Shown here: positions 1 to 64,000 of the stretch, piece by piece
Position numbering within the stretch: position 1 is the first letter of the stretch
How the letters are laid out: each line of letters opens with the position of its first letter
The notes under the pieces: generated by a model
Seen by the model: only the letters and a program-made list of their open reading frames with translations
The model's database searches: none
What the model was told of the DNA's origin: nothing
NCBI GenBank assembly: GCA_027532905.1
Contig: JAPZUA010000002.1
Location: 62,001-126,000 of the forward strand
From: Magnetospirillum sp.
GTDB taxonomy: Bacteria > Pseudomonadota > Alphaproteobacteria > CACIAM-22H2
DNA: 64,000 bases
Direction: 5' to 3'
Program-made: the position numbers and the translations under genes

Positions 1-1
1 G

Positions 2-685
2 CGTCTGATCGTCGGCGGCAAATGGTCGTCGTCCTGGACGATGCGCGGCTGGCTTGCCTGCCGGCTGTCCGGGCTCGCTTTCGAATCAGAAACGCTGTTT
101 CTATCGCGCCCCGATAGCAAGGCGAAGCTTGCCGCGATTTCGCCGACGGGCCTTATCCCGCTGCTGATCGACGGCGACTTCCAGGTGACCGATACGCTGG
201 CGATCGCCGAATATCTGTGGGAGCAAGCACCCGGCTCGGACATCTGGCCGCAGGAAACGCGCGCACGCGCAGCCGCCCGCATGTCGGCTTGCGAAATGCA
301 CGCGCATTTCGCGGAGCTGCGCGCGGCCATGCCGATGAATCTGGTCAAGCGGTGGCCGATCGCCAATGGCGTGCCGTCGAACGTGAAGCTTCTGGCGCGC
401 CCCGGTGTGGGAGCCCAAGTCGCGCGCGTGCAGGAAAGCTGGCGCCAGACGCGCGCCGTGTGGGGGGCAGGGGGCCCCTATCTGTTCGGGCGCGACTTCA
501 ATTTCGCCGACGCGATGTGGGCACCAATGGCGAGCCGTTTTCGCACCTACGCGGTCGAGATCGCACCGGACGCGCAAGCCTATTGCGATGCGGTGCTTGC
601 CCATCCGCTGGTCGCCGAGTGGATCGCCGGGGCGCAAGCGCAGGCGCGCGAAATCGGCTGGGAAGCTTGCGCGGCATTTCCTTAG
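2..685 (+). CDS. Glutathione S-transferase family protein, 5' end cut by window edge
   Basis: The frame is open from the first bases and already reads LIVGGKWSSSW before the first internal ATG at 41, which resembles the beta1 strand of a GST thioredoxin fold, so the true start lies just left of the window. The segment SPTGLIPLLIDGDFQVTDT matches the glutathione-site region (cis-Pro, then a D/E-S/T pair, here DT) and is followed by an all-helical C-terminal domain. GSTs of this kind conjugate or reduce electrophiles with glutathione in the cytosol; the substrate cannot be told. It ends 21 bp before the stop of the convergent ABC binding protein. Confidence 0.85.
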   Translation, partial: RLIVGGKWSSSWTMRGWLACRLSGLAFESETLFLSRPDSKAKLAAISPTGLIPLLIDGDFQVTDTLAIAEYLWEQAPGSDIWPQETRARAAARMSACEMHAHFAELRAAMPMNLVKRWPIANGVPSNVKLLARPGVGAQVARVQESWRQTRAVWGAGGPYLFGRDFNFADAMWAPMASRFRTYAVEIAPDAQAYCDAVLAHPLVAEWIAGAQAQAREIGWEACAAFP

Positions 686-705
686 GCGCGTTGAGCGCGC
701 GGCCG

Positions 706-1710
706 TCAGCGCGCGGCGGCGACGTTTCGGTTGACGAAGTCGAGCTTGAAGGCGGATTTCCAGTCGAGATTGGCCGGATAGACGCCAGCCTGCGACATCG
801 TGTCGAAAATCTGCTTCCAGCGCGCCTCGGTCATCGCACCGATGCCGAGTTGCTTGGCGTCGCCGCCGTCGACGAGCTCGTAGCGCTTCATCTGCGCGAT
901 CTTGAAGGCCGAAAGTTCGGGCGACTGCTCGGCACTCGCCGCCAGGATCGCGCGGAACGCCGGGGTGGGATCGCCTGAAATGCACTGCGCGTAGCCGCGA
1001 ATGGTCGCATCGACGAAACGCTGGGCCACTGTCGGGCGCGCCGCGATCTCGGCGTCGGTCGTGAAGATCGTCGTTTGGTAGTCGGGATAGCCGTAGTCGG
1101 CCAATAGCAGCGAAACGGGCTCGGCGCCCAGCGCCTTGCCGAGGAAAAACGCGTCTTCGGTGATGAAGCCCTGTTGCACGGTCGAGGGATCGGCCACGAA
1201 CAGCGATGGATTGTAGGTGTAGGGCCGCAGATTCGCGTCGTCGAAACCGTGGCTGGCTTTGAGCCAGGCCCAGAACTGCGTGCGCGAGAAATTCGCAACC
1301 GAGATGCGCCGCGTCTTCAGGTCTTCGAGTTTGGTGATGCCTTGACCCGGATGCGCCACCAAGGTCTGCGGGCTTTTTTGAAACAGGGCCGCGATCGTCA
1401 CACCCGGCACGCTGTTCGAGCGCATGTTGAGCGTGGTGAGGGCAGTGCCCATCGCATAGTGGTAGCGACCGGCGGCGACGAGCTGGGCCGTGTTGATGCC
1501 AGGGCCGCCCGGAACAAGCTCGACATCGAGCCCGGCCGCCGCATAAAGCCCGGTTTCGCGCGCTTGGAAAAATCCGCAATGTTCGGCCTGCGGCAGCCAG
1601 CTGAGACCGTAGACGACGCGTTCGCGCATTTGCGCTTGGGCAACGCTTGCCGCCGCACCGAGCAGTGCCAGCCCCAAGGCCATAACCGCCAATTTGGATT
1701 TCGTGGTCAT
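706..1710 (-). CDS. ABC transporter substrate-binding protein, NMT1/THI5-like
   Basis: A protein of 334 residues with a Sec signal peptide (MTTKSKLAVMALGLALLGAA, then an ASVAQAQ cleavage region) followed by a NMT1/SsuA-type periplasmic binding fold (VVYGLSWLPQAEHCGFFQA near the mature N terminus). This family binds nitrate, sulfonates, taurine or thiamine-pyrimidine precursors for ABC import. No permease or ATPase lies next to it, so it is orphaned here or its partners are elsewhere. ATG 1710 was chosen over an upstream in-frame codon because GGAGG sits about 8 nt before it and the signal peptide then starts properly. It is divergent from the 2OG oxygenase gene. The ligand is unknown. Confidence 0.8.
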   Translation of the reverse strand: MTTKSKLAVMALGLALLGAAASVAQAQMRERVVYGLSWLPQAEHCGFFQARETGLYAAAGLDVELVPGGPGINTAQLVAAGRYHYAMGTALTTLNMRSNSVPGVTIAALFQKSPQTLVAHPGQGITKLEDLKTRRISVANFSRTQFWAWLKASHGFDDANLRPYTYNPSLFVADPSTVQQGFITEDAFFLGKALGAEPVSLLLADYGYPDYQTTIFTTDAEIAARPTVAQRFVDATIRGYAQCISGDPTPAFRAILAASAEQSPELSAFKIAQMKRYELVDGGDAKQLGIGAMTEARWKQIFDTMSQAGVYPANLDWKSAFKLDFVNRNVAAAR

Positions 1711-1793
1711 AGGCTGGCCTCCGAACGTTGCGAGGTGAGAATGGCATGCCGATTGCGTCGAAACGCGGACCGTACAGAAAGGTAGCAAGCCGC

Positions 1794-2783
1794 ATGCCAG
1801 CTGTTCCTATCGTCGATATCGGTTCCATCTACGGCCAAGCGCCGGATGCGTTGGCAAAAACGGCGCGCGAATTCGGCGCTGCGTTCGAAACATTCGGCTT
1901 TGCCACGATCGTCGGGCACGGCGTGTCGCCGGCCACGATCGCTTCGGCCTACAAGGCCGGCAACGCGTTTTTCGACCTGCCGCTTGCACATAAATTGGCC
2001 AGCACGGTGCCCGACCGCGTCAAAGGGCGCGGCTATGTGCCGGCAGGCGTAGAGAGCGTGGCGCGCACGCTGGGCAGCGACCGGCCACCCGATCTCGTGG
2101 AAGCGCTCGTGTTTGGCTCGATGCAGGACGAGACGCTGCCGCTGCCATTGGGCGCTGCGAGTGCGGCAACGGGCAACCTATTTCCGGCTGAACCGGCGGA
2201 ATTGGGGCCAGCGTTCCATGCCTATTTTATGGCGATGCGCGAACTTTCGGGCACGCTGATGCGCCTTGCCGCCGCCGCCCTCGATCTGCCGGCCGATTAT
2301 TTTGCACCCTATATCGACCGGCGGCGCGGCACGCTGCGCGCGGCCTTCTATCCCGAGCAGAACGATCCGCCGGCCCCCGGCCAGCTGCGCTACGGTGCGC
2401 ACACCGACTATGGCGGCTTCACCATCCTGCGCCAGGACGATGCCCCCGGCGGGCTGCAAGTCGACCTCGACGGCAACTGGATCGACGTTGCGCCGATGCC
2501 GGGCGCCTTCGTCATCAATATCGGCGATCTCGTGTCGCGCTGGACCAACGGGCGCTGGCGCTCGACCTTGCACCGCGTCGTCAATCCGCCGCGCGACACG
2601 CACGCCTCGACGCGCCGTCTGTCGTTGGTGTTTTTCTCCGGCCCCAACGACGATGCGGTCATCGAATGCCTGCCGACCTGCCGAGGGCCGGAGCGGCCCG
2701 CACAATATCCGCCGGTCGTGGCGCGCGACTATATCCGCGCCAAGCTCGACAGTTCGATGCCGACGACGCTCGAAAGGCGCTAA
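1794..2783 (+). CDS. 2-oxoglutarate/Fe(II)-dependent oxygenase (isopenicillin N synthase-like)
   Basis: A protein of 329 residues starting MPAVPIVDIGSIYG, the usual N terminus of the DIOX_N domain, with the C-terminal 2OG-FeII_Oxy jelly roll. The facial triad is visible as H203-x-D205 (HTDYGGF) and H260 (TLHRVVNPP), and the 2-oxoglutarate anchor as R275-x-S277 (RRLSLVFF). It should hydroxylate or oxidise a small molecule using 2-oxoglutarate and O2 in the cytosol; the substrate cannot be read from sequence. ATG 1794 is preceded by AGAAAGG. Its stop codon overlaps tail-to-tail with the FMN reductase gene. Divergent pairing with the NMT1-type binding protein suggests a shared substrate, which is inference. 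Confidence 0.85.
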   Translation: MPAVPIVDIGSIYGQAPDALAKTAREFGAAFETFGFATIVGHGVSPATIASAYKAGNAFFDLPLAHKLASTVPDRVKGRGYVPAGVESVARTLGSDRPPDLVEALVFGSMQDETLPLPLGAASAATGNLFPAEPAELGPAFHAYFMAMRELSGTLMRLAAAALDLPADYFAPYIDRRRGTLRAAFYPEQNDPPAPGQLRYGAHTDYGGFTILRQDDAPGGLQVDLDGNWIDVAPMPGAFVINIGDLVSRWTNGRWRSTLHRVVNPPRDTHASTRRLSLVFFSGPNDDAVIECLPTCRGPERPAQYPPVVARDYIRAKLDSSMPTTLERR

Positions 2784-3346
2784 GCTTTAGGTGCCAAGCG
2801 TTCGATCCAGGCCGCAAACGAGTCGAGCGTCTTGGCGAGCGCCTTTTGCGAGGCTTCGGCCACAAGGTCGCCGTTCGCGTCGAACGCCGCATAGGCGGCG
2901 GGGACCGCGCAATCCGCACCAACGAGCTGCAGCATGCCCATCGCCGCCAAGGTCGGGCGCAAGGTGAGCTGGGCGCGCGCCGAGCCGCCGCCGCCGGCCG
3001 CCGCGCCGATCAGTGCGGTGGGCTTGCCTGCACACGTCGCTTTGCCGGGCGGACGCGACATCCAGTCGAGCGCATTCTTGAGCACGCCTGAGGTACCGTA
3101 ATTGTATTCCGGCGTTGCGATCAGCAAGGCGTCGGCAGCCCCCACGGCCGCCTGCAGCTTGGCGACCGCATCGGGATAGCCCTTGGCTTCGACGTCTTCG
3201 TCGAACATCGGCAGGCCTGCAAGATCGTAAGGCGTAATCGCGAGCGACGCAGGTGCCGTCTTGGCTGCGTAAGCGATAAGCGCGCGGTTGAAGGATTTGG
3301 CGCGCAAGCTGCCCGCGATGCCGAGGACCTTGTAGATCTTGCTCAT
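2780..3346 (-). CDS. NADPH-dependent FMN reductase-like flavoprotein
   Basis: A protein of 188 residues with a flavodoxin-like fold. The N-terminal GIAGSLRAKSFNRAL loop is the FMN phosphate-binding GSxR-x-S-xN motif, and PEYNYGTSGVLKNALDW matches the second FMN contact of the SsuE/ArsH/YieF family. It should reduce FMN or quinones with NADPH in the cytosol. The gene starts 16 nt after the stop of the upstream molybdenum hydroxylase subunit on the same strand, so the two are probably co-transcribed. ATG 3346 was chosen because it gives the standard start just before the first beta strand. Confidence 0.85.
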   Translation of the reverse strand: MSKIYKVLGIAGSLRAKSFNRALIAYAAKTAPASLAITPYDLAGLPMFDEDVEAKGYPDAVAKLQAAVGAADALLIATPEYNYGTSGVLKNALDWMSRPPGKATCAGKPTALIGAAAGGGGSARAQLTLRPTLAAMGMLQLVGADCAVPAAYAAFDANGDLVAEASQKALAKTLDSFAAWIERLAPKA

Positions 3347-3362
3347 ATGTCGTTTCTCCGGA

Positions 3363-5720
3363 TCAGGAACGAGCTTGTTGGATGGCGGCCCACACGCGCT
3401 GCGGAGTGGCGGGCATGTCGATATGGCGAATGCCGTAGATCTTGAGCGCATCGACGATCGCGTTCATGACACTCGGCAAGGCGCCCGCACAGCCTGCTTC
3501 GCCGCAGCCTTTGGCGCCCAGGATGTTGGTGCGCGCGGGCACGTCGTGCGTCGCGGACTCGAAGAACGGCACGTCGGCCGCGCGCGGCATCGCATAGTCC
3601 ATGTAGGAGCCGGTCAGAAGGCTGCCGTGCTCGTCGTAGCGCACGCTCTCCATCAGCGCTTGGCCGATACCCTGTGCCACGCCGCCATGCAGCTGGCCTG
3701 CGACCAGCATCGGATTGATGACTGTGCCGAAATCGTTGACCGCCGTGTAGCGCACGACATCGACCACGCCGGTTTCGGGATCGATCTCGACTTCTGCGAT
3801 ATGGCAGCCGTTCGGGAAGGCTGAGGGGGCCGCCTCGTGCACGTGCTTCACGTCGAGCGAACGCGGCATACCGTCGGGCAGTTTGAGTCCGCCGCGCAGC
3901 TTCGCTGCAAGTTCCATGATGCCGATGCCGCGATCGGTCCCTGCGATCGTGAAGCGGCCTTGCGCGAATTCGATGTCGGCCTCGGCGGCTTCGAGCGCCA
4001 CAGCTGCAATCTTGCGCCCGATCTCGACCACCTTGCCGCTCGCTTCGACGATCGCGGCACCGCTTGCCATGATCGACTTTGAGCCACCCGTACCGCCGCC
4101 GGCGATGAGTTCGTCGCTGTCGCCCTGCAAGAGGCGGATTTTGTCGAACGGCACGCCCAGATGCGTCGTGAGAACTTGCGCAAACGGCGCGGCGTGGCCC
4201 TGGCCGTAGTCGAGCGTGCCGGTCACGATTGTGACGGTGCCGTCGGCCTCGAAGCGAATGCCGCCCATTTCCTTCATCGGCGGGGCGGTCACTTCGAGGA
4301 ACGAGCCGAGCCCCAGCCCGCGCAGCAGGCCGCGCTTTTCGCTGTCGGCCTTGCGCGCGGCAAAGCCGTTCCAGTCGGCAAGGGCCACCGCCTTGTCGAG
4401 CAACGCGGTGAACTCGCCGCTGTCGTAGCTCATGCCCGAGGGCGCCGCCCACGGCAATTCGGCGGGCTTGATGTGGTTGCGGCGCCGCAGTTCGAGGCGG
4501 TCGATGCCTAGCTTGGCAGCCGCCTCGTCGATCAGCCGTTCCATGTAGTAGTTGCCCTCGGGCCGCCCTGCACCGCGATAGGGCCCAACGGGCGAGGTGT
4601 TGGTGAAGACCGAGCGCGAGGCGACTTCGATCAGTGGCGTGCGATAGACGCTGATCGAGTTCTTGACGAGGTTCAGCGTCGACATGATCGTGCCGACGCT
4701 CGTGAGATAGGCGCCGAGATTGCCGTAGCCTTCGAAGCGCACGGCGAGGAATTTGCCGTCCGCATCGAGGGCGAGTTCGCCCGTGATCTCGTGGTCGCGG
4801 CCGTGGCTGTCGGAGACGAAACTCTCGCTGCGCTCATCGGTCCATTTGACTGGCAGGCCGAGCGTGCGTGCGGCGTGCAGGATGCAAGTATACTCGGGAT
4901 AAGGCTGCGCCTTCATGCCGAACGAGCCGCCGACATTGCCGGTGAGCACGCGCAGTTTCTCGCGCGGCACTTTGAGGATGTCGTCGGCAAGCTGGTTGCG
5001 CAGGCCGAACACGCCCTGGCTGCCGACATCGAGGGTGAAGCGGTCGCTTGCCGCATCGTACCGGCCGACGGCCGCGCGCGGCTCCATCGCATTGACGACG
5101 ATGCGCGAATTCGCCATCGCCAGCTTGACCGTGTGCGCGGCCGCGGCAAATGCGGCTGCGACTTTTTCACCGTCGCCGTAATGGTAGTCGAGCGACACGT
5201 TGCCCGGCACGTCATCGTAAAGAAGCGGTGCGCCCGCAGCGGCCGCGAGGCTTGCTTGGGTGACGGCCGGCAGCGGCTCAATGTCGAGTTCGACCGCCTC
5301 GGCCGCGTCTTTGGCTTCCGCCACGCTGCGCGCGACCACGAACGCCACCGGATCGCCTACGAAGCGCACTTTGCCGCGCGCCAGCGACATGCGCTGCGGC
5401 TGCAGCATGATCGTCCCGTCGCGGCCTTTGAGCGGCATCATGCAGCGCAAGGGCCCGAAGCCCGCTTGGTCGAGATCGGCGCCCGTGAACACGCCGAGCA
5501 CGCCCGGCATGGCTTTGGCGGCATCCGTGCCGATGCCGCGCAGGATGCCGTGCGCGTAGCGGCTGCGCACCATCACGGCATAGGCCTGGCCTTCGAAATT
5601 CACATCGTCGGTGTAGCTGCCTTCGCCGCGCAGCAATTTGGGATCTTCGGTGCGCGACACAGGCTGGCCGACGCCGAATTTCGCCAATGCCATCTGGGCG
5701 GTCGTATCGAGCATGTTCAT
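3363..5720 (-). CDS. Xanthine dehydrogenase/CO dehydrogenase-family molybdopterin large subunit (form II CoxL-like)
   Basis: A protein of 785 residues with an aldehyde oxidase/xanthine dehydrogenase a/b hammerhead domain ([18 protein letters not shown] at the N terminus) and a Mo-cofactor-binding domain. The active-site loop reads [10 protein letters not shown], as in form II CoxL homologues, not the AYRCSFR of true CO dehydrogenase, so a hydroxylase of an aldehyde or N-heterocycle is more likely than CO oxidation. [10 protein letters not shown] near the C terminus carries the catalytic Glu. The medium (FAD) and small (2Fe-2S) subunits that normally accompany it are not adjacent. ATG 5720 has GGAG 5 nt upstream; a TTG at 5738 is less likely. 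Confidence 0.85.
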
Positions 5721-5756
5721 GGACTCTCCGAGGGACAATGCAGACGCAAAGGCAGA

Positions 5757-6488
5757 TCAGCCCTGCGCGGGCGGGGGCGGCAGGCTCGCCACCAGGGCCG
5801 AGAGCCCGTCGCTGTAGCCGCGCCGCAGTTCGATCCAGTAGGGATCGGTTCTTTCGAACGTGGTCAGGTTCTGGGACGAGAAGCTGTCGGTGCGGTAGCG
5901 CAAGAGATCGATGGGGGCGTCGACCGAGAGATTGCTGCGCATCGTCGCATCGAACGACAGCAGCGAGAGCTTGGCCGCTTCTTCGAGCGAGCTTGTGCCG
6001 GTCAATGCGCGGTCGAGGATCGGCTTGCCGTATTTGGTTTCGCCGATCTGCAAAAAGCGCGAGCGATCCGACGCTTCGACGAAATTGCCGGCCGAATAGA
6101 CGTTGAACAGGCGCGGCGCTTCGCCCGCAATTTGCCCGCCTACCAGGAAATTGCCGTTGGGATCGCCGAAGGGCTGCACGAAGGACGCGTCGTGCGCCAG
6201 CACCGCACGCAGCTTGTTGCCGACGGTCTGCGCCACGTCGAACATCGTGCGCGCGGCATAAATGTCGAAACCCCATTGGCCGGAGCCTGCGGTCTCGCGC
6301 AGGCCCGTGACGACGGCCTGCGTGGTCGCAAGATTGCCGGCGGAGAGAATCGCGATCACGCGCTGGCCCGGCACTTCGAATACGGCGAGTTTTTTGACCA
6401 GCGCCACCTGGTCCACGCCCGCATTCGAGCGCGAGTCCGAGGCCATGACCAAACCGGCCGGCAGGATAATTCCAAGGCAGTATGTCAT
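5757..6488 (-). CDS. Anbu-type proteasome-like peptidase (ancestral beta subunit)
   Basis: A protein of 243 residues starting [20 protein letters not shown]. Removal of Met would expose Thr as the N-terminal nucleophile, and [11 protein letters not shown] plus the KKLAVF segment supply the conserved Asp and Lys of the T1 (Ntn-hydrolase) family. The fold continues with [12 protein letters not shown] and a glycine-rich middle. Anbu assemblies are proteasome/HslV relatives of poorly known function. The usual genomic companions (an ATP-grasp protein, an alpha-E domain protein and a transglutaminase-like protein) are not present here. GGAGGGG lies 8 nt before ATG 6488. It is divergent from glutaminase. 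Confidence 0.88.
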
Positions 6489-6584
6489 CCCCAACCCCTC
6501 CAACACCGCAGCATCGACTTTGCCGCGCCAAGCTGCAAGTCTGTAGTTCCGGACAAACGCCTTCGCGAGGCAGGTATTCTCGTC

Positions 6585-7505
6585 ATGGATTTGCAGGAAT
6601 TGGTCGATTCGGTCTGCGCGGATGTCGGCGGGCATCTCGGGCGCGGCCGTGTTGCGGACTATATACCGGCTTTGGCACGAGTCGATCCTCGGCATTTCGG
6701 CCTTGCGATCGCAAGCGTGGATGGGCGCCACGCGGCCGGCGGCGACGCCGACACGCCGTTTTCGATCCAGAGCATTTCCAAGGTCTTTGCGCTCACGCTC
6801 GCACTCGATCGTATCGGCGATCCTTTGTGGCAGCGCGTGGGCCGCGAGCCGTCGGGCTCGCCGTTCAATTCGATCGTGCAGCTCGAGCGCGAGCAGGGCA
6901 TCCCGCGCAATCCGCTGATCAATGCGGGCGCTTTGGTCGTGACCGATTGTCTGCTCGCCGGGCGCCCGCCCGATGAAGCAATCGAGGATATTCTGGCGTT
7001 CATGCGCGTGCGCGCGCACGACCCAGCCGTCTGTGTGGATGCCGAGGTGGCCACCTCGGAAGCCGAGACGGGTTTCCGCAACGCGAGTCTTGCCAATTTT
7101 ATCCGCGCCTTCGGCAATATCGCGCACCCGGTCGAAAACGTGCTGGCGACCTATTTCAGCCAATGCGCGCTCAGCATGGATTGCCGACAGTTGGCGCAGG
7201 CGGCGCTCTATCTCGCCAATGACGGCATCGACCCGCGCGACGGCGAGATCGTGATCGATGCGGAGGGCGCGCGCCGCATCAATGCGATCATGATGACGTG
7301 CGGGCACTACGACGCGTCGGGCGATTTTGCGTTCCGCGTCGGCCTGCCCGGCAAAAGCGGCGTGGGCGGCGGCATCCTTGCGATCGCACCGGGCAAAGCC
7401 GCGATCGCGGTCTGGGCACCTGGCCTCAACGACCAGGGAAACTCGCTCGTCGGCGCCTTGGCGCTCGAGTGCCTGTCGCGCCGTACGGGCTGGTCGGTGT
7501 TTTGA
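6585..7505 (+). CDS. glsA: Glutaminase
   Basis: A protein of 306 residues, the normal length of the serine-dependent beta-lactamase-like glutaminase family. The catalytic S63-x-x-K66 pair is seen in QSISKVFAL, followed by [18 protein letters not shown] and the C-terminal [12 protein letters not shown], all hallmark segments. It deamidates L-glutamine to glutamate and ammonia in the cytosol and is often linked to acid resistance or nitrogen metabolism. ATG 6585 is preceded by a GAGG-containing purine stretch. The convergent neighbour downstream is a glutamate-synthase-like protein, a suggestive but unproven link. Confidence 0.93.
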
Positions 7506-7515
7506 GGCGGTGCTT

Positions 7516-9159
7516 CTAGAAGCGGTCGCTGCGCGCAAGCTGCCAGGCTTCGGCGAAGCCCGGATGGTCGGTATCGCCCAGGATCTCGCCAGGCTTCAGG
7601 AAGCGGTAGACCTGCGCGAACGTCGCGACCTCGTTGGGCCCCAAACGACGCGATACGTGGTGCGGACGCAACTCGCGTGGATGCGTGAGGCCCGCCGCCG
7701 CGATGAGTTCGGCAAGCGCCGTAACGGTCGATTTATGGAACTGGGCCACGCGTGCGGCCTTGTCGGGCACCACGAGGGCGAGCTGGCGCACTTTGTCTTG
7801 CGTCGCCACCCCGGTCGGGCAGCGGTCGGTATGGCAGCTTTGCGACTGGATGCAGCCAACCGCGAACATGAAACCGCGCGCCGAGTTGCACCAATCGGCC
7901 CCCAGCGCCATAACGCGCGCCATGTCGAAGGCCGAGGTGATCTTGCCGCTGGCGCCGATCTTGATGCGGTCGCGAATGCCGAGGCCGACAAGCGCATTGT
8001 GCGCGAACACAAGCCCGTCGCGCAGCGGCGTGCCGACATGGTCGAGGAATTCGAGCGGGGCGGCGCCCGTTCCGCCTTCCGAACCGTCGATCACGATGAA
8101 ATCGGGATAGGTATTGGCCTCAAGCATGGCTTTGCAGATGCCGAGGAACTCGGTCGGGTGGCCGATGCACAGCTTGAAGCCGACCGGCTTGCCGCCGCAA
8201 AGCGCGCGCAGTTGGGCGATGAACTGCACAAGCCCCATCGGCGTCGAGAAAGCCGGGTGGGAGGCAGGCGACACGCAATCGACCCCCAGCGGTACGCCGC
8301 GTGCGGCCGCGATTTCGGCCGAGACTTTCGGGCCCGGCAGCACGCCGCCATGGCCGGGTTTGGCTCCTTGGCTCAGCTTGATCTCGATCATCTTGATTTG
8401 CGGATCGACGGCTTGAGCTGAAAAACGCTCGGCCGAAAAACTGCCGTCCGGATTGCGGCAGCCGAAATAGCCGCTGCCGATTTCCCAAATGATGTCGCCG
8501 CCGTTTTCGCGATGGTACTGGCTGTAGCCGCCTTCGCCGGTGTCGTGCGCGAAACCGCCAATGGCGGCCCCCTTGTTGAGGGCGCGAATGGCGTTCGCCG
8601 AAAGAGCGCCGAAGCTCATTGCCGAAATGTTGAAAACGGAGGCCGAATAGGGCTGCTTGCAGTCCGGCCCGCCGATCGTGATGCGCAGCGGCTCGCTATG
8701 GTGCGTCGCGGGTGCGATCGAATGGTTGATCCATTCGAAGCCGGTTTCGTAGACATCGAGCTGCGTGCCGAAGGGGCGTTTGTCGAGATCGGCCTTGGCG
8801 CGTTGGTACACGATCGAGCGTTTGCTGCGGTTGAACGGCACGCCGTCGGTGTCGCTCTCGAGGAAATACTGGCGGATCTCGGGCCGCATCTCCTCGAACA
8901 GAAAGCGGATATGGGCGGCGATCGGATAGTTGCGCAGGATGCTGTGCTGCTTTTGCAAAATGTCGCGAGTCCCGAGGCCCGCAAGTGCCGCCGCCACGAG
9001 GAACGGGGTTAAGAACCAGCTGTTCGCGAGCATCGCGAGCCCGAAGCCAAGCGTGGCGACCACGGCAACGCTGTAGGTTATGTAGCGCGGCGAAACGGCG
9101 AGCTTGATCCATTGCAGCGGGGAAAGGGCGGGAAATTCGGTTCTGGCCGTATTCTGCAC
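7516..9159 (-). CDS. Membrane-anchored FMN-binding glutamate synthase-family protein
   Basis: A protein of 547 residues with two hydrophobic segments near residues 22-60 followed by the GltB/FMN_dh central-domain barrel. GSEGGTGAAPLEF is the FMN/2-oxoglutarate site, and CIQSQSCHTDRCPTG gives the three cysteines of the glutamate-synthase Fe-S cluster. The glutaminase amidotransferase domain of GltB is absent, so it cannot itself release ammonia from glutamine. Proteins of this stand-alone class are common in bacteria, but their reaction is not settled. The start is GTG 9159, with GGGGAGA about 8 nt upstream; no ATG fits better. Confidence 0.88.
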   Translation of the reverse strand: MQNTARTEFPALSPLQWIKLAVSPRYITYSVAVVATLGFGLAMLANSWFLTPFLVAAALAGLGTRDILQKQHSILRNYPIAAHIRFLFEEMRPEIRQYFLESDTDGVPFNRSKRSIVYQRAKADLDKRPFGTQLDVYETGFEWINHSIAPATHHSEPLRITIGGPDCKQPYSASVFNISAMSFGALSANAIRALNKGAAIGGFAHDTGEGGYSQYHRENGGDIIWEIGSGYFGCRNPDGSFSAERFSAQAVDPQIKMIEIKLSQGAKPGHGGVLPGPKVSAEIAAARGVPLGVDCVSPASHPAFSTPMGLVQFIAQLRALCGGKPVGFKLCIGHPTEFLGICKAMLEANTYPDFIVIDGSEGGTGAAPLEFLDHVGTPLRDGLVFAHNALVGLGIRDRIKIGASGKITSAFDMARVMALGADWCNSARGFMFAVGCIQSQSCHTDRCPTGVATQDKVRQLALVVPDKAARVAQFHKSTVTALAELIAAAGLTHPRELRPHHVSRRLGPNEVATFAQVYRFLKPGEILGDTDHPGFAEAWQLARSDRF

Positions 9160-9253
9160 TGTCTGTTCTCCCCGGAGCCGCAGCGCGTTTTTGCGCTTGC
9201 CGCCACGACTCTAGCGAGGATCGGGCGAATCGCCAACAGCACTTGCGCCGGGC

Positions 9254-11746
9254 CTAGAACTCCGCCCACTGCAAATCGCCGCGGTAGCGGCGGATCGAGC
9301 GGCCTTCGTCGGCGAGCGCATAGAGATGTACCCAGCCATTGTCGACGAGCTGGCGCACGCCTTCGTGCTTGGCGATGATGCGGTTCATCTCGGCCTCCGG
9401 CGCTTCGATGAACACATTGAGGCGCAGCGGCTCGTGCACAAAGCGTTTGCCGTCATGCACCGACTGGAAGGGCAAGCCGGTTTTGAGATCGCCCCCATTG
9501 CCCTCGAGCACGCCGAGCGTGCCCACCACATTGTGCAGCACTTTGTTGCCGCTGCCGAAGCTGCGGTTATTCACGGTCGATCCATAGTACTGCAGATTGA
9601 TCCAGCTCGCGACGACCATCGGCGCAGTCATGATAAGTTCAAGAACGCCGAACGAACTGTCTTGCGTCCAGTCGTAATTGTGGAGGAATGCGCGCCCGCC
9701 GAGATCGAGACCCTGCGTGCGTTCGCGCGGCGCCGCAATGAAGGCCGCATTGCCCGCGAGCCCCCATTCGGGGCGCACTTGCGACCAGTCGCGGCTGCGC
9801 GCGATGATCTGCGCATCGATGGCACCGCCCGCATCGAGGGCGAGCAGGCCTGCGCGTTCGGCGCGCGCCAACGCACCGGCTTTGGCCAGTACGGCTTCGA
9901 GCTGCGCCAACTCCGCGCGATGGCTCTGCGGCACGTCGCTCGCGTTGTAGATCGTCACTCTGTCCGTCGCCGTGTCGTGCAGACAGCCGAGGAACCAGGT
10001 GTCGACCGGGATATCGAGCCCGCGCGTGCGCAAGCCCTCGCGCACGCCCGCATCGTTGAGGATGGCGGCCGCGACGCGCGCATTGGCTTCGCCCGTATGC
10101 CCGCCGCACGCACCGCAATCGAGGCCCGAGGCGTGCGGATTGTTGACCGTGGTGCTGCCGTGGCCTGCAAGCAGCACGAGGCGTGCGAAATTGCCGGTCA
10201 TCGACATGGCGCGCAGCACGGCCTCGGCCATGGCCACGCGCCGCTCGGGCTCGAAGCCGGTTGCCCGGCCTGCGACCATGCGGGGCTCGATGCGCGGCCC
10301 CAGCCTTTCGGACACGAACCGGTCGAGCCCGTCATGCGCCGGATTGGGTACGGGCCGCGTGAGGCCGAGCCCGTCGCCCGCGAGTTTGGCGCCGAAGGCA
10401 AGGCCCAGCGTTTCCACGTAGGTGAAGGAAGAGACGGCAGACAATTTGAACGACTTCCACGCCTTGGCCGCGCGCCGCCGCAGCAGGCGCAAGCCGAGGA
10501 TCTCGGTCTCTTCGTCGGGCGAAGCATTGGCGACTTGCTCGCACACGACAATGCCGGGCGTGAGCAGCACCGGGCATTGCGCGCCGCCGCGCAAGTTCCC
10601 GATCGGCACATATTCGATCGGAAAGCCGAAAAAGCCTGCGAACCCGATCGTCTCGACGCTGGGGGCGGCGGTCTCGAGCGCGCGGCGAAAAATCTCGGAA
10701 CGCACGTCGATGCAAAACGCGGCCTGAACGGCTTTGCGGGCTTGGGGCGCGTTGGGACGCGCGGCGATGTTTGATTTCAGGCGCTGCAGCAAGCCGCGCT
10801 GATACGCGATCTCGAACGCGTTCTGCAGCACGATATCGACTGCAAGATCGCGTTCGGCCGTCGCGAGTTCGTCGTCGGGCGTTGCAGCGGCTGCTTGCAT
10901 CTCGGCCGCCCACGCGGCGAGAAACGCCGGGTCGTTGCGCTCTTTGAACAGCGCATAGCCCCAGGCCAAACGGATCGCGAGCAGTTCGACCATATGTTCG
11001 TTGCGCCGCCCGTAGAGCGCATCGTCCCACACGCGGTAACGGACATAGGCGGCCCAGCCTTGGATGTCGAACAAAGCGCGGTGCAGATAGTCGGCGACCG
11101 CACGTTCGGGGATGCCGAGCGCTGCGACAATGGCCGCGATGGCTGCGCGCGCATCTTCGGGCAGGGAAGCGACATTCTGCCGGAAATGCGCCACACCCAT
11201 CGCTTCCGGATTGCGGTCGAAGCGCATGGCGGCCCGCCATGCCGCGTAGGGTGCCAAATCGCGCCACGGCATTTTCCACGCGGCCTGGGCTTCGTCGTAA
11301 TAGCCCGCGCAGAATTTCGAGATCTCGTCGATCATGAAGGCCGTGCCGGCGGCGAAACGGTCGCCGTGCGCGAGCTTCTCGAGCACGTCAGCGACTGTCG
11401 CAATTACGCGCGGCGGCGTTTTGGCATCACTCGGAGCGGCAAGGGCACCGTGCTTGAATGCGGGGAAATCGCGCGGCAGATCGAGCTTTGCGTCGGCCGC
11501 TTCGAGGGCAGCGGCAAGATCGGCGTCGGTCACGAACCCGTCGGCGATGCGCGCCTGGTAGAAGCTGCGCGGCATCAGCATGTCGGTGCGCGCGACGCGC
11601 TTCAGCGTGGCGCAAGTTGCGGCAAAGCTCCGCTCGGCGAAGCCCAGGAACGGATTGACCGCAACAAAATGTTTAAGCGGCCAGAGCGGGGCGATGCGGT
11701 TGCACGCCGCACCGATCGCGGTTTCGAGAGCAGGCGAAGCAGTCAT
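9254..11746 (-). CDS. dabA: DabA, inorganic-carbon transporter subunit (DUF2309)
   Basis: A protein of 830 residues matching the DUF2309/DabA family along its length (PLKHFVAVNPFLGF at the N terminus). The beta-carbonic-anhydrase-like zinc site is visible: C345-I-D347 (AAFCIDVRSE), then H529 (GHGSTTVNN) and C544 (GLDCGACGG), with the 15-residue His-Cys spacing expected for DabA. With DabB it forms an energy-coupled complex that traps CO2 as bicarbonate on the cytoplasmic side of the membrane. ATG 11746 overlaps the dabB stop as ATGA, so translation is coupled. It is the last gene of a two-gene operon. Confidence 0.93.
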   Translation of the reverse strand: MTASPALETAIGAACNRIAPLWPLKHFVAVNPFLGFAERSFAATCATLKRVARTDMLMPRSFYQARIADGFVTDADLAAALEAADAKLDLPRDFPAFKHGALAAPSDAKTPPRVIATVADVLEKLAHGDRFAAGTAFMIDEISKFCAGYYDEAQAAWKMPWRDLAPYAAWRAAMRFDRNPEAMGVAHFRQNVASLPEDARAAIAAIVAALGIPERAVADYLHRALFDIQGWAAYVRYRVWDDALYGRRNEHMVELLAIRLAWGYALFKERNDPAFLAAWAAEMQAAAATPDDELATAERDLAVDIVLQNAFEIAYQRGLLQRLKSNIAARPNAPQARKAVQAAFCIDVRSEIFRRALETAAPSVETIGFAGFFGFPIEYVPIGNLRGGAQCPVLLTPGIVVCEQVANASPDEETEILGLRLLRRRAAKAWKSFKLSAVSSFTYVETLGLAFGAKLAGDGLGLTRPVPNPAHDGLDRFVSERLGPRIEPRMVAGRATGFEPERRVAMAEAVLRAMSMTGNFARLVLLAGHGSTTVNNPHASGLDCGACGGHTGEANARVAAAILNDAGVREGLRTRGLDIPVDTWFLGCLHDTATDRVTIYNASDVPQSHRAELAQLEAVLAKAGALARAERAGLLALDAGGAIDAQIIARSRDWSQVRPEWGLAGNAAFIAAPRERTQGLDLGGRAFLHNYDWTQDSSFGVLELIMTAPMVVASWINLQYYGSTVNNRSFGSGNKVLHNVVGTLGVLEGNGGDLKTGLPFQSVHDGKRFVHEPLRLNVFIEAPEAEMNRIIAKHEGVRQLVDNGWVHLYALADEGRSIRRYRGDLQWAEF

Positions 11747-13320
11747 TTCGTGTCTCCTTGCGGCCACAGGCGGAGTGTCAGCCGGTTGGCCCAACTGTTC
11801 ACGTAAAGCCCGTTCGAGAGATGGACGTAGAGCGATTGCCAGAACGGCCCGTTTGTGCGGCGGCCGAGCTCGCCCTGCAGCAGCGTAACGGCGGCAAAGG
11901 CGAGGATGACGAAGCCCACGAGCACAAGATCAAACGGCCCGTCGAGCGCTTGCGTCGGGGCGACCGCACCTTGCAGCATGGCTTCAGTACCGGCCTGCAG
12001 CGCAAAGTAAATCACTGCAACCGCGGCGGCGGTCGCGGCGGCGACACCGAGCACATACATGTTGGGCCGCTCGTCGATCGCGTTCGACACGTAAAGGGCT
12101 ACGCCCAGCAGCATGATCGCGCCGAGCGCGAAAACGCCCGGCTTGTCGCCGAGATCGGCCCCGAACAGGGCTGCGACGGCAAACGCCACGCCAAGCACGC
12201 ACGCAAGTGCGATCGCATTGCGCGCGGGATGCGGCTGGCCGCCGGGGCTCGGGCTCCACGAGGCGCGCAAAAGATCGATCACGCTGCCCGACGACAGGAA
12301 CGCATGCGCCTTGTAGAGCGAGTGCGCCACGATATGCAGCAACGCGGCCGAAAACGCGCCGAGCCCGCATTGCAACAGCATGAAGCCCATCTGCGCCACG
12401 GTCGAATAGGCGAGGCTGACCTTGACCGAGGTCTGCGTCAGCATCACAAGCGAGCCGAGCAAGGCCGTGACCGCACCCACGACGGCAAGCGCATCGAGGG
12501 CAGTTCCCGACAGCGCCATCGCATCCGACAGGCGCAGCACCAGAAAGCCGCCCGCATTGACGATCCCGGCATGCAGCAACGCCGAGACGGGTGTGGGCGT
12601 CTCCATAACTTCGAGGATCCAGCCATGCAGCGGAAACTGGGCAGATTTGAGCAGGGCGGCCAGTACAACGAGCAGGGCTGCGACATGCAACGAGAGCGTG
12701 GCATCCTCGGGGGCCGCTGCCTTGGCGGCTGCGGCGATTGCCTGCACGTCGAAGCTGCCGAAATTCGCGAACAGCAGCAGGGCAGCGAGGGCAAGCGCCG
12801 CATCGCTCAAGCGGCTCACCACGAATTTCTTGCGCGCGGCAAGTCGGGCGGCCGGGCGCTCGGCATAGAACAGCAGCAGCTTGTTGAGCAGTAGGCTCGT
12901 GGCGATCCAAGCGGCGAGCAACTGCACGAGGTTGCCGGAGACGACGAGGAACTGCACCGCGGCGACCGTCAGGCACAGGCGACGCACGAAGCGTGCGTGC
13001 TGCGGATCGCCGTCGAGATAATTGCGGCTGAAGCGCACCACGACGAGCCCGACGAATCCCACAAGCACGAACATTGTCGTGCTCAGCGCATCGAATGCGA
13101 AGCTGATGCCCGCACCTTTGAGCGTGAGGATGTCGGCGTGGCGTGCACCCGCGAAAGCGACGGTTGCGGCGGCGGCGATAGCGCAGGCAAGCGCAAAAGC
13201 GGCGGCCAGCGTCGCGCGATCGGCGAGGGCGCGGCCGGAAACTGTGGCCGCAGCCGCAAATCCGATGCCGGCAAGTGCCGCAGGTCCAAGCGCAAAAATC
13301 CAGGAAAATTCGGCAAACAT
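11743..13320 (-). CDS. dabB: DabB, NuoL-like membrane subunit of the inorganic-carbon pump
   Basis: A protein of 525 residues made mostly of hydrophobic helices, of the proton-conducting NuoL/MrpA family. The core includes APEDATLSLHVAALLVVLAALLKSAQFPLHGWILEVM followed by PTPVSALLHAG, the lysine- and histidine-bearing helices typical of the family (position text, residues about 205-265). The lone NuoL-like gene directly before dabA identifies it as dabB and not as a complex I subunit. It should supply cation flux that drives CO2 trapping by DabA. ATG 13320 follows a GGAGCCGCC stretch. A divergent LysR gene 118 bp away is the likely regulator. Confidence 0.9.
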   Translation of the reverse strand: MFAEFSWIFALGPAALAGIGFAAAATVSGRALADRATLAAAFALACAIAAAATVAFAGARHADILTLKGAGISFAFDALSTTMFVLVGFVGLVVVRFSRNYLDGDPQHARFVRRLCLTVAAVQFLVVSGNLVQLLAAWIATSLLLNKLLLFYAERPAARLAARKKFVVSRLSDAALALAALLLFANFGSFDVQAIAAAAKAAAPEDATLSLHVAALLVVLAALLKSAQFPLHGWILEVMETPTPVSALLHAGIVNAGGFLVLRLSDAMALSGTALDALAVVGAVTALLGSLVMLTQTSVKVSLAYSTVAQMGFMLLQCGLGAFSAALLHIVAHSLYKAHAFLSSGSVIDLLRASWSPSPGGQPHPARNAIALACVLGVAFAVAALFGADLGDKPGVFALGAIMLLGVALYVSNAIDERPNMYVLGVAAATAAAVAVIYFALQAGTEAMLQGAVAPTQALDGPFDLVLVGFVILAFAAVTLLQGELGRRTNGPFWQSLYVHLSNGLYVNSWANRLTLRLWPQGDTK

Positions 13321-13396
13321 GGCGGCTCCGTGGGGGGCGGACGGGGACGATCGATTGTCGGGCAGGGGGTAACGCAGCCTCGACCATGCGTTCCAG

Positions 13397-13409
13397 TTCA
13401 AAGATTGAA
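13397..13409. promoter_or_regulatory. LysR-type box between dabB and its divergent regulator
   Basis: TTCAAAGATTGAA is a T-N11-A motif with perfect 5-bp arms (TTCAA/TTGAA) around AGA, the standard geometry of a LysR recognition site. It lies 77 bp from the dabB start and 30 bp from the LysR start. An AT palindrome TTTTATAAAA follows at 13423-13432, close enough to the lysR start to be its promoter region. Confidence 0.5.
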
Positions 13410-13438
13410 AAAAATCGTTCTGTTTTATAAAATAAGGA

Positions 13439-14308
13439 ATGGCCGCTCTGAATTTCCGCCATCTGCTGTATTTCCACGCGATCGCTGCCGCCGACGGGCT
13501 CACGCACGCGGCCAAGCGGCTCAACGTGTCGCCGTCGGCCCTGTCGATCCAGCTGCAGCAGCTCGAGCACCAGCTCGGCCACAAACTATTCGAGCGGCGG
13601 GGCAGGCGCCTCTTGCTGACCGAGGCCGGGCGCATGGTGCGCGAGCGCGCGGGCGCGATTTTCGCGGCTGGCGACGAGCTTGTGGCGAGCCTCAAAGGGG
13701 CCGCATCTTCGGCGCGCGGTGCGGTGCGCGTCGGCGCACTCGCCACCTTGTCGCGCAATTTTCAGATCCAGTTCCTGCGCCCGCTTCTGGGCCGCAAAGA
13801 CGTCGAGATCGTGCTGCGCTCAGGGACATTGCGCGAATTGCTGCGGGGGCTCGAGGCGCATCGGATCGACGTACTGCTGGCCAATCTCGCCCCGCCGCGC
13901 GATGCGGCAACGCCGTGGATCTCGCGACTCATCGCCGATCAGCCGGTCAGCCTCGTCGGCCACCCGCGCCACGCGCGCAAGCGCCGACGCCTCGACGATC
14001 TATTGGCGCACGAGCCGCTCGTGGTGCCAACGGCCGAAAGCAGCGTGCGCGGCGATCTCGACGCGTTTTTGGCCCGGCGCGACATTCGTGCGACGTTCGC
14101 CGCCGAAGTCGACGACATGGCGATGCTGCGCCTGCTGGCGCGCGAGGATATCGGGCTTGCAGTGGTGCCGCCCATCGTGGTGCGCGACGAGCTGGAGGCG
14201 GGAACGCTCGTCGAACTGCGGCGCTTGCCCGATCTCAAAGAGCGGTTCTACGCGATCACGCTCGCGCGCAAATTCCCGAACCCGCTGCTGTCGGCTTTGT
14301 TCAAGTAG
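13439..14308 (+). CDS. LysR-family transcriptional regulator, probable regulator of dabBA
   Basis: A protein of 289 residues. The winged helix-turn-helix spans about residues 5-65 (FRHLLYFHAIAAADGLTHAA, then LNVSPSALSIQLQQLEHQLG), followed by a LysR substrate-binding domain. The short N terminus and SIQLQQLE recognition helix resemble the NhaR/CbbR side of the family. Divergence from dabB and the T-N11-A site between them make it a probable regulator of inorganic-carbon uptake; the effector is unknown. AAGGA lies almost against ATG 13439, an unusually short spacer, yet the protein start fits the family. Confidence 0.85.
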   Translation: MAALNFRHLLYFHAIAAADGLTHAAKRLNVSPSALSIQLQQLEHQLGHKLFERRGRRLLLTEAGRMVRERAGAIFAAGDELVASLKGAASSARGAVRVGALATLSRNFQIQFLRPLLGRKDVEIVLRSGTLRELLRGLEAHRIDVLLANLAPPRDAATPWISRLIADQPVSLVGHPRHARKRRRLDDLLAHEPLVVPTAESSVRGDLDAFLARRDIRATFAAEVDDMAMLRLLAREDIGLAVVPPIVVRDELEAGTLVELRRLPDLKERFYAITLARKFPNPLLSALFK

Positions 14309-14317
14309 ACGACGCGC

Positions 14318-14716
14318 TCAGTCGCGGCAAACGCGGATATGTGCCACGCGCCCGACCGAGCCTTCGGGCTCTTGGCCGAAGCGCACTTCGCGCTCTTCGC
14401 GCGCCAGAGCGAGTTTTTCGCCTTCCGCGTCTTCGTAGAGCAGCACGCGCAGGCCCGCATTCTCGCCCGAGCCGCAGTCGAAATGAGCGAGGGCCTGCAT
14501 GCTCGAGACGCGCACATTGCCGGCCTGGATCGGTTGGCGATACACGACGCGCACCCAGGCCGTACGCAGATTGCCGGCCGTACGCATGCTTTCGATATCG
14601 ACGAAAACCTCGTTGTCGCCTGCCGTCTCGCCGGCCGGTTCCCACGACGCTGCCTGCGCCGCGAGGCTCGATGCGGCGAGAATAAAGGCAGAAATGACGA
14701 CGGCAATTTTTCGCAC
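14318..14716 (-). CDS. Small secreted protein, possible surface-adhesin E-like domain
   Basis: A protein of 132 residues if translation starts at GTG 14716, which gives a clean signal peptide (MRKIAVVISAFILAASSLAA, then AQA). An ATG 45 bp upstream would bury the signal in a polar leader. The mature part has the pattern of small one-domain exported proteins resembling the Adhesin_E family (FVDIESMRTAGNLRTAWVRV, then VSSMQALAHFDCGS and a final VCRD, giving two cysteines that could pair). The family match is by eye and function is unknown. Its 3' end is convergent with the LysR gene, with only 9 bp between. Confidence 0.6.
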   Translation of the reverse strand: MRKIAVVISAFILAASSLAAQAASWEPAGETAGDNEVFVDIESMRTAGNLRTAWVRVVYRQPIQAGNVRVSSMQALAHFDCGSGENAGLRVLLYEDAEGEKLALAREEREVRFGQEPEGSVGRVAHIRVCRD

Positions 14717-14727
14717 CAGGATACCTT

Positions 14728-14749
14728 TTGGCTCGGAATCGCGAGCCAA
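14728..14749 (-). other. 8-bp inverted repeat in the leader of the small secreted protein gene
   Basis: TTGGCTCG and CGAGCCAA are separated by six bases. On the transcribed (minus) strand the 3' arm runs directly into AAAAGG, the ribosome-binding site before GTG 14716. The hairpin could partly hide the site. It could also be the tail of an upstream transcript, but no T-run follows. Confidence 0.4.
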
Positions 14750-14815
14750 TATAAGGGGCAACCGCGCAAATGTCGCGCGGCCCCGTGGCGAAATTGCGGC
14801 GTGCGTTTTTGCCTT

Positions 14816-17716
14816 TTAGGCCAGGGCGCTCTCGAGAATCCGGGCGACATGCACGGCGTCGCGGCCGGCCCCGTCGGCGATCTGGTGGCGGCAGCTCGTG
14901 CCGTCGGCGACGATCAGCGTGTCGGCATCGGCCGCACGCACCGCCGGCAGTAACGCGGCCTCGCCCATCTTGCGCGACGCGTCGAGATTGGCGGGCTCAT
15001 AGCCGAAAGCACCTGCCATGCCGCAGCAGCTGCTCTCGACGAGTTTAGCCGCAAGGCCGGGGACGAGGCCTAGCACGGTCAAGGTTGGCTTCACCGCGTC
15101 GAAGGCTTTCTGGTGGCAATGGCCGTGCAACAAAGCTTTTGTCTGCGGCAATGCTTTGAGTTTGAGATCGAGCCGCCCAGCCGCATGTTCGCTCGCCAAA
15201 AATTGTTCGAACAATTGCGCGTGTTCGCCGATGGCGACGGCCTCGGTCCCCGGCAGCAGCGAGGCCAACTCGTCTTTGAGCGCGAACAGGCACGAGGGCT
15301 CGAGCCCGACGATCGGCACGCCGCGCAGCGCGTAGGGCAGCATGGCGGCCATCAGGCGCTTGGCTTCGTTGCGGCCCTCGTCGATCAACCCTGCCGACAA
15401 GAACGTGCGGCCGCAGCAGAGCGGGCGTTCGCCGTCGCCAGCCGTCGGCACGATCACGCGATAGCCGGCCGCTTCGAGCACGCGCATTGCCGCGCGCGCA
15501 TTCTCGGGCTCGAACCACGTGTTGAACGTGTCGACGAACAGGGCCACTTCGCGGCCCTGGTTCGCGTGTTTGGCTTCCTCGGCGCGGAACGGCGTTTGCG
15601 ACCATTCGGGAAGGCTGCGTTCGGCGGCAAAACCGGTGAGCCACTGCCCGAGCTTTGCGGCAACGGGCGATCGGTTGCGCGCATTGAGCAGGCTGCCGAC
15701 TTTGGCGGCCCACGGCGCATAGCGCGGCAGATAGCCGACCAGACGGTCGAACAGGCGCAAGCCGTGGCGCTTGCGGTACTGGTGCAGGAACTCGACCTTC
15801 ATCTTGGCCATGTCCACGCCCGTCGGGCATTCGCGCTTGCAGCCCTTGCAGCCGACGCACAGGCGCATGGTTTCGTACATCGCGTCGCTGGTGAGTGCGT
15901 CGGCCCCGAGCTGGCCGGAGATCGCCAGGCGCAAGCTGTTGGCGCGGCCGCGCGTGAGATGCTGCTCCTCGCCCGTCACACGGTAGGAGGGGCACATCGT
16001 GCCGGCGTCGAATTTGCGGCAATGGCCGTTGTTGTTGCACATCTCGACAGAGGCCGCGAAGCCGCCGCCGTTCGACCAGTCGAGACCCGTGTCGATTTTT
16101 TGGGGCGCGTAGCCGGGCTTGAAGCGGAATAGGGAACGGTCGTCCTGCTTGGACGGGCGCACGATCTTGCCGGGGTTCATGATCCCGGCCGGGTCGAACA
16201 TGTCTTTGATCTCTTCGAAGGCACCCGTCAGGCGCGGCCCGAAGAAGGGGGCGATCCATTCCGAGCGCACAAGCCCGTCGCCGTGCTCGCCCGAATAGGC
16301 CCCCTTGTATTCGCGCACGAGGGCGGCGGCCTCTTCGGCGATCGCGCGCATCTTCTTGGCCCCGTCCTCCTTCATGTTGAGGATCGGGCGCACATGCAGG
16401 CAGCCGACCGACGCGTGCGCGTACCACGTGCCCTTGGTACCGTGCGCTTCGAACACGCGCGTGAGGCGGGCGGTGTATTCGGCCAGATGCTCGAGCGGTA
16501 CGGCGCAATCCTCGATGAACGACACCGGCTTGCCGTCGCCTTTCATCGACATCATGATGTTGAGCCCTGCCTTGCGGACTTCCCACACGTCTTTCTGGAA
16601 ATCGGCTTCGACGATTTCGACGACCGAGTCCGGCAGGCCGAGATCGCCCATCAACGCCACGAGATCGCGCAGCTTGCGCTGCTGTACGTCGAGCGTGTCG
16701 CCCGCGAACTCGACGAGCAGCACGGCATCGGGCTCGCCCTTCAAGAAGCGCTTCACGATGCCGGCATAGGCCGGGATGCTGCGCGAGAGATCGATCATCG
16801 TGCGGTCGACGAGTTCGACCGCGACGGGTCCCAGCGCCACAATGTGCTGCGTCATTTCCATGGCTTGGTAGAAGGTCGGGAAATGCACGACGCCGAGCGT
16901 TTTGTGGCGCGGCAAGGGGGCGAGCTTCAGATGCACCGCGCGCGAATAGGCGAGGGTGCCCTCCGAGCCCACGAGCAGATGGGCAAGATTATGCGCTTCG
17001 TCGGGCTTCACCGTGTCGAGATTGTAGCCGCCCACGCGACGCAGCAATTTCGGATAGCGCGCTTCGATCTCGTCGGCGTCGCGCGCGGCAATGGCGCGCA
17101 CGCGGCGCACAATGTCCTGGAAGCGCTGCGGCCCGGCGAGGTCCGAAAGATCGGCCGCAACGGGTCCGAAATGCGCTTGCGTGCCGTCGGCCAGCAACGC
17201 ATCGACGCCCAGCACGTTGTGGACCATGTTGCCGTAGAACAGCGAGCGCGAGCCGCAACTATTGTTGCCGGTCATGCCGCCGATCGTCGCTTGTGCGGCC
17301 GTCGACACGTCGACCGGGAACCATAGCCCGTGCGGCTTCAAGGCGGCGTTCAGATGGTCGAGCACCATGCCGGGCTCGACGATCGCGGTGCGCGCCGCGA
17401 CGTCGAGATGCAGCAGCTTCTTGAGATGTTTGGCGTTGTCGATGACGAGGGCGGCACCCACCGTCTGGCCGCATTGCGAAGTACCGCCGCCGCGCGGCAG
17501 CACCGGCACTTTGGCTTCGCCCGCAATTTGGATCGCGATGCGGGCATCTTCGCCGTCTTGCGGCACCACCACACCGACCGGTTCGATCTGGTAGATCGAG
17601 GCGTCGGTCGAATAGCGGCCGCGGTCGAACTTGCCGAACAGCACGTCGCCTTTGATCTCTTTGCGCAGCCTTGCTTCGAAGGCGGACTGGGAAGGTGTGG
17701 CGTCGTCGCGCGGCAT
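14816..17716 (-). CDS. FAD-binding / 4Fe-4S oxidoreductase (D-lactate or 2-hydroxyacid dehydrogenase, YdiJ-like)
   Basis: A protein of 966 residues with three parts in order: an FAD_binding_4 domain (PVLPRGGGTSQCGQT, then GGMTGNNSCGSRS), a FAD-oxidase C domain, and a C-terminal heterodisulfide-reductase-like region with Fe-S ligands (CVGCKGCKRECPTG) and CCG motifs (PLCCGRTF, ESSCCGMAG). It should oxidise a 2-hydroxyacid such as D-lactate, glycolate or D-2-hydroxyglutarate and pass electrons to quinone at the membrane. It lies 17 bp after the GntR gene on the same strand. The divergent aminotransferase of glyoxylate metabolism points to glycolate/hydroxyacid use. CGGAGAA lies 8 nt before ATG 17716. 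Confidence 0.88.
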   Translation of the reverse strand: MPRDDATPSQSAFEARLRKEIKGDVLFGKFDRGRYSTDASIYQIEPVGVVVPQDGEDARIAIQIAGEAKVPVLPRGGGTSQCGQTVGAALVIDNAKHLKKLLHLDVAARTAIVEPGMVLDHLNAALKPHGLWFPVDVSTAAQATIGGMTGNNSCGSRSLFYGNMVHNVLGVDALLADGTQAHFGPVAADLSDLAGPQRFQDIVRRVRAIAARDADEIEARYPKLLRRVGGYNLDTVKPDEAHNLAHLLVGSEGTLAYSRAVHLKLAPLPRHKTLGVVHFPTFYQAMEMTQHIVALGPVAVELVDRTMIDLSRSIPAYAGIVKRFLKGEPDAVLLVEFAGDTLDVQQRKLRDLVALMGDLGLPDSVVEIVEADFQKDVWEVRKAGLNIMMSMKGDGKPVSFIEDCAVPLEHLAEYTARLTRVFEAHGTKGTWYAHASVGCLHVRPILNMKEDGAKKMRAIAEEAAALVREYKGAYSGEHGDGLVRSEWIAPFFGPRLTGAFEEIKDMFDPAGIMNPGKIVRPSKQDDRSLFRFKPGYAPQKIDTGLDWSNGGGFAASVEMCNNNGHCRKFDAGTMCPSYRVTGEEQHLTRGRANSLRLAISGQLGADALTSDAMYETMRLCVGCKGCKRECPTGVDMAKMKVEFLHQYRKRHGLRLFDRLVGYLPRYAPWAAKVGSLLNARNRSPVAAKLGQWLTGFAAERSLPEWSQTPFRAEEAKHANQGREVALFVDTFNTWFEPENARAAMRVLEAAGYRVIVPTAGDGERPLCCGRTFLSAGLIDEGRNEAKRLMAAMLPYALRGVPIVGLEPSCLFALKDELASLLPGTEAVAIGEHAQLFEQFLASEHAAGRLDLKLKALPQTKALLHGHCHQKAFDAVKPTLTVLGLVPGLAAKLVESSCCGMAGAFGYEPANLDASRKMGEAALLPAVRAADADTLIVADGTSCRHQIADGAGRDAVHVARILESALA

Positions 17717-17733
17717 GGCTTCGATTCTCCGGT

Positions 17734-18420
17734 TCAGTCGTAGGCTTCGGCCGATTGTTCGGCGGCAAAGGCGGCGAGCACGCTTTCGCGTTTGCCCGCC
17801 AGATGCGCTTCGAGGATCGTGCGCAAAGTGCTGCCGTCGCGGGCACTCAAGGCGGCGATCATGCTGTCGTGTTCGGCGATCGCCTTGTCCCAGCGCGCAC
17901 GGCCGAGATTGGCTGCGTAGCGCACGCGCTTGACGCGCGCGTTGAGCTTTTCGAATGTCTCGGCCAGCACCGCATTGCCGCCGGCGGCCGCAATGCGCGC
18001 ATGGATCGCCTGGTTGGCGGCGAAATAGGCGGCGCGGTCGCCGCGCGCATGGTGGGCGCGCATTTCGAAATGCAGGGCCTTGATCTCGGCAAGCTCGGCG
18101 TCCGTGATGCGCGCACAGGCAAGCTCGCCCGCAAGGCCTTCGAGTGCGCCCAGCACCTCGAACGTCGCCTCGATGTCGGCGCGTTCGATGGGAGCCACGA
18201 CCGCACCGCGATTGGGCTCGACACGCACAAGCCCTTCGGCCGCCAGCATGCGCAAGGCCTCGCGCAGCGGCGTGCGCGAAATGCCGAGCCGTTCGCACAG
18301 CACGCGCTCGTTGAGCCGTGTGGCCGGGGCGAGGGCACCGTCGAAAATCATTTGCCGCAGCTGGCCGGCGGCACTTTGCGGCAAGGTGGCGCGCTCGAAG
18401 GGGCGGGAATCGTCAGGCAT
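17734..18420 (-). CDS. GntR-family regulator, FadR/FCD subfamily
   Basis: A protein of 228 residues with an N-terminal winged helix (LNERVLCERLGISRTPLREALR is the recognition region) and an all-helical FCD ligand domain with metal-site histidines (HFEMRAHH, IHARI). It binds as a dimer and responds to a carboxylate metabolite. It is the first gene of the operon with the FAD/Fe-S oxidoreductase and is divergent from serine-glyoxylate aminotransferase. Two identical palindromic sites lie in the shared promoter region, so it most likely represses both directions until a 2-hydroxyacid or 2-oxoacid appears. ATG 18420 gives the normal FCD-family N terminus. Confidence 0.9.
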   Translation of the reverse strand: MPDDSRPFERATLPQSAAGQLRQMIFDGALAPATRLNERVLCERLGISRTPLREALRMLAAEGLVRVEPNRGAVVAPIERADIEATFEVLGALEGLAGELACARITDAELAEIKALHFEMRAHHARGDRAAYFAANQAIHARIAAAGGNAVLAETFEKLNARVKRVRYAANLGRARWDKAIAEHDSMIAALSARDGSTLRTILEAHLAGKRESVLAAFAAEQSAEAYD

Positions 18421-18427
18421 AGAAAAA

Positions 18428-18438
18428 TTGTATACCAA
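18428..18438. promoter_or_regulatory. GntR/FCD operator 1
   Basis: TTGTATACCAA is a near-perfect palindrome of the type bound by FCD-subfamily regulators. It lies 8 bp upstream of the GntR start codon and is repeated identically 54 bp away. Confidence 0.7.
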
Positions 18439-18481
18439 ATAGACCGCGCTTGTCATCAAGCTTGACGAGTTATGGATGAAT

Positions 18482-18492
18482 TTGTATACCAA
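18482..18492. promoter_or_regulatory. GntR/FCD operator 2
   Basis: A second exact copy of TTGTATACCAA lies 27 bp before the aminotransferase start. The 54-bp offset from the first copy is close to five helical turns, so the two dimers would sit on one face of the DNA. A perfect palindrome TCAAGCTTGA lies between them at 18456-18465. Confidence 0.7.
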
Positions 18493-18518
18493 GGTAACCA
18501 ATCAGGAGGGATGCCCCA

Positions 18519-19727
18519 ATGATAAAGCTGAGCAATGCGCCGAGCGGCCGCCATTTTCTGCAGATCCCGGGGCCGACCAACGTACCTGACCGCATCTTGC
18601 GCGCGATCGACAACCCGACGATCGACCATCGCGGACCGGAATTCGGCGTGCTCGGCCGCAAGGTGCTCTCGGGCCTGAAGGGCATTTTCAAGACGCAGCA
18701 TCCCGTCATCATCTATCCGGCGTCCGGCACGGGTGCGTGGGAAGCGGCGATCGTCAACACGCTGTCGCCCGGCGACAAGGTGCTGATGTTCGAGACCGGC
18801 CATTTCGCAACGCTGTGGCGCAAGATCGCCGAGCGCATGGGGCTCGTCGTTGAGTTCGTGCCCGGCGATTGGCGGCATGGCGTCGATTTCGCCGTCGTCG
18901 AAGAAAAGCTCGCCGCCGACAAGAGCCATGCCTTCAAGGCCGTGATGGTCGTGCACAACGAAACCTCGACCGGCTGCACCACGCGCGTGGGCGAAGTGCG
19001 CAAGGCGATGGACCGCGCCAAACATCCGGCCTTGCTGCTGGTCGACACGATTTCGTCGATGGGCTCGCTCGACTATCGCCACGACGAATGGGGCGTGGAC
19101 GTGACGGTTGCGGGTTCGCAGAAGGGGCTCATGTTGCCGCCGGGTCTGTCCTTCAACGCCGTGTCGCCTAAAGCGCTGGCCGCGTCCAAAACGGCGAAGA
19201 TGCCGCGCGCCTTCTGGAACTGGGACGAGATGCTGGCCGCGAACGCCACCGGCTATTTCCCCTATACGCCGGCCACGAATATGCTTTACGGCCTCGCCGA
19301 AGCGATCGACATGCTGAACGAGGAAGGGCTCGACAACGTCTTCGCGCGCCACGACCGCCATGCGGAAGCCACGCGCCGTGCCGCGCGCGCCTGGGGCCTC
19401 GAGATCTTGTGCCTCGAGCCCAAGGAATATTCGAGCGCGCTCACGGCATTGCTGATGCCTGAAGGGCACGATGCCGACCGTTTCCGCAAGTTGACGCTCG
19501 AAGCGTTCGACATGTCGCTGGGGGCGGGGCTTGCGAAGGTTGCGGGTAAGGTGTTCCGCATCGGCCATCTCGGGAGCTTCAACGATCTTACGCTGATGGG
19601 CACGCTCGCAGGCGTGGAGATGGGGCTTGAGATCGCGGGTGTGCCGCATCGCAAGGGCGGCGTTGCCGCAGCCATGGCGTATCTGGCCGACTGCGCGGCG
19701 AAGCCGGCTGCCAAGGCGGCGCAATAG
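18519..19727 (+). CDS. sgaA: Serine-glyoxylate aminotransferase (class V)
   Basis: A protein of 402 residues of the class V PLP aminotransferase fold (IPGPTNVPDRILRA at the N terminus, YPASGTGAWEAA for phosphate binding). The PLP lysine is K202 in AGSQKGLMLPPGLSF, and NETSTG and DTISSMGS match the serine-glyoxylate/alanine-glyoxylate subgroup. It converts L-serine and glyoxylate to hydroxypyruvate and glycine, a step of the serine cycle and of glyoxylate assimilation. AGGAGGG lies 8 nt before ATG 18519. Position opposite the GntR gene, across shared operators, implies control by glyoxylate-related metabolites. Confidence 0.9.
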   Translation: MIKLSNAPSGRHFLQIPGPTNVPDRILRAIDNPTIDHRGPEFGVLGRKVLSGLKGIFKTQHPVIIYPASGTGAWEAAIVNTLSPGDKVLMFETGHFATLWRKIAERMGLVVEFVPGDWRHGVDFAVVEEKLAADKSHAFKAVMVVHNETSTGCTTRVGEVRKAMDRAKHPALLLVDTISSMGSLDYRHDEWGVDVTVAGSQKGLMLPPGLSFNAVSPKALAASKTAKMPRAFWNWDEMLAANATGYFPYTPATNMLYGLAEAIDMLNEEGLDNVFARHDRHAEATRRAARAWGLEILCLEPKEYSSALTALLMPEGHDADRFRKLTLEAFDMSLGAGLAKVAGKVFRIGHLGSFNDLTLMGTLAGVEMGLEIAGVPHRKGGVAAAMAYLADCAAKPAAKAAQ

Positions 19728-19738
19728 GCATTTCGGCG

Positions 19739-20110
19739 ATGGACGACGACACCATCGACCGGCCGGCCTTTGCGCAGTTGCTCGGCGAGGTCGGCCCCGA
19801 AGTGATGGCGCGACTTCTCGCGGCCTTCGCTCGCGAAGCGAACGCGCGCATCGCGCGCTTCGCCGAATTGTCGGAAGCAAGCAGCCCGCTTGGCGGAGGC
19901 AGCGAATTGCATCGCGAGGTGCATTCGCTCAAGAGTGCGGCGGCCAGTTTCGGTGCGGCAGCCCTCGCCAAACGTGCCGGCGCGCTCGAAACGGCCGTGG
20001 AAACGCGGCAATACGACCACGATCCAGCCGCTGCCGCCGATCTTGCGGCGCTTTTTGGTCGGTTTTCAGACGCCGTGGCCGCACATCGCCACGCACTGGA
20101 AACGCCGTAG
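19739..20110 (+). CDS. Hpt-domain phosphotransfer protein
   Basis: A protein of 123 residues that is a single histidine phosphotransfer domain. HSLKSAAASFGA carries the phosphorylatable His (about residue 63) in the usual HxLKGxxxxxG context, with GAA in place of the more common G. It has no kinase or receiver domain and would relay phosphate between a hybrid kinase and a response regulator. It starts 11 bp after the aminotransferase stop, but a functional link is not obvious. Confidence 0.8.
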   Translation: MDDDTIDRPAFAQLLGEVGPEVMARLLAAFAREANARIARFAELSEASSPLGGGSELHREVHSLKSAAASFGAAALAKRAGALETAVETRQYDHDPAAAADLAALFGRFSDAVAAHRHALETP

Positions 20111-20184
20111 CGCATCGGCCCGAACGTTGGCGCGATTTGCGGCGGGCGTGCTGCGCTTGGGGCGCCTTTGAGTCGTGGCTGGTC

Positions 20185-20982
20185 CTATCGGCGGGTACGG
20201 CGATCTGGGCCCGGTTCGTGTGGCCGCATCGCGGAAACCGCGAAGCGCTGGGGTGCGAGCAACCGCAGCCGATCCCCGATTTTTGCGCCGTGCATCCCCC
20301 ACAAATACACCGCCAGTGTCGAATGGCGCGCGAAACCCGAGAAGCCGACTTCCTCGAGATCCTCGTGCAGACGTTCGGCCGTGAGCCCGCGCGCATATGG
20401 GACCTGCGACAGGATGCGTTTGTGCAGATCGGGATCGGCGCCGGCCTGGCCTTGTTTGCCGTCGAGCATGTTCGCGAGCCCGCGCAGCAAGCGCGTGCGC
20501 GGCGTTTCGCTCACCCAATCGCCGTCGATGACGAGCAGGCGTGCGCCCGGCTTCAGCACGCGGTGGATCGCGGCATAGGCGGCGGTCGGATCTGTGAGGG
20601 TCCAGGCGAGGTGGCGGGTGACGACGCCGTCGAAAGACGCCGGCGCCAGCGTCTCGAGACGTTCGGCATCGCCCAGCATGCCCTTCCAGCTTCGCCCCCG
20701 CAGTTTCGACTCGGCACGCGCCAGCATCGGTTCGGCGAAATCCACGCCGGTCACTGCCGCGCCCAAATCGAGCAGCATTCGGCTGATCTCGCCCGTTCCG
20801 CAGGCGAGATCGAGCACGTTCCGGCCCGCGACATCGCCCAGGCCGTTGGATATCAGGCGGCGCCACGCGCGGGCTTCGGCGCCGTCCGCGATGCGATGGC
20901 CGCGCGAATCGTCGAACGTTTCGGCGCGCCCCGACCAGTAAGAACGGATCTCTTCTTTCAGCGTCCAGTTCGATGCTTTCAC
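20185..20982 (-). CDS. Class I SAM-dependent methyltransferase, last gene of the iron-ABC operon
   Basis: A protein of 265 residues. VLDLACGTGEISRMLLDLGA is SAM motif I, VTGVDFAEPMLARAE holds the acidic motif II residue, and FDGVVTRHLAWTL is motif III, as in UbiE/Methyltransf_11 enzymes. The start is GTG 20982, which overlaps the ATPase stop as GTGA, so it is translated together with the transporter. Methylation of an imported or exported siderophore or metallophore is plausible from context, but the sequence gives no substrate. Confidence 0.82.
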   Translation of the reverse strand: MKASNWTLKEEIRSYWSGRAETFDDSRGHRIADGAEARAWRRLISNGLGDVAGRNVLDLACGTGEISRMLLDLGAAVTGVDFAEPMLARAESKLRGRSWKGMLGDAERLETLAPASFDGVVTRHLAWTLTDPTAAYAAIHRVLKPGARLLVIDGDWVSETPRTRLLRGLANMLDGKQGQAGADPDLHKRILSQVPYARGLTAERLHEDLEEVGFSGFARHSTLAVYLWGMHGAKIGDRLRLLAPQRFAVSAMRPHEPGPDRRTRR

Positions 20983-21752
20983 GGCAAGCTTGCCTCTATG
21001 TGAAGGGCGCCCGATAGCGACCGCGTTGCGGCGATTGCGACGCCGTAGGCGGCCCCGCATGCGGGGTCGGAAAACACCTCGTCGGGCGATCCGTCGGCGA
21101 CGATCGCACCGCGCGACAGCAGAATCACCCGGTCGGCATGGCGCGCGGCCAGTGCCAGATCGTGCATCGCGACGGCGACCGTTATTCCATCGCGCGTCGC
21201 CGCCTCGCGCAGCAGGCGTAGCGCCTCCAGCTGATTGCGCAGATCGAGGGCGCTGGTCGGCTCGTCCAATAGAAGGACAGGGGCGGCGCGGACCAGACCT
21301 TGCGCGAGCGCCACCAGTTGCTGCTGGCCACCGCTCAGGTCGCAGACCAGGCGTTCGGAAAGTTCCGCCGTTCCGGCGCGCGCCAGCGTTTCGGCGACGG
21401 CAAGACGGATTTTGCGCGGCGCCTCGGCGGGTGCCGCGGCACGCGCTGCGACATGCACGGCGTCGTAGACCGAAAGCCGCGCGTTGGTCGCGTATGTCTG
21501 CGGCACGTAGCGCACGTACTGCGCGCGCTGGCGCAGGCGGAACGCTTCGATGCGTGTGCCGTCGACCGCGACGGTGCCGCGTACGATCGGCACAATGCCT
21601 GCGATGGCGCGCATCAAGGTCGACTTGCCGGCCGCGTTGGGGCCGACGAGTGCCGTGACGGTGCCGGGCAGCAGCGGTGCAGCACCGACGCCGCGCAGGA
21701 CGCTGCGCGTCCCGTAATCGACGGCGAGATCGCTGAAATGGAGCCCCTTCAT
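20979..21752 (-). CDS. Iron-complex ABC transporter ATPase (FecE/FhuC-like)
   Basis: A protein of 257 residues with Walker A GPNAAGKST, the FepC-type PQTYATNARLSVYDAV Q-loop region, signature LSGGQQQ, Walker B VLLLDEPTSALD and switch His (AMHDLALAARHADR). This is the family that energises uptake of ferric siderophores, haem or cobalamin. ATGA overlap with the permease stop, and GTGA overlap with the methyltransferase start, show a tightly coupled operon. Confidence 0.92.
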   Translation of the reverse strand: MKGLHFSDLAVDYGTRSVLRGVGAAPLLPGTVTALVGPNAAGKSTLMRAIAGIVPIVRGTVAVDGTRIEAFRLRQRAQYVRYVPQTYATNARLSVYDAVHVAARAAAPAEAPRKIRLAVAETLARAGTAELSERLVCDLSGGQQQLVALAQGLVRAAPVLLLDEPTSALDLRNQLEALRLLREAATRDGITVAVAMHDLALAARHADRVILLSRGAIVADGSPDEVFSDPACGAAYGVAIAATRSLSGALHIEASLP

Positions 21753-22807
21753 CGTCCCGCACTCCGTCTGCTGCCGATGATCGACAGGAAAACCGGCACG
21801 CCGACAAGCGCCGTCACGATGCCGATCGGATAGATGACGCCGGGTGTGATCGATTTGGCCGCGATCGACGCCGCGGAAAGAAGAGCTGCCCCGCAGACGG
21901 CCGAAAGCGGGGCGAACCAGCGCTGGTCCTCGCCGACCGCAAGGCGCGCAATGTGCGGGCCCACCAGCCCGATGAATCCGATCACGCCGGCATAGGATAC
22001 CGAAGTCGCCGACAACACGGCGACCAGCAGCAGCGTCTCGAGGCGCAGGCGGCGCGGATCGACCCCCAGACTCGCGGCGCGGTCGTCGCCGAAGCGCATT
22101 GCGGTGAGTGCCCAGCGCCGTCGCCACATCACGCCGCCCACTGCGGCCAGAATGGCGAAACCCGCCGCCAGACGTTCGGGCGTCGCGCGCTGCAGGGAGC
22201 CCATCATCCAGAATACGATCTGCACGAGCTGCGTTTCCGAGGCGCGGTACTGCAGCATCGCCAGCAGCGCGTTGAAGGCGAACATCAGTGCTATGCCGAA
22301 GAGAATCATCGTTTCGGACGTGGCCCCGCGCGCGACGCTGAAGAAGAAGACGAGCAGAGCGGCCCCGAAGGCGAAGACGAACGCGTTCGCGGAGACGAGA
22401 AACGGTCCCGTACCCGGGATCAGCGAAAGTCCCGTCACGATCGCGATGGAGGCGCCCACACCGGCAGCGGACGACACGCCCAGCGTGAAGGGATCTGCCA
22501 GTGGATTGTCGAGGATCGTCTGCATCTGCGCGCCGGCGAGGCCCAGCATCGCGCCCAGCAGACACGCCTGCAGGGCAACCGGCAGGCGGATGTCCCACAC
22601 GATCACGCCGAGGCGAATGTCGACCTCGCTGGGGTTCGCCAAAGCGCGCAGCACGTCGCGCAAGGCGATATCCCCTGGCCCGGTGCCGAGATCGACGAGA
22701 ACGAGGAGGACGGCAACGGCCGCAGCACCGAAGAGAATGCGGCCCTTGCGGCGTTCGGCGGCGGCGATGCGCGTTTCGGCGAGAAGTGGCTGTGCGGCCA
22801 AGCTCAT
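21749..22807 (-). CDS. Iron-complex ABC transporter permease (FecCD family)
   Basis: A protein of 352 residues with about nine to ten hydrophobic segments and the FecCD hallmark stretches (LGLAGAQMQTILDNPLADPF, then LGVSSAAGVGA, and VIGFIGLVGPHIARL near residue 280). It forms the membrane channel of a type II importer for ferric chelates or corrinoids. Its ATG overlaps the binding-protein stop (ATGA). Confidence 0.92.
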   Translation of the reverse strand: MSLAAQPLLAETRIAAAERRKGRILFGAAAVAVLLVLVDLGTGPGDIALRDVLRALANPSEVDIRLGVIVWDIRLPVALQACLLGAMLGLAGAQMQTILDNPLADPFTLGVSSAAGVGASIAIVTGLSLIPGTGPFLVSANAFVFAFGAALLVFFFSVARGATSETMILFGIALMFAFNALLAMLQYRASETQLVQIVFWMMGSLQRATPERLAAGFAILAAVGGVMWRRRWALTAMRFGDDRAASLGVDPRRLRLETLLLVAVLSATSVSYAGVIGFIGLVGPHIARLAVGEDQRWFAPLSAVCGAALLSAASIAAKSITPGVIYPIGIVTALVGVPVFLSIIGSRRSAGR

Positions 22808-23961
22808 GCGAGCTGCGCCCAGAACACACCCGACAGCGGAATCGGTGAGAAGCGCGCGTGATATTCCTGCCAGACCGCGTCTGGATCGAGCCCCGCAAAC
22901 TGTTCGGGATAGAGCCACTTCGCGAAGACCTGCATGGCCACCAGATGTGCCGGGCTCGTGTAGAACTGGTGGTAGATCGAATAGAAGCGCTTCGATCTGA
23001 CCGCGCGCAGGGCCGACCAGCCCGGCCGTTCCGCAAGCGCTTTCAAGGCCGCCTGCACCTGTGCTTGCGTGGTTTCGTAGCCGAACGGCACGCCGCTTGA
23101 GCCCGGGGTGCTCTCGCTCCAGTCGGCACCCGTGCCAATGATCGCTTCCGGATCGAGCGTGAGGATCGCTTCGGGACTTGCCGTGCCGCCGATGCCGGGG
23201 AATCGGGCTGCCCCCCAGTTGATGCCGCCTGCATCCTGCAGCGTTACGCCCAGATTGGCGTTGCCGAACGTCATGCAGCAATTGTTTGGGTCGAAGCCGG
23301 CAGCGCGCTCCATGAACACGGTCGTGCGCTTGTTGGCCGGAATGTTCCAGACCGCCGACGAAACGCGCCTTGTCTCGCGCAGGTAGAAGCGGTTGAACGC
23401 CGCCGCTTCGCCATCGAGCCCCAGCAGCGCTCCCATGATTTCGATGCTCGGCTGCGTGTTCTGGGCAAGCGCTTCGCGAAGATCGACGACTGCCGCCGGA
23501 ATGCCCGCGCGCTGAAGCTTGTCGAAAGTGCCGGCCTGGACCTGGCGCTGATAGGCGGACAGCGGAAACAGGACGAGATCCGGATTCACGGCGATCGCGC
23601 GTTCGACGCTGAAGTCGGAGTTCACGGCCGAGCCGAAGCGGGGCACCTTGTCGCCCGACGGATGCTTGGTGCGGTACTGGCGATAGGTGCCGGGGTCGAA
23701 CAGGGCCATATCGTCGCCCCAGCCGACCAGGCGTTCGAAAGGCTTCGCGGGCTGAAGCACCGAAAAACCGTACATCAACCGACCTTCGCCGAGGATGATT
23801 CGGCGCGCGGGCGCTTTCAGACTGACTGTGCGTCCGGCGATATCCACGACTTCGACGCCCGTGGACGCGATCGCCGGTGCCGCCAAAAGCGCTGTGCCTG
23901 CTGCTGCCCCACCCAAAAAGCGCCGACGGCCGAAAGAAGCCACCATTTGCGTACGTGCCAT
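22804..23961 (-). CDS. Iron-complex ABC transporter substrate-binding protein, Tat signal
   Basis: A protein of 385 residues. The N terminus MARTQMVASFGRRRFLGGAA ends in a twin-arginine motif (GRRRFLGG), then a hydrophobic run and the ALLAAPAIAS cleavage region, so it is probably exported folded by Tat. The body is a periplasmic binding protein of the FecB/BtuF type (VEVVDIAGRTVSLKAPARRI at the start of the mature domain). It is the first gene of the operon and lies directly downstream of a Fur-box-like site. No outer-membrane receptor gene is adjacent. The ligand is unknown; ferric siderophore or haem is most likely. Confidence 0.88.
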   Translation of the reverse strand: MARTQMVASFGRRRFLGGAAAGTALLAAPAIASTGVEVVDIAGRTVSLKAPARRIILGEGRLMYGFSVLQPAKPFERLVGWGDDMALFDPGTYRQYRTKHPSGDKVPRFGSAVNSDFSVERAIAVNPDLVLFPLSAYQRQVQAGTFDKLQRAGIPAAVVDLREALAQNTQPSIEIMGALLGLDGEAAAFNRFYLRETRRVSSAVWNIPANKRTTVFMERAAGFDPNNCCMTFGNANLGVTLQDAGGINWGAARFPGIGGTASPEAILTLDPEAIIGTGADWSESTPGSSGVPFGYETTQAQVQAALKALAERPGWSALRAVRSKRFYSIYHQFYTSPAHLVAMQVFAKWLYPEQFAGLDPDAVWQEYHARFSPIPLSGVFWAQLA

Positions 23962-23982
23962 TTTAATCGCCCCCACCAAATC

Positions 23983-24001
23983 GATAATGATAATCATTCT
24001 C
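23983..24001. promoter_or_regulatory. Fur box upstream of the iron-ABC operon
   Basis: GATAATGATAATCATTCTC differs from the classical 19-bp Fur box at a single position by eye. A second AT-rich ATGAGAATGAG stretch follows at 24009-24021 and may extend the site. It lies about 22 bp before the binding-protein start, where a bound repressor would block transcription. A Fur or Mur/Irr-type iron repressor is implied. Confidence 0.85.
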
Positions 24002-24138
24002 ATATAATAATGAGAATGAGAGTCAATATCAAAATTTCAGTGCGTCTGTTTCGATCAGGGTTCTCGATCTGGGTCGCGGCAAGAATTGATATATCGACTG
24101 CGGCTTTCCCAATGCATCGCAATGCTGCGAAGGCCGCT

Positions 24139-24603
24139 CTAAAGATCTCTGCGATAGACGATAAAGCCGTAATGCTTGGCCACGCGGTCGTAGAGCCGAC
24201 GTGCCGTCGCGTTGCCGGCTTGCGTCTGCCAATAGACGCGCGCGCTGTCGTGCGCTTTTGCATGCGTGTAGACGGCTTCGATCAGCGCTCGCCCGATGCC
24301 ACGGCCGCGCTGGTCGGGGGCCGCGAACAGATCCTGCAGATAGCAGACCATGCCCTGCATCGTCGTGTTGCGGTGGTAGATGAGGTGCGCCAAGCCCACG
24401 AGCTTGGCGCCGTCTTCGGCGACGAGTGCGTGCATGGGCTCGGCTGGATCGAGAAAGCGCTCGAACGTGGTCGCCGTCATTTCGGGCGCGATCGCGCTCG
24501 GCCCGACGCGTTCGTAGAACGCATTGTAGCCGTCCCACAGCGTGCTCCATTGCGCGCGGTCTTCGGCGCGCAACGCACGGACGATTGGGGCAGCCGCGCT
24601 CAA
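24139..24603 (-). CDS. GNAT-family N-acetyltransferase
   Basis: A protein of about 154 residues with the GNAT core: VGLAHLIYHRN for strands 3-4, LFAAPDQRGRGIGRALIEAVY with the acetyl-CoA pyrophosphate loop (QRGRGIG), and the C-terminal NATARRLYDRVAKHYGFIVY. The substrate is unknown. TTG 24603 overlaps the hpt stop as TTGA and places the domain at its usual distance from the N terminus; ATG 24636 is an alternative that would extend 11 residues into the hpt gene. Confidence 0.8.
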   Translation of the reverse strand: MSAAAPIVRALRAEDRAQWSTLWDGYNAFYERVGPSAIAPEMTATTFERFLDPAEPMHALVAEDGAKLVGLAHLIYHRNTTMQGMVCYLQDLFAAPDQRGRGIGRALIEAVYTHAKAHDSARVYWQTQAGNATARRLYDRVAKHYGFIVYRRDL

Positions 24604-25127
24604 TCGACGGCCGCGAGATCCGGCAGGCCGCGCCATTGCTGGGCATGGTCGAGGCCGTAGCCGACGACGAAGCGGTCCGGGATCGTGAAAGCCACAAAAT
24701 CGGCCTGAAGCGGGATCACGCGACGCGTGGGCTTGTCGGCGAACACGGCGACCTTGACCGGATTGCCGCCGAGCCCTTCGAGCAGCGATTTGGCGAAACT
24801 CAATGTGCGTCCGGAATCGAGAATGTCGTCGATCAGGAGCACGGGCTGACCACGCAGATTTTCGGGCAGCGTGCCGAGGACCCGCACCTGGCCCGAGCTT
24901 GTGGTGGCGTCGCCGTAGCTTTTGAGATTCACGAACTCGACGCGCGGATGCACGTTGCGCTTGGCGAGTGCCCGCATGAGGTCGGCCGTGAACACGAACG
25001 CGCCGTTGAGGATCGAGATAATCGTGAACTCGGCCGGGATCGCAACCGCAATCTCGCCGGCCAGGGCTTCGACGCGGTCGGCAATTTCGGCGGCGGAATG
25101 GAGCGTTTCGCGCGGAGCAAGGGCCAT
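24600..25127 (-). CDS. hpt: Hypoxanthine(-guanine) phosphoribosyltransferase
   Basis: A protein of 175 residues. The PRPP-binding motif is VLLIDDILDSGRTL, preceded by ILNGAFVFTADLMRAL (PPi loop) and followed by PDRFVVGYGLDHAQQWRGLP, the HPRT C-terminal hood. It salvages hypoxanthine and guanine to IMP and GMP in the cytosol. ATG 25127 is used because it gives the typical start; upstream there is only TTG. It is the first gene of a two-gene unit with the GNAT gene and is divergent from arnT. Confidence 0.9.
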   Translation of the reverse strand: MALAPRETLHSAAEIADRVEALAGEIAVAIPAEFTIISILNGAFVFTADLMRALAKRNVHPRVEFVNLKSYGDATTSSGQVRVLGTLPENLRGQPVLLIDDILDSGRTLSFAKSLLEGLGGNPVKVAVFADKPTRRVIPLQADFVAFTIPDRFVVGYGLDHAQQWRGLPDLAAVD

Positions 25128-25189
25128 GGGTTTAGAAACTACCAAGAAAAGGGTTGCTGCAAAGGGATCGGGCCGCTAAGCCCAACCCC

Positions 25190-26905
25190 ATGTTCGCCCA
25201 TCCGACCGAGCCTGCGCAAGCGCGCCGCCTGTGGTTTGCCGATCTCGTCGTTCTGGCGGTGGTCCTCGGCGCGTTTTTGCTCGCGTTCTTGGGTGCAAGG
25301 CCGCTCGGCGTGCCCAGCGAAGCGCGCTATGCCGAACTCGGCCGCGAAATCGCGGCGACCGGCGACTGGATCACGCCGCGCATCAATGGCGTCAAATATT
25401 TCTTCAAGCCGCCGCTATTCTACTGGATCCAGGCGGTCTCGATCCATGCGCTCGGCCTCTCGGAATTCGCGCTACGCCTCGCGACCGCTTTGTTCGCATT
25501 GGGCGGCTGCCTGCTTGCCTATGTCGGCGGGCGCGCCCTGTTCGACCGGCCCACGGGCCTGCTTGCCGCGGTCGTGCTTGGCACAATGCTGCTGTGGTTC
25601 GCACTCGGGCGCATCGTCCTGCTCGACGTGCCGGTCGGCGTATTCCTGAGCTTGAGCCTGCTTGCCTTCATGCTGGCCGTGCAAGCGGCCCCCGAGAGCC
25701 GGGCACGCAAAGTTTGGCTCTACACGATGTATGCGGCGGCTGCCGCCGCGACGATGACCAAGGGCCTCATCGGCATCGTGCTGCCGGCCTTGGTGATCGG
25801 CCTGTGGATCGTGCTGACCTGGAACTGGCGCCTGCTCTTGCAGGTGCGCTTGCTCTCCGGACTCGCACTGTTTTTGGCGCTCACGGTGCCGTGGCATGTC
25901 GCTGTCGGCGTGCAGTCGCCGGAATTCTGGCATTTCTATTTCATCCGCGAGCATCTCGAGCGTTTCACCACGACCGTGCATGGCCGCTATCAGCCGTGGT
26001 GGTTCTTCGTGCCGATCATCATCGTCGGCAGCTTTCCGTGGCTCGGTTTTCTCGGCCAAGCGCTCGTGCGCAATCTGCGCGATTCGGCCGTGGCGGGTCC
26101 GCATCGCGCGGTGGAGCTTTATCTCGCACTTTGGTTCTGGGCGATCCTGCTGTTCTTCTCGATTTCGGATTCGAAGCTGATCCCTTACGTGACGCCGATC
26201 ATGGTGCCGCTTGCGATCCTGATCGCGCGCTATGTGGGACCGGCTTTGCAAGCACCTGTGCCCGGCTTTGGTTTGCGCGCAGGCCTGTGGATGCTGGTGG
26301 GCTTTGCCGCCCTCGTCGCGGTGGCAGCCCTTGCCGTCGGCGTTGCGGGCCCGCAGCTGGCGAGCGGCGACCTCGCGCAAGACCTTGCTTCGGCGCGGCC
26401 CTATATGGGTTGGCTGTGCGCAGGGGCGGGGGCAACCGCAGCCGCGATGACGTTTGCGTTGCTGCGCGGCAAACGCGCACTTGCCTTAAGCCTGTCGGTG
26501 GCGGCGGCCGCCGTGCTTTATCTCGGCGTCGATACGACGATGGCCGACCATCAGCCGCGCTCGATCAAGCCGATCGCGGAAGTCTTGCGCGAAGTGGCGC
26601 AGCCCGAGGACGAGATCGTCGCCTACCGCACCTATACGCAGGACCTGCCGGTCTATCTCGGGCGCCGCATCGCCTCGATGGGCTGGTCGGGCGAACTCGA
26701 TTTCGGCCGAGCGGCCGAGCCTGCGACGCAAGCGTGGATGTTCGACGACGAATCCGAATTGTGGCGCCGCTGGAATAGTGCGCGCACGGTCTATATGGTC
26801 GTGCCGCTGCCATTCGAGGCGACGGTGCGCGCGAGTGCGGGCGAACGCTATGTCGAACTTTTGCGCACGCGGCGCCATCTTCTCGTCGTCAATCGCATAC
26901 CCTGA
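25190..26905 (+). CDS. arnT: ArnT-like undecaprenyl phosphate-Ara4N:lipid A transferase
   Basis: A protein of 571 residues, a GT-C fold PMT-2 glycosyltransferase with about a dozen hydrophobic helices and a soluble C-terminal domain. The first periplasmic loop holds VPSEARYAELGREIAATGDW and NGVKYFFKPPLFYW, the acidic catalytic region of ArnT/PMT proteins. It would transfer 4-amino-4-deoxy-L-arabinose from its lipid carrier to lipid A on the periplasmic side, giving polymyxin resistance. It opens an arn operon, unlike the enterobacterial order where arnT is fifth. ATG 25190 is chosen; a TTG at 25154 is possible. Confidence 0.82.
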   Translation: MFAHPTEPAQARRLWFADLVVLAVVLGAFLLAFLGARPLGVPSEARYAELGREIAATGDWITPRINGVKYFFKPPLFYWIQAVSIHALGLSEFALRLATALFALGGCLLAYVGGRALFDRPTGLLAAVVLGTMLLWFALGRIVLLDVPVGVFLSLSLLAFMLAVQAAPESRARKVWLYTMYAAAAAATMTKGLIGIVLPALVIGLWIVLTWNWRLLLQVRLLSGLALFLALTVPWHVAVGVQSPEFWHFYFIREHLERFTTTVHGRYQPWWFFVPIIIVGSFPWLGFLGQALVRNLRDSAVAGPHRAVELYLALWFWAILLFFSISDSKLIPYVTPIMVPLAILIARYVGPALQAPVPGFGLRAGLWMLVGFAALVAVAALAVGVAGPQLASGDLAQDLASARPYMGWLCAGAGATAAAMTFALLRGKRALALSLSVAAAAVLYLGVDTTMADHQPRSIKPIAEVLREVAQPEDEIVAYRTYTQDLPVYLGRRIASMGWSGELDFGRAAEPATQAWMFDDESELWRRWNSARTVYMVVPLPFEATVRASAGERYVELLRTRRHLLVVNRIP

Positions 26906-26917
26906 TCGGGAGGGACG

Positions 26918-27286
26918 ATGCTTCAGTACATGCCCCTCATCCTGGCCGGCGTGCTGCTCAATGCGGGCGCGCAGCTGGCGCTCAAGCAAGGCATGAATCA
27001 GATCGGCCGGTTCGAATTCGCCTGGGCAAATCTGCTGCCGATCGGCCTGCAGGTCGGTCTCAACCCGTTCGTCGCACTCGGCCTGTTCTGCTACGTGGTC
27101 AGCGTCGGGCTGTGGCTGCTCGTGCTAAGCCGTGTCGAGGTCGGGCTTGCTTATCCGATGCTGTCGATCGGCTACGTGGTCAACGCGCTCGCCGCGTGGT
27201 GGCTGTTCGGCGAGGATTTGACGGCGACGCGCATCGCAGGCATCGTCGTGATCTGCTTTGGCGTTTGGCTTTTGTCGCGTGCTTGA
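26918..27286 (+). CDS. arnE: ArnE-like SMR-family flippase subunit
   Basis: A protein of 122 residues with four hydrophobic helices of the EmrE type (LILAGVLLNAGAQLALKQGM, then a helix ending VVSVGLWLLVLSRVEVGLAY). The family flips undecaprenyl-phosphate-Ara4N across the inner membrane as an ArnE/ArnF pair. Only one subunit gene is present here. GGGAGGG lies 12 bp upstream, and the gene's stop overlaps the region before arnC. Confidence 0.82.
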   Translation: MLQYMPLILAGVLLNAGAQLALKQGMNQIGRFEFAWANLLPIGLQVGLNPFVALGLFCYVVSVGLWLLVLSRVEVGLAYPMLSIGYVVNALAAWWLFGEDLTATRIAGIVVICFGVWLLSRA

Positions 27287-27290
27287 ACCA

Positions 27291-28235
27291 ATGGCGTCCG
27301 CATTGCCCGAGATCACCGTCGTCGTTCCCGTCTACAACGAGGAAGACAACCTTCCGCTTCTCTACCGCCGCCTGACGGCCGCCCTCGACGCGATCGGGCG
27401 GCCGTGGGAAATCCTGTTCACCGACGACGGCAGCCGCGACCGCTCGGTCGAGATCCTGAAATCCTTCCACGCCGAGCGCCCTAAAGAAGTGCGCGTGATC
27501 GAGTTCGAGCGCAATGCGGGCCAGCACATGGCGATTATGGCGGCGTTCGAGCGTGCGCGCGGGCGCATCGTCGTCACGATCGACGCCGATTTGCAGAACC
27601 CGCCCGAAGAAATCGCCAATCTCGTCGCCGCGATGGACCGCGGCCACGACGTGGTCGGCTCGATCCGCAAGGACCGCCAGGATGTGGGATGGCGAGTTTG
27701 GGCGTCGCGCGCCATGAACATCGTGCGCGAGCGCATCACCGGCATCAAAATGACCGACCAGGGCTGCATGCTGCGCGCCTACCGCGCCGACGTGGTGCAG
27801 CAGATCGTCGCGACCGGCGAGCAGACCACCTTCATACCCGCACTCGCGCAGTTCTTCGCGGCCAACCCGACCGAGATCGTGGTCGCGCATGCGCCGCGCG
27901 CGGCCGGCGAAAGCAAATACAATCTCTACCGCCTCGTGCGCCTCAATTTCGATCTGATGACCGGCTTCTCGGTCGTTCCGCTGCAGATTTTCACCATTGT
28001 CGGCATGCTGGTCAGCTTCTTCTCGCTGCTGCTGGTGGCCTATCTTGCCCTGCGCCGCATCGTGATCGGCCCGGAAGTGGACGGGCTCTTCACGCTGTTC
28101 GGCATCCTCTATTTCCTCGTGGGCGTGCTGATCACGGGGCTGGGACTCGTCGGCGAATATGTGGGGCGCATTTACCAGGAAGTGCGCAAGCGCCCGCGCT
28201 TCCGCGTGCGCGCCGTCCACGAATCGCTCGACTGA
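27291..28235 (+). CDS. arnC: ArnC-like undecaprenyl-phosphate Ara4FN glycosyltransferase
   Basis: A protein of 314 residues. The N-terminal GT-A domain of family GT2 shows VVVPVYNEEDNLPLLYRRL, FTDDGSRDRS and TIDADLQNPPEE (the DxD-type metal site), and two C-terminal membrane helices follow (residues about 230-290). It attaches the formylated amino-arabinose to undecaprenyl phosphate on the cytoplasmic face. ATG 27291 starts 4 bp after the arnE stop; a GTG at 27279 overlapping arnE is an alternative. Confidence 0.88.
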   Translation: MASALPEITVVVPVYNEEDNLPLLYRRLTAALDAIGRPWEILFTDDGSRDRSVEILKSFHAERPKEVRVIEFERNAGQHMAIMAAFERARGRIVVTIDADLQNPPEEIANLVAAMDRGHDVVGSIRKDRQDVGWRVWASRAMNIVRERITGIKMTDQGCMLRAYRADVVQQIVATGEQTTFIPALAQFFAANPTEIVVAHAPRAAGESKYNLYRLVRLNFDLMTGFSVVPLQIFTIVGMLVSFFSLLLVAYLALRRIVIGPEVDGLFTLFGILYFLVGVLITGLGLVGEYVGRIYQEVRKRPRFRVRAVHESLD

Positions 28236-28252
28236 GCGCAAGGCCGTCCCGC

Positions 28253-29155
28253 ATGCCCGGCATCGTCCTTTTCGGCTATTCCGACGTCGGTTACGAATGC
28301 CTCGATCTGCTCGTGGGCCAGGGCCGCGATGTGCGCCTTGTGGTCACGCACGAAGACTCCCCAACCGAAGCCAAATGGTTCCGTTCGGTCGCCGAGCGCG
28401 CGCGCGCGGCCGGCATTGAAACCACGACGGCCGAGATCAAGGACGATCCGACAATCGAGGCGCGCATTGCAGCCCTGGCACCGGATCTGATCCTGTCCTG
28501 CTACTATCGCCGCATGATCCCGGCGCGCATTCTCGATCACGCGCGGTTGGGGGCTTTCAACATGCACGGCTCGCTGCTGCCCAAATATCGCGGCCGTGCG
28601 CCCGTGAATTGGGCGATCCTGCACGGCGAAACCCAAGTCGGCGCCACGCTGCACCGCATGGTCAAGCGTGCCGATGCGGGCGACATCGTCGATGCCGAAG
28701 CAGTAAAGGTGGCGCCCGAGGAAACCGCCTTCGAGGCGATGGGCAAGGTCGTGGGTGCCGCGCGCCGCATTCTGGAACGGCAGATCGACGCCTTGCTGGC
28801 CGGCAGGGCTCCGCAAACGCCGCAGGACGAGGCGCAAGCCACCTATTTCGGCGGCCGCACGCCCGAGGACGGGCGCATCGACTGGACATGGCCGGCTTCC
28901 CGCATCGTCAATCTCGTGCGCGCCGTGGCCGCCCCCTTTCCTGGGGCCTTCAGCGACGGGACCGGCGGGCGCTTGTTCGTGTGGCGTGCGCGAAAAGCAT
29001 CGGGCGCAGGCGTTCCTGGTACGGTTTTGACGACGGCACCGCTCGTTGTGGCCTGCGGCGATGGGGCGATCGAAATCCTCGAAGCGAGCCTCGGTGCGGG
29101 GGCCACGGTTCCAGGGGCCGCACAGGGGCTAGCCGTGGGCGCCCGGATCGGCTAG
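28253..29155 (+). CDS. arnA: UDP-Ara4N formyltransferase (N-terminal half of ArnA as a separate protein)
   Basis: A protein of 300 residues of the Fmt/ArnA formyltransferase fold: FGYSDVGYECLDLL at the start, then HGSLLPKYRGRAPVNWAIL containing the HxSLLPxxxG catalytic motif, with the Asn in AFNMHGS. It transfers a formyl group from N10-formyl-tetrahydrofolate to UDP-amino-arabinose. In Escherichia coli this domain is fused to the decarboxylase; here it has its own stop, and the next gene begins 34 bp later with its own GGGGAG ribosome site. Confidence 0.88.
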   Translation: MPGIVLFGYSDVGYECLDLLVGQGRDVRLVVTHEDSPTEAKWFRSVAERARAAGIETTTAEIKDDPTIEARIAALAPDLILSCYYRRMIPARILDHARLGAFNMHGSLLPKYRGRAPVNWAILHGETQVGATLHRMVKRADAGDIVDAEAVKVAPEETAFEAMGKVVGAARRILERQIDALLAGRAPQTPQDEAQATYFGGRTPEDGRIDWTWPASRIVNLVRAVAAPFPGAFSDGTGGRLFVWRARKASGAGVPGTVLTTAPLVVACGDGAIEILEASLGAGATVPGAAQGLAVGARIG

Positions 29156-29189
29156 AAGGCGCCATCGTTTTTGCGGGGAGCAAATTGGC

Positions 29190-30248
29190 GTGAGCCTTAA
29201 AATTCTCATTCTGGGCGTCAACGGATTCGTCGGTTCGAACCTGTCCGAGCGCATTCTGAAGACCACCGACTGGTCGGTCTACGGCATGGATATTCGCCAG
29301 GACAAGATCGAAGACCTGATCGGCAATCCGCGCTTCCACTTCGTCGAAGGCGACATCACGATTAACCGCGAATGGGTCGAGTACCACGTCAAGAAGTGCG
29401 ACGTGATCCTTCCGCTCGTCGCGATCGCTACGCCGGCGACCTACGTGCAGCATCCGCTCAAGGTCTTCGAACTCGATTTCGAAGCCAATCTCGCGATCGT
29501 GCGCGATTGCGTGAAGTACGACAAGCGCGTGCTGTTCCCGTCCACCTCCGAAGTCTACGGCATGTCGACCGACACGCCGTTCGACGAGGAGACGTCGAAT
29601 TTTGTGCTCGGCCCCATCCACAAGCAGCGCTGGATCTATTCGTGCTCCAAGCAGCTCCTTGACCGCGTGATCTACGCCTACGGTGCGAAGGGCGAGCTGC
29701 GCTACACGCTGTTCCGCCCGTTCAACTGGATCGGCCCCAAGCTCGACAATATCTGGGCCGCCAAAGAAGGCTCGTCGCGCGTGCTGACCCAATTCGTGGG
29801 CAACATCGTGCGCGGCGAAAACATCAGCCTCGTGGCCGGCGGGGCGCAGCGCCGCTGCTTCCTCTATATCGACGATGCGCTGGACGCGATGGTGCGCATC
29901 ATCGCCAACAAGGACGGCTGTGCGGACGGGCGTATCTTCAATATCGGCGATCCGCGCAACGACTATTCGATGCGTGCGTTGGCCGAAACGCTGCTCGACG
30001 TGATCCAGCAGTACGACGGTTATGCCGACGTGAAGTCGCGCATCAAGCTCGTCGACGTCGATCCCGACGGCTACTACGGCAAGGGCTACGAAGACATCCA
30101 GGTGCGCGTGCCGTCGATCGAAAACGCCGCCAAGTATCTGGGCTGGACGCCGACCACGGATCTGCGCACGGCCCTCAAACTCACGCTCGACTACTATCTG
30201 CTGGCGGGCCGCAAAGACACGGGCGATCTGACCGGCACGCCGGTGTGA
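29190..30248 (+). CDS. UDP-glucuronate C4-oxidase/decarboxylase (C-terminal half of ArnA as a separate protein)
   Basis: A protein of 352 residues, an extended SDR. ILGVNGFVGSNLSERIL is the NAD-binding GxxGxxG, PSTSEVYGM precedes the active site and IYSCSKQLLDRVIYAYG gives the YxxxK pair (Y, K of IYSCSK). It oxidises UDP-glucuronate at C4 and decarboxylates it to UDP-4-keto-pentose, the first step of the Ara4N pathway. The start is GTG 29190. The next expected enzyme, the ArnB aminotransferase, is not in this operon. Confidence 0.9.
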   Translation: MSLKILILGVNGFVGSNLSERILKTTDWSVYGMDIRQDKIEDLIGNPRFHFVEGDITINREWVEYHVKKCDVILPLVAIATPATYVQHPLKVFELDFEANLAIVRDCVKYDKRVLFPSTSEVYGMSTDTPFDEETSNFVLGPIHKQRWIYSCSKQLLDRVIYAYGAKGELRYTLFRPFNWIGPKLDNIWAAKEGSSRVLTQFVGNIVRGENISLVAGGAQRRCFLYIDDALDAMVRIIANKDGCADGRIFNIGDPRNDYSMRALAETLLDVIQQYDGYADVKSRIKLVDVDPDGYYGKGYEDIQVRVPSIENAAKYLGWTPTTDLRTALKLTLDYYLLAGRKDTGDLTGTPV

Positions 30249-31162
30249 CGGCCGCGATGGCGGAATCGCCGCGGCTTGCGATCAAGATCGATGTCGATAC
30301 CGATCGCGGGACCCGCGAAGGGATCGCGCCGCTCGCCCGCATTCTCGACCGCCATCGCATTCGCGGCACGTTTCTTTATTCGATGGGCCCCGACAATACC
30401 GGGCGCGCCATTCGCCGCGTGTTCCGGCCCGGTTTTTTCAGCAAGGTCAGCCGCACTTCGGTCGTCAAGATCTACGGGCTGCGCACGCTGATGAACGGCG
30501 TGCTGCTGCCGGGACCGGACATCGCCAAGCGCAATGCCGCAACCATGCGCGCGGTCGCGGCCGGGCACGAGGCGGGCATCCATTGCTGGGACCATGTGCG
30601 CTGGCAAGACGGGCTTGCGCGCATGGACTTGGCCGACGTGCGCGCCGAGTTCGCAAAGGCGCAGGATGCTTTCCAAACTGTGTTCGGTAAACCGGCGCGT
30701 ACGGCGGGTGCGGCGGGCTGGCAGGCCGACGAAAAGAGCCTGGCGGTGTACGACGAAGCCGGGCTCGATTACGGCTCGGACGCGCGCGGCACGTCGGCCT
30801 TTGTGCCGGTCGTCGGCAGCCATGTTTTCGCCACGCCGCAGATCCCGACGACCCTGCCCACGCTCGACGAGCTGATTGGCCGGCCCGAATATCCGCTCGA
30901 CCGGCTCGTCGATTTCTATCTCGACAGCTTGGTGCCGGGTGCGCTCAACGCCTTCACAGGCCATGCCGAGCTCGAGGGCATGCAATATCTCGACTGGTTT
31001 GCGGCCTTTCTGGCGGCGGCAGAAAAACGTGGTGTCGTCTTCGTCAATCTCGCCGACGAGGCCGCAATTTTTGCCGACAAAATGCCGCGGCGCGCGCAGT
31101 TTTTGCAGGGGTCCATCGACGGGCGGAGCGGCACCCTGGCGCTGCAGGGGCCATTCGTCTAG
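30245..31162 (+). CDS. arnD: ArnD-like deformylase (polysaccharide deacetylase fold)
   Basis: A protein of 305 residues. AIKIDVDTDRGTREG carries the metal-binding Asp pair of the NodB fold, and HEAGIHCWDHVRWQD the histidine motif. It removes the formyl group from undecaprenyl-phosphate-Ara4FN, committing it to export. GTG 30245 overlaps the preceding stop as GTGA, so it is translationally coupled. It is the last recognisable arn gene. Confidence 0.88.
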   Translation: MTAAMAESPRLAIKIDVDTDRGTREGIAPLARILDRHRIRGTFLYSMGPDNTGRAIRRVFRPGFFSKVSRTSVVKIYGLRTLMNGVLLPGPDIAKRNAATMRAVAAGHEAGIHCWDHVRWQDGLARMDLADVRAEFAKAQDAFQTVFGKPARTAGAAGWQADEKSLAVYDEAGLDYGSDARGTSAFVPVVGSHVFATPQIPTTLPTLDELIGRPEYPLDRLVDFYLDSLVPGALNAFTGHAELEGMQYLDWFAAFLAAAEKRGVVFVNLADEAAIFADKMPRRAQFLQGSIDGRSGTLALQGPFV

Positions 31163-31192
31163 CATCCGGCGAATCTTGCAAGAGGCTGCTCC

Positions 31193-31729
31193 TTGATTTT
31201 CCGTTGTTTTCTGGCGATCGCGATTCTGCTGCTGCTGCCGACCGTGCTCTTCGCGCAGACGCCGAAGCCTGGGACACGTGTGTCCTTTCAGTCGGGTACG
31301 TCGACCGTGATCGAAGGCTACGAGGGCGGCCTCACGAAAACCTCGAACGGCGACGTGTGGCTCGGCTTCATCGATCGTCCTTCGAACGCCGAATTGACCA
31401 AGGGCAATCTGGACAATTTCGAGTTCCGCACCGGCAACACGTTGAATTTCGAATATGCGCGGCGCCAGGGCAACCGCACGCCAAGCTACATTACGGTCGA
31501 TCTGCGCGTGCTGCGTGCGGAATCGATGACCGTGCGCGGTGTGGCGCACGACGTCGTTGTCGTCGAAGCCACGGTCTCGTCGACCCGCCCAGTCTGGAGC
31601 TACCGCATGCAAGCCTGGGTCGATCCTAAATTGCGCTATATGCTGCGACGGGAAATTCTCGGCATGTCGGATACCACGCCCAACGTGCCTTCGGCCTTGC
31701 GCGCCAACAACATCCTTCCCCCGCCCTAA
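31193..31729 (+). CDS. Exported protein of unknown function
   Basis: A protein of 178 residues starting at TTG 31193, with AGAGG 8 nt upstream. The N terminus (MIFRCFLAIAILLLLPTVLF, then AQT) is a signal peptide. The mature part is rich in beta pattern and polar residues, with VSFQSGTSTVIEGYEGGLT and a C-terminal WSYRMQAWVDPKLRYMLRRE segment that recalls periplasmic barrel-like domains. I do not recognise the family. It follows arnD by 30 bp and could be the tail of that operon, hence possibly an envelope protein. Confidence 0.65.
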   Translation: MIFRCFLAIAILLLLPTVLFAQTPKPGTRVSFQSGTSTVIEGYEGGLTKTSNGDVWLGFIDRPSNAELTKGNLDNFEFRTGNTLNFEYARRQGNRTPSYITVDLRVLRAESMTVRGVAHDVVVVEATVSSTRPVWSYRMQAWVDPKLRYMLRREILGMSDTTPNVPSALRANNILPPP

Positions 31730-31820
31730 CGGCGGCTCCGTCCTTCCGGCGGCTGCGTGCGGCTCTTCCGCTTGGCGGTCGATTCCGGCATATTCCTTTT
31801 TTAGTCGGAGACGCCAGACC

Positions 31821-33117
<1,297 letters not shown>

Positions 33118-33125
<8 letters not shown>

Positions 33126-34353
33126 TGCCATGTCGGCGGCGCCGCATTTTGCGGGCCCCACCAAAGCCGTGCGCGTGCTGCGCGACCCGGCGACGATCCG
33201 CGCGCGCGCGGGCGAGGTGTTCGATGCCGCATGTGCGGGGCGCACCGCGCATTTCTCAGTCGATCTCGGCAAGCTCGAACTTGCCGCTGAGCGCACGGTT
33301 GCGGCGATCCGTGCCGACTACCCCGCGCTCGACATTCCGTACCATTCGCGCTGGCGGCATTTCGATGCGGGCGGGGTGGATCGCTGGGCGCGCTTGGCCG
33401 CCCAATTGCCGGACGACAAGCTCGAGCGCGCGCGCGTCGGCGTAGATCTTGCCGTCGCGAGCGTGCTGCTCGATGCCGGGGCCGGCCCCGAATGGCGCTA
33501 TCGCACGCCGGACGGCGTCTATGCGCGCTCGGAAGGGCTTGCGGTTGCGAGCGTGGATCTGTTTGCGTCCGGCGTGTTCTCGGCCGATCCCAAAGCGCCA
33601 TTGCGCGCCGATGCGGCCGCCTTACAGCGTTTCGATGCGCAGGCGCTTGCGCAAGGGTTCCAAGTATCGGCGGAAAATCCGCTGGTCGGGCTCGAGGGGC
33701 GGGCAGGGCTTTTGCGCAATCTTGGCACGGCCATCGCCGCACGCCCCGATCTGTTCGGGCCGGTTCCGCGTGTCGGCAATCTCGTCGATCGGCTGTTGTT
33801 CGATGCCAAAGACGGCACCTTGCCGGCCGCACGCATTCTGGCCTTGCTGCTCGACGGGTTCGCCGATGCGTGGCCGGCACGACGCGTGGTCGACGGCGTG
33901 AATATCGGCGATGTGGGAGCCCATCCGGCCGCGACCGACGGGCTTGTGCCGTTCCACAAGCTCAGCCAGTGGCTCGCCTATTCGCTGCTCGAACCGTTCG
34001 AAGCGCTCGGCTTGCGCATCGTCGATCTCGATGCCCTGACGGGCCTGCCCGAGTATCGCAATGGCGGCTTATTTCTCGATACGGGCGTGCTTGCGCTGAA
34101 GGATCCCACGGCCGCCGCGCGCACGCACGACGCCACGAGCGAACTTGTCGTCGAATGGCGTGCCCTCACGGTCGTGCTGCTTGATCGTATTGCCGATCTG
34201 GTGCGCGGCAAACTCGGGCTTGAAGCCGCCGATTTTCCGTTGGCAAAGGTTCTGCAAGGCGGCACATGGACCGCCGGGCGGCGCATTGCCGCCGAACTGC
34301 GCGAAGGCGGGCCGCCGCCGCTTGCCGTCGCCAGCGACGGCACGATTTTCTGA
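33118..34353 (+). CDS. URC4/Urg3-like protein (DUF1688)
   Basis: A protein of 411 residues of the DUF1688 family, recognised by [20 protein letters not shown], then [19 protein letters not shown], and a C-terminal [20 protein letters not shown] with [19 protein letters not shown]. In yeasts the homologue (URC4, urg3) is needed for uracil catabolism, and its reaction is not established. No metal or nucleotide motif is obvious. It starts inside the end of URC1 (8-nt overlap), and upp follows after 20 bp, the three-gene core of the pathway. A second in-frame ATG at 33130 is also possible. Confidence 0.87.
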
Positions 34354-34373
34354 CCAAACTGGGAGCATACGTC

Positions 34374-35006
34374 ATGTCGGGCAGTCTGCACGTCGTCGGC
34401 CATCCGCTGATCCAGCACAAGCTTACGCATATGCGCCGCAAGGAAACCGAGACGCGCGATTTCCGCCGCCTCGTGCGCGAGATCGCGATGCTGCTCGCCT
34501 ACGAGGTCACGCGCGATCGGCCCTTGACGATGGTCGAGATCGAAACGCCGGTGCAGAAGATGCGCGCCCCGACGCTGGCCGGCAAACCGATCTGCCTCGT
34601 GTCGGTCCTGCGGGCCGGCAACGGCATTCTCGACGGCATGCTCGAAATCCTGCCCTCGGCCGCCGTCGGCCATATCGGCCTCTATCGCGATCCCGAGACG
34701 CTCGCGGCCGTCGAGTATTACTGCAAACTGCCCGAAGATGTGGCAACGCGCGACGTGTTGATCCTCGATCCGATGCTTGCGACCGGCCATTCGGCCGTGG
34801 CGGCTGTCTCCCGCGTCAAGCAGTCGGGCGCTTCCTCGATCAAATACGTTTGTATTCTGGCCGCCCCCGAGGGGGTCAAGGAAATGCACGCCAACCATCC
34901 CGACGTGCCGATTTTCACGGCGGCGCAAGACAGCCACCTCAACGACCACGGCTACATCGTGCCGGGCCTGGGCGACGCGGGCGATCGGCTGTTCGGCACC
35001 AAATAG
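34374..35006 (+). CDS. upp: Uracil phosphoribosyltransferase (URC6-type)
   Basis: A protein of 210 residues. [21 protein letters not shown] at the N terminus, [12 protein letters not shown] and the PRPP loop [15 protein letters not shown] are diagnostic, as is the C-terminal [11 protein letters not shown] uracil-binding end. It makes UMP from uracil and PRPP. In salvage this feeds nucleotides; in the URC pathway ribosylated uracil is the substrate for ring opening, and its place after URC1 and URC4 favours that role. GGGAG lies 9 nt before ATG 34374. Confidence 0.92.
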
Positions 35007-35069
35007 GCATGCCGATTGCTAATCCCCCGGCGACCGACTAGCCTTTGCTGGTCAAACGGGGGGTATCCA

Positions 35070-35909
35070 ATGAAAACCATGCGTCTTTTTGCCGTCGCCT
35101 GCGCGCTCGGCATGTCCGTTGCCGCACCGGCTTCGGCACAAAAATTGGTGACAGGGCTCGACGGCACGTTCGCGCCGCATGCGATGCCCAAATTGGGCGG
35201 CGGCGTCGAAGGCTTCAATGTCGACATGGCCAACGAAATCGGCCGTCGCTTGGGCCAGCCGATCGAAATTGTGGCCCAGGAATTCTCGGGCCTGGTGCCG
35301 GGTCTCCTGTCCAAGCGCTTCGACTTTCTCGCCGCACCCACGACCGTGACCGAGGAGCGCGCGCGCGCGCTGCTGTTCACCGAAGGCTATCTCAACACCG
35401 ACTTCCAGTTCGTCGCGCGCCGCAACAAGCCCGAGATCAAGGAACTCGACGCCTTGCGCGGCCTCAAAGTGTCGGTCAATCGCGGCTCGGCCTACGAGAG
35501 CTGGGCGTCCGCCAACAGCCAGCGCTACGGCTTCACCTACGACGTCTACGGCTCGAACCCCGAGGCGGTGCAGGCCGTTCTCGCCGGCCGTGCGGACGCG
35601 AACCTTACGGGCAACACGGTCGCGGCCTGGGCCGTCAAGCAGAACGCAAGCCAGCTGCGCTTGGGCGCCAAGATCTCGACCGGGCTCGTGTGGGCCATTC
35701 CGTTCCGGCCCGACGACAAGGCCGGGCGCGACCGCATCTCGATGGTCGTCAAATGCATGAAGCAGGACGGCACCTTCTCGCGCCTCCACAAAAAATGGTT
35801 CGGCTACGATCCCGCCCCCGACTCGGTCACGGTCAATATCGCGGCCGGCCATGGCGTGGCCAACATGCCGGGCTACGATCCCACGCCGATCGCCCTCGTC
35901 TGCCGCTAA
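35070..35909 (+). CDS. ABC transporter substrate-binding protein, polar amino acid type
   Basis: A protein of 279 residues with a Sec signal peptide (MRLFAVACALGMSVAAPASA) and an SBP_bac_3 domain: GGVEGFNVDMANEIGRRLG, then DALRGLKVSVNRGSAYESW, typical of the His/Gln-binding family. It starts the transporter of a four-gene set and lies 63 bp after upp. The family binds amino acids, opines or related polar compounds; here hydantoins, N-carbamoyl amino acids or a pyrimidine breakdown product are candidates from context only. ACGGGGGG lies upstream of ATG 35070. Confidence 0.88.
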   Translation: MKTMRLFAVACALGMSVAAPASAQKLVTGLDGTFAPHAMPKLGGGVEGFNVDMANEIGRRLGQPIEIVAQEFSGLVPGLLSKRFDFLAAPTTVTEERARALLFTEGYLNTDFQFVARRNKPEIKELDALRGLKVSVNRGSAYESWASANSQRYGFTYDVYGSNPEAVQAVLAGRADANLTGNTVAAWAVKQNASQLRLGAKISTGLVWAIPFRPDDKAGRDRISMVVKCMKQDGTFSRLHKKWFGYDPAPDSVTVNIAAGHGVANMPGYDPTPIALVCR

Positions 35910-35913
35910 AAGG

Positions 35914-36681
35914 GTGAATTCCGCCGAAGCAGTCCCACCGGCTCCGATCCTGGAGCTGGTGGCGCTGCACAAGAATTTCGGACCTCTCAAGGTTCTCGAC
36001 GGCATCGACCTTGCCGTGCGCCCGCGCGAGCTCGTTTTCGTGATCGGGCCGTCGGGTTCGGGCAAAAGCACGCTGCTGCGCTGCTGCAACCGTCTCGAAG
36101 AACCGGACTCAGGTGCGGTGATCGTGGACGGGGCCGATATCATGCGCCCTGGCATCGATCTCAATGCCGTGCGCCAGAAGATCGGCATGGTCTTCCAGTC
36201 GTTCAATCTCTATCCGCATATGACGGCACTGGGCAACGTGACGCTCGCCTTGCGCAAGGTGCAGGGCCTTGACCGCGAAGCGGCCGAGGCCCGCGGGCGT
36301 GCAGCCTTGGCGCAAGTCGGCCTTGCCGACAAAGAGGCCTCGTACCCCAACGCGCTGTCGGGCGGCCAGCAGCAGCGCGTGGGCATTGCGCGCGCGTTGG
36401 CACTCGGCCCCAAGATCGTGCTGTTCGACGAGCCGACCTCGGCCCTCGATCCCGAGCTTGTCGGCTCGGTATTGGCCGTGATGCGCGAACTCAAAGCCGC
36501 CGGCATGACGATGGTCGTGGTCAGCCACGAGCTTGCGTTCGCGCGCGCGGCCGCCGACCGTGTTGTGTTCATGGAAGGCGGGCGCATCGTCGAGCAGGGA
36601 CCGCCGGAAGCGATCTTCGGCAATCCGCGCGAGGCGCGCACGCAGGCTTTTGTGTCGCGTCTGTCCCAAGGCCACGGCTAG
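35914..36681 (+). CDS. Polar amino acid ABC transporter ATPase
   Basis: A protein of 255 residues with Walker A GPSGSGKST, Q-loop MVFQSFNLYPHMTAL, signature LSGGQQQR, Walker B IVLFDEPTSALDPE and switch His (VVSHELAFA), the GlnQ/HisP pattern. GTG 35914 is 4 bp after the binding-protein stop, with AAAGG almost abutting it, so translation is probably coupled. It energises the two following permeases. Confidence 0.93.
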   Translation: MNSAEAVPPAPILELVALHKNFGPLKVLDGIDLAVRPRELVFVIGPSGSGKSTLLRCCNRLEEPDSGAVIVDGADIMRPGIDLNAVRQKIGMVFQSFNLYPHMTALGNVTLALRKVQGLDREAAEARGRAALAQVGLADKEASYPNALSGGQQQRVGIARALALGPKIVLFDEPTSALDPELVGSVLAVMRELKAAGMTMVVVSHELAFARAAADRVVFMEGGRIVEQGPPEAIFGNPREARTQAFVSRLSQGHG

Positions 36682-36684
36682 ACG

Positions 36685-37368
36685 ATGGACAACGGGCTCG
36701 AGCGCCTGGTCTTCGCGTTTTTCAATGCCGAGATCGCGGCCGAATGGGCGCCCAAGATCCTCGAAGGCGTGTGGGTCACGATCCTCGTGTCGCTGGCGGT
36801 CGTGGCGACGGGCCTGGCCTTGGGTCTCGCCCTTGCGGCCTTGCGCGCCTACCGTTTTCGCGCGGTCAACGTCGCGATCGTGGCCTTCGTCGATATCCTG
36901 CGCGCTTTGCCGCCGCTCGTCGTCATCATCATTCTGTTCTTCGCGTTTCCGTATCTCGATCTGCCGATGAGCGCTTTCACGGCGACCTGGCTGTCGCTGT
37001 CCTTGGTGCTCGCCGCCTTCGCCGAGGAGATCTGGTGGGCGGGCATTTTGGCCGTGCCGCGCGGCCAGTGGGAGGCCGCCCGCTCGACCGGTCTCGGCTT
37101 CGGCGCCACGCTCGGATACGTCGTGCTGCCGCAGGCCGTGCGCATGACCGTACCCCCGCTCGTCAATCGTGTGATTGCGGTCACGAAGGGCACCGCCTTG
37201 GGCTCGGTCGTGGCCCTGTCGGAAATCGTGAGCCAGGCAAGCTCGGCCGCAAGCCTTGCCGGCAACCCCACGCCGCTCACGCTCGGGGCTGCTGCGTATC
37301 TTGCGATCTTCGTGCCCGTGGTAATCCTCGGGCGCTGGCTCGAAACGCGTTTTGCGTGGAAGCGCTAA
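36685..37368 (+). CDS. Polar amino acid ABC transporter permease 1
   Basis: A protein of 227 residues with five hydrophobic segments of the HisM/GlnP type. The EAA loop reads AVPRGQWEAARSTGLGFGAT, and VDILRALPPLVVIIILFF is the family's conserved second-helix region. It starts 3 bp after the ATPase stop. Together with the next gene it would form a heterodimeric channel. Confidence 0.92.
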   Translation: MDNGLERLVFAFFNAEIAAEWAPKILEGVWVTILVSLAVVATGLALGLALAALRAYRFRAVNVAIVAFVDILRALPPLVVIIILFFAFPYLDLPMSAFTATWLSLSLVLAAFAEEIWWAGILAVPRGQWEAARSTGLGFGATLGYVVLPQAVRMTVPPLVNRVIAVTKGTALGSVVALSEIVSQASSAASLAGNPTPLTLGAAAYLAIFVPVVILGRWLETRFAWKR

Positions 37369-37373
37369 CGGCC

Positions 37374-38045
37374 ATGGCGGAAATTCTCGACACGTTTTTC
37401 AATATCGAAATCCTGCTGCGGGTGCTGCCCTTCATGCTCGAAGGGCTCGGCATGACGCTACTTTTGTGCGCGATCACCGTGCCGATTGGCCTTGCGGGCG
37501 GGCTTGCCGTCGCCTGGGTGTGGAGCCTCAAGAAGCGTTACGTGAACTGGGCGCTCGTCGTCTATGTCGATTTCTTCCGCGCCTTTCCGCCCCTGGTGTT
37601 GCTGATCTTCGTCTATTTCGGCCTGCCGTTCGTCGGCATCGATCTGTCGCCCTTTGCGGCCGTGGCGATCGCGTTCCTGCTCAACGCGTCGAGCTACTAT
37701 GGCGAGATTTTCAGGGCCGGGATCGAGAGCGTGCCGCATGGCCAGTGGGAGGCGGCACGCGCAAGCGGCCTCTCGCGCTTCCAAACGATGCTCTACGTGG
37801 TGCTGCCGCAGGCCACGCGCAACGTGCTGCCCGATCTCATTGGCAACACGCTCGAGGTCGTGAAGCTCACGACCATCGCCTCGGTCGTGGCCTTGGGCGA
37901 GTTGCTGCATGCCGCACGCCTTGCTCAATCGCTCGTCTACAATCCCACGCCCATCGTCGCAGCCGCGTTGATCTATCTGGCGCTGCTGTGGCCGGCCGTG
38001 CGACTCTTGCGGCATTTCGAACACCGCCATCTCGTCGCCCGCTGA
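37374..38045 (+). CDS. Polar amino acid ABC transporter permease 2
   Basis: A protein of 223 residues and clear paralogue of the upstream permease. The EAA loop is SVPHGQWEAARASGLSRFQT, and VDFFRAFPPLVLLIFVYFGL matches the same helix. It starts 5 bp after permease 1 and 15 bp before the racemase gene, so the transporter and racemase are probably one transcript. Confidence 0.92.
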   Translation: MAEILDTFFNIEILLRVLPFMLEGLGMTLLLCAITVPIGLAGGLAVAWVWSLKKRYVNWALVVYVDFFRAFPPLVLLIFVYFGLPFVGIDLSPFAAVAIAFLLNASSYYGEIFRAGIESVPHGQWEAARASGLSRFQTMLYVVLPQATRNVLPDLIGNTLEVVKLTTIASVVALGELLHAARLAQSLVYNPTPIVAAALIYLALLWPAVRLLRHFEHRHLVAR

Positions 38046-38060
38046 ATCGGAGCACCTTCG

Positions 38061-38720
38061 ATGTCCAAGCGCATCCTCGTCGTCAATCCCAACTCGAACC
38101 GCAACGTCACGGCCGGCATCGATGCGGCCGTGGAGCCGTTCCGCATCTCTGGCGGCCCGGCGGTCGAGTGCGAAACGCTTGCCGAAGGCCCGCCCGGCAT
38201 CGAGACCCAGGCGCATGTCGAAAGCGTGGTGCTGCCGCTGTCGCGGCTCGTGGCCAAGCGCGACAACGACTGCGATGCGTTCGTGGTCGCGTGCTTCAGC
38301 GATCCGGGGCTGTACGCCGCGCGCGAGGCCACCAAGAAGCCGGTGCTTGGCATTGCCGAATGCGGCCTGCTGACGGCCCTCACGCTGGGCGAGCGTTTCG
38401 GCATCGTCGCGATCCTGCCGCGCTCGATCCCGCGCCATCAGCGTTATGTTGGGGCACGCGGTCTCGAAGCGCGCTTTGCGGGCGACCGCGCCATCGGATT
38501 GACGGTGGCCGAACTCTCCGACGATGCGCGCACGCTCGCGCGCATGATCGAAGTCGGCAAGGACCTCAAGGAACGCGACGGGGCCGACGTGATCGTGATG
38601 GGCTGTGCGGGCATGGCACGCTATCGCGACCGCCTGCAGGACGCCGTCGGCATCCCGGTGGTCGAGCCGACGCAAGCCGCCGTCGGCATGGCGCTGGCAC
38701 GCGTGCAACTCGGCTGGTAG
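38061..38720 (+). CDS. Asp/Glu/hydantoin racemase family protein
   Basis: A protein of 219 residues of the hydantoin racemase branch: MSKRILVVNPNSNRNVTAGI at the start, and the two catalytic cysteines in VVACFSDPGLYAAR and VMGCAGMARYRD. It would interconvert the D- and L-forms of 5-substituted hydantoins (or of a related carbon acid) without a cofactor. It lies at the end of the amino-acid-type transporter and is convergent to the hydantoinase operon 3 bp away. CGGAG lies 9 nt before ATG 38061. Confidence 0.87.
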   Translation: MSKRILVVNPNSNRNVTAGIDAAVEPFRISGGPAVECETLAEGPPGIETQAHVESVVLPLSRLVAKRDNDCDAFVVACFSDPGLYAAREATKKPVLGIAECGLLTALTLGERFGIVAILPRSIPRHQRYVGARGLEARFAGDRAIGLTVAELSDDARTLARMIEVGKDLKERDGADVIVMGCAGMARYRDRLQDAVGIPVVEPTQAAVGMALARVQLGW

Positions 38721-38723
38721 CAG

Positions 38724-39359
38724 CTATTTCTTCTTGGCGAGATCCGCCGCCGACACGCGCGGCATCGCATAGCGGTCGGTGAGGCGCACATAGTCGCTGG
38801 CCGCCAGGCGCCCGATCAGCGCCATGCGCGCCGTGTCCACGCGGTCGTTCGCCGGATCGACGAGATCTTCGCGGATGCGCATAGCCAGCACTTCGCCCAG
38901 CAGAATGGCGCGCTTGTTGTCGGCCCCGAGCCGCACATCCTGCAAGATGCGACATTCGAGGGCGACCGGTGCCTGCGCAATGCGCGGCGGGCGTACCTTG
39001 AGCGATGGGGCGGCATCGAAGCCCGCCAAGACAAGCTCGTCGATGCCGGGCTCGACGTCGGCCGCACAAATATTCATGCCGGGCCCCATCGCCTCATCGA
39101 CGAGATTGACCACGAACTCGCCATTGAGGTCGATATTGCGGACCGTGTCTTTGGGGCGCCCGTCGGGGCGCCGTTCGATGCCGAGTGCCACGACCGCCGG
39201 ATCGTGGCTCAAGACGTTGAAGAACGAGTAAGGGGCGGCGTTCACGTTGCCCGCCGCGTCGATCGTGGTCACGAGGGCGATGGGACGTGGTACCACGCTG
39301 CCGACCAGCAGCTTGTAGCGCACGGCAGGTGCGGTCGCGGCGAAATCGTAGTCCCTCAT
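38724..39359 (-). CDS. Flavin reductase-like FMN-binding protein
   Basis: A protein of 211 residues of the flavin reductase-like (split-barrel) family: LVGSVVPRPIALVTTIDAAG, then NAAPYSFFNVLSHDP, the characteristic FMN-contact segment, and DLNGEFVVNLVDE. Such proteins reduce FMN for partner monooxygenases or are flavoproteins themselves. No monooxygenase lies in this locus, so the partner is unknown. ATG 39359 overlaps the amidase stop as ATGA; it is the last gene of the hydantoinase operon. Confidence 0.87.
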   Translation of the reverse strand: MRDYDFAATAPAVRYKLLVGSVVPRPIALVTTIDAAGNVNAAPYSFFNVLSHDPAVVALGIERRPDGRPKDTVRNIDLNGEFVVNLVDEAMGPGMNICAADVEPGIDELVLAGFDAAPSLKVRPPRIAQAPVALECRILQDVRLGADNKRAILLGEVLAMRIREDLVDPANDRVDTARMALIGRLAASDYVRLTDRYAMPRVSAADLAKKK

Positions 39360-40315
39360 GCGGGTTCGATCGTGCCGGTCTGGCTTGCGATCAGTCCGTA
39401 ATGTTCGATGCGTCGGTGCTTGGAAAACGCGAAAACGGTTTCCTTGCCGTAAGTGCACAGGCTCAAATCGCAGTCGGCGACGATGAGTTCGTCGGCGACC
39501 GACCTTGCCAGCGCCACGATCTCGCCGGTGGGGGCGACGATGCAACTGCCGCCGATCAGCGAGCAGCCTTCTTCGAAGCCGGCCTTGGCCGTCGCCACGA
39601 CCCAGGTCGAGTTCTGGTAGGCACCGGCCTGCATCACGAGATGGTTGTGGAACTGGCGCAGATGTTCGGGCTCGGGCGCCGAGTGCACGAGGGCCGAGCC
39701 GTTGATGGCCGGCGTGTTGTAGCCGAGGACCAGCATTTCCACGCCTTTCAGGCCCATCACGCGGTAGGTTTCGGGCCAGCGGCGGTCGTTGCAGATCGCC
39801 ATGCCGAGAATGCCGCCCATCGTGCGCCACACCGGAAAGCCGATGTCGCCGGGTTCGAAATAGCGCTTCTCGAGATGCTGGAACGGGCGCTGCGGCTCGT
39901 TCTCCGCATGGCCCGGCAGATGGATCTTCCGGTATTTGCCGACGATGGCCCCTTGCGTGTCGACGAGGATCGCCGTGTTGAAGCGATGCCCGTCCGGCGT
40001 CTTTTCGGCGTATCCCAGATAGAAGCCGATCTTGAGGCGTTTGGCCTCGGCGAACAGCGGAGCCGTCGCGTCGTTCGGCATTTCGGTTTCGAAGAACGCA
40101 TCGACTTCGCGCCAGTCGGTCATGTACCAGCGCGGGAAGAAGGTCGTGAGTGCGAGCTCCGGAAACACCACGAGCTGGCAGCCTTTGCGGGCCGCCTCGC
40201 GCAGCATGACGAGCATGCGCTCGACGCACGAGGCGCGCGTCTCGCTGCGCGCAATTGGCCCCATCTGGGCCGCCCCGACCGTCATGATGCGGGGGACGAG
40301 TTTGCTGTTTGCCAT
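39356..40315 (-). CDS. N-carbamoyl-D-amino acid amidohydrolase-like nitrilase-superfamily enzyme
   Basis: A protein of 319 residues. The nitrilase triad is E53 (VVFPELALTTFF), K130 (GKYRKIHLPGH) and C175 (MAICNDRRWPE). The surrounding stretches LTTFFPRW, FQHLEKRYFEPGD and NDRRWPE closely follow the well-known Agrobacterium N-carbamoyl-D-amino acid amidase, remembered and not searched. It would release CO2 and ammonia from the product of the hydantoinase encoded just upstream. ATG 40315 shares one base with the hydantoinase stop (TGATG). beta-Ureidopropionase is the alternative activity. Confidence 0.88.
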   Translation of the reverse strand: MANSKLVPRIMTVGAAQMGPIARSETRASCVERMLVMLREAARKGCQLVVFPELALTTFFPRWYMTDWREVDAFFETEMPNDATAPLFAEAKRLKIGFYLGYAEKTPDGHRFNTAILVDTQGAIVGKYRKIHLPGHAENEPQRPFQHLEKRYFEPGDIGFPVWRTMGGILGMAICNDRRWPETYRVMGLKGVEMLVLGYNTPAINGSALVHSAPEPEHLRQFHNHLVMQAGAYQNSTWVVATAKAGFEEGCSLIGGSCIVAPTGEIVALARSVADELIVADCDLSLCTYGKETVFAFSKHRRIEHYGLIASQTGTIEPA

Positions 40316-41766
40316 CAGAAAATATCCGATATGTCTTCGGGGAAGATCGAGCGGCCAAGCGGCTTCGACCAGTCGCTGGGTCCGTGCGCAAGGTAGCGGC
40401 CGCGCCCGGCTTTGGCGACCGGTTTGCCGCCTTTGGCCACAAGCTCGCCGCGCGAAAACACCTCGTCGCACCAGCCCGTGACTTTCATGCCTTCGTAGGG
40501 CGTGTAGTCCATCGCGTCGTTGAGCAGTTTTTGCGACACGGTCACTTCGCGCGTCGAATCCCAGATCACCAGATCGGCATCCGCCCCCACCGCGATCGAG
40601 CCTTTTTGCGGGGCGAGGCCGTAGAGCTTGGCCGGGTTGGTGGCCGACAGTGCCACGAATTTTTCGAGGCTCAAGCGGCCCTTCAAGACGCCTTCGGCGA
40701 ACAGCAGCGGCATGCGAACTTCAAGGCCCGGAACGCCGTTGGGGATATTCTTGAAGTTCGCGTCTTTGCCCGCGAACATTTTGCCTTTCGGGTCGTTGAA
40801 GCGGTAGGGCGCGTGGTCGGACGAATAGACGTCGAACAGCCCATCGCGCAAACCTTGCCAGACATATTCTTGGTTGATCTTGTCGCGCGGCGGCGGCGAG
40901 CACATGCACATCGCACCGTCGAAGCCCGATTTGTCGAGATCGTCCTGCGTTAAAAACAGATATTGCGGGCAGGTCTCGGCAAACACTTTGAGGCCGCGCG
41001 CGCGAGCACGCCGAATTTCGTCCATCGCCTGGCGGCCCGAAACGTGCACGATCAGGACGGGCGTATCGACGATTTCGGCGAGCGCGATCACACGGTGCGT
41101 GGCCTCGCTTTCGACGGTCATATTGTGGCTGAAACAATGGTATTTGGGTCTTGTGCGGCCGGAGGCGACGAGCTTTTCGGCCAGCCACGTCATCGCGTCG
41201 TGGTTTTCGCAGTGGACCATGGTCATCGCCCCGTGGCGGCGCGCAAGCGCGAAAATGTCCAGGATCTGGCGGTCGGAAAGTTTCATCGCGTCGTAGGTCG
41301 TGTAGATCTTGAACGACGTGAGACCGTCGGCGATGAGGGCGGGCAGCTCCTGGCCCAGCACCTGCTCGTTCGGGTCCGTCACGATCAGGTGGAACGCGTA
41401 GTCGATATAGGTCTTGCCGTCCGCGCGGGCGTGATACTCGTCCACGACCTTGCGCAGCGACTGTCCGCGATGTTGGGCGGCGAACGAAATCGTCGTCGTG
41501 GTGCCGCCGCACATCGCCGAGCGCGTGCCGCTCTCGAAATCGTCGGCTGTCCACACGCCCATCGATGAAATCTGCGCGATATGGACGTGGCTGTCGATGC
41601 CGCCGGGGGTGACGATGCGGCCGCTCGCGTCGGTCTCTTCCTCGCCCTTGACGAGGTCGTGGCCGATGGCGGCGATTTTGCCGTCTTTGATGCCGATGTC
41701 GGCTACATATCTATCTGACGCCGTCGCGACGATGCCGCCCCTGATCACCCGATCGTATGTCTTCAT
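40315..41766 (-). CDS. hydA: D-hydantoinase / dihydropyrimidinase
   Basis: A protein of 483 residues of the cyclic amidohydrolase family. The binuclear zinc site is complete: H60-x-H62 (DSHVHIA), the lysine to be carbamylated K153 (SFKIYTTYD), H185 (VHCENHD), H241 (VHVSGRQ) and D317 (SSDHAPY). It hydrolyses 5,6-dihydropyrimidines or 5-monosubstituted hydantoins to N-carbamoyl amino acids in the cytosol. It is first in a three-gene operon with the carbamoylase and flavin reductase, and divergent from an aldolase gene. AGGGGGAAAA precedes ATG 41766. Confidence 0.93.
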   Translation of the reverse strand: MKTYDRVIRGGIVATASDRYVADIGIKDGKIAAIGHDLVKGEEETDASGRIVTPGGIDSHVHIAQISSMGVWTADDFESGTRSAMCGGTTTTISFAAQHRGQSLRKVVDEYHARADGKTYIDYAFHLIVTDPNEQVLGQELPALIADGLTSFKIYTTYDAMKLSDRQILDIFALARRHGAMTMVHCENHDAMTWLAEKLVASGRTRPKYHCFSHNMTVESEATHRVIALAEIVDTPVLIVHVSGRQAMDEIRRARARGLKVFAETCPQYLFLTQDDLDKSGFDGAMCMCSPPPRDKINQEYVWQGLRDGLFDVYSSDHAPYRFNDPKGKMFAGKDANFKNIPNGVPGLEVRMPLLFAEGVLKGRLSLEKFVALSATNPAKLYGLAPQKGSIAVGADADLVIWDSTREVTVSQKLLNDAMDYTPYEGMKVTGWCDEVFSRGELVAKGGKPVAKAGRGRYLAHGPSDWSKPLGRSIFPEDISDIF

Positions 41767-41847
41767 TTTTCCCCCTATGCGCCCCTTCCGCTGAAGCGGC
41801 ACTTCGCGGTAGAAGCATTGCAAGGTTTGGGCCTGGAGGACAAGCAA

Positions 41848-42807
41848 ATGCCGCAGCTACTCGACGAAACTGCCAAGGGCGTCTACATCATCGCCGCAAC
41901 ACCCTTTGCCGACGACGGCGCTCTCGATCTCGAGAGTGCGGAGCGCATGACCGACTTTTATCTCGAATGCGGCGTGTCGGGCATGACGATCCTCGGCGTG
42001 ATGGGCGAAGCGCCCAAGCTGAGCGCCCAGGAATCGGTCGATTTCGTGGCGCGCGTGCTGGCACGCGTCAAAGGCCGCGTGCCGGTGATTGTCGGCGCAT
42101 CGTCCGCCGGCAACCGCAATCTCGGCGCCTTCGTGAAGAAGGTCATGGATATGGGGGCTGCGGGCGTGATGGTCGCCCCCATCGCCGGCCTAAAGAACGA
42201 AGAGCAGATCGAAGGCTATTACGATGCCGTTGTGCGCGAAATCGGCACCACGCCCATCGTGCTGCAGGACTATCCGCAGCTCACGAACGTGCACATGTCG
42301 GTGAGCCTCATCAACCGTATGCTGGCCAAGCACGACAGTATCAAGGTGCTGAAGCACGAAGACGTGCCGGGCTTGCGCAAACTTTCCAAGGTGCGCGCGG
42401 CCGATAGCGACGGCAGCCGCAAGCGCCGCATTTCGATCATGGTCGGCAATTCGGCCCTGCATCTGCCGCAGGAGATGCGCCGCGGGGCCGACGGTGCGAA
42501 CACCGGCTTTGCCTATCCCGAGATGCTCGTCGAAGCCGTGAAGCTGTGCCTCGAAGGCAAGTTCGACGCGGCTGAAGATCTTTACGACGTCTATCTGCCG
42601 ATCGTGCGCCACGAGCAGCAGCCGGCTTTGGGCCTTGCGGTGCGCAAGGAAGTGCTGCGCCGGCGCGGCGTGATAAAGTCCGCGCATGTGCGCGCACCCG
42701 GCTACGCGATGGACGCGGCCGAGCATAAGGAGCTCGACGAGTTGATGGCGCGGCTCGAGCGCAAGCTGGCGGCGATCGGGCGCGCGACGAAGCCGTTCAA
42801 AGGCTAG
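41848..42807 (+). CDS. DapA-superfamily (dihydrodipicolinate synthase/N-acetylneuraminate lyase) aldolase
   Basis: A protein of 319 residues with the class I aldolase barrel. The Schiff-base lysine is K166 (DSIKVLKHED) and the catalytic tyrosine Y142 (VLQDYPQL). The DapA T-T-G-E pyruvate loop is replaced by V-M-G-E (LGVMGEAPKL), so lysine synthesis is unlikely and an aldolase or dehydratase on another 2-oxoacid is more probable. GGAGGACAAG precedes ATG 41848. It shares an 81-bp divergent promoter region with the hydantoinase operon and may be co-regulated. Confidence 0.82.
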   Translation: MPQLLDETAKGVYIIAATPFADDGALDLESAERMTDFYLECGVSGMTILGVMGEAPKLSAQESVDFVARVLARVKGRVPVIVGASSAGNRNLGAFVKKVMDMGAAGVMVAPIAGLKNEEQIEGYYDAVVREIGTTPIVLQDYPQLTNVHMSVSLINRMLAKHDSIKVLKHEDVPGLRKLSKVRAADSDGSRKRRISIMVGNSALHLPQEMRRGADGANTGFAYPEMLVEAVKLCLEGKFDAAEDLYDVYLPIVRHEQQPALGLAVRKEVLRRRGVIKSAHVRAPGYAMDAAEHKELDELMARLERKLAAIGRATKPFKG

Positions 42808-42834
42808 CGTCGCGCGGTCGAGGTCGAGGCGGGC

Positions 42835-44169
42835 GTGGCCGAGGGTCTTTGCCGCGACTGTTTCGTGCGCATTGACGCGGCCGCGGCACGCGTCTGCGGC
42901 CATTGCGGCGGGGGACGAATTCTTCGCCATCCGGAATTGGCGGATCTGAGCCTTGCGCATATCGACTGCGACGCGTTCTACGCGTCGGTCGAGAAGCGCG
43001 ACAATCCTGCCCTTGCCGACAAGCCGACGATCGTGGGCGGGGGCACGCGCGGCGTGGTTTCCACCTGCTGCTACATCGCGCGCAAATACGGCGTGCGCTC
43101 GGCCATGCCGATGTTCAAGGCGCTGCAGCTGTGCCCGCAGGCTGTCGTGATCCGCCCGGACATGGCCAAATACGCGGGCGTCTCGCGCCAGGTGCAGGCG
43201 ATTTTCGCCGAAGCCACGCCGCTCGTCGAAGCCGTGTCGTTGGACGAGGCCTATCTCGATCTCGGCGGCACCGCGACCTTGCATCGCGCAGCCCCCGCTT
43301 TCGTGCTTGCGCGCATCGCCAAGCGTATTGCCGACACGATCGGCATCACCGTGTCGATCGGGTTGTCGTTCAACAAGCTGCTTGCAAAGCTCGCCTCCGA
43401 ACTCGACAAGCCGAACGGCTTCGGCGTGGTCGGCCGGGCGGAGGCACGCGCGTTCCTGGCCTCGCGGCCCTTGCGCGTGCTGCCGGGTGTGGGGCCGCGC
43501 TTGGCCGAGCGCCTGGCGGGCGACGGCTTCGCCGACGTGGCCGCCTTGCAGCGCGCGGGCGCACGCGAGCTTGGCGCACGCTACGGCGAGACGGGTGCGT
43601 GGCTCGCGCGCATTGCCGTGGGCGAAGATGCACGCACCGTCGAGCCCGAGCGCGACGCCAAGGGTGTTTCGGCCGAAACGACCTTTGCGCGCGATCTTTC
43701 TGCTCTGATCGATCTCGAGGCCGAGCTATGGCCGCTTGCCGAAGAGGTAGCCGAGCGGCTCAAGCGCCATCATCTCGCCGGGCGCACGGTGCAGCTCAAA
43801 CTCAAGACGCGCAGCTTCAAGCTGCTCACGCGCCGCACGACGTTGTCCGGCAGCACGCAGCTTGCCGAGACGCTGTTCAAAGCCGGCCAGAAGATGCTGG
43901 CGGCCGAGGTGCAGCGCGACCCACGCCAGCAATACCGGCTTATCGGCATCGGGGCGGCCGAGCTTGGGGCCCCCGGCGGGCCAGCCGCCCAAAGCGATCT
44001 GTTTGCCGCCGCAGCACCTTCCGTCGACGATCCCAGATCGGCGGCCGTCGAAAAGGCGATGGACGCCGTGCGGGGCAAATTCGGACGTTCGGCGATCGCA
44101 AAAGGGCGGGGACTGGGCTCCGGTGCAGCACGGCGGGGCCGGCGCGACTTGCCCAAGGTGCCGGAGTAA
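42835..44169 (+). CDS. dinB: DNA polymerase IV with N-terminal Cys-pair extension
   Basis: A protein of 444 residues. A 35-residue extension carries CRDC and CGHC, a possible zinc-binding knuckle, before the Y-family palm starts at HIDCDAFYASVEKRDNP. SLDEAYLDL supplies the second acidic pair, and SIGLSFNKLLAKLASELDKP the finger/palm region; the little-finger domain ends near residue 370 and a basic tail follows. It copies damaged DNA in an error-prone way. The extension is common in alphaproteobacterial DinB. The start is GTG 42835, needed to include CRDC. Confidence 0.9.
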   Translation: MAEGLCRDCFVRIDAAAARVCGHCGGGRILRHPELADLSLAHIDCDAFYASVEKRDNPALADKPTIVGGGTRGVVSTCCYIARKYGVRSAMPMFKALQLCPQAVVIRPDMAKYAGVSRQVQAIFAEATPLVEAVSLDEAYLDLGGTATLHRAAPAFVLARIAKRIADTIGITVSIGLSFNKLLAKLASELDKPNGFGVVGRAEARAFLASRPLRVLPGVGPRLAERLAGDGFADVAALQRAGARELGARYGETGAWLARIAVGEDARTVEPERDAKGVSAETTFARDLSALIDLEAELWPLAEEVAERLKRHHLAGRTVQLKLKTRSFKLLTRRTTLSGSTQLAETLFKAGQKMLAAEVQRDPRQQYRLIGIGAAELGAPGGPAAQSDLFAAAAPSVDDPRSAAVEKAMDAVRGKFGRSAIAKGRGLGSGAARRGRRDLPKVPE

Positions 44170-44219
44170 CGTAGGATTTGCGGCTTAAGAGTCGAATAAA
44201 CAAGCCGCAAAGCAGGGCG

Positions 44220-45512
44220 ATGACCGCGACGCTCACTCCCCAGGAAATCGTCAAAATTCTCTCGGATCACGAGAAGTTCTTGAACCGCAAGCCGGGCGGC
44301 GTGCGCGCCAACCTGACCTTGGCGGACATGCACGGCATATCGCTCACGCGTGCCAATCTGCGCCAGGCGAAGATGCCGGGCGCCAATCTTTCGCGCTCGG
44401 TTCTGGCGGGGGCCGACCTGTCGGAAGCCGATCTTTTCGCGGCCAATCTCGACCGCGCGGATCTGAGCCTCGCGAATCTTTCCAAGACCGATCTGCGGGG
44501 GGCTTACTTGCGCGGCTGCCGCATGCGCGGGGCCAATCTGCGCGGGGCGGATCTGCGTGGCGGCACGCTGATGCAGTCGCGGCGCGGCGACGGCATTGCG
44601 CTCGTGTCGGCCGATCTGCAGGGCTCGGATCTCGAGCAGGCGATCCTTGCGCGCGCGAACGCGCAGGGGGCCGATCTCTCCAAAGCGAACTTGACCGAGG
44701 CCGACTGCTTCGGCGCGCGCCTGACCGGCTGCAATCTCGAAATGGCCACGCTTGCGCGCGCCAATCTCGAGACCGCGAATCTCAAAGGTGCGAACATCAT
44801 GGGGGCGAGCCTCGTCGGCGCCAATCTGAAGGGCGTGGACCTCACGGGCGCTCTGATCGACGGGGCCGATTTCCGCGACGCGAACATGGTGGGGGCGGTT
44901 CTTGTGGGCGTCGATCTCGCGCGCGCGAATACCGAAGGTGCGGCGATGGCCGAGCAGCTCGAAGCGCTCAGCGATGCCGTGCGCATTCAGCTGCGCGACC
45001 ATCAGCTGTGGATCAAGTCCGAAGGCAAGCTCGGCCGGCGCGCCGACTTCACGAAGGCCGATTTGGCGGGCCTCGACTTTTCGGGCGCCAATCTTTCGGG
45101 TGCCGCAATGAATGGGGCGGTTTTGCGCGGCGCCAAGCTCGTCAAAACGCAGTTCGTGATGTGCGAGATGGTCGGGGCGGATTTCGCCGAAGCCGACTGT
45201 ACGGAAGCGAACTTCAACGGCGCCAATTTGAGCCGCATCAACGCCATGGCCGGCGTGTTCGTGCGTGCTTCGCTCGCCCCTGTGAACATGCCGCTGCCCA
45301 ACGGCCAGCCGTCGGGCCGGTTTTGGCCTGCGAACCTGGCGGACGCGAATTTCCGCAAGGCCAATCTTGCGGGTGCCAATTTGAACCGCGCCAACGTGCT
45401 CGACGCCGATTTTTCGGATGCGAATCTGCGCGAGGCGAACTTGGCCGACGTCGACCTCACGCTCGCCAAAAGCGAGGGCGCCGATCTCGCCGGCGCAAAT
45501 ACGAAACGCTAG
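44220..45512 (+). CDS. Pentapeptide-repeat protein
   Basis: A protein of 430 residues made of A(D/N)LxX pentapeptides in two blocks, about residues 30-245 and 285-430. They are separated by a non-repeat segment (EQLEALSDAVRIQLRDHQLW, then IKSEGKLGRRADF). Such repeats fold as right-handed quadrilateral beta helices; some mimic DNA against gyrase, but most have no known role. There is no signal peptide. The N-terminal 25 residues (LTPQEIVKILSDHEKFLNRK) form a short helical cap. AGGGCG precedes ATG 44220; a TTG at 44178 is less likely. It overlaps the speE stop by 4 bp tail-to-tail. Confidence 0.88.
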   Translation: MTATLTPQEIVKILSDHEKFLNRKPGGVRANLTLADMHGISLTRANLRQAKMPGANLSRSVLAGADLSEADLFAANLDRADLSLANLSKTDLRGAYLRGCRMRGANLRGADLRGGTLMQSRRGDGIALVSADLQGSDLEQAILARANAQGADLSKANLTEADCFGARLTGCNLEMATLARANLETANLKGANIMGASLVGANLKGVDLTGALIDGADFRDANMVGAVLVGVDLARANTEGAAMAEQLEALSDAVRIQLRDHQLWIKSEGKLGRRADFTKADLAGLDFSGANLSGAAMNGAVLRGAKLVKTQFVMCEMVGADFAEADCTEANFNGANLSRINAMAGVFVRASLAPVNMPLPNGQPSGRFWPANLADANFRKANLAGANLNRANVLDADFSDANLREANLADVDLTLAKSEGADLAGANTKR

Positions 45513-46372
45513 GGAACCAGGTTGGCCACGAAGGCGGGCAGGGCGAAGCTCGCCCGATGCAATTCCGGCGTGTAGTAGTGCGTTTTGAGGCGGGCGGCGG
45601 CGAAACGCTTTTTGAGTGTGGCCAACGGCACGTCGGCCGCCTTGGCGTCGTCAGTGGCCCAGCCGAGCGCCATGAGCCCGCCATAGTACGACGGTACGGC
45701 CGCCATATAGAAGCTCGCGACCTTGAAGGCCTTGCGCCGGCGGCGCACGGTCATCGGGATTTCGCCGGGCTGCAGGAACGGCACGCCGTTCTGGTTCACG
45801 AGAATGCCGCCGGGCTTCAGGCAGCGCTTGCACGCCTTGTAGAAGCGCTCGGCGAACAGCACTTCGCCGGGCCCGACCGGATCGGTGCTGTCGACGATGA
45901 TCACGTCGAAGCGCTTGTCGGTTTTGGCGACGAACGCAGCACCGTCCGCGATCACGATGTCGGCGCGCTTGTCGTCGAATGCGCCCGCACTCACCGACGG
46001 CATCCATTTGCGGCACATGTCGACGACCGAGCGGTCGATTTCGACGAGCGTGGCGCTCTTGACGGAGCGGTGGCGCAGCACTTCGCGCAGGATGCCGCCG
46101 TCGCCGCCGCCGACGATGAGCACGTCCCTGGCTTTGCCGTGCGCCAGGATCGGCACGTGGCTCATCATCTCGTGGTAGACGTATTCGTCCTTCTGCGTGA
46201 CCTGGACCACGCCGTCGAGCGCGAGAACGCGGCCATAGACCGGATTCTCGAAAACGACCACGTCCTGGTGCTCGCTTTGCGCGCGATGCAGTATCTTCGA
46301 GACCGCGAAGCTCTGCCGCACCTCGCGATAGAGCTTCTCCTCGAACCAGCCCAATCCCGCGCCTTGGGCCAT
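45509..46372 (-). CDS. speE: Spermidine synthase (putrescine aminopropyltransferase)
   Basis: A protein of 287 residues. VLIVGGGDGGILREVLRH is the decarboxylated-SAM site, VDSTDPVGPGEVLF the catalytic Asp motif and QVTQKDEYVYHEMMSH the putrescine side. It makes spermidine from putrescine and decarboxylated SAM in the cytosol. It starts 2 bp after the speD stop, so the two are one operon. Confidence 0.94.
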   Translation of the reverse strand: MAQGAGLGWFEEKLYREVRQSFAVSKILHRAQSEHQDVVVFENPVYGRVLALDGVVQVTQKDEYVYHEMMSHVPILAHGKARDVLIVGGGDGGILREVLRHRSVKSATLVEIDRSVVDMCRKWMPSVSAGAFDDKRADIVIADGAAFVAKTDKRFDVIIVDSTDPVGPGEVLFAERFYKACKRCLKPGGILVNQNGVPFLQPGEIPMTVRRRRKAFKVASFYMAAVPSYYGGLMALGWATDDAKAADVPLATLKKRFAAARLKTHYYTPELHRASFALPAFVANLVP

Positions 46373-46374
46373 CG

Positions 46375-46878
46375 TCAGGCCATCACGCCGCGGCGGCTTT
46401 CGACGATCTGCACCGAGGTGGGCGCGAAGGCGCGCTTGATCGCCGGGATCGCCTGGTAGGGATCGCATACGCCGCACATGAAGATGTCGATGGCCGCGTA
46501 TTCGCGCTCGGGCCACGTGTGGATCGAGATATGGCTTTCGGCCAACACCAGCACGCCCGAGAGCCCGGCGTTGGGGCCGAAATGATGGAGATGGCAGTGC
46601 AGGATCGTGGCGCCTGCCGTGACGGCGCCCTCGCGCAAGGCCGCTTCCGTCAAAGCGCTGTCGCCGAGATTCTTGGCACCCCAAAGTTCGACGAGCAGAT
46701 GCGTACCGGCATATTTGATGCCGTTGCGCTCGATGAAATGGTCTTTGGCGACCGTGGTATCGCTGTTCTGGACCTGGAACGAACGTTCGTGCGCCGCACT
46801 CTTGAGAGCTTTGCTGACCGGCATCCGGCTTTCGCCATCGACCACTTTCAGATTGCGCATCGCCGATTTGTTCGCCAT
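46375..46878 (-). CDS. speD: S-adenosylmethionine decarboxylase proenzyme
   Basis: A protein of 167 residues. LAESHISIHTWPE holds the self-cleavage site; Ser115 becomes the pyruvoyl group. HCHLHHFGP and CGVCDPYQAI are the conserved His and Cys segments. The N-terminal extension of about 45 residues before the domain is longer than in compact bacterial SpeD proteins. It decarboxylates SAM for SpeE, which follows. Confidence 0.93.
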   Translation of the reverse strand: MANKSAMRNLKVVDGESRMPVSKALKSAAHERSFQVQNSDTTVAKDHFIERNGIKYAGTHLLVELWGAKNLGDSALTEAALREGAVTAGATILHCHLHHFGPNAGLSGVLVLAESHISIHTWPEREYAAIDIFMCGVCDPYQAIPAIKRAFAPTSVQIVESRRGVMA

Positions 46879-46970
46879 TCCTTGCCCACACCTTTCCTAT
46901 AGCCCTAGACGGAAAAAGGGGCGGCCGACTCTCCATCGACTGCCCCGCGCCATTTCTCGAGGCCTATTTG

Positions 46971-46984
46971 GGGCCAATCGGCCC
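46971..46984. repeat. GC-rich inverted repeat between speD and the acyl-CoA dehydrogenase gene
   Basis: GGGCC-AATC-GGCCC is a perfect 5-bp stem with a 4-base loop. On the minus strand no T-run follows, so it is not a standard terminator. It may lie in the speD leader or end the upstream transcript by another route. A second repeat with T-rich and A-rich arms, TTTTTGC/GCAAAAA, lies at 46998-47018. Confidence 0.35.
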
Positions 46985-47021
46985 TGGGCGCAAGAAGTTT
47001 TTGCCCCTGGTGCAAAAAAAT

Positions 47022-48815
47022 TCATACAAATGCCGCCGCCATGCGCGCAGCAGTTCCGCGTCCGGCCTCGATCGTGTGGACAAAACTCGGCGCGCGCGCG
47101 AGTTCCGCATCGGCGAAAAACCGCGCGACGGCGATGCGTGCAGCGAAAAACGGCGCATTGTCCGCACCGCTCTGCACGCGCCGAAAGGCCTCGGCAGCCC
47201 CCTTGGCGAGAAGTGCCCCGCCGGCGACGATCCCGAACAATTCGAGATACGGAACCGCGACGGCACCCACGGCTTGCACATCGCTCTTGGCGTTCGCGAC
47301 GACAAAGGCGGTTGCCCGGACGAGTGCAGCGCGCGCCGGTCCTAGCAGTGCGGCGATCGCGGCAAGATCGTCGTCGCCGCTTGCGACCAGCAAGGCTTCG
47401 ATGGCGGCGACTTCGTCTGCGAAGGCGTGTGCGGCCGCCCCGCCGTCGCGGGCCACCTTGCGGAACGCAAGATCGTTGGCCTGAATGCCGTTCGTCCCTT
47501 CGTAGATCGGCAGGATGCGCGCATCGCGATAATGTTGAGCCGCCCCCGTTTCTTCGACGAAGCCCACCCCGCCATGGATCTGCACGCCGGTGGACGCGGC
47601 CGCCACGCCGATGTCGGTCGCCCAGGCTTTTACGACCGGGGTCAGCAGATCGACGCGCAACTGGTGGGTGTGTCGCAACGCCGGATCTTTGGCGCGTGCG
47701 GCCAGATCGAGCGACAGATGCGCGCTGTAGGCCAGCGCGCGTGCCGCTTCGATCTTCGCTTTCATGTCGAGCAGCATGCGCTGCACGTCGGCATGGCGCA
47801 CGATCGCGACCGCTTCGTGCGAGGCGCTGTCCGCCGCGCGGCCCTGCACGCGCGTCTGCGCATAAGCTCTCGCGGCCTGGTAGGCGCGCTCGGCGATCGC
47901 AATGCCCTGCAGACCCACGGTGAGGCGCGCATTGTTCATCATCGTGAACATGCATTCGAGCCCGCGTCCCTCTTGGCCGATGCGCCAGCCCAGCGCCCCG
48001 CCATCGTCGCCGAACGCCATCACGCAGGTGGGCGAGGCGTTGATGCCGAGCTTGTGCTCGAGCGACACGCAGCGCAGATCGTTGCGCTGGCCGTTCGGCA
48101 AAAACTTCGGCACCAGAAACAGCGACACGCCCTTGGGGCCGGGCGGCGCGTCGGGCACGCGAGCCAGCACCATGTGCACGATGTTCTCGGCCATGTCGTG
48201 CTCGCCGTAGGTGATGAAGATCTTGGTGCCGACGATGCGATAGGCCTCGCCAAGCACGCCGTCGTTCGCGGCATCGCGCCGCGCGCGGGTTTTGAGGGCC
48301 CCCACATCCGAGCCTGCCTGCGGCTCGGTCAGATTCATCGTGCCCGTCCATTCGCCGGAGACGAGCTTGGCGAGATACGCATCCTTCTGGCCCTCGCTGC
48401 CGTGATGCGCCAAAAGCTCGACCGCCCCTTGCGTGAGCAGCGGGCACAGGCTGAAAGACAGCGACGCCGCCTGCCACATTTCCTGCACGGCGACGGCCAC
48501 ACTCCACGGCAGATCCTGGCCGCCGTAGGCGCTGTCGAACGGCAGCGCGTTCCAGCCATTGTCGACGTAGCGGCGATAGGCGGCAACGAAGCCGGGGGCC
48601 GTGCGCACCACGCCGTTTTCGAGCGATGCGCCGGCACGGTCGGCCGGCCAGTTCAGCGGGGCGATTTCGCGGCCCGCAAAATCGGCGGCCGCATCGAGAA
48701 TCTGGGTCAGCGTTTCGCCGTCCGGAATGCCGCCCGGCGTAGCGCCGAGGGCGTCCAACCCGGCACTTGCTTCCATGGCAAAACGCATCTCGGCAACGGG
48801 GGCGCGATAGCTCAT
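47022..48815 (-). CDS. Acyl-CoA dehydrogenase, long DmdC-like type
   Basis: A protein of 597 residues, about 200 longer than classic acyl-CoA dehydrogenases and of the size of methylthiopropanoyl-CoA dehydrogenase (DmdC) or AcdA relatives. TMNLTEPQAGSDVGALKTRA and GTKIFITYGEHDM are FAD and substrate contacts, and the catalytic Glu is in ILPIYEGTNGIQ, followed by a C-terminal helical domain. It forms a trans-2-enoyl-CoA and passes electrons to ETF. ATG 48815 is chosen; a TTG 36 bp upstream is unlikely. The substrate is unknown, since no other beta-oxidation gene is adjacent. Confidence 0.87.
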   Translation of the reverse strand: MSYRAPVAEMRFAMEASAGLDALGATPGGIPDGETLTQILDAAADFAGREIAPLNWPADRAGASLENGVVRTAPGFVAAYRRYVDNGWNALPFDSAYGGQDLPWSVAVAVQEMWQAASLSFSLCPLLTQGAVELLAHHGSEGQKDAYLAKLVSGEWTGTMNLTEPQAGSDVGALKTRARRDAANDGVLGEAYRIVGTKIFITYGEHDMAENIVHMVLARVPDAPPGPKGVSLFLVPKFLPNGQRNDLRCVSLEHKLGINASPTCVMAFGDDGGALGWRIGQEGRGLECMFTMMNNARLTVGLQGIAIAERAYQAARAYAQTRVQGRAADSASHEAVAIVRHADVQRMLLDMKAKIEAARALAYSAHLSLDLAARAKDPALRHTHQLRVDLLTPVVKAWATDIGVAAASTGVQIHGGVGFVEETGAAQHYRDARILPIYEGTNGIQANDLAFRKVARDGGAAAHAFADEVAAIEALLVASGDDDLAAIAALLGPARAALVRATAFVVANAKSDVQAVGAVAVPYLELFGIVAGGALLAKGAAEAFRRVQSGADNAPFFAARIAVARFFADAELARAPSFVHTIEAGRGTAARMAAAFV

Positions 48816-49066
48816 GCCGCACCGCCCGAAATAGGCGACATCGGGCGACAAAGGGCAACCATCGGCGACCTCTGCAACCTATATTCAAGCTGCTGAATCC
48901 GCGCGAGAAAACCACGATTCTGGGGGCTCGGTAACCTCAATTTCGCTGTCGCCAAAACCACGTTCTTCGATCCTTTTTGCCGTCGGCCAACCGACAAAAA
49001 GCATAGCAGAACAGACATAGAATTTCCAGCCGCAGCACCTATCGCGCGGCAGCGCCCTGCCGACGC

Positions 49067-49888
49067 TTAAAGGAACAGACCAAGCAGCACGTTCGGCTGC
49101 TGATTGGCGATCGCAAGCGACTGCACGCCGAGCAGCTGGCGCACCTGTTGCGCCTGCACAAGGGCGGCGGCCTTGCCGATATCGGCATCGACGATGGCGC
49201 CGAGGCCCGTAGTTGTCGCGTCCACGATCGCGTTCACGAAGTTCGACTGCAGCGCGAGCGTGCGCGTGTCGGCAGCACTGGCGCCGAGCGACGTCGCCAC
49301 GGCCTGCTGGAAGGTCGAGAGATCGTTGAGCGAATTGGCGGCCGCCGAGGCCGACGTGATGACCGCGGCCCCCGTGAAGGTCGTGAAGGCGGCACCGACC
49401 GTCGACTGGCTCGAGATGGTCAGCGTCGCGGCGTTCGTGTCGGCGAGGAACGTCTTGCTAGTCGATGCGGCCGACAGAAGATTGACGCTATTGTAGTTGG
49501 CTTGGGCGATGAAATTGCTGATCTGCGAGGTCAGCGCGTTGAAGTCGCCCGTGTAGATCGTGCGCTGGTCGCTCGAGATCGAGCCGTCGGCAAGCTGGGT
49601 GATCTTGGCCTGCATGTTGCCGATCAGATCGGAGATGTTGGTGAGTGCTGCTTGCGTAACCGAGCCCAGCCCAGCACCGCTCGCGAGCGAGCCTTGGATC
49701 GCCGTATAGGATTGCAGATTGGCGCGGATACCCTGGGCCACCGAAAAAGTCGAGGCATCGTCGGCCGCGTCGGCCACACGGTAGCCGGTCTGCATCTGCT
49801 TGGAGGCGGAATCGAGCGAGATCTGGGTTACGCGCAGCGAAGCGAGTGCCGTAAAGGCCCCGACATTCGTATTGATCGAATTCGCCAT
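49067..49888 (-). CDS. Flagellin, copy 1 (short type, 273 residues)
   Basis: A protein of 273 residues made of the N-terminal (MANSINTNVGAFTALASLRV, then TQISLDSASKQMQTGYRVAD) and C-terminal D0/D1 flagellin helices, joined by a short variable part of about 60 residues. There is almost no D2/D3 domain. The C terminus (AQQVRQLLGVQSLAIANQQP) packs in the filament core. It is exported by the flagellar type III system without a signal peptide. It is the last of three tandem, equal-length paralogues, with its own promoter, leader hairpin and AGAAAGGGACC ribosome site. Confidence 0.92.
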   Translation of the reverse strand: MANSINTNVGAFTALASLRVTQISLDSASKQMQTGYRVADAADDASTFSVAQGIRANLQSYTAIQGSLASGAGLGSVTQAALTNISDLIGNMQAKITQLADGSISSDQRTIYTGDFNALTSQISNFIAQANYNSVNLLSAASTSKTFLADTNAATLTISSQSTVGAAFTTFTGAAVITSASAAANSLNDLSTFQQAVATSLGASAADTRTLALQSNFVNAIVDATTTGLGAIVDADIGKAAALVQAQQVRQLLGVQSLAIANQQPNVLLGLFL

Positions 49889-49917
49889 TTGATTGGTCCC
49901 TTTCTGGCCGGTGCAGT

Positions 49918-49933
49918 GTCGGCTTCTGCCGAC
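49918..49933 (-). ncRNA. Leader hairpin of flagellin copy 1 (AGAA loop)
   Basis: On the mRNA strand the stem GUCGGC/GCCGAC closes an AGAA loop, ending 29 nt before the AUG. The same loop at the same position is present before both other flagellin genes with different stem bases, so the structure is conserved and not only the sequence. This is a cis-acting RNA element, not a separate transcript. A role in translational control or message stability is inferred. Confidence 0.6.
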
Positions 49934-49986
49934 GCCGGTATTGCGCGTTTCGCACGCGGCAGGGTGCTAATCCCGCCGGGCACGCC

Positions 49987-50000
49987 GACTTCGCCAAGTC
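49987..50000. promoter_or_regulatory. Inverted repeat GACTT-CGCC-AAGTC upstream of flagellin copy 1
   Basis: A perfect 5-bp stem with a 4-base loop, 98 bp upstream of the start and about 15-30 nt after the predicted transcription start. The identical 14 bases occur 96 bp before flagellin copy 2. It may be a regulator site or a second leader hairpin. Confidence 0.5.
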
Positions 50001-50021
50001 CGCGCAAGACCGATTGCAACC

Positions 50022-50050
50022 ATAATAAATTTGTTTACCTTACAATTCAA
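50022..50050 (-). promoter_or_regulatory. Promoter of flagellin copy 1
   Basis: On the minus strand TTGAAT (50050-50045) and TATTAT (50027-50022) are 17 bp apart, a good vegetative-sigma promoter that would give a leader of about 127 nt. It lies in a markedly AT-rich stretch just after a terminator. No sigma-28 or sigma-54 consensus was found. Confidence 0.55.
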
Positions 50051-50051
50051 G

Positions 50052-50071
50052 AAAAACCGCAAATCTTGCGG
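50052..50071 (-). terminator. Rho-independent terminator upstream of flagellin copy 1
   Basis: On the minus strand CCGCAA-GAT-TTGCGG is followed by TTTTTC. It is the second of two terminators after flagellin copy 2 and insulates copy 1. Confidence 0.7.
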
Positions 50072-50162
50072 TCAAAAAATACACAAAATATGGTTAACGT
50101 AAAATAATTTCATTTGTATTTTGAATTCGCAAATTGCATGGACATCGCCGGACGAACCCACG

Positions 50163-50207
50163 AAAAAAACGCAAAAGGCACACGATTTTGGAACACCGCG
50201 TGCCTTT
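50163..50207 (-). terminator. Terminator of flagellin copy 2
   Basis: Arms AAAGGCAC (50174-50181) and GTGCCTTT (50200-50207), extendable by three more pairs with one mismatch, form a long stem. On the minus strand it is followed by TTTTGCG and seven Ts. It begins 14 bp after the stop codon of copy 2. Confidence 0.75.
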
Positions 50208-50220
50208 CGGCCGGCAGGCC

Positions 50221-51042
50221 TTACCGGAACAGCCCGAGCAGCACGGTGGGCTGCTGGTTGGCGATCGCAAGCGACTGGATGCCGAGCTGCTGGCGCACCT
50301 GCTGCGCCTGCACGAGGGCGGCGGCTTTGCCGATATCGGCATCGACGATGGCGCCGAGCCCCGTTGTGGTCGCATCCACGATCGCATTGACGAAGTTCGA
50401 CTGCAGGGCAAGCGTGCGCGTTTCAGCCGCGTTGGCGCCGAGCGATGTGGCGACCGCCTGCTGGAAGGTCGACAGATCGTTGAGCGAATTGGCCGACGCC
50501 GACGCCGACGTGACGACGGCACCGGTGGCGAAAGTCGTAAACGCCGTGCCGACTGCGGCTTGGGTCGAGATGGTGAGCGTAGTCGCGTTGGTGTCGGACA
50601 GAAAGGTTTTGCTGGTCGAGCCGGTCGACAGCAGATTGACGCCGTTGTAGTTGGCTTGGGCGATGAAGTTGCTGACCTGCGAGGTCAGCGCGTTGAAATC
50701 GGCCGTGTAGATGGTGCGTTGGTTGGCGGAAATCGAACCGTCGGAAAGCTGCGTGATTTTGGCCTGCAGATTGCCGATCAGATCCGAGATGTTCGTGAGC
50801 GCTGCCTGCGTGACCGAGCCGAGGCCCACGCCGCTGGCAAGCGAACCTTGGATGGCCGTGTAAGCCTGCAGATTGGCGCGAATGCCCTGGGCCACCGAGA
50901 AGGTCGAGGCGTCGTCCGCCGCGTCGGCGACACGGTAGCCGGTCTGCACCTGTTTGGAGGCGACGTCGAGAGCGGTCTGAGTGATGCGCAGCGACGCAAG
51001 CGCCGTGTACGCGCCAACATTCGTGTTGACGGAATTCGCCAT
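50221..51042 (-). CDS. Flagellin, copy 2 (short type, 273 residues)
   Basis: A protein of 273 residues, nearly the same as copy 1 over the N-terminal 150 and C-terminal 60 residues (MANSVNTNVGAYTALASLRI; VRQQLGIQSLAIANQQPTVL), with changes mainly in the central segment. There is no D2/D3 domain. ATG 51042 has AGAAAGGGACC before it. Longer in-frame starts upstream run through the promoter and are rejected. Flanked by its own promoter and terminator, it is transcribed alone. Confidence 0.92.
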   Translation of the reverse strand: MANSVNTNVGAYTALASLRITQTALDVASKQVQTGYRVADAADDASTFSVAQGIRANLQAYTAIQGSLASGVGLGSVTQAALTNISDLIGNLQAKITQLSDGSISANQRTIYTADFNALTSQVSNFIAQANYNGVNLLSTGSTSKTFLSDTNATTLTISTQAAVGTAFTTFATGAVVTSASASANSLNDLSTFQQAVATSLGANAAETRTLALQSNFVNAIVDATTTGLGAIVDADIGKAAALVQAQQVRQQLGIQSLAIANQQPTVLLGLFR

Positions 51043-51072
51043 TGGTCTGGTCCCTTTCTGGTCGTCGCGGTT

Positions 51073-51084
51073 CGGCTTCTGCCG
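51073..51084 (-). ncRNA. Leader hairpin of flagellin copy 2 (AGAA loop)
   Basis: On the mRNA strand CGGC/GCCG closes the same AGAA loop, ending 30 nt before the AUG. The stem is only 4 bp here because the two outer pairs found in copy 1 are lost. It is a cis element of the flagellin message. Confidence 0.5.
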
Positions 51085-51138
51085 GTTCCAGTTCCCTACG
51101 CTTCGTACAATCCAGGGATAATCCCTGTATCGCCCGCT

Positions 51139-51152
51139 GACTTCGCCAAGTC
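51139..51152. promoter_or_regulatory. Inverted repeat GACTT-CGCC-AAGTC upstream of flagellin copy 2
   Basis: The 14 bases, plus CGC after them, are identical to the element before copy 1, and the distance to the start codon differs by only 2 bp. The region around it is otherwise diverged, which argues for selection. Confidence 0.5.
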
Positions 51153-51173
51153 CGCAAGAAACCAAACGCCACA

Positions 51174-51202
51174 AATCTGCGGCAGGTTGCAAAAAGAATC
51201 AA
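51174..51202 (-). promoter_or_regulatory. Probable promoter of flagellin copy 2
   Basis: TTGATT and CAGATT on the minus strand are 17 bp apart and lie at the same distance from the shared inverted repeat as the promoter of copy 1. The -10 match is poor, so a weaker or activated promoter is likely. Confidence 0.35.
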
Positions 51203-51280
51203 GCAGATTCGATATTTCTTTGCGTATATTCGCGACGATCGCAGGCGCTTGAGGCAGTACAGGCCCTGAAAAAGGGCATG

Positions 51281-51305
51281 CGAAAACCGTCGCCTGAAAG
51301 GCGAC
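51281..51305 (-). terminator. Terminator of flagellin copy 3
   Basis: On the minus strand GTCGCCT-TTC-AGGCGAC, a perfect 7-bp stem, is followed by GGTTTTCG. A second short hairpin (GCCCT/AGGGC) follows at 51263-51277. It begins 40 bp after the copy 3 stop codon. Confidence 0.65.
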
Positions 51306-51345
51306 AGTAGAACGCGTGAGCAATCTTAAATTATGCCGGCTCGCC

Positions 51346-52167
51346 TCAGCGGAACAGACCGAGCAGGGCGCTTGGCTGCTGGTTGGCGATCGACAGCGAT
51401 TGCACGCCGAGCTGTTGGCGCACCTGCTGGGCCTGGACGGCGGCCGCGGCCCGGCCGATATCGGCATCGACGCTGGCGCCGAGGCCGGTCGCGACGGAAT
51501 CGACGACTTGGTTGATGAAGTTCGACTGCAGCGTCAGCGCGCGCGCTTCCGAGGCGTTGGCGCCGAGCGACGTCGATACGGCCTGCTGGAAGGTAGAGAG
51601 CGACCCGAGGGCGGCGGCCGCATCGGACGCGCTCGCCACGCTTGCGGCACCTGTGAAGGTCGTAAAGGCTGCATCGACCGACGACTGCGCCGTTAGGGTC
51701 AGCGATGTCGCATTGGTGTCGCTGAGGAAGGTCTTGGCGGTCGAACCCGCCGACAGGAGATTGCTGCCGTTGTAGCTCGCCTGGCTAATGAAATTCGCGA
51801 CCTGGGAGGTCAGCGCGTTGAAGTCGCTCGTGTAGATGGCGCGTTGATTGGCGGAGATCGATCCGTCGGCGAGCTGCGTGATTTTGGACTGCAGATTGCC
51901 CACGAGATCCGAAACGTTGGTGAGGGCGGCTTGCGTGACCGCACCCAAGCCCACACCGTTGGCAAGCGAGCCTTGCACGGCCGTGTAGGCCTGCAGATTG
52001 GCGCGAATGCCCTGCGCCACCGAGAAGGTCGAGGCGTCGTCGGAGGCGTCGGCAACGCGGTAGCCGGTCTGGACCTGTTTGGAGGCCGTGTCGAGATTGG
52101 TTTGCGTCGTTCGCAGCGACGCCAAGGCGACATATGCCGCGGAATTCGTATTGACGGAATTCGCCAT
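51346..52167 (-). CDS. Flagellin, copy 3 (short type, 273 residues)
   Basis: A protein of 273 residues, the most diverged of the three (MANSVNTNSAAYVALASLRT; central ASVASASDAAAALGSLSTFQ), yet with the same domain boundaries and no D2/D3. It is the upstream-most copy of the tandem array. CAGAAGGGACC precedes ATG 52167. Its leader has the AGAA-loop hairpin but lacks the GACTT-type inverted repeat of copies 1 and 2, so it may be controlled differently. Confidence 0.92.
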   Translation of the reverse strand: MANSVNTNSAAYVALASLRTTQTNLDTASKQVQTGYRVADASDDASTFSVAQGIRANLQAYTAVQGSLANGVGLGAVTQAALTNVSDLVGNLQSKITQLADGSISANQRAIYTSDFNALTSQVANFISQASYNGSNLLSAGSTAKTFLSDTNATSLTLTAQSSVDAAFTTFTGAASVASASDAAAALGSLSTFQQAVSTSLGANASEARALTLQSNFINQVVDSVATGLGASVDADIGRAAAAVQAQQVRQQLGVQSLSIANQQPSALLGLFR

Positions 52168-52196
52168 CGAACCGGTCCCTTCTGGTCAAGCGCATC

Positions 52197-52212
52197 CTCG
52201 ACTTCTGTCGAG
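52197..52212 (-). ncRNA. Leader hairpin of flagellin copy 3 (AGAA loop)
   Basis: On the mRNA strand CUCGAC/GUCGAG closes an AGAA loop, ending 29 nt before the AUG. Against copy 1 (GUCGGC/GCCGAC), stem positions change on both arms together, which is covariation. It is a cis element of the flagellin message. Confidence 0.6.
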
Positions 52213-52274
52213 ACCGGGAAATTTACATCGACGTCGGCCAGCCTTGCCGCGCGCGCAGGTTCCCAAGTTCCATA

Positions 52275-52303
52275 ACGTTAGCGAATTTTCGTGGCCGTTT
52301 CAA
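52275..52303 (-). promoter_or_regulatory. Possible promoter of flagellin copy 3
   Basis: TTGAAA and TAACGT on the minus strand with 17 bp between. The -35 is good and the -10 weak. It would give a leader of about 100 nt that includes the hairpin. Confidence 0.3.
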
Positions 52304-52336
52304 GCACTTTTTCTAATGCTGGGTTTGAGCGCGATC

Positions 52337-53800
52337 TCAGCCGATTCCGGGCACGACTTTGCCGGGGTTCAGGATGTTGTTGGGGTCGAAGCTGCGTTTG
52401 AGCGTGCGCATCATCTCGAGGGCGACCGGGTCTTTGTAGCGCACGAGATATTCGCGCTTGAGCTGGCCAATGCCGTGTTCTGCCGAGATCGAACCGGAGA
52501 GCTCGGCGACGAGATCGTGCACCGCATCGTTCATCGTGTGGCGCAAAGCCATGAAGGCGTCGCGGTCGCTTGCTTCCGGCTGGCTCACGTTGAAATGGAT
52601 GTTGCCGTCGCCGGCATGGCCGAAGGCGCATACGCGCACGCCCGGCACCATCGCCTCGCAGAGTGCGGTTGCGCGCGACAGAAAGGTCGGCACGGAAGAG
52701 ACGGGGACGGACACGTCGTGCTTGATCGATCCGCCCTCGTGCTTCTGCGCCTCGGTCATGCTCTCGCGCAGTTTCCACAAAGCTTTGCGCTGCGCGTCCG
52801 AACTTGCCACGGCCGCATCGAGCACGAGCCCGTCTTCAAGCGCCTGTTCGAGCAGGCGCTCGACCATGTCTTTGAGCGCGCCGCCGATGTCGCCCGACGC
52901 GAATTCGATCAGCACGTACCAGGCATGTTTTTCGGCGAGCGGATCGACCGTGCCCGGAATATGTGCGAGCACAAAATCGATGAGGCGGCGCTGCGTGAGT
53001 TCGAAAGCGACGCAAGAGCCCCCACTTTGGCTCTTGGCACGCTGCAGCAATTCGATCGCGGCTGCGGGCGAGGGGACGGCGACAAAACATGTCTGCGTTT
53101 CGCGCGGTGCCGGGAAGAGTTTGAGCACGGCGGCCGTCACGATGCCGAGCGTGCCCTCCGCCCCCAAAAAGAGCTGCTTCAAATCGTAGCCTGTATTGTC
53201 CTTGCGCAAGCCCTTCAATGACGACCAGATGCGCCCATCGGCCAGCACGACCTCGAGACCCAGCACGAGGTCGCGCGCCATGCCGTAGCGCAGCACGCCG
53301 ATTCCGCCGGCATTGGTCGAAAGATTGCCGCCGATCTGGCACGTGCCTTCGGCCGCCAGCGACAGCGGGAACAGCCGGTCGGCGGATGCGGCGGCGTTTT
53401 GGATGTCGGCCAAAATACACCCGGCTTCGACGGTAATTGTGTCGTTGGCGGCATCGAGGCTGCGGATCTTGTTGAGGCGCTGCAGCGACAGCACGATCTC
53501 GGTGCCGGTTGCATGCGGGATACCGCCGCCGACCAGCCCCGTATTGCCGCCCTGGGGGACGACGGCAATGCCCGACGCGTTGCATTCGGCAAGAATTTCA
53601 GAAACTTGGGTCAGGTCTGCGGGCCGCAGCACGGCCGCCGCCCGGCCCACATAGAGGCCGCGCTCTTCCTTCTCGAAACGCACCATGTCGGCACGATTTT
53701 CGATCCAGCCGCTGGGGCCGACGATGGCGCGCAAGCGCGCCAGATTGTCGTGCGAAGGTGGGAGAGAAGCGCGGCGGGAATCGTCGGGCGGCGGGCTCAT
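52337..53800 (-). CDS. FAD-linked oxidase of the GlcD/D-2-hydroxyglutarate dehydrogenase type
   Basis: A protein of 487 residues. The FAD_binding_4 domain shows VVPQGGNTGLVGGGIPH and GGNLSTNAGGIGVLRYG, and the C-terminal domain AFGHAGDGNIHFNVSQP with the metal-binding His pair and SAEHGIGQLKREYL. It oxidises D-2-hydroxyacids such as D-2-hydroxyglutarate, D-lactate or glycolate. No Fe-S partner (GlcF) is adjacent, which favours the stand-alone D-2-hydroxyglutarate dehydrogenase type. It follows the MFS gene on the same strand after 190 bp that hold a strong inverted repeat. Confidence 0.88.
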   Translation of the reverse strand: MSPPPDDSRRASLPPSHDNLARLRAIVGPSGWIENRADMVRFEKEERGLYVGRAAAVLRPADLTQVSEILAECNASGIAVVPQGGNTGLVGGGIPHATGTEIVLSLQRLNKIRSLDAANDTITVEAGCILADIQNAAASADRLFPLSLAAEGTCQIGGNLSTNAGGIGVLRYGMARDLVLGLEVVLADGRIWSSLKGLRKDNTGYDLKQLFLGAEGTLGIVTAAVLKLFPAPRETQTCFVAVPSPAAAIELLQRAKSQSGGSCVAFELTQRRLIDFVLAHIPGTVDPLAEKHAWYVLIEFASGDIGGALKDMVERLLEQALEDGLVLDAAVASSDAQRKALWKLRESMTEAQKHEGGSIKHDVSVPVSSVPTFLSRATALCEAMVPGVRVCAFGHAGDGNIHFNVSQPEASDRDAFMALRHTMNDAVHDLVAELSGSISAEHGIGQLKREYLVRYKDPVALEMMRTLKRSFDPNNILNPGKVVPGIG

Positions 53801-53952
53801 AAGAATCTCGCAGTCGATTGCATTTCACACTGGCGTATCGCGGTACGAAAAATTATACTCTTTTTTATCGGCGAGCCAGTCCGCGTTCGGATTTCGCCGA
53901 CCTCAATCTCTTTCGTGCGCATGTTGGCTTTCGAGTCGACGGCGCGCGATCT

Positions 53953-53982
53953 GGGCCGTCGCTCCGGGGGGTGCGACGGCCC
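53953..53982. terminator. Perfect 10-bp GC inverted repeat after the MFS gene
   Basis: GGGCCGTCGC and GCGACGGCCC enclose a 10-base G-rich loop. It lies 8 bp after the MFS stop codon on the minus strand. The T-rich tail (TTTGATTTT) is on the plus-strand side, so as an intrinsic terminator it would act on plus-strand (antisense) RNA, while on the minus strand it could act as an attenuator or 3' end stabiliser. Confidence 0.45.
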
Positions 53983-53990
53983 TTTGATTT

Positions 53991-55148
53991 TCAGCCGCTG
54001 TTTTTTCGACCCGCGACGATGTGTGCCACGAGCGTGATGCTCGCAAGTGCGGCCAGGGTCAGCGGCAGCCCGTCGCGCGGGGCGATCTCGAGGGCGGCCC
54101 CGATAAGCACCGGCCCCAGCGTGCCGCCAACCGTGTAGCCGAAAACGATCGCGGACGTCGCGCGCATCAAAGCGGCCCCCGAAAAACCGTGGCCGATTTG
54201 GATCATCGCGAGCGTGTAGAGCATGCCGCCGACCCCGCCCCAGATGACCGCGACCGTCAATGCGCCGATCGCATCGGTCGCGAGCACGGGGGCCGCAAAC
54301 GACACGACGATCAAAAGCCCCAAGCCGCCGCGCACGACATGCGCAAGCTTCATATGGTCGGAGAGCCAGCCGGCCGGATACTGGGCCGCAAACGAGCCGA
54401 GCCCCAAAGCGGCCGAAAACATCGCAGCCGCATTGGTGCTGAGACCGAGTGTGACCCCCCAATAGCTGCCGATGCCGGAAAGGCCGACTTCGAACGCACC
54501 GCCGACCGTAGCGGCAATGAGGGCAGCCGATGCCACCGCGAGCACCGGCCCGAAGCCCGGCTCGTTGCGCCGTCCGTCATGCGCGCGCGGCGTGGGCTTG
54601 AGGCCGATCGAAAACAGCCACGCCGCAAACCATAGGCCGCAGCCGGCGAAGGCGGGTAGGTCGCTCGCGGGATCGAACAGCAGCAGGATCAGCGGGCCGG
54701 TCGCAAACGACGCCCCCATGAAGGTTTCGTAGAGCCCGACCACGCGCCCGCGCCGGTCGGAGGGGGCGATGTCCGCAACCCAGGCTTCCGACACGATCCA
54801 GCGGAAGGCGCCGGAAAAACCCATCGCGAGATTGGCGACACACCACAGTGCGTAATCGTCGCTGAACGCGAACACGAGCGGCATCGGGAAGGCGACGAAC
54901 GCCCCGCCCACGAACAGCCGGTCGCCGCCGAAGCGCTTGACGCATGTTTCGACAAAGGGTGCGGTCAGCAGCACGGCAAGCCACGGCAGAGCGGAGAACA
55001 CGCCGATCGCGGTCGCCGAATAGCCGAGCGCCTCGAGCCGGATCGCCGTGTAGGGGATCATCGAGGCGAAGCCCACGACCGACGCCACACCCGAAGCGCC
55101 GATGCGCCAGATATCTTTCGAGACCGGTTGCGGGGGGTGCGCGGACAT
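53991..55148 (-). CDS. MFS transporter
   Basis: A protein of 385 residues with twelve hydrophobic segments. APSDRRGRVVGLYETFMGAS is the loop region between helices 4 and 5, typical of the YcaD/sugar-type MFS subgroup, and SDHMKLAHVVRGG the loop between helices 8 and 9. The substrate is unknown. ATG 55148 has AAGGCGG 6 nt upstream. It is divergent from a GNAT gene 46 bp away. Confidence 0.87.
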   Translation of the reverse strand: MSAHPPQPVSKDIWRIGASGVASVVGFASMIPYTAIRLEALGYSATAIGVFSALPWLAVLLTAPFVETCVKRFGGDRLFVGGAFVAFPMPLVFAFSDDYALWCVANLAMGFSGAFRWIVSEAWVADIAPSDRRGRVVGLYETFMGASFATGPLILLLFDPASDLPAFAGCGLWFAAWLFSIGLKPTPRAHDGRRNEPGFGPVLAVASAALIAATVGGAFEVGLSGIGSYWGVTLGLSTNAAAMFSAALGLGSFAAQYPAGWLSDHMKLAHVVRGGLGLLIVVSFAAPVLATDAIGALTVAVIWGGVGGMLYTLAMIQIGHGFSGAALMRATSAIVFGYTVGGTLGPVLIGAALEIAPRDGLPLTLAALASITLVAHIVAGRKNSG

Positions 55149-55194
55149 AGGCCGCCTTGTAGAGTGCGTTGCGGGCAAACAGAAGGATTCATTT

Positions 55195-55662
55195 ATGGCA
55201 ATTTGGCGCGCCATGACAGCAGCAGACGCAGCGTTCGCAGCCAAGCTCGGGCTTGCCATCTATCCACATTTGCCCGAGAGCGAGGCTTCGTTTGCCGCCA
55301 AGTTTGCGGCTGTACCCGAGGCGTGTCGCGTTGCCTATGGCGACGACGGCACACGCGTGGGCTACTGCGTTGCGTTGTGGGCCGAGCTTGGTCGGCCGCC
55401 GAAACTCGACGATGCGGCATATGTGCCGCGCGCGCGCGAGTGTCTGCATCTGCACGATCTCGCTCTCGCCCCGTCCGCGCGCGGGCAGGGGTTGGTGGCG
55501 CAAGCCGTTGCGCATCTGCGCGGTGTTGCGGGTGCTTTGCCGCTCACGCTAGTTGCGGTCAACTGCTCGGCCAAGTTGTGGCGCCGCTTCGGCTTCGTGG
55601 AAATTCCGGGCGCTGCTGCCAGCTACGGGGCCGATGCGCTCTATATGCGCCGCGATTCTTAG
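55195..55662 (+). CDS. GNAT-family N-acetyltransferase
   Basis: A protein of 155 residues with VGYCVALWAELG (strand 4), LHLHDLALAPSARGQGLVAQ (acetyl-CoA loop ARGQG) and CSAKLWRRFGFVEIP at the end. The substrate is unknown. AGAAGGA lies 8 nt before ATG 55195. The 3' end overlaps the Sua5 gene tail-to-tail by 4 bp. Confidence 0.87.
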   Translation: MAIWRAMTAADAAFAAKLGLAIYPHLPESEASFAAKFAAVPEACRVAYGDDGTRVGYCVALWAELGRPPKLDDAAYVPRARECLHLHDLALAPSARGQGLVAQAVAHLRGVAGALPLTLVAVNCSAKLWRRFGFVEIPGAAASYGADALYMRRDS

Positions 55663-56603
55663 CGCGGGGCCGCCGCACGCGCGAGGCGGTCGCGGATTGC
55701 GGCACCCAAGCCCGTCGCCGGGATGGGGGCGACCGCAATGGTCCTCACATGCGCGCGGTCGAGCGTTTGCAGATAGCCGAACAGATTATGCGCGGCCTCT
55801 GCCAAATCGCGCACCGGCGACAGGCTCAAGGCCGGAATGTCGGCCGCCAGTTTCGGCAATGGTCCAAAACCGAGATACGCTTCGCCTGGCCGCGCGTTCC
55901 CAGCGTCAAGGCGCAAGCGCGCGCGCGGCGCATAGTGGCTTGCGAGCATGCCCGGCGCTTTGATCGCCGACCCGCGCTGCGCCAGCTTCCCGATCAATTT
56001 TTCGATCGCGGCACGCGCGATGCCGCCTTCGCGCAGCAATGTCGCCTGCGCGCCGCTGAGATCGACAATCGTCGACTCAAGCCCCACATGGCATTGCCCC
56101 CCCTCGAGGATGAGATCGACGCGGCTCCCGAGCCCCAAGCGCACGGCTTGCGCGGTCGTCGGCGACAGGCGGCCCGAGCGGTTGGCACTGGGGGCGACGA
56201 TCGCACGGCCGAAGTGCTGCAACAGCGCCAACGCCACGGCGTGGTCGGGGATGCGTACGCCGAGCGTGTCGAGATTGGCGCGGGCCAGCGCGCACACGGC
56301 ACCGCCCGCCGTGCGCGGCAGCACCAAGGTCAGCGGCCCGGGCCAAAATTCTTTGGCGAGAATTTCGGCGCGCGCATCGAAGCGCACGAGGCGGCGCGCG
56401 GCCGCGATGTCGGCCACGTGCGCGATCAGCGGATTGAAACGCGGTCGGCCTTTGGCGGCATAGAGGGCGAGGACGGCGCGCGCATCGTCGGCGGCCGCCC
56501 CGAGCCCGTAGACCGTCTCGGTCGGAAACGCCACAAGCCGCCCGTGCGCCAGCAGGGCAGCGGCACGCGCAAGGGTGCGGGAGGAGGGCTTGGCGACCGT
56601 CAT
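55659..56603 (-). CDS. sua5: L-threonylcarbamoyladenylate synthase (Sua5 type, with C-terminal domain)
   Basis: A protein of 314 residues: a YrdC-like domain (FPTETVYGLGAAADDARAVL, then KGRPRFNPLIAHV, and APSANRSGRLSPTTA) followed by a Sua5 domain (APGMLASHYAPRARLRL). It makes threonylcarbamoyl-AMP from Thr, bicarbonate and ATP for the t6A modification of ANN-decoding tRNAs. The ATG lies 52 bp from the divergent ParA gene. Confidence 0.92.
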   Translation of the reverse strand: MTVAKPSSRTLARAAALLAHGRLVAFPTETVYGLGAAADDARAVLALYAAKGRPRFNPLIAHVADIAAARRLVRFDARAEILAKEFWPGPLTLVLPRTAGGAVCALARANLDTLGVRIPDHAVALALLQHFGRAIVAPSANRSGRLSPTTAQAVRLGLGSRVDLILEGGQCHVGLESTIVDLSGAQATLLREGGIARAAIEKLIGKLAQRGSAIKAPGMLASHYAPRARLRLDAGNARPGEAYLGFGPLPKLAADIPALSLSPVRDLAEAAHNLFGYLQTLDRAHVRTIAVAPIPATGLGAAIRDRLARAAAPR

Positions 56604-56655
56604 GATGGGCTTGCGCTATAGCATGCGGCCTCGTGCGGGTGCTATTGAAGTACGC

Positions 56656-57300
56656 ATGGGCGGCAAGGTCGTAACGGTGGCGCAGCAGAAGGGCGGGGCG
56701 GGCAAAACCACGCTCGCCGCACATCTGGCCGCCTATTGGTCGCAAAGCGGGCGCAACGTCGCGGCCGTCGATATCGACCCGCAAGGCTCGTTCACGCACT
56801 GGACGGAGCTGCGCTTCCAAGCGCGCCCCAATAGCGGCCTCGGCTTCGGCTTTGCGCGCCTGTCGGGCTGGCGCCTGCCGCACGAGCTCGACCGGCTCGC
56901 ACGCGAGCACGACGTCGTTGTCGTGGATTCAGCGCCGCATGCGCAAGCCGACTCGCGCACCGCGATCCGCTATTCGCATCTGGTGCTCGTACCGGTGCAG
57001 CCGTCGCCGATGGATCTGTGGGCGACCTTGCCCACGCTCGAATTGGCGCGCATGGAAAAGCGCCGCGCGATGCTCGTCATCAACCGCATGCCGCCGCGCT
57101 CGCTGCTGGCCGCCGAGATGGCGCAGAAACTCGCCGAGATCGACGTGAAGGTCGCCAATATCGTGCTCGGCAACCGCACGGGCTACGCGGCGAGCCTGGG
57201 CCACGGTCTCGGCGTCACCGAAGCCGAACCGGGTACGACGGCGGCACTCGAACTCTCCCGTCTTGCCGACGAAGTGGCACTCTACGCCGGCCTCGATTGA
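56656..57300 (+). CDS. Orphan ParA/MinD-family ATPase
   Basis: A protein of 214 residues. The deviant Walker A is QQKGGAGKTTLAAHLA, then AVDIDPQGSFTHW (Walker A') and VVVVDSAPHAQAD (Walker B). It is shorter than chromosomal ParA, and no parB lies next to it, so it is a small orphan of the type that positions protein clusters or other cargo on the nucleoid. Its 3' end overlaps the cysQ gene by 19 bp tail-to-tail. Confidence 0.87.
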   Translation: MGGKVVTVAQQKGGAGKTTLAAHLAAYWSQSGRNVAAVDIDPQGSFTHWTELRFQARPNSGLGFGFARLSGWRLPHELDRLAREHDVVVVDSAPHAQADSRTAIRYSHLVLVPVQPSPMDLWATLPTLELARMEKRRAMLVINRMPPRSLLAAEMAQKLAEIDVKVANIVLGNRTGYAASLGHGLGVTEAEPGTTAALELSRLADEVALYAGLD

Positions 57301-58079
57301 TCCCAAGCACCCGTCGCGACGAAGTCCGGGTTCTTGAATCCCTTTTTGCCGTAATCGAGCAGGCGGCCGTCGGGGCGGGCCATGCGGCCGCCGGCGGCGA
57401 GGAGAACGGCTTCGCCCGCGCAAACGTCCCATTCCGACGTCGGCCCAAAGCGCGGATAGAGATCCGCCGTGCCCTCGGCCAGCAGGCCGAATTTGAGGGC
57501 CGAGCCCAGGCGGCGATGGTCTTTGATGCGGTAGCCGTCGAGGAACGCATCTTCGGCCGTGCTGCCGTTGCTGCGCGACGAAACAACGACAAGCCCGCCC
57601 GCCGGTTGTGGCCTTGCACGTATCGGCGTTTCGAGGCCGTCGCGCACTTGACGATAGGCACCGACACCGACCACGCCCGACCACAGGATCGCCTCGGCCG
57701 GGGCGAGGACAGCCCCCAGCACCGGTCGGCCTTTCGACACAAGGCCGATACAGACGGAAAACTGGCCGTTGCGCGCCACGAACTCGGCCGTGCCGTCGAG
57801 CGGATCGACGAGCCAGAACAGCGGCGGCGGCGCGCCATGGAACGCGACATGCCCTTGCGCCACCGCCTCTTCGGCGACGATCGGCACGCCAGGCGTGAGC
57901 TTGGCGAGTGCTGCTGCGATCAGCGCTTCGGCCGTCTCGTCGGCAAGCGTGACCGGCGAGGCGTCCTCTTTGCGGCGTACCTCGAATTTGCTGTCGTAGA
58001 TCGCCATGATCGCGACCGCCGCGTCGCGGGCAATCGCACAGATAGGCGGGCGCAAAGCGGCAAGGTCGGAGACGTTCAT
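57282..58079 (-). CDS. cysQ: 3'(2'),5'-bisphosphate nucleotidase CysQ / inositol monophosphatase family
   Basis: A protein of 265 residues. The lithium-sensitive phosphatase metal site is seen as VAEEAVAQG, WLVDPLDGTAEFVARNGQF and TSEWDVCAGEAVLLAAGG. The DGTAEF and RNGQFSVCIGL forms match CysQ better than inositol monophosphatase. It removes the 3' phosphate from PAP/PAPS in sulfate assimilation. AAAAAGG abuts the region before ATG 58079. Confidence 0.87.
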   Translation of the reverse strand: MNVSDLAALRPPICAIARDAAVAIMAIYDSKFEVRRKEDASPVTLADETAEALIAAALAKLTPGVPIVAEEAVAQGHVAFHGAPPPLFWLVDPLDGTAEFVARNGQFSVCIGLVSKGRPVLGAVLAPAEAILWSGVVGVGAYRQVRDGLETPIRARPQPAGGLVVVSSRSNGSTAEDAFLDGYRIKDHRRLGSALKFGLLAEGTADLYPRFGPTSEWDVCAGEAVLLAAGGRMARPDGRLLDYGKKGFKNPDFVATGAWDQSRPA

Positions 58080-58122
58080 CCTTTTTCTCGTAAGCGCAAG
58101 CTGGGCGATTTACAATAGCGCC

Positions 58123-58851
58123 ATGTGCGGACGCTACACCCTCACCAGTGCCGTCGAGGCCTTGCGCCAATTGTTCGATTTTGCGGGGGCAGCCCCCAAT
58201 CTCGAGCCGCGCTACAACATCGCCCCCACTCAGCGTGCACCGGTGATTCGCCTGGGTGCGGATGGCGGGCGCGAGATGCAGATGCTGAGCTGGGGCCTCG
58301 TGCCCTATTGGGCCGAAGACATCTCGATGCAGAGCCACATGATCAACGCGCGCGGCGAGACCGTGGCCGAGAAGCCCGCGTTTCGCCAGGCCTTCCGCCA
58401 GCGCCGCTGCTTGGTGCCCGCCGACGGTTTCTACGAATGGCCGACCGTGGGGGCCAAAAGCAAACAGCCCTTCCTATTTCGCCGCCAAGACAAGGTGCCG
58501 TTTGCGTTTGCGGGCCTGTGGGAGCGGTGGGTGCCGCCGCAAGGCGAAGTGTTGGAGACCTTCACGATCGTCAACATTGCGGCCAACGCGACGATGGCGC
58601 CGTTCCACGACCGTATCCCTGTGATCCTCGATCCGCTCGACTATGCGGCGTGGCTCGATCCCAAGATCGACGCGCGCGCCCTGGTGCGCGCTCCTGCCAA
58701 CGAGGCCCTTGGTTATGTGCGCGTGTCTTCCTATGTGAACAATGTGCGCCACGACGATGCGGGCTGCCTCGAGCCAGCGGCTGCCGACGAAGAACCCGCA
58801 TTGCCCAAACCCAAGCGCGGTCCCGACACCCGCCAGGGGAGCCTGTTTTGA
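58123..58851 (+). CDS. yedK: SRAP/YedK abasic-site processing protein
   Basis: A protein of 242 residues starting MCGRYTL. After Met removal, Cys2 forms a covalent thiazolidine link with abasic sites in single-stranded DNA. PRYNIAPTQRAPVIR, LVPYWAED, NARGETVAEKPAFR and CLVPADGFYEW are the other hallmark segments with the active Asn, Arg, Glu and His of the fold. It protects stalled forks from error-prone processing. It overlaps the next gene by 4 nt (TTGA). Confidence 0.93.
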   Translation: MCGRYTLTSAVEALRQLFDFAGAAPNLEPRYNIAPTQRAPVIRLGADGGREMQMLSWGLVPYWAEDISMQSHMINARGETVAEKPAFRQAFRQRRCLVPADGFYEWPTVGAKSKQPFLFRRQDKVPFAFAGLWERWVPPQGEVLETFTIVNIAANATMAPFHDRIPVILDPLDYAAWLDPKIDARALVRAPANEALGYVRVSSYVNNVRHDDAGCLEPAAADEEPALPKPKRGPDTRQGSLF

Positions 58852-59516
58852 AGAAAGCCTTTTCGGCATTGGCACTCGGTGCGGCGGCGTTCGCGGCTTG
58901 GCTTGCATGGCCGGCGGCACCCAAAGCGCCCGCGCCGCCGCCGATGGTGCTGCAGGCAAGCTTTGCGCCGGCGGCTGCGCTTGTCGTGTCGAAACTGTCG
59001 TTCGACGCCAAGTTCGAAACCGACACGAACCGAGCCGGCGAAAAGCTCGGCTTTCGCAGCTTCGTGACAGTACCCGTGACCGCACAAGCCATCCTCGATT
59101 TCGCCGAGCAGCCGTTGCTCGCCACGCGCACCGGCAATCGGCTCGAGATCGTGGCCCCGCTGCCGAAGCTCGATGCCGCACAGACGGCGGTCGCGATCGA
59201 CGCCGCACGCGCCTTTCCGGTTCAGCGTAGCTTCTGGCAGATGCTGTTTTCGAACGAACGGCGCGTACTGGCCGAGGCGAGCTTGGCCGTTGCGGGCCCG
59301 GCCGCAGCACAAGCACAGTCGCATTTCGAAGCGAACCGCGCCTCGGTCGAGGCGGCGGCGCGCGCGGCGCTTGGCGATCTGATCGCGGCGGTCGCCCGCG
59401 AGGCTGGTGTTTCGCTCGAGGGCGTCGACGTCGCGTTCCGCGCCCTCACGCCCGAAGAGCGCGCCGCATTCGCGACCGCCCCTTCGCTCGATCGGCTGTT
59501 GCGGCCGGGTTCTTGA
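58848..59516 (+). CDS. Membrane-anchored protein of unknown function, possibly DUF4230-like
   Basis: A protein of 222 residues starting at TTG 58848, with GGGGAG upstream, overlapping the yedK stop as TTGA. The N-terminal 20 residues are hydrophobic (FSALALGAAAFAAWLAW) and act as an anchor or signal. The body has VTAQAILDF, IVAPLPKLDA and a long Ala-rich helical tail, a pattern I associate with DUF4230, but only tentatively. It precedes another membrane gene by TTGA overlap, so the two probably work together. Confidence 0.6.
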   Translation: MKKAFSALALGAAAFAAWLAWPAAPKAPAPPPMVLQASFAPAAALVVSKLSFDAKFETDTNRAGEKLGFRSFVTVPVTAQAILDFAEQPLLATRTGNRLEIVAPLPKLDAAQTAVAIDAARAFPVQRSFWQMLFSNERRVLAEASLAVAGPAAAQAQSHFEANRASVEAAARAALGDLIAAVAREAGVSLEGVDVAFRALTPEERAAFATAPSLDRLLRPGS

Positions 59517-60061
59517 ACGTGGCTGGCGCCGTGGCCATCGATCCGATCGAGCTGCGGATTTCGACGACGGACCAGCTGTTCCAATCGCTCGATCCGTTTC
59601 CGTTTCGCGAAAAGGATCTCGACGCGGCGGCCGAAGACTATATCGTCGGCTGGGCGCGCGAATTGCCGCGCGATGGGCCTTTGCGCATCGTCGTGCATCT
59701 GCCGCAGGGCGAGGCCCTGCTGCCGCGCGCGGCCGAGATCGGCGGGGCGTTTTCCCGTTTTTTCGCCTATCGCGCCGACCGCCAAAGCCGCGACTTGGCC
59801 GAATTGTTTCGCGTCGGAAGGATCGCCCTCGGCGTCGGCATTGCGATCCTGGTCGCGTGCCTGCTGCTCGCCCGCCTGTCGGCCGACTATGTGGCACCCG
59901 GCCCGCTTGCGAGCCTCGTGCAGGAGAGTTTTTTGATCTTGGGCTGGGTCGCCAATTGGCGCCCGCTCGAGATTTTTCTCTACGATTGGTGGCCCGTGGT
60001 ACGCCGCCGCCGCCTCTATCGCCGCCTCGCCGAAGCGAAGGTGGAACTCGTCGGTTATTGA
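59513..60061 (+). CDS. Conserved membrane protein of unknown function
   Basis: A protein of up to 182 residues. Residues 1-95 are soluble, with DPFPFREKDLDAAAEDYIVG, and a hydrophobic segment (ALGVGIAILVACLLLARL) lies at about 105-122; a second hydrophobic stretch follows near 140-160, and the tail is basic (WWPVVRRRRLYRRLAEAK). I have no family name for it. TTG 59513 overlaps the previous stop; GTG 59519 and 59531 are alternatives, so the exact start is open. Confidence 0.6.
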   Translation: MNVAGAVAIDPIELRISTTDQLFQSLDPFPFREKDLDAAAEDYIVGWARELPRDGPLRIVVHLPQGEALLPRAAEIGGAFSRFFAYRADRQSRDLAELFRVGRIALGVGIAILVACLLLARLSADYVAPGPLASLVQESFLILGWVANWRPLEIFLYDWWPVVRRRRLYRRLAEAKVELVGY

Positions 60062-60070
60062 TCGACCGGG

Positions 60071-60631
60071 CTATTGATCGCTCGGGCGGCGCAAGCCCGG
60101 CAGCATGCGCGTGAGGATCGGGTCGCGGCGTTTGAAATGGTGGTAGAGCGCCGCCCCGATATGGAGGGCGAGCAACGCCGCCATCGTGTAGGCGCACCAC
60201 GCATGCGCCCACAAAAGCCAGCCGCCGAGCTTTTCGTTTTTGCCGATGGGATCGGGCAGTTCGACGAGGTTGAACCACACGACCTTGAAGCCGAACGCAT
60301 TGGTGCCGAGATAGCCCAGGATCGGCAGCACGAACAGCAGCACGTAAAGGGCCGCGTGCACGGATGCGGCGGCCATCTCCTCGATCCAGGGTGTGGGCGG
60401 CAGCGGCGGGGGCGGGCGCAAGCGGCGCCAAATCAGGCGCAAGCCTGTGGCCACGAACACGACGAGGCCCGTCCATTCATGCCAGGAATAGACTTTGACC
60501 TTCCAGTCGGAAAACTCGAGCCGCGTCATGTAGAGGCCGACACCGAACAGCAACGCCACCAGCACGGCGGTCACCCAATGAAGGCCGCGTGCGACGGGCG
60601 TGTAGGCGGGGGCGTCGTGCTTTGTTACCAT
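60071..60631 (-). CDS. Cytochrome b561 family protein
   Basis: A protein of 186 residues with four hydrophobic helices and haem-ligand histidines in ARGLHWVTAVLVALL, YSWHEWTGLVVF, AAASVHAALYVLLF and ALLALHIGAALYHHF. It is a di-haem inner-membrane quinol or superoxide oxidoreductase of the YodB/CybB group. It is divergent from the DUF4169 gene 22 bp away and tail-to-tail with the membrane protein upstream. Confidence 0.9.
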   Translation of the reverse strand: MVTKHDAPAYTPVARGLHWVTAVLVALLFGVGLYMTRLEFSDWKVKVYSWHEWTGLVVFVATGLRLIWRRLRPPPPLPPTPWIEEMAAASVHAALYVLLFVLPILGYLGTNAFGFKVVWFNLVELPDPIGKNEKLGGWLLWAHAWCAYTMAALLALHIGAALYHHFKRRDPILTRMLPGLRRPSDQ

Positions 60632-60653
60632 GGCGGCGATATCTGGAGGCAAA

Positions 60654-60836
60654 ATGGGCGAGATCGTCAACCTCAAACGCGTTCGCAAATTGCAAGCGCG
60701 CGACGCGGCGGCGGCCGAGGCCGAGGCCAACCGCGCCAAGCACGGCCGGACGAAGGAACAGCGGCTTCAGGCCGAGGCCGAAGCCGCGCAGATTGCCCGC
60801 ACGCTCGACGGGGCAAAGATCGGCGACGACCGCTGA
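60654..60836 (+). CDS. DUF4169 family protein
   Basis: A protein of 60 residues, MGEIVNLKRVRKLQARDAAA, highly charged and helical, matching the small DUF4169 family found mainly in alphaproteobacteria. Function is unknown. GGAGGC lies 7 nt before ATG 60654, which excludes the in-frame ATG at 60630 that would overlap the cytochrome b561 start. Confidence 0.82.
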   Translation: MGEIVNLKRVRKLQARDAAAAEAEANRAKHGRTKEQRLQAEAEAAQIARTLDGAKIGDDR

Positions 60837-60891
60837 AGATGCGCGCCGCCGCGAGGATCGGGACCGTCCCCGCGGCGGCAGCGTGTCGCGA

Positions 60892-61638
60892 CTAGATCTG
60901 CGCGAACCCGCCATCAACGGCGATTTCCGCACCGAGCACATAGGTGCTGCGCGGCCCGGCTAGAAAGAGGGCGGCTTGCGCGACCTCGTCGGCCTCGCCG
61001 AAACGATGCAGCGGTATTGCACCCGCAATCCGCTCGGCAAAAGCCTTGAGGGCATCCGGCGCCATGCCGTTCTTGCCGTGGATGGGTGTTGCAATCGCAC
61101 CCGGGCTAACGGCATTGACGCGGATGCGACGGTCGAGCAATTCGGCCGACATGGTGCGCGCAAACGACCGCACAGCGGCTTTGCTCGCTGAAAGCACGCC
61201 AAGCCGCGCCGTGCCCACGTCGGCAAGCCACGACGTGTTGAGAACGATGGAACTCCCCTCGGGCATTAGCGGCAGCAGCGCTTGAACCGTGAAAAACACG
61301 CCCTTAACGTTGATGTCCATCAGCGTGTCGTAGGTCGCCTCGTCGGTGGCGCCGAGCGGCGTGGCAAAGGCAACGCCGGCATTTGCAAAAAGAATATCTA
61401 TCTTACAAAACGTCGCCTCGGCCTGTTTGCGCAAGGCATCGAGGTCGCCTCTCTTGGCGACGTCGGCAACGAAGCTTTCGGCCGCCGAACCGAGTGTGGC
61501 CTTGGCTTCGGCTAAGGCTTTGGCATCGCGCCCCACCAGGCCCACGCGGGCTCCTTCCCTTATAAAAAGGCGTGCCGTGGCGAGACCAATGCCGCTGCTG
61601 CCGCCCGTGACGATCGCTGTTTTTCCGGCGAGTTCCAT
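60892..61638 (-). CDS. SDR-family protein lacking the catalytic tyrosine
   Basis: A protein of 248 residues of the classical short-chain dehydrogenase fold: VTGGSSGIGLATARLF (cofactor), ANAGVAFATP (NAG) and PGAIATPIHG. Ser136 and Lys153 are in place, but the active-site YxxxK reads L149-SAS-K153 (GVLSASKAA; codon CTT). Without the tyrosine, normal hydride transfer is doubtful, so it may be non-catalytic or use another acid. It is divergent from the LysR gene. Confidence 0.87.
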   Translation of the reverse strand: MELAGKTAIVTGGSSGIGLATARLFIREGARVGLVGRDAKALAEAKATLGSAAESFVADVAKRGDLDALRKQAEATFCKIDILFANAGVAFATPLGATDEATYDTLMDINVKGVFFTVQALLPLMPEGSSIVLNTSWLADVGTARLGVLSASKAAVRSFARTMSAELLDRRIRVNAVSPGAIATPIHGKNGMAPDALKAFAERIAGAIPLHRFGEADEVAQAALFLAGPRSTYVLGAEIAVDGGFAQI

Positions 61639-61743
61639 GGTTCTGTTTCTCCGCTTTGAGGTTCGCGGATCGAGATTTGCGCTTCCGCAAGGCCATCGCC
61701 AACGCGTAAGATTGACCTTCACAGAAAAGAAAAACTATCTCAT

Positions 61744-62706
61744 ATGCGCGCTCTGTCTCGGCTGAAATCCCTGCAGGCCTTCGAGGCGGCTGCCCGATAT
61801 GGCAGCTTCATCGGTGCCGCGCGCGAATTGAACGTGACCCCGGCTGCCGTCGGCCAGCTTGTGCGTACCCTCGAGGCGTGGATCGGAATGGCGCTGTTTT
61901 TGCGCCGTCGCTCCGGGGCCGCGCGGCTTGTGCCGGTGGCGCAAGCGCGTGCCGCCCTCGACGATCTGGCCGAAGGGCTCGATCGGCTCGATCGCGGCCT
62001 AAAGCGCCTGCGCGAACCCCAAACGGCCAATGTCGTGCTTGTGAGCGCTTCGCAGGCCATCATGGCGCGCTGGCTGGTGCCGGGGCTGCCGGATTTCTGC
62101 GAACGCTATCCGCAGATCGACATACGCCTTGACGTGACCGATCGCGTCGTCGATATCGCGGGCGGGGCGGCCGATATAGGCGTGCGCTGCGGCCCGGGAC
62201 ATTGGTCCGGCGTTACGGCCACACGCCTGATGTCCGAAGAACTCGTCGCCGTGTGCAGCCCGCGCCTTGTCGGGGCGCGCGGGGTTATACCTTCGGCCGA
62301 CTGGCTGTCGCGGCAAACTTTTATCAACGACACGTCGGTAGCGGCGTTTCCCGATTGGGCAGCCTGGCTGCGGCGCGCAGGGTTTGGCACTTCTGTCGTC
62401 GCAAAGCGGCTCGACATCAATTCTTCGTCTTCTGCCATTCAGGCCGCAATTCGCGGCAGCGGCGTGGCTTTGGTTCGGCTGGGCTTGGCCGCGCCGGAAG
62501 TCGAGCGCGGCATATTACTGCGTCTTTATCCGAAAATTAGCCTGCCGCTTTCCTGGGCCTATTACGTGGTGGCCGCACCCGCTGCCTTGCGCCGCCCGGA
62601 GATCGCAGCGTTCCGTGCTTGGCTGATCGCGCATTGGCGCAGCCAGCGTTCGGATCCTGCGGCGGCGATCAGTAAAACGCGAGCGCGTAGTCGGCGACGG
62701 GTTTGA
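61744..62706 (+). CDS. LysR-family transcriptional regulator (GcvA-like)
   Basis: A protein of 320 residues with the GcvA-type N terminus (LKSLQAFEAAARYGSFIGAA, then RELNVTPAAVGQLVRTLEAW) and a substrate-binding domain (VSASQAIMARWLVPGLPDFC). It probably controls the divergent SDR gene 105 bp away. The last 13 codons overlap the convergent GNAT gene; the tail is basic (KTRARSRRRV) and may be a by-product of that overlap. Confidence 0.88.
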   Translation: MRALSRLKSLQAFEAAARYGSFIGAARELNVTPAAVGQLVRTLEAWIGMALFLRRRSGAARLVPVAQARAALDDLAEGLDRLDRGLKRLREPQTANVVLVSASQAIMARWLVPGLPDFCERYPQIDIRLDVTDRVVDIAGGAADIGVRCGPGHWSGVTATRLMSEELVAVCSPRLVGARGVIPSADWLSRQTFINDTSVAAFPDWAAWLRRAGFGTSVVAKRLDINSSSSAIQAAIRGSGVALVRLGLAAPEVERGILLRLYPKISLPLSWAYYVVAAPAALRRPEIAAFRAWLIAHWRSQRSDPAAAISKTRARSRRRV

Positions 62707-63511
62707 AGCCGAGGGCTTGGCTGCTGCGCAAAGCAGCCACGTTGGCTTCTGCCGCAAACAGCACGGCGCGTGCGACACCCTTCGCGCGTGCGGCCAGCAA
62801 AGCGCCGTGCAGCACGATGCGCCCGTAGCCGAGGCCGCGTTCCTCGGGCGGGCAATAGAGGCCGCCGACTTGCACGATCTCGGGCAAGGTCGCGTTGAAG
62901 GCAGCCGTCGCCAGCGCATTGTCGCCCATGCACAGGAGATAGAGGCGGCCCGCATCGATCGCGCGGTCGATTTCGTCTTGCGCCTGCGCAAGCAAAGCCG
63001 GACTTTCCTGCGCCCCCAGCGTTTCGCACAGATAGGCGTGGCGCCACGCGGCGACCGCGTCGCGGTCTTTGAGATTGGCGGGGCGCACGCGCGCGGTGTG
63101 CGCCGTGGGCGCGGGCAGGTGTGCGAGGTCGCAGGCGAGCAGCACCTGGCGGGCGGCCACGCGCAGATGCCGGTCGGCGAAGGCGGGCAGGCGCAGCACC
63201 TCGGCGACCGCGTCGGGTGCGCCCAGCACGCCCTGGCAGCTGCGCGTCGGCCGAGCGGCGAGGGCGGCGGCGGCCAATTCGGCCGCATGGTCCGTGGGGG
63301 CGTGCAGCATTACATTGCCGTTCCAGCAGAACGCGGCCACACCCACCAGCGCGTTGCCGTCGAAAGCGCCGACATAGGTGGCTTGATAGGGCTGGTCGTT
63401 GTCGGCAAGGCCGGCGGCCGCCAAATTGGAGCGCAGGAACATCGCCGTTTCCGGCGTCTTCGCCAAAAACGCCGACAGGGTCGCTTCGTCTTCGGGAGCC
63501 AAGATGCGCAT
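62669..63511 (-). CDS. Two-domain GNAT acetyltransferase
   Basis: A protein of 280 residues. The N-terminal half (FLAKTPETAMFLRSNLAAAG, then YVGAFDGNALVGVAAFCWNG) is a degenerate GNAT domain, and the C-terminal half holds the intact acetyl-CoA loop (PPEERGLGYGRIVLHGALLA) and ANVAALRSSQALGFKPVADY. The substrate is unknown. ATG 63511 is used. The gene is on the same strand as, and directly after, the LivM-type permease gene. Confidence 0.85.
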   Translation of the reverse strand: MRILAPEDEATLSAFLAKTPETAMFLRSNLAAAGLADNDQPYQATYVGAFDGNALVGVAAFCWNGNVMLHAPTDHAAELAAAALAARPTRSCQGVLGAPDAVAEVLRLPAFADRHLRVAARQVLLACDLAHLPAPTAHTARVRPANLKDRDAVAAWRHAYLCETLGAQESPALLAQAQDEIDRAIDAGRLYLLCMGDNALATAAFNATLPEIVQVGGLYCPPEERGLGYGRIVLHGALLAARAKGVARAVLFAAEANVAALRSSQALGFKPVADYALAFY

Positions 63512-63542
63512 GCGGCCTATACTACCGCCGCAAGCACCTTCG

Positions 63543-64000
63543 CTACAGCGGCTTTTTGAGCTTGGCCGCGATCTCGCCCACAATACCGCGGCGGAAGGCG
63601 AGCACGCACACGACGAAGATCACGCCCTGTACGACCGTAACCCACGAACCCAATTCCGCCAGATAGTTCTGCATCGCGATGATGACGGCAGCCCCCACGA
63701 TGGGGCCGAACACGGTGCCGAGCCCGCCCACGAGCGTCATCAGCACGACTTCGCCCGACATGGTCCAGTGCACGTCGGACAAGGAGGCGAGCTGGAATAT
63801 CTGCGATTTGACCGCCCCTGCGAGCCCGGCAAGAGCTGCCGACATCACGAAGGCGGCGAGTTTGTATTGGTCGACGCGGTAGCCGAGCGACACGGCGCGC
63901 GGTTCGTTTTCGCGGATGGCTTTGAGCACCTGGCCGAACGGCGAATGCACGATGCGGTAGATAAGCATGAAGGCGGCGAGGAAAATCGCCGCGACGACGT
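63543..64000 (-). CDS. livM: Branched-chain amino acid ABC transporter permease LivM, 5' end cut by window edge
   Basis: The open frame runs off the right edge (VVAAIFLAAFMLIYRIVHSP at the border). Visible are GQVLKAIRENEPRAVSLGY (the LivM loop that contacts the ATPase), FQLASLSDVHWTMSGEVVLM, then TLVGGLGTVFGPIVGAAV, and the last membrane helix. It is one of two permeases importing branched-chain amino acids, urea or aromatic acids; the rest of the operon must lie to the right. Confidence 0.9.
   Translation of the reverse strand, partial: VVAAIFLAAFMLIYRIVHSPFGQVLKAIRENEPRAVSLGYRVDQYKLAAFVMSAALAGLAGAVKSQIFQLASLSDVHWTMSGEVVLMTLVGGLGTVFGPIVGAAVIIAMQNYLAELGSWVTVVQGVIFVVCVLAFRRGIVGEIAAKLKKPL

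Follow-up and report, generated by a model that had tools for sequence, protein, structure and literature searches.

Three flagellin genes in the window (the whole 64,000-nt stretch of DNA analysed here) are each preceded by a leader hairpin that belongs to a conserved RNA structure, with a covarying stem and two sites at a regular spacing, and this structure is concentrated at flagellin starts and linked to FlbT, the occurrence of which excludes that of CsrA and FliW. From the sequence comparisons described below, we consider that the leader is probably a two-site translational operator and a putative target of FlbT.

Results

The original prediction described three hairpins with AGAA loops upstream of the flagellin genes, and direct reading of the sequence confirmed their positions on the minus strand, which is the mRNA strand for all three. 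The anchor hairpin of flagellin 1 (MANSINTNVGAF, 273 aa, ORF at 49067..49888, Flagellin_N E 8.6e-19) is GUCGGC-AGAA-GCCGAC at 49918..49933 (match to covariance model R1, E 1.1e-9, G000:C2:111889-111936), that of flagellin 2 (MANSVNTNVGAY, 50221..51042, start 51042, Flagellin_N E 1.2e-19) is CGGC-AGAA-GCCG at 51073..51084 (E 8.3e-8, G000:C2:113043-113089), and that of flagellin 3 (MANSVNTNSAAY, 273 aa, ORF at 51346..52167, Flagellin_N E 2.4e-21) is CUCGAC-AGAA-GUCGAG at 52197..52212 (E 1.3e-8, G000:C2:114167-114215). The gaps between the hairpins and the AUG codons, the A of which lies at 49888, 51042 and 52167, are 29, 30 and 29 nt. Beyond the original prediction, each Shine-Dalgarno sequence carries a second AGAA, within CC-AGAA-AGGG at 49898..49907 (conserved alignment columns) and 51052..51061 for flagellins 1 and 2, and within CC-AGAA-GGG at 52177..52185 for flagellin 3.

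The stem at 51073 has only 4 pairs, that on the Shine-Dalgarno side in the window has 2 pairs, and single-sequence folding preferred a different minimum-energy fold over the hairpin in the 51073 and 52197 leaders. Transcription of the window hairpins is assumed; the promoter scan of the source genome covered sigma-54-like sites and found none near its hairpins. Rfam yielded no gathering-score match in window positions 49000-53000, with one unrelated sub-threshold match only.

In the source genome, a hairpin with an AGAA(N) loop and a stem of at least 4 pairs was present 26-45 nt upstream in 9 of the 10 flagellin leaders found, the chance of such a hairpin being 0.006 per leader in dinucleotide shuffles. 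The sole leader without it was that at C2:865594, and covariance model R1 failed to pick up the two of the genome's own leaders that have 5-base loops. The hairpin is thus wider in occurrence than the three leaders originally described.

Relatives were sampled in four sets. In family f1, 125 of 126 leaders were counted; the class set comprised 164 places (including FlbT-positive places among 150 listed matches), 9 of them without a usable leader, and yielded 155 leaders, of which 153 were distinct, representing 69 of the 73 FlbT-positive genomes with flagellin outside f1. Of the family f64 matches, 12 that were weak or partial were excluded and 72 of the remaining 73 were read, and an FlbT-negative set of 30 and 36 places gave 29 and 33 leaders, 60 of them distinct. 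Start codons were set by script, and some in the FlbT-negative set (G031, G053, G210) are doubtful; in G031, which is 63% complete and in which none of flbT, csrA and fliW was found, CCAGAAUGGAG precedes a better start, by eye.

The original claim of a selected RNA structure was supported by covariation, an arm-swap test and the strand specificity of the loop. Among 23 genus leaders, five of the six stem pairs were altered on both sides, and 91% of the cells in the stem alignment paired, a figure that is inflated because these leaders were selected for a stem of at least 4. Their covariation score was 0.603 against 0.212 in shuffles, none of 500 shuffles reached this value, and the score was at most 0.118 when the alignment was slid. 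In the arm-swap test, arm pairs were chosen by the loop alone, so that it is unaffected by selection on the stem; the mean stem of 67 distinct arm pairs was 4.76 with their own partners and 1.74 when swapped, with a top value of 2.36 in 300 swaps. The A(A/G)AA loop was found on the sense versus the antisense strand of 62 versus 1 of 125 f1 leaders, 37 versus 2 of 153 leaders from the other FlbT-positive genomes, and 35 versus 1 of 72 f64 leaders, the search for FlbT itself having covered 3 of 23 f1 genomes and, within f64, only G063.

The loop ended 32-40 nt from the AUG in 53 of 60 f1 loops. In the genus, 42 of 75 leaders had the hairpin at 26-45 nt and 33 were without it, including all three leaders of genome G255. 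A covariance-model search of related leaders, a check proposed with the original prediction, was run genus-wide and scored 150 candidates in each genome, out of about 900-1600. At E<=1e-5, 33 of 34 matches lay directly 5' of a listed flagellin start and the remaining one at a contig end, while three weaker matches (E 0.001-0.03) were located away from listed flagellins.

The two AGAA motifs were separated by 15-20 nt in 54 of 57 f1 leaders, which thus show the arrangement of CsrA-type leaders, two sites at a bridging distance with one on the Shine-Dalgarno sequence. The stem on the Shine-Dalgarno side was weak (own 2.27 versus swapped 1.73 in the family, and 2.64 versus 1.94 in the class). The three window loops are AGAA and lack the GGA of the CsrA-type ANGGA motif, and in f1 a loop containing GGA was about as frequent as in shuffles (10 of 125 leaders versus a mean of 7.6).

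A flbT gene was identified in the source genome (PF07378, E 5.8e-32, G000:C3:3470-3838) together with two flaF genes on the same contig; since the window lies on contig C2, these genes fall outside it; the original observation had noted neither in the window. A csrA gene (PF02599) was not found in the source genome, which is 95.68% complete, and neither was fliW. Of 240 sampled genomes of the class, 81 had FlbT, 48 CsrA and 41 FliW; FlbT and CsrA occurred together in 2 genomes (16.2 expected), and FlbT and FliW in none (13.8 expected). In contrast to the FlbT-positive genomes, those with CsrA or FliW showed A(A/G)AA loops in 0 of 43 leaders and AGG(A/U) loops in 16 of 43. By a strict criterion, the anchor hairpin was present in only 27 of the 69 other FlbT-positive genomes.

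Family f64, assumed from the similarity of FlbT to be close to Caulobacteraceae, has these leader elements as well. Phenylobacterium deserti and Rhizomicrobium electricum are named among its members as examples only, the tblastn starts there being often wrong. Its exceptional flagellins, a class defined post hoc, had the hairpin in 4 of 17 leaders versus 38 of 55 others (p 0.0015).

The N-terminal part of FlbT showed a weak profile similarity to CsrA (hhalign Prob 35-46, P 2e-4 to 4e-4), with a score of 24.3 that none of 200 column shuffles equalled (maximum 19.4), and in this weak match R37 of FlbT was aligned on R44 of CsrA, an RNA-contacting arginine. The secondary structure predicted for FlbT consists of five strands followed by helices. 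PF02599 was absent from the 18 Pfam families obtained at E<=1 when 27 FlbT members were scanned, a solved-structure profile search with FlbT at E up to 10 returned no CsrA, its 6 weak matches being to TPR proteins and a designed binder, and four FlbT loci gave no match in Rfam. Foldseek reached a best E of 2.3 with the full FlbT model and 2.5 with the N-terminal model (pLDDT 81, pTM 0.45), with no CsrA among the matches listed in either case, and no VIA match of the N-terminal model reached Z 2. The resemblance of the N-terminal part to CsrA was left unconfirmed by these fold searches. The C-terminal part, which perhaps resembles FliS, aligned with 3iqc, 3k1i, 1orj and 1ory at Z 7.9-8.2 (rmsd 2.5-2.8, 80-84 aligned), a range that helical bundles can reach without kinship.

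Discussion

The hairpin is probably the control site of FlbT, because its design is common in relatives that have FlbT instead of CsrA. FlbT has been reported to bind the flagellin 5' UTR by a mechanism that is termed unresolved or unclear in the available parts of two reviews (PMC4347634, PMC3930126), and FlbT and FljJ are described as co-repressing the other flagellins (PMC7591256). We infer that FlbT may contact the upstream hairpin (AGAA or AGAAN loops, and AAAAN in other lineages), which would anchor a dimer or oligomer, and that bridging to the second AGAA on the Shine-Dalgarno sequence would exclude the ribosome for as long as the hook is unfinished. On the Caulobacter model, the co-repressor may be a specialised flagellin in complex with FlbT, and export of this flagellin would lift the block, and the element-free flagellin at C2:865594 may be the early, unrepressed one. 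The exceptions in the genus (33 of 75 leaders) are too numerous to be accounted for by a single co-repressor flagellin in each genome. The sign of control could also differ by lineage because FlbT in Brucella is described as, or fits, an activator rather than a repressor (PMC4347634, PMC8781033); the recovery of flbT in a screen for motility-required genes in Agrobacterium also suits an activator (PMC9812332, as far as the available text describes it).

The plan of these leaders equals that of the flaA leader of Campylobacter jejuni with A(A/G)AA replacing GGA. As described in the accessible parts of PMC4894983, the flaA 5' UTR has two stem-loops bound by CsrA, the second over the RBS, with compensatory changes in the stems, flagellin as the controlled product, and a spacing of about 18-21 nt (18-nt optimum, 21 nt in flaA); its loops carry ANGGA and its anchor loop is a hexaloop, unlike the 4-5-nt anchor loops here, and the stem on the Shine-Dalgarno side is weaker in the present leaders. 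On the strength of this layout, a true CsrA site might be considered, and we regard it as extremely unlikely and rejected it, because no csrA was found in the 95.68% complete source genome, which, unlike C. jejuni, has FlbT and no detected CsrA or FliW, and because the loops are without GGA; the loops of CsrA/FliW-positive leaders likewise argue against it. RsmE/CsrA ANGGAN sites are likewise short hairpins whose purine-rich loop is fixed, with dual sites bridged over 10-63 nt in the available portion of PMC7652899, and differ in the GGA core that is absent here. The original guess of an FlbT- or CsrA-like target is therefore favoured for FlbT by the distribution, in which loop type follows FlbT versus CsrA/FliW, and is not upheld for CsrA proper, while the two-site layout and weak FlbT-CsrA profile similarity make "CsrA-like" a fair description of a possible mode of action.

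Inverted repeats also serve as protein sites, and as transcription of the window hairpins is an assumption, they might instead be palindromic DNA for a transcription factor or recombination without RNA structure. This is very unlikely, and it was rejected on the strand specificity of the loop; moreover, the stems compensate while the loop stays fixed at a regular distance from the AUG. A sigma-54-like site was found upstream in 14 of 52 class-set hairpin leaders, in 9 of which the stem begins 10-13 nt past the site, at about the expected RNA start, with such sites at scattered distances in f1 (12 of 64) and f64 (3 of 42). A hairpin near the 5' end may stabilise an mRNA, and flagellin mRNA is usually abundant; however, such a general role, or one as an RNase site or a stand-by site for the ribosome, independent of any specific protein, was rejected as improbable, since it would require neither that the loop be invariant and repeated at the Shine-Dalgarno sequence nor that the hairpin be associated with FlbT-positive genomes. 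It is similarly unlikely that the hairpin is the target of another FlbT-linked protein, such as FlaF or an RNA-binding partner, rather than of FlbT itself. The source genome has two flaF copies, and purified FlbT may need further factors for binding. However, FlaF is described as a flagellin-binding secretion chaperone (PMC7591256), and FlbT is the protein reported on the 5' UTR (PMC4347634, PMC3930126).

The FlbT-operator reading agrees with the Caulobacter FlbT/FljJ system in the presence of FlbT, FlaF, several flagellins and at least one exceptional flagellin (PMC7591256), and a consensus loop, a second Shine-Dalgarno site or a class-wide motif is not noted in the available parts of the Caulobacter literature (PMC7591256 and reviews). 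Tentatively, FlbT may be a diverged CsrA in which an N-terminal RNA-binding half of CsrA type is joined to a FliS-like half that binds flagellin. This single protein may have taken the place of both CsrA and FliW in the FlbT lineages of Alphaproteobacteria, with the two-site operators of the flagellin leaders co-evolving and their code switching between AGG(A/U) and A(A/G)AA loops together with the regulator.

The leaders thus offer a concrete RNA target for FlbT, two A(A/G)AA sites with one on the Shine-Dalgarno sequence, with natural variants and natural exceptions. Flagellated Alphaproteobacteria divide into users of FlbT and users of CsrA/FliW with differing leader codes, and this split provides a route to asking whether FlbT is a relative of CsrA.

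Conserved hairpin and second AGAA site in flagellin leaders

The three leader hairpins of the original prediction (49918-49933, 51073-51084 and 52197-52212) were recovered on the minus strand of the window, each 29-30 nt upstream of a flagellin AUG. In the genome to which the window belongs (G000; 4.26 Mb, 13 contigs), ten flagellin matches were found, and a hairpin with a loop of AGAA or AGAA plus one base was present in nine of the ten leaders, as against an expectation by chance of 0.006 per leader; the loop had four bases in seven leaders and five in two, both on contig C10. A second AGAA lies directly on the Shine-Dalgarno (SD) sequence in all three window leaders (CCAGAAAGGGACC or CCAGAAGGGACC), and other G000 leaders have UUCC-AGAA-GGAA or CCU-AGAA-AGG at this site, with CCAAAAACC replacing AGAA in the C10:378 leader. 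Across the family of the genus, the spacing between the two AGAA was 15-20 nt in all but three of the 57 leaders compared (54 of 57).

In 23 genus leaders that had been preselected for a stem of at least 4, neither the loop nor the C-G pair closing it varied, and five of six stem pairs had changed on both sides. Across the family of the genus, in a set of 67 arm pairs assembled without preselection for stem length, true arm pairs formed a mean stem of 4.76 versus 1.74 after the arms were swapped. The SD-side stem was only slightly better paired with its own arms than with swapped arms (2.27 versus 1.73). The reverse loop, which represents the same palindrome on the other strand, occurred in one of 125 leaders versus 62 for the sense loop. 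Single-sequence folding favoured an alternative fold for two of the window's three leaders.

A covariance model built on the genus leaders returned 34 matches at E<=1e-5 in 11 whole genomes, 33 of which immediately preceded the start of a listed flagellin, with the remaining one at a contig end. The seven good matches in G000 were all flagellin leaders, and the next match had an E value of 0.128. Since such leaders formed the training set of the model and 150 candidates were scored per genome, these results are evidence of specificity, not of sensitivity; matches with E values of 0.001-0.03 also occur away from listed flagellins.

The leaders of the first two window flagellins (49975-50010 and 51125-51160) also have a common GCGGACUUGGCGAAGUC(A/G)GCG stretch approximately 100 nt before the AUG. 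It forms a short inverted repeat, has similar counterparts in genomes G128 and G256, and is a possible promoter or 5' end element. Six of the ten G000 flagellin matches are close to the end of a contig (both ends of C1, the start of C10, and the ends of C6 and C7); therefore, flagellin repeats probably caused the assembly to break, and the number of flagellins may be underestimated.

Flagellins without the element

The element was present in 42 of 75 genus leaders overall, with more exceptions in other genomes of the genus, which ranged (G000 excluded) from five of six leaders down to none of three. The sole G000 leader without the AGAA-loop hairpin is C2:865594. A single flagellin lacks the element at 26-45 nt in each of G000, G128, and G256, and it is the same one, with the N terminus LVASLSTSVNTN; its counterpart in G257 has an AGAA hairpin nearer the start. 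No ATG start was found near the N terminus of the G000 copy (C2:865594-866001; regions L001 and L016).

In the family taken as near Caulobacteraceae from FlbT similarity (f64), flagellins of the MTISVHTN.SAL type, a class defined post hoc with the leaders already seen, lacked the hairpin in 13 of 17 cases versus 17 of 55 for the others. A gene of this type is located approximately 3.6 kb downstream of flbT in L353, L356, L360, L368, and L374. The Caulobacter gene order is flaF flbT fljL fljK fljJ, by which we presume this gene to be fljJ. The fljJ product is described as a co-repressor flagellin (PMC7591256), and the absence of the hairpin from a putative fljJ fits this role because a flagellin that silences others should escape the same element.

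Distribution with FlbT and CsrA/FliW

Among 240 alphaproteobacterial genomes, whose common ancestry means that the counts given here are not independent events, FlbT was found in 81, CsrA in 48, and FliW in 41; FlbT co-occurred with CsrA in two genomes (16.2 expected) and with FliW in none (13.8 expected), and CsrA with FliW in 37. The leader scan was for hairpins in which a 4-5-base loop is closed by a G-C pair and the stem is at least 4 long. With the FlbT search covering three of 23 genomes of the window's family and one of 25 of f64, A(A/G)AA loops were detected in 62 of 125 leaders of the former (shuffled 1.9), 35 of 72 leaders and 21 of 24 genomes of f64 (shuffled 0.65), and 37 of 153 leaders and 27 of 69 genomes among FlbT-positive genomes outside the window's family (shuffled 2.3). 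They were absent from the 43 leaders scanned in CsrA/FliW-positive genomes, and occurred in one of 17 leaders of genomes with none of the three regulators. In the same order of groups, AGG(A/U) loops numbered 1/125, 0/72, 5/153, 16/43, and 0/17, and SD-side AGAA..GG 71/125, 30/72, 65/153, 4/43, and 3/17. A(A/U)GUAGGAG at the SD was found in 13 of 43 CsrA/FliW-positive leaders versus one in all other groups combined. Phenylobacterium deserti (L336) has AAAA-loop hairpins with UCC-AGAAU-GGA, and Rhizomicrobium electricum (L339) AAAA-type hairpins with CC-AGAAC-GG.

G087 and G208 were the only genomes of the 240 with both FlbT and CsrA; both leaders of G208 have AGAA at the SD. An analogous pair, an AGG(A/U)A-loop hairpin and A(A/U)GUAGGAG at the SD, was observed in FlbT-negative genomes with CsrA or FliW (L029, L033, L037, L379, L387, L388, and L389), and these leaders are predicted to be CsrA targets.

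FlbT protein and locus

The AlphaFold model of Phenylobacterium FlbT (52 sequences) showed five strands followed by four helices (mean pLDDT 86.6). In hhalign, the first 38-43 aligned FlbT positions matched CsrA 2-49 (P 2e-4 to 4e-4, probability 35-46%), placing the invariant FlbT R37 on CsrA R44, a key RNA-binding residue (PMC7652899), and GE on GE. The profile score of 24.3 exceeded those of all 200 column-shuffled CsrA profiles (maximum 19.4), and FlbT accounted for six of the eight best non-CsrA ORFs among 12,926 searched with the CsrA profile. This profile placed 120 FlbT at a median rank of 190 of 6,628 scored, and the FlbT N-terminal profile placed 22 CsrA ORFs at a median rank of 45 of 6,670; in both lists, unrelated ORFs ranked first and no single E-value was significant. 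A Pfam search of FlbT found no CsrA, and fold searches with FlbT showed none among the matches listed. Four FliS structures were among the ten best fold matches of the helical part, with Z values of 7.9-8.2, a level that helical bundles can reach by chance.

In G000, flbT and two flaF paralogues are in a flagellar cluster (L013, C3:1-16000) in which TPR glycosyltransferase-like ORFs were recognized by eye along with those for hook and hook-associated proteins. The TPR ORFs might function in flagellin glycosylation, as FlmG does in Caulobacter.

Proposed mechanism

The available parts of the FlbT and fljK-leader literature contained no description of the motif, part of which may be shown for Caulobacter in subscription papers (Anderson and Gober, 2000; Ardissone et al., 2020, Dev Cell). 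The Campylobacter flaA leader, as outlined in PMC4894983, is bound by CsrA and contains a pair of stem-loops, of which the second covers the ribosome-binding site, with GGA motifs 21 nt apart; FlbT/FlaF is already suggested there as a possibly analogous system. The leaders described herein have the same two-site plan and differ in carrying A(A/G)AA instead of ANGGA and, as we infer, in the use of FlbT in place of CsrA. We take the flagellin leader as an FlbT operator, with FlbT contact, repression, and a co-repressor step as its presumed features: the AGAA-loop hairpin would be the anchoring site for FlbT, the second site would mask the SD, and the switch would be set by flagellin export. FlbT is reported to promote flagellin production in Brucella, flbT was among the genes identified as needed for motility in Agrobacterium, and a Phaeobacter flbT mutant is described as retaining motility; therefore, whether FlbT activates or represses may depend on the lineage.
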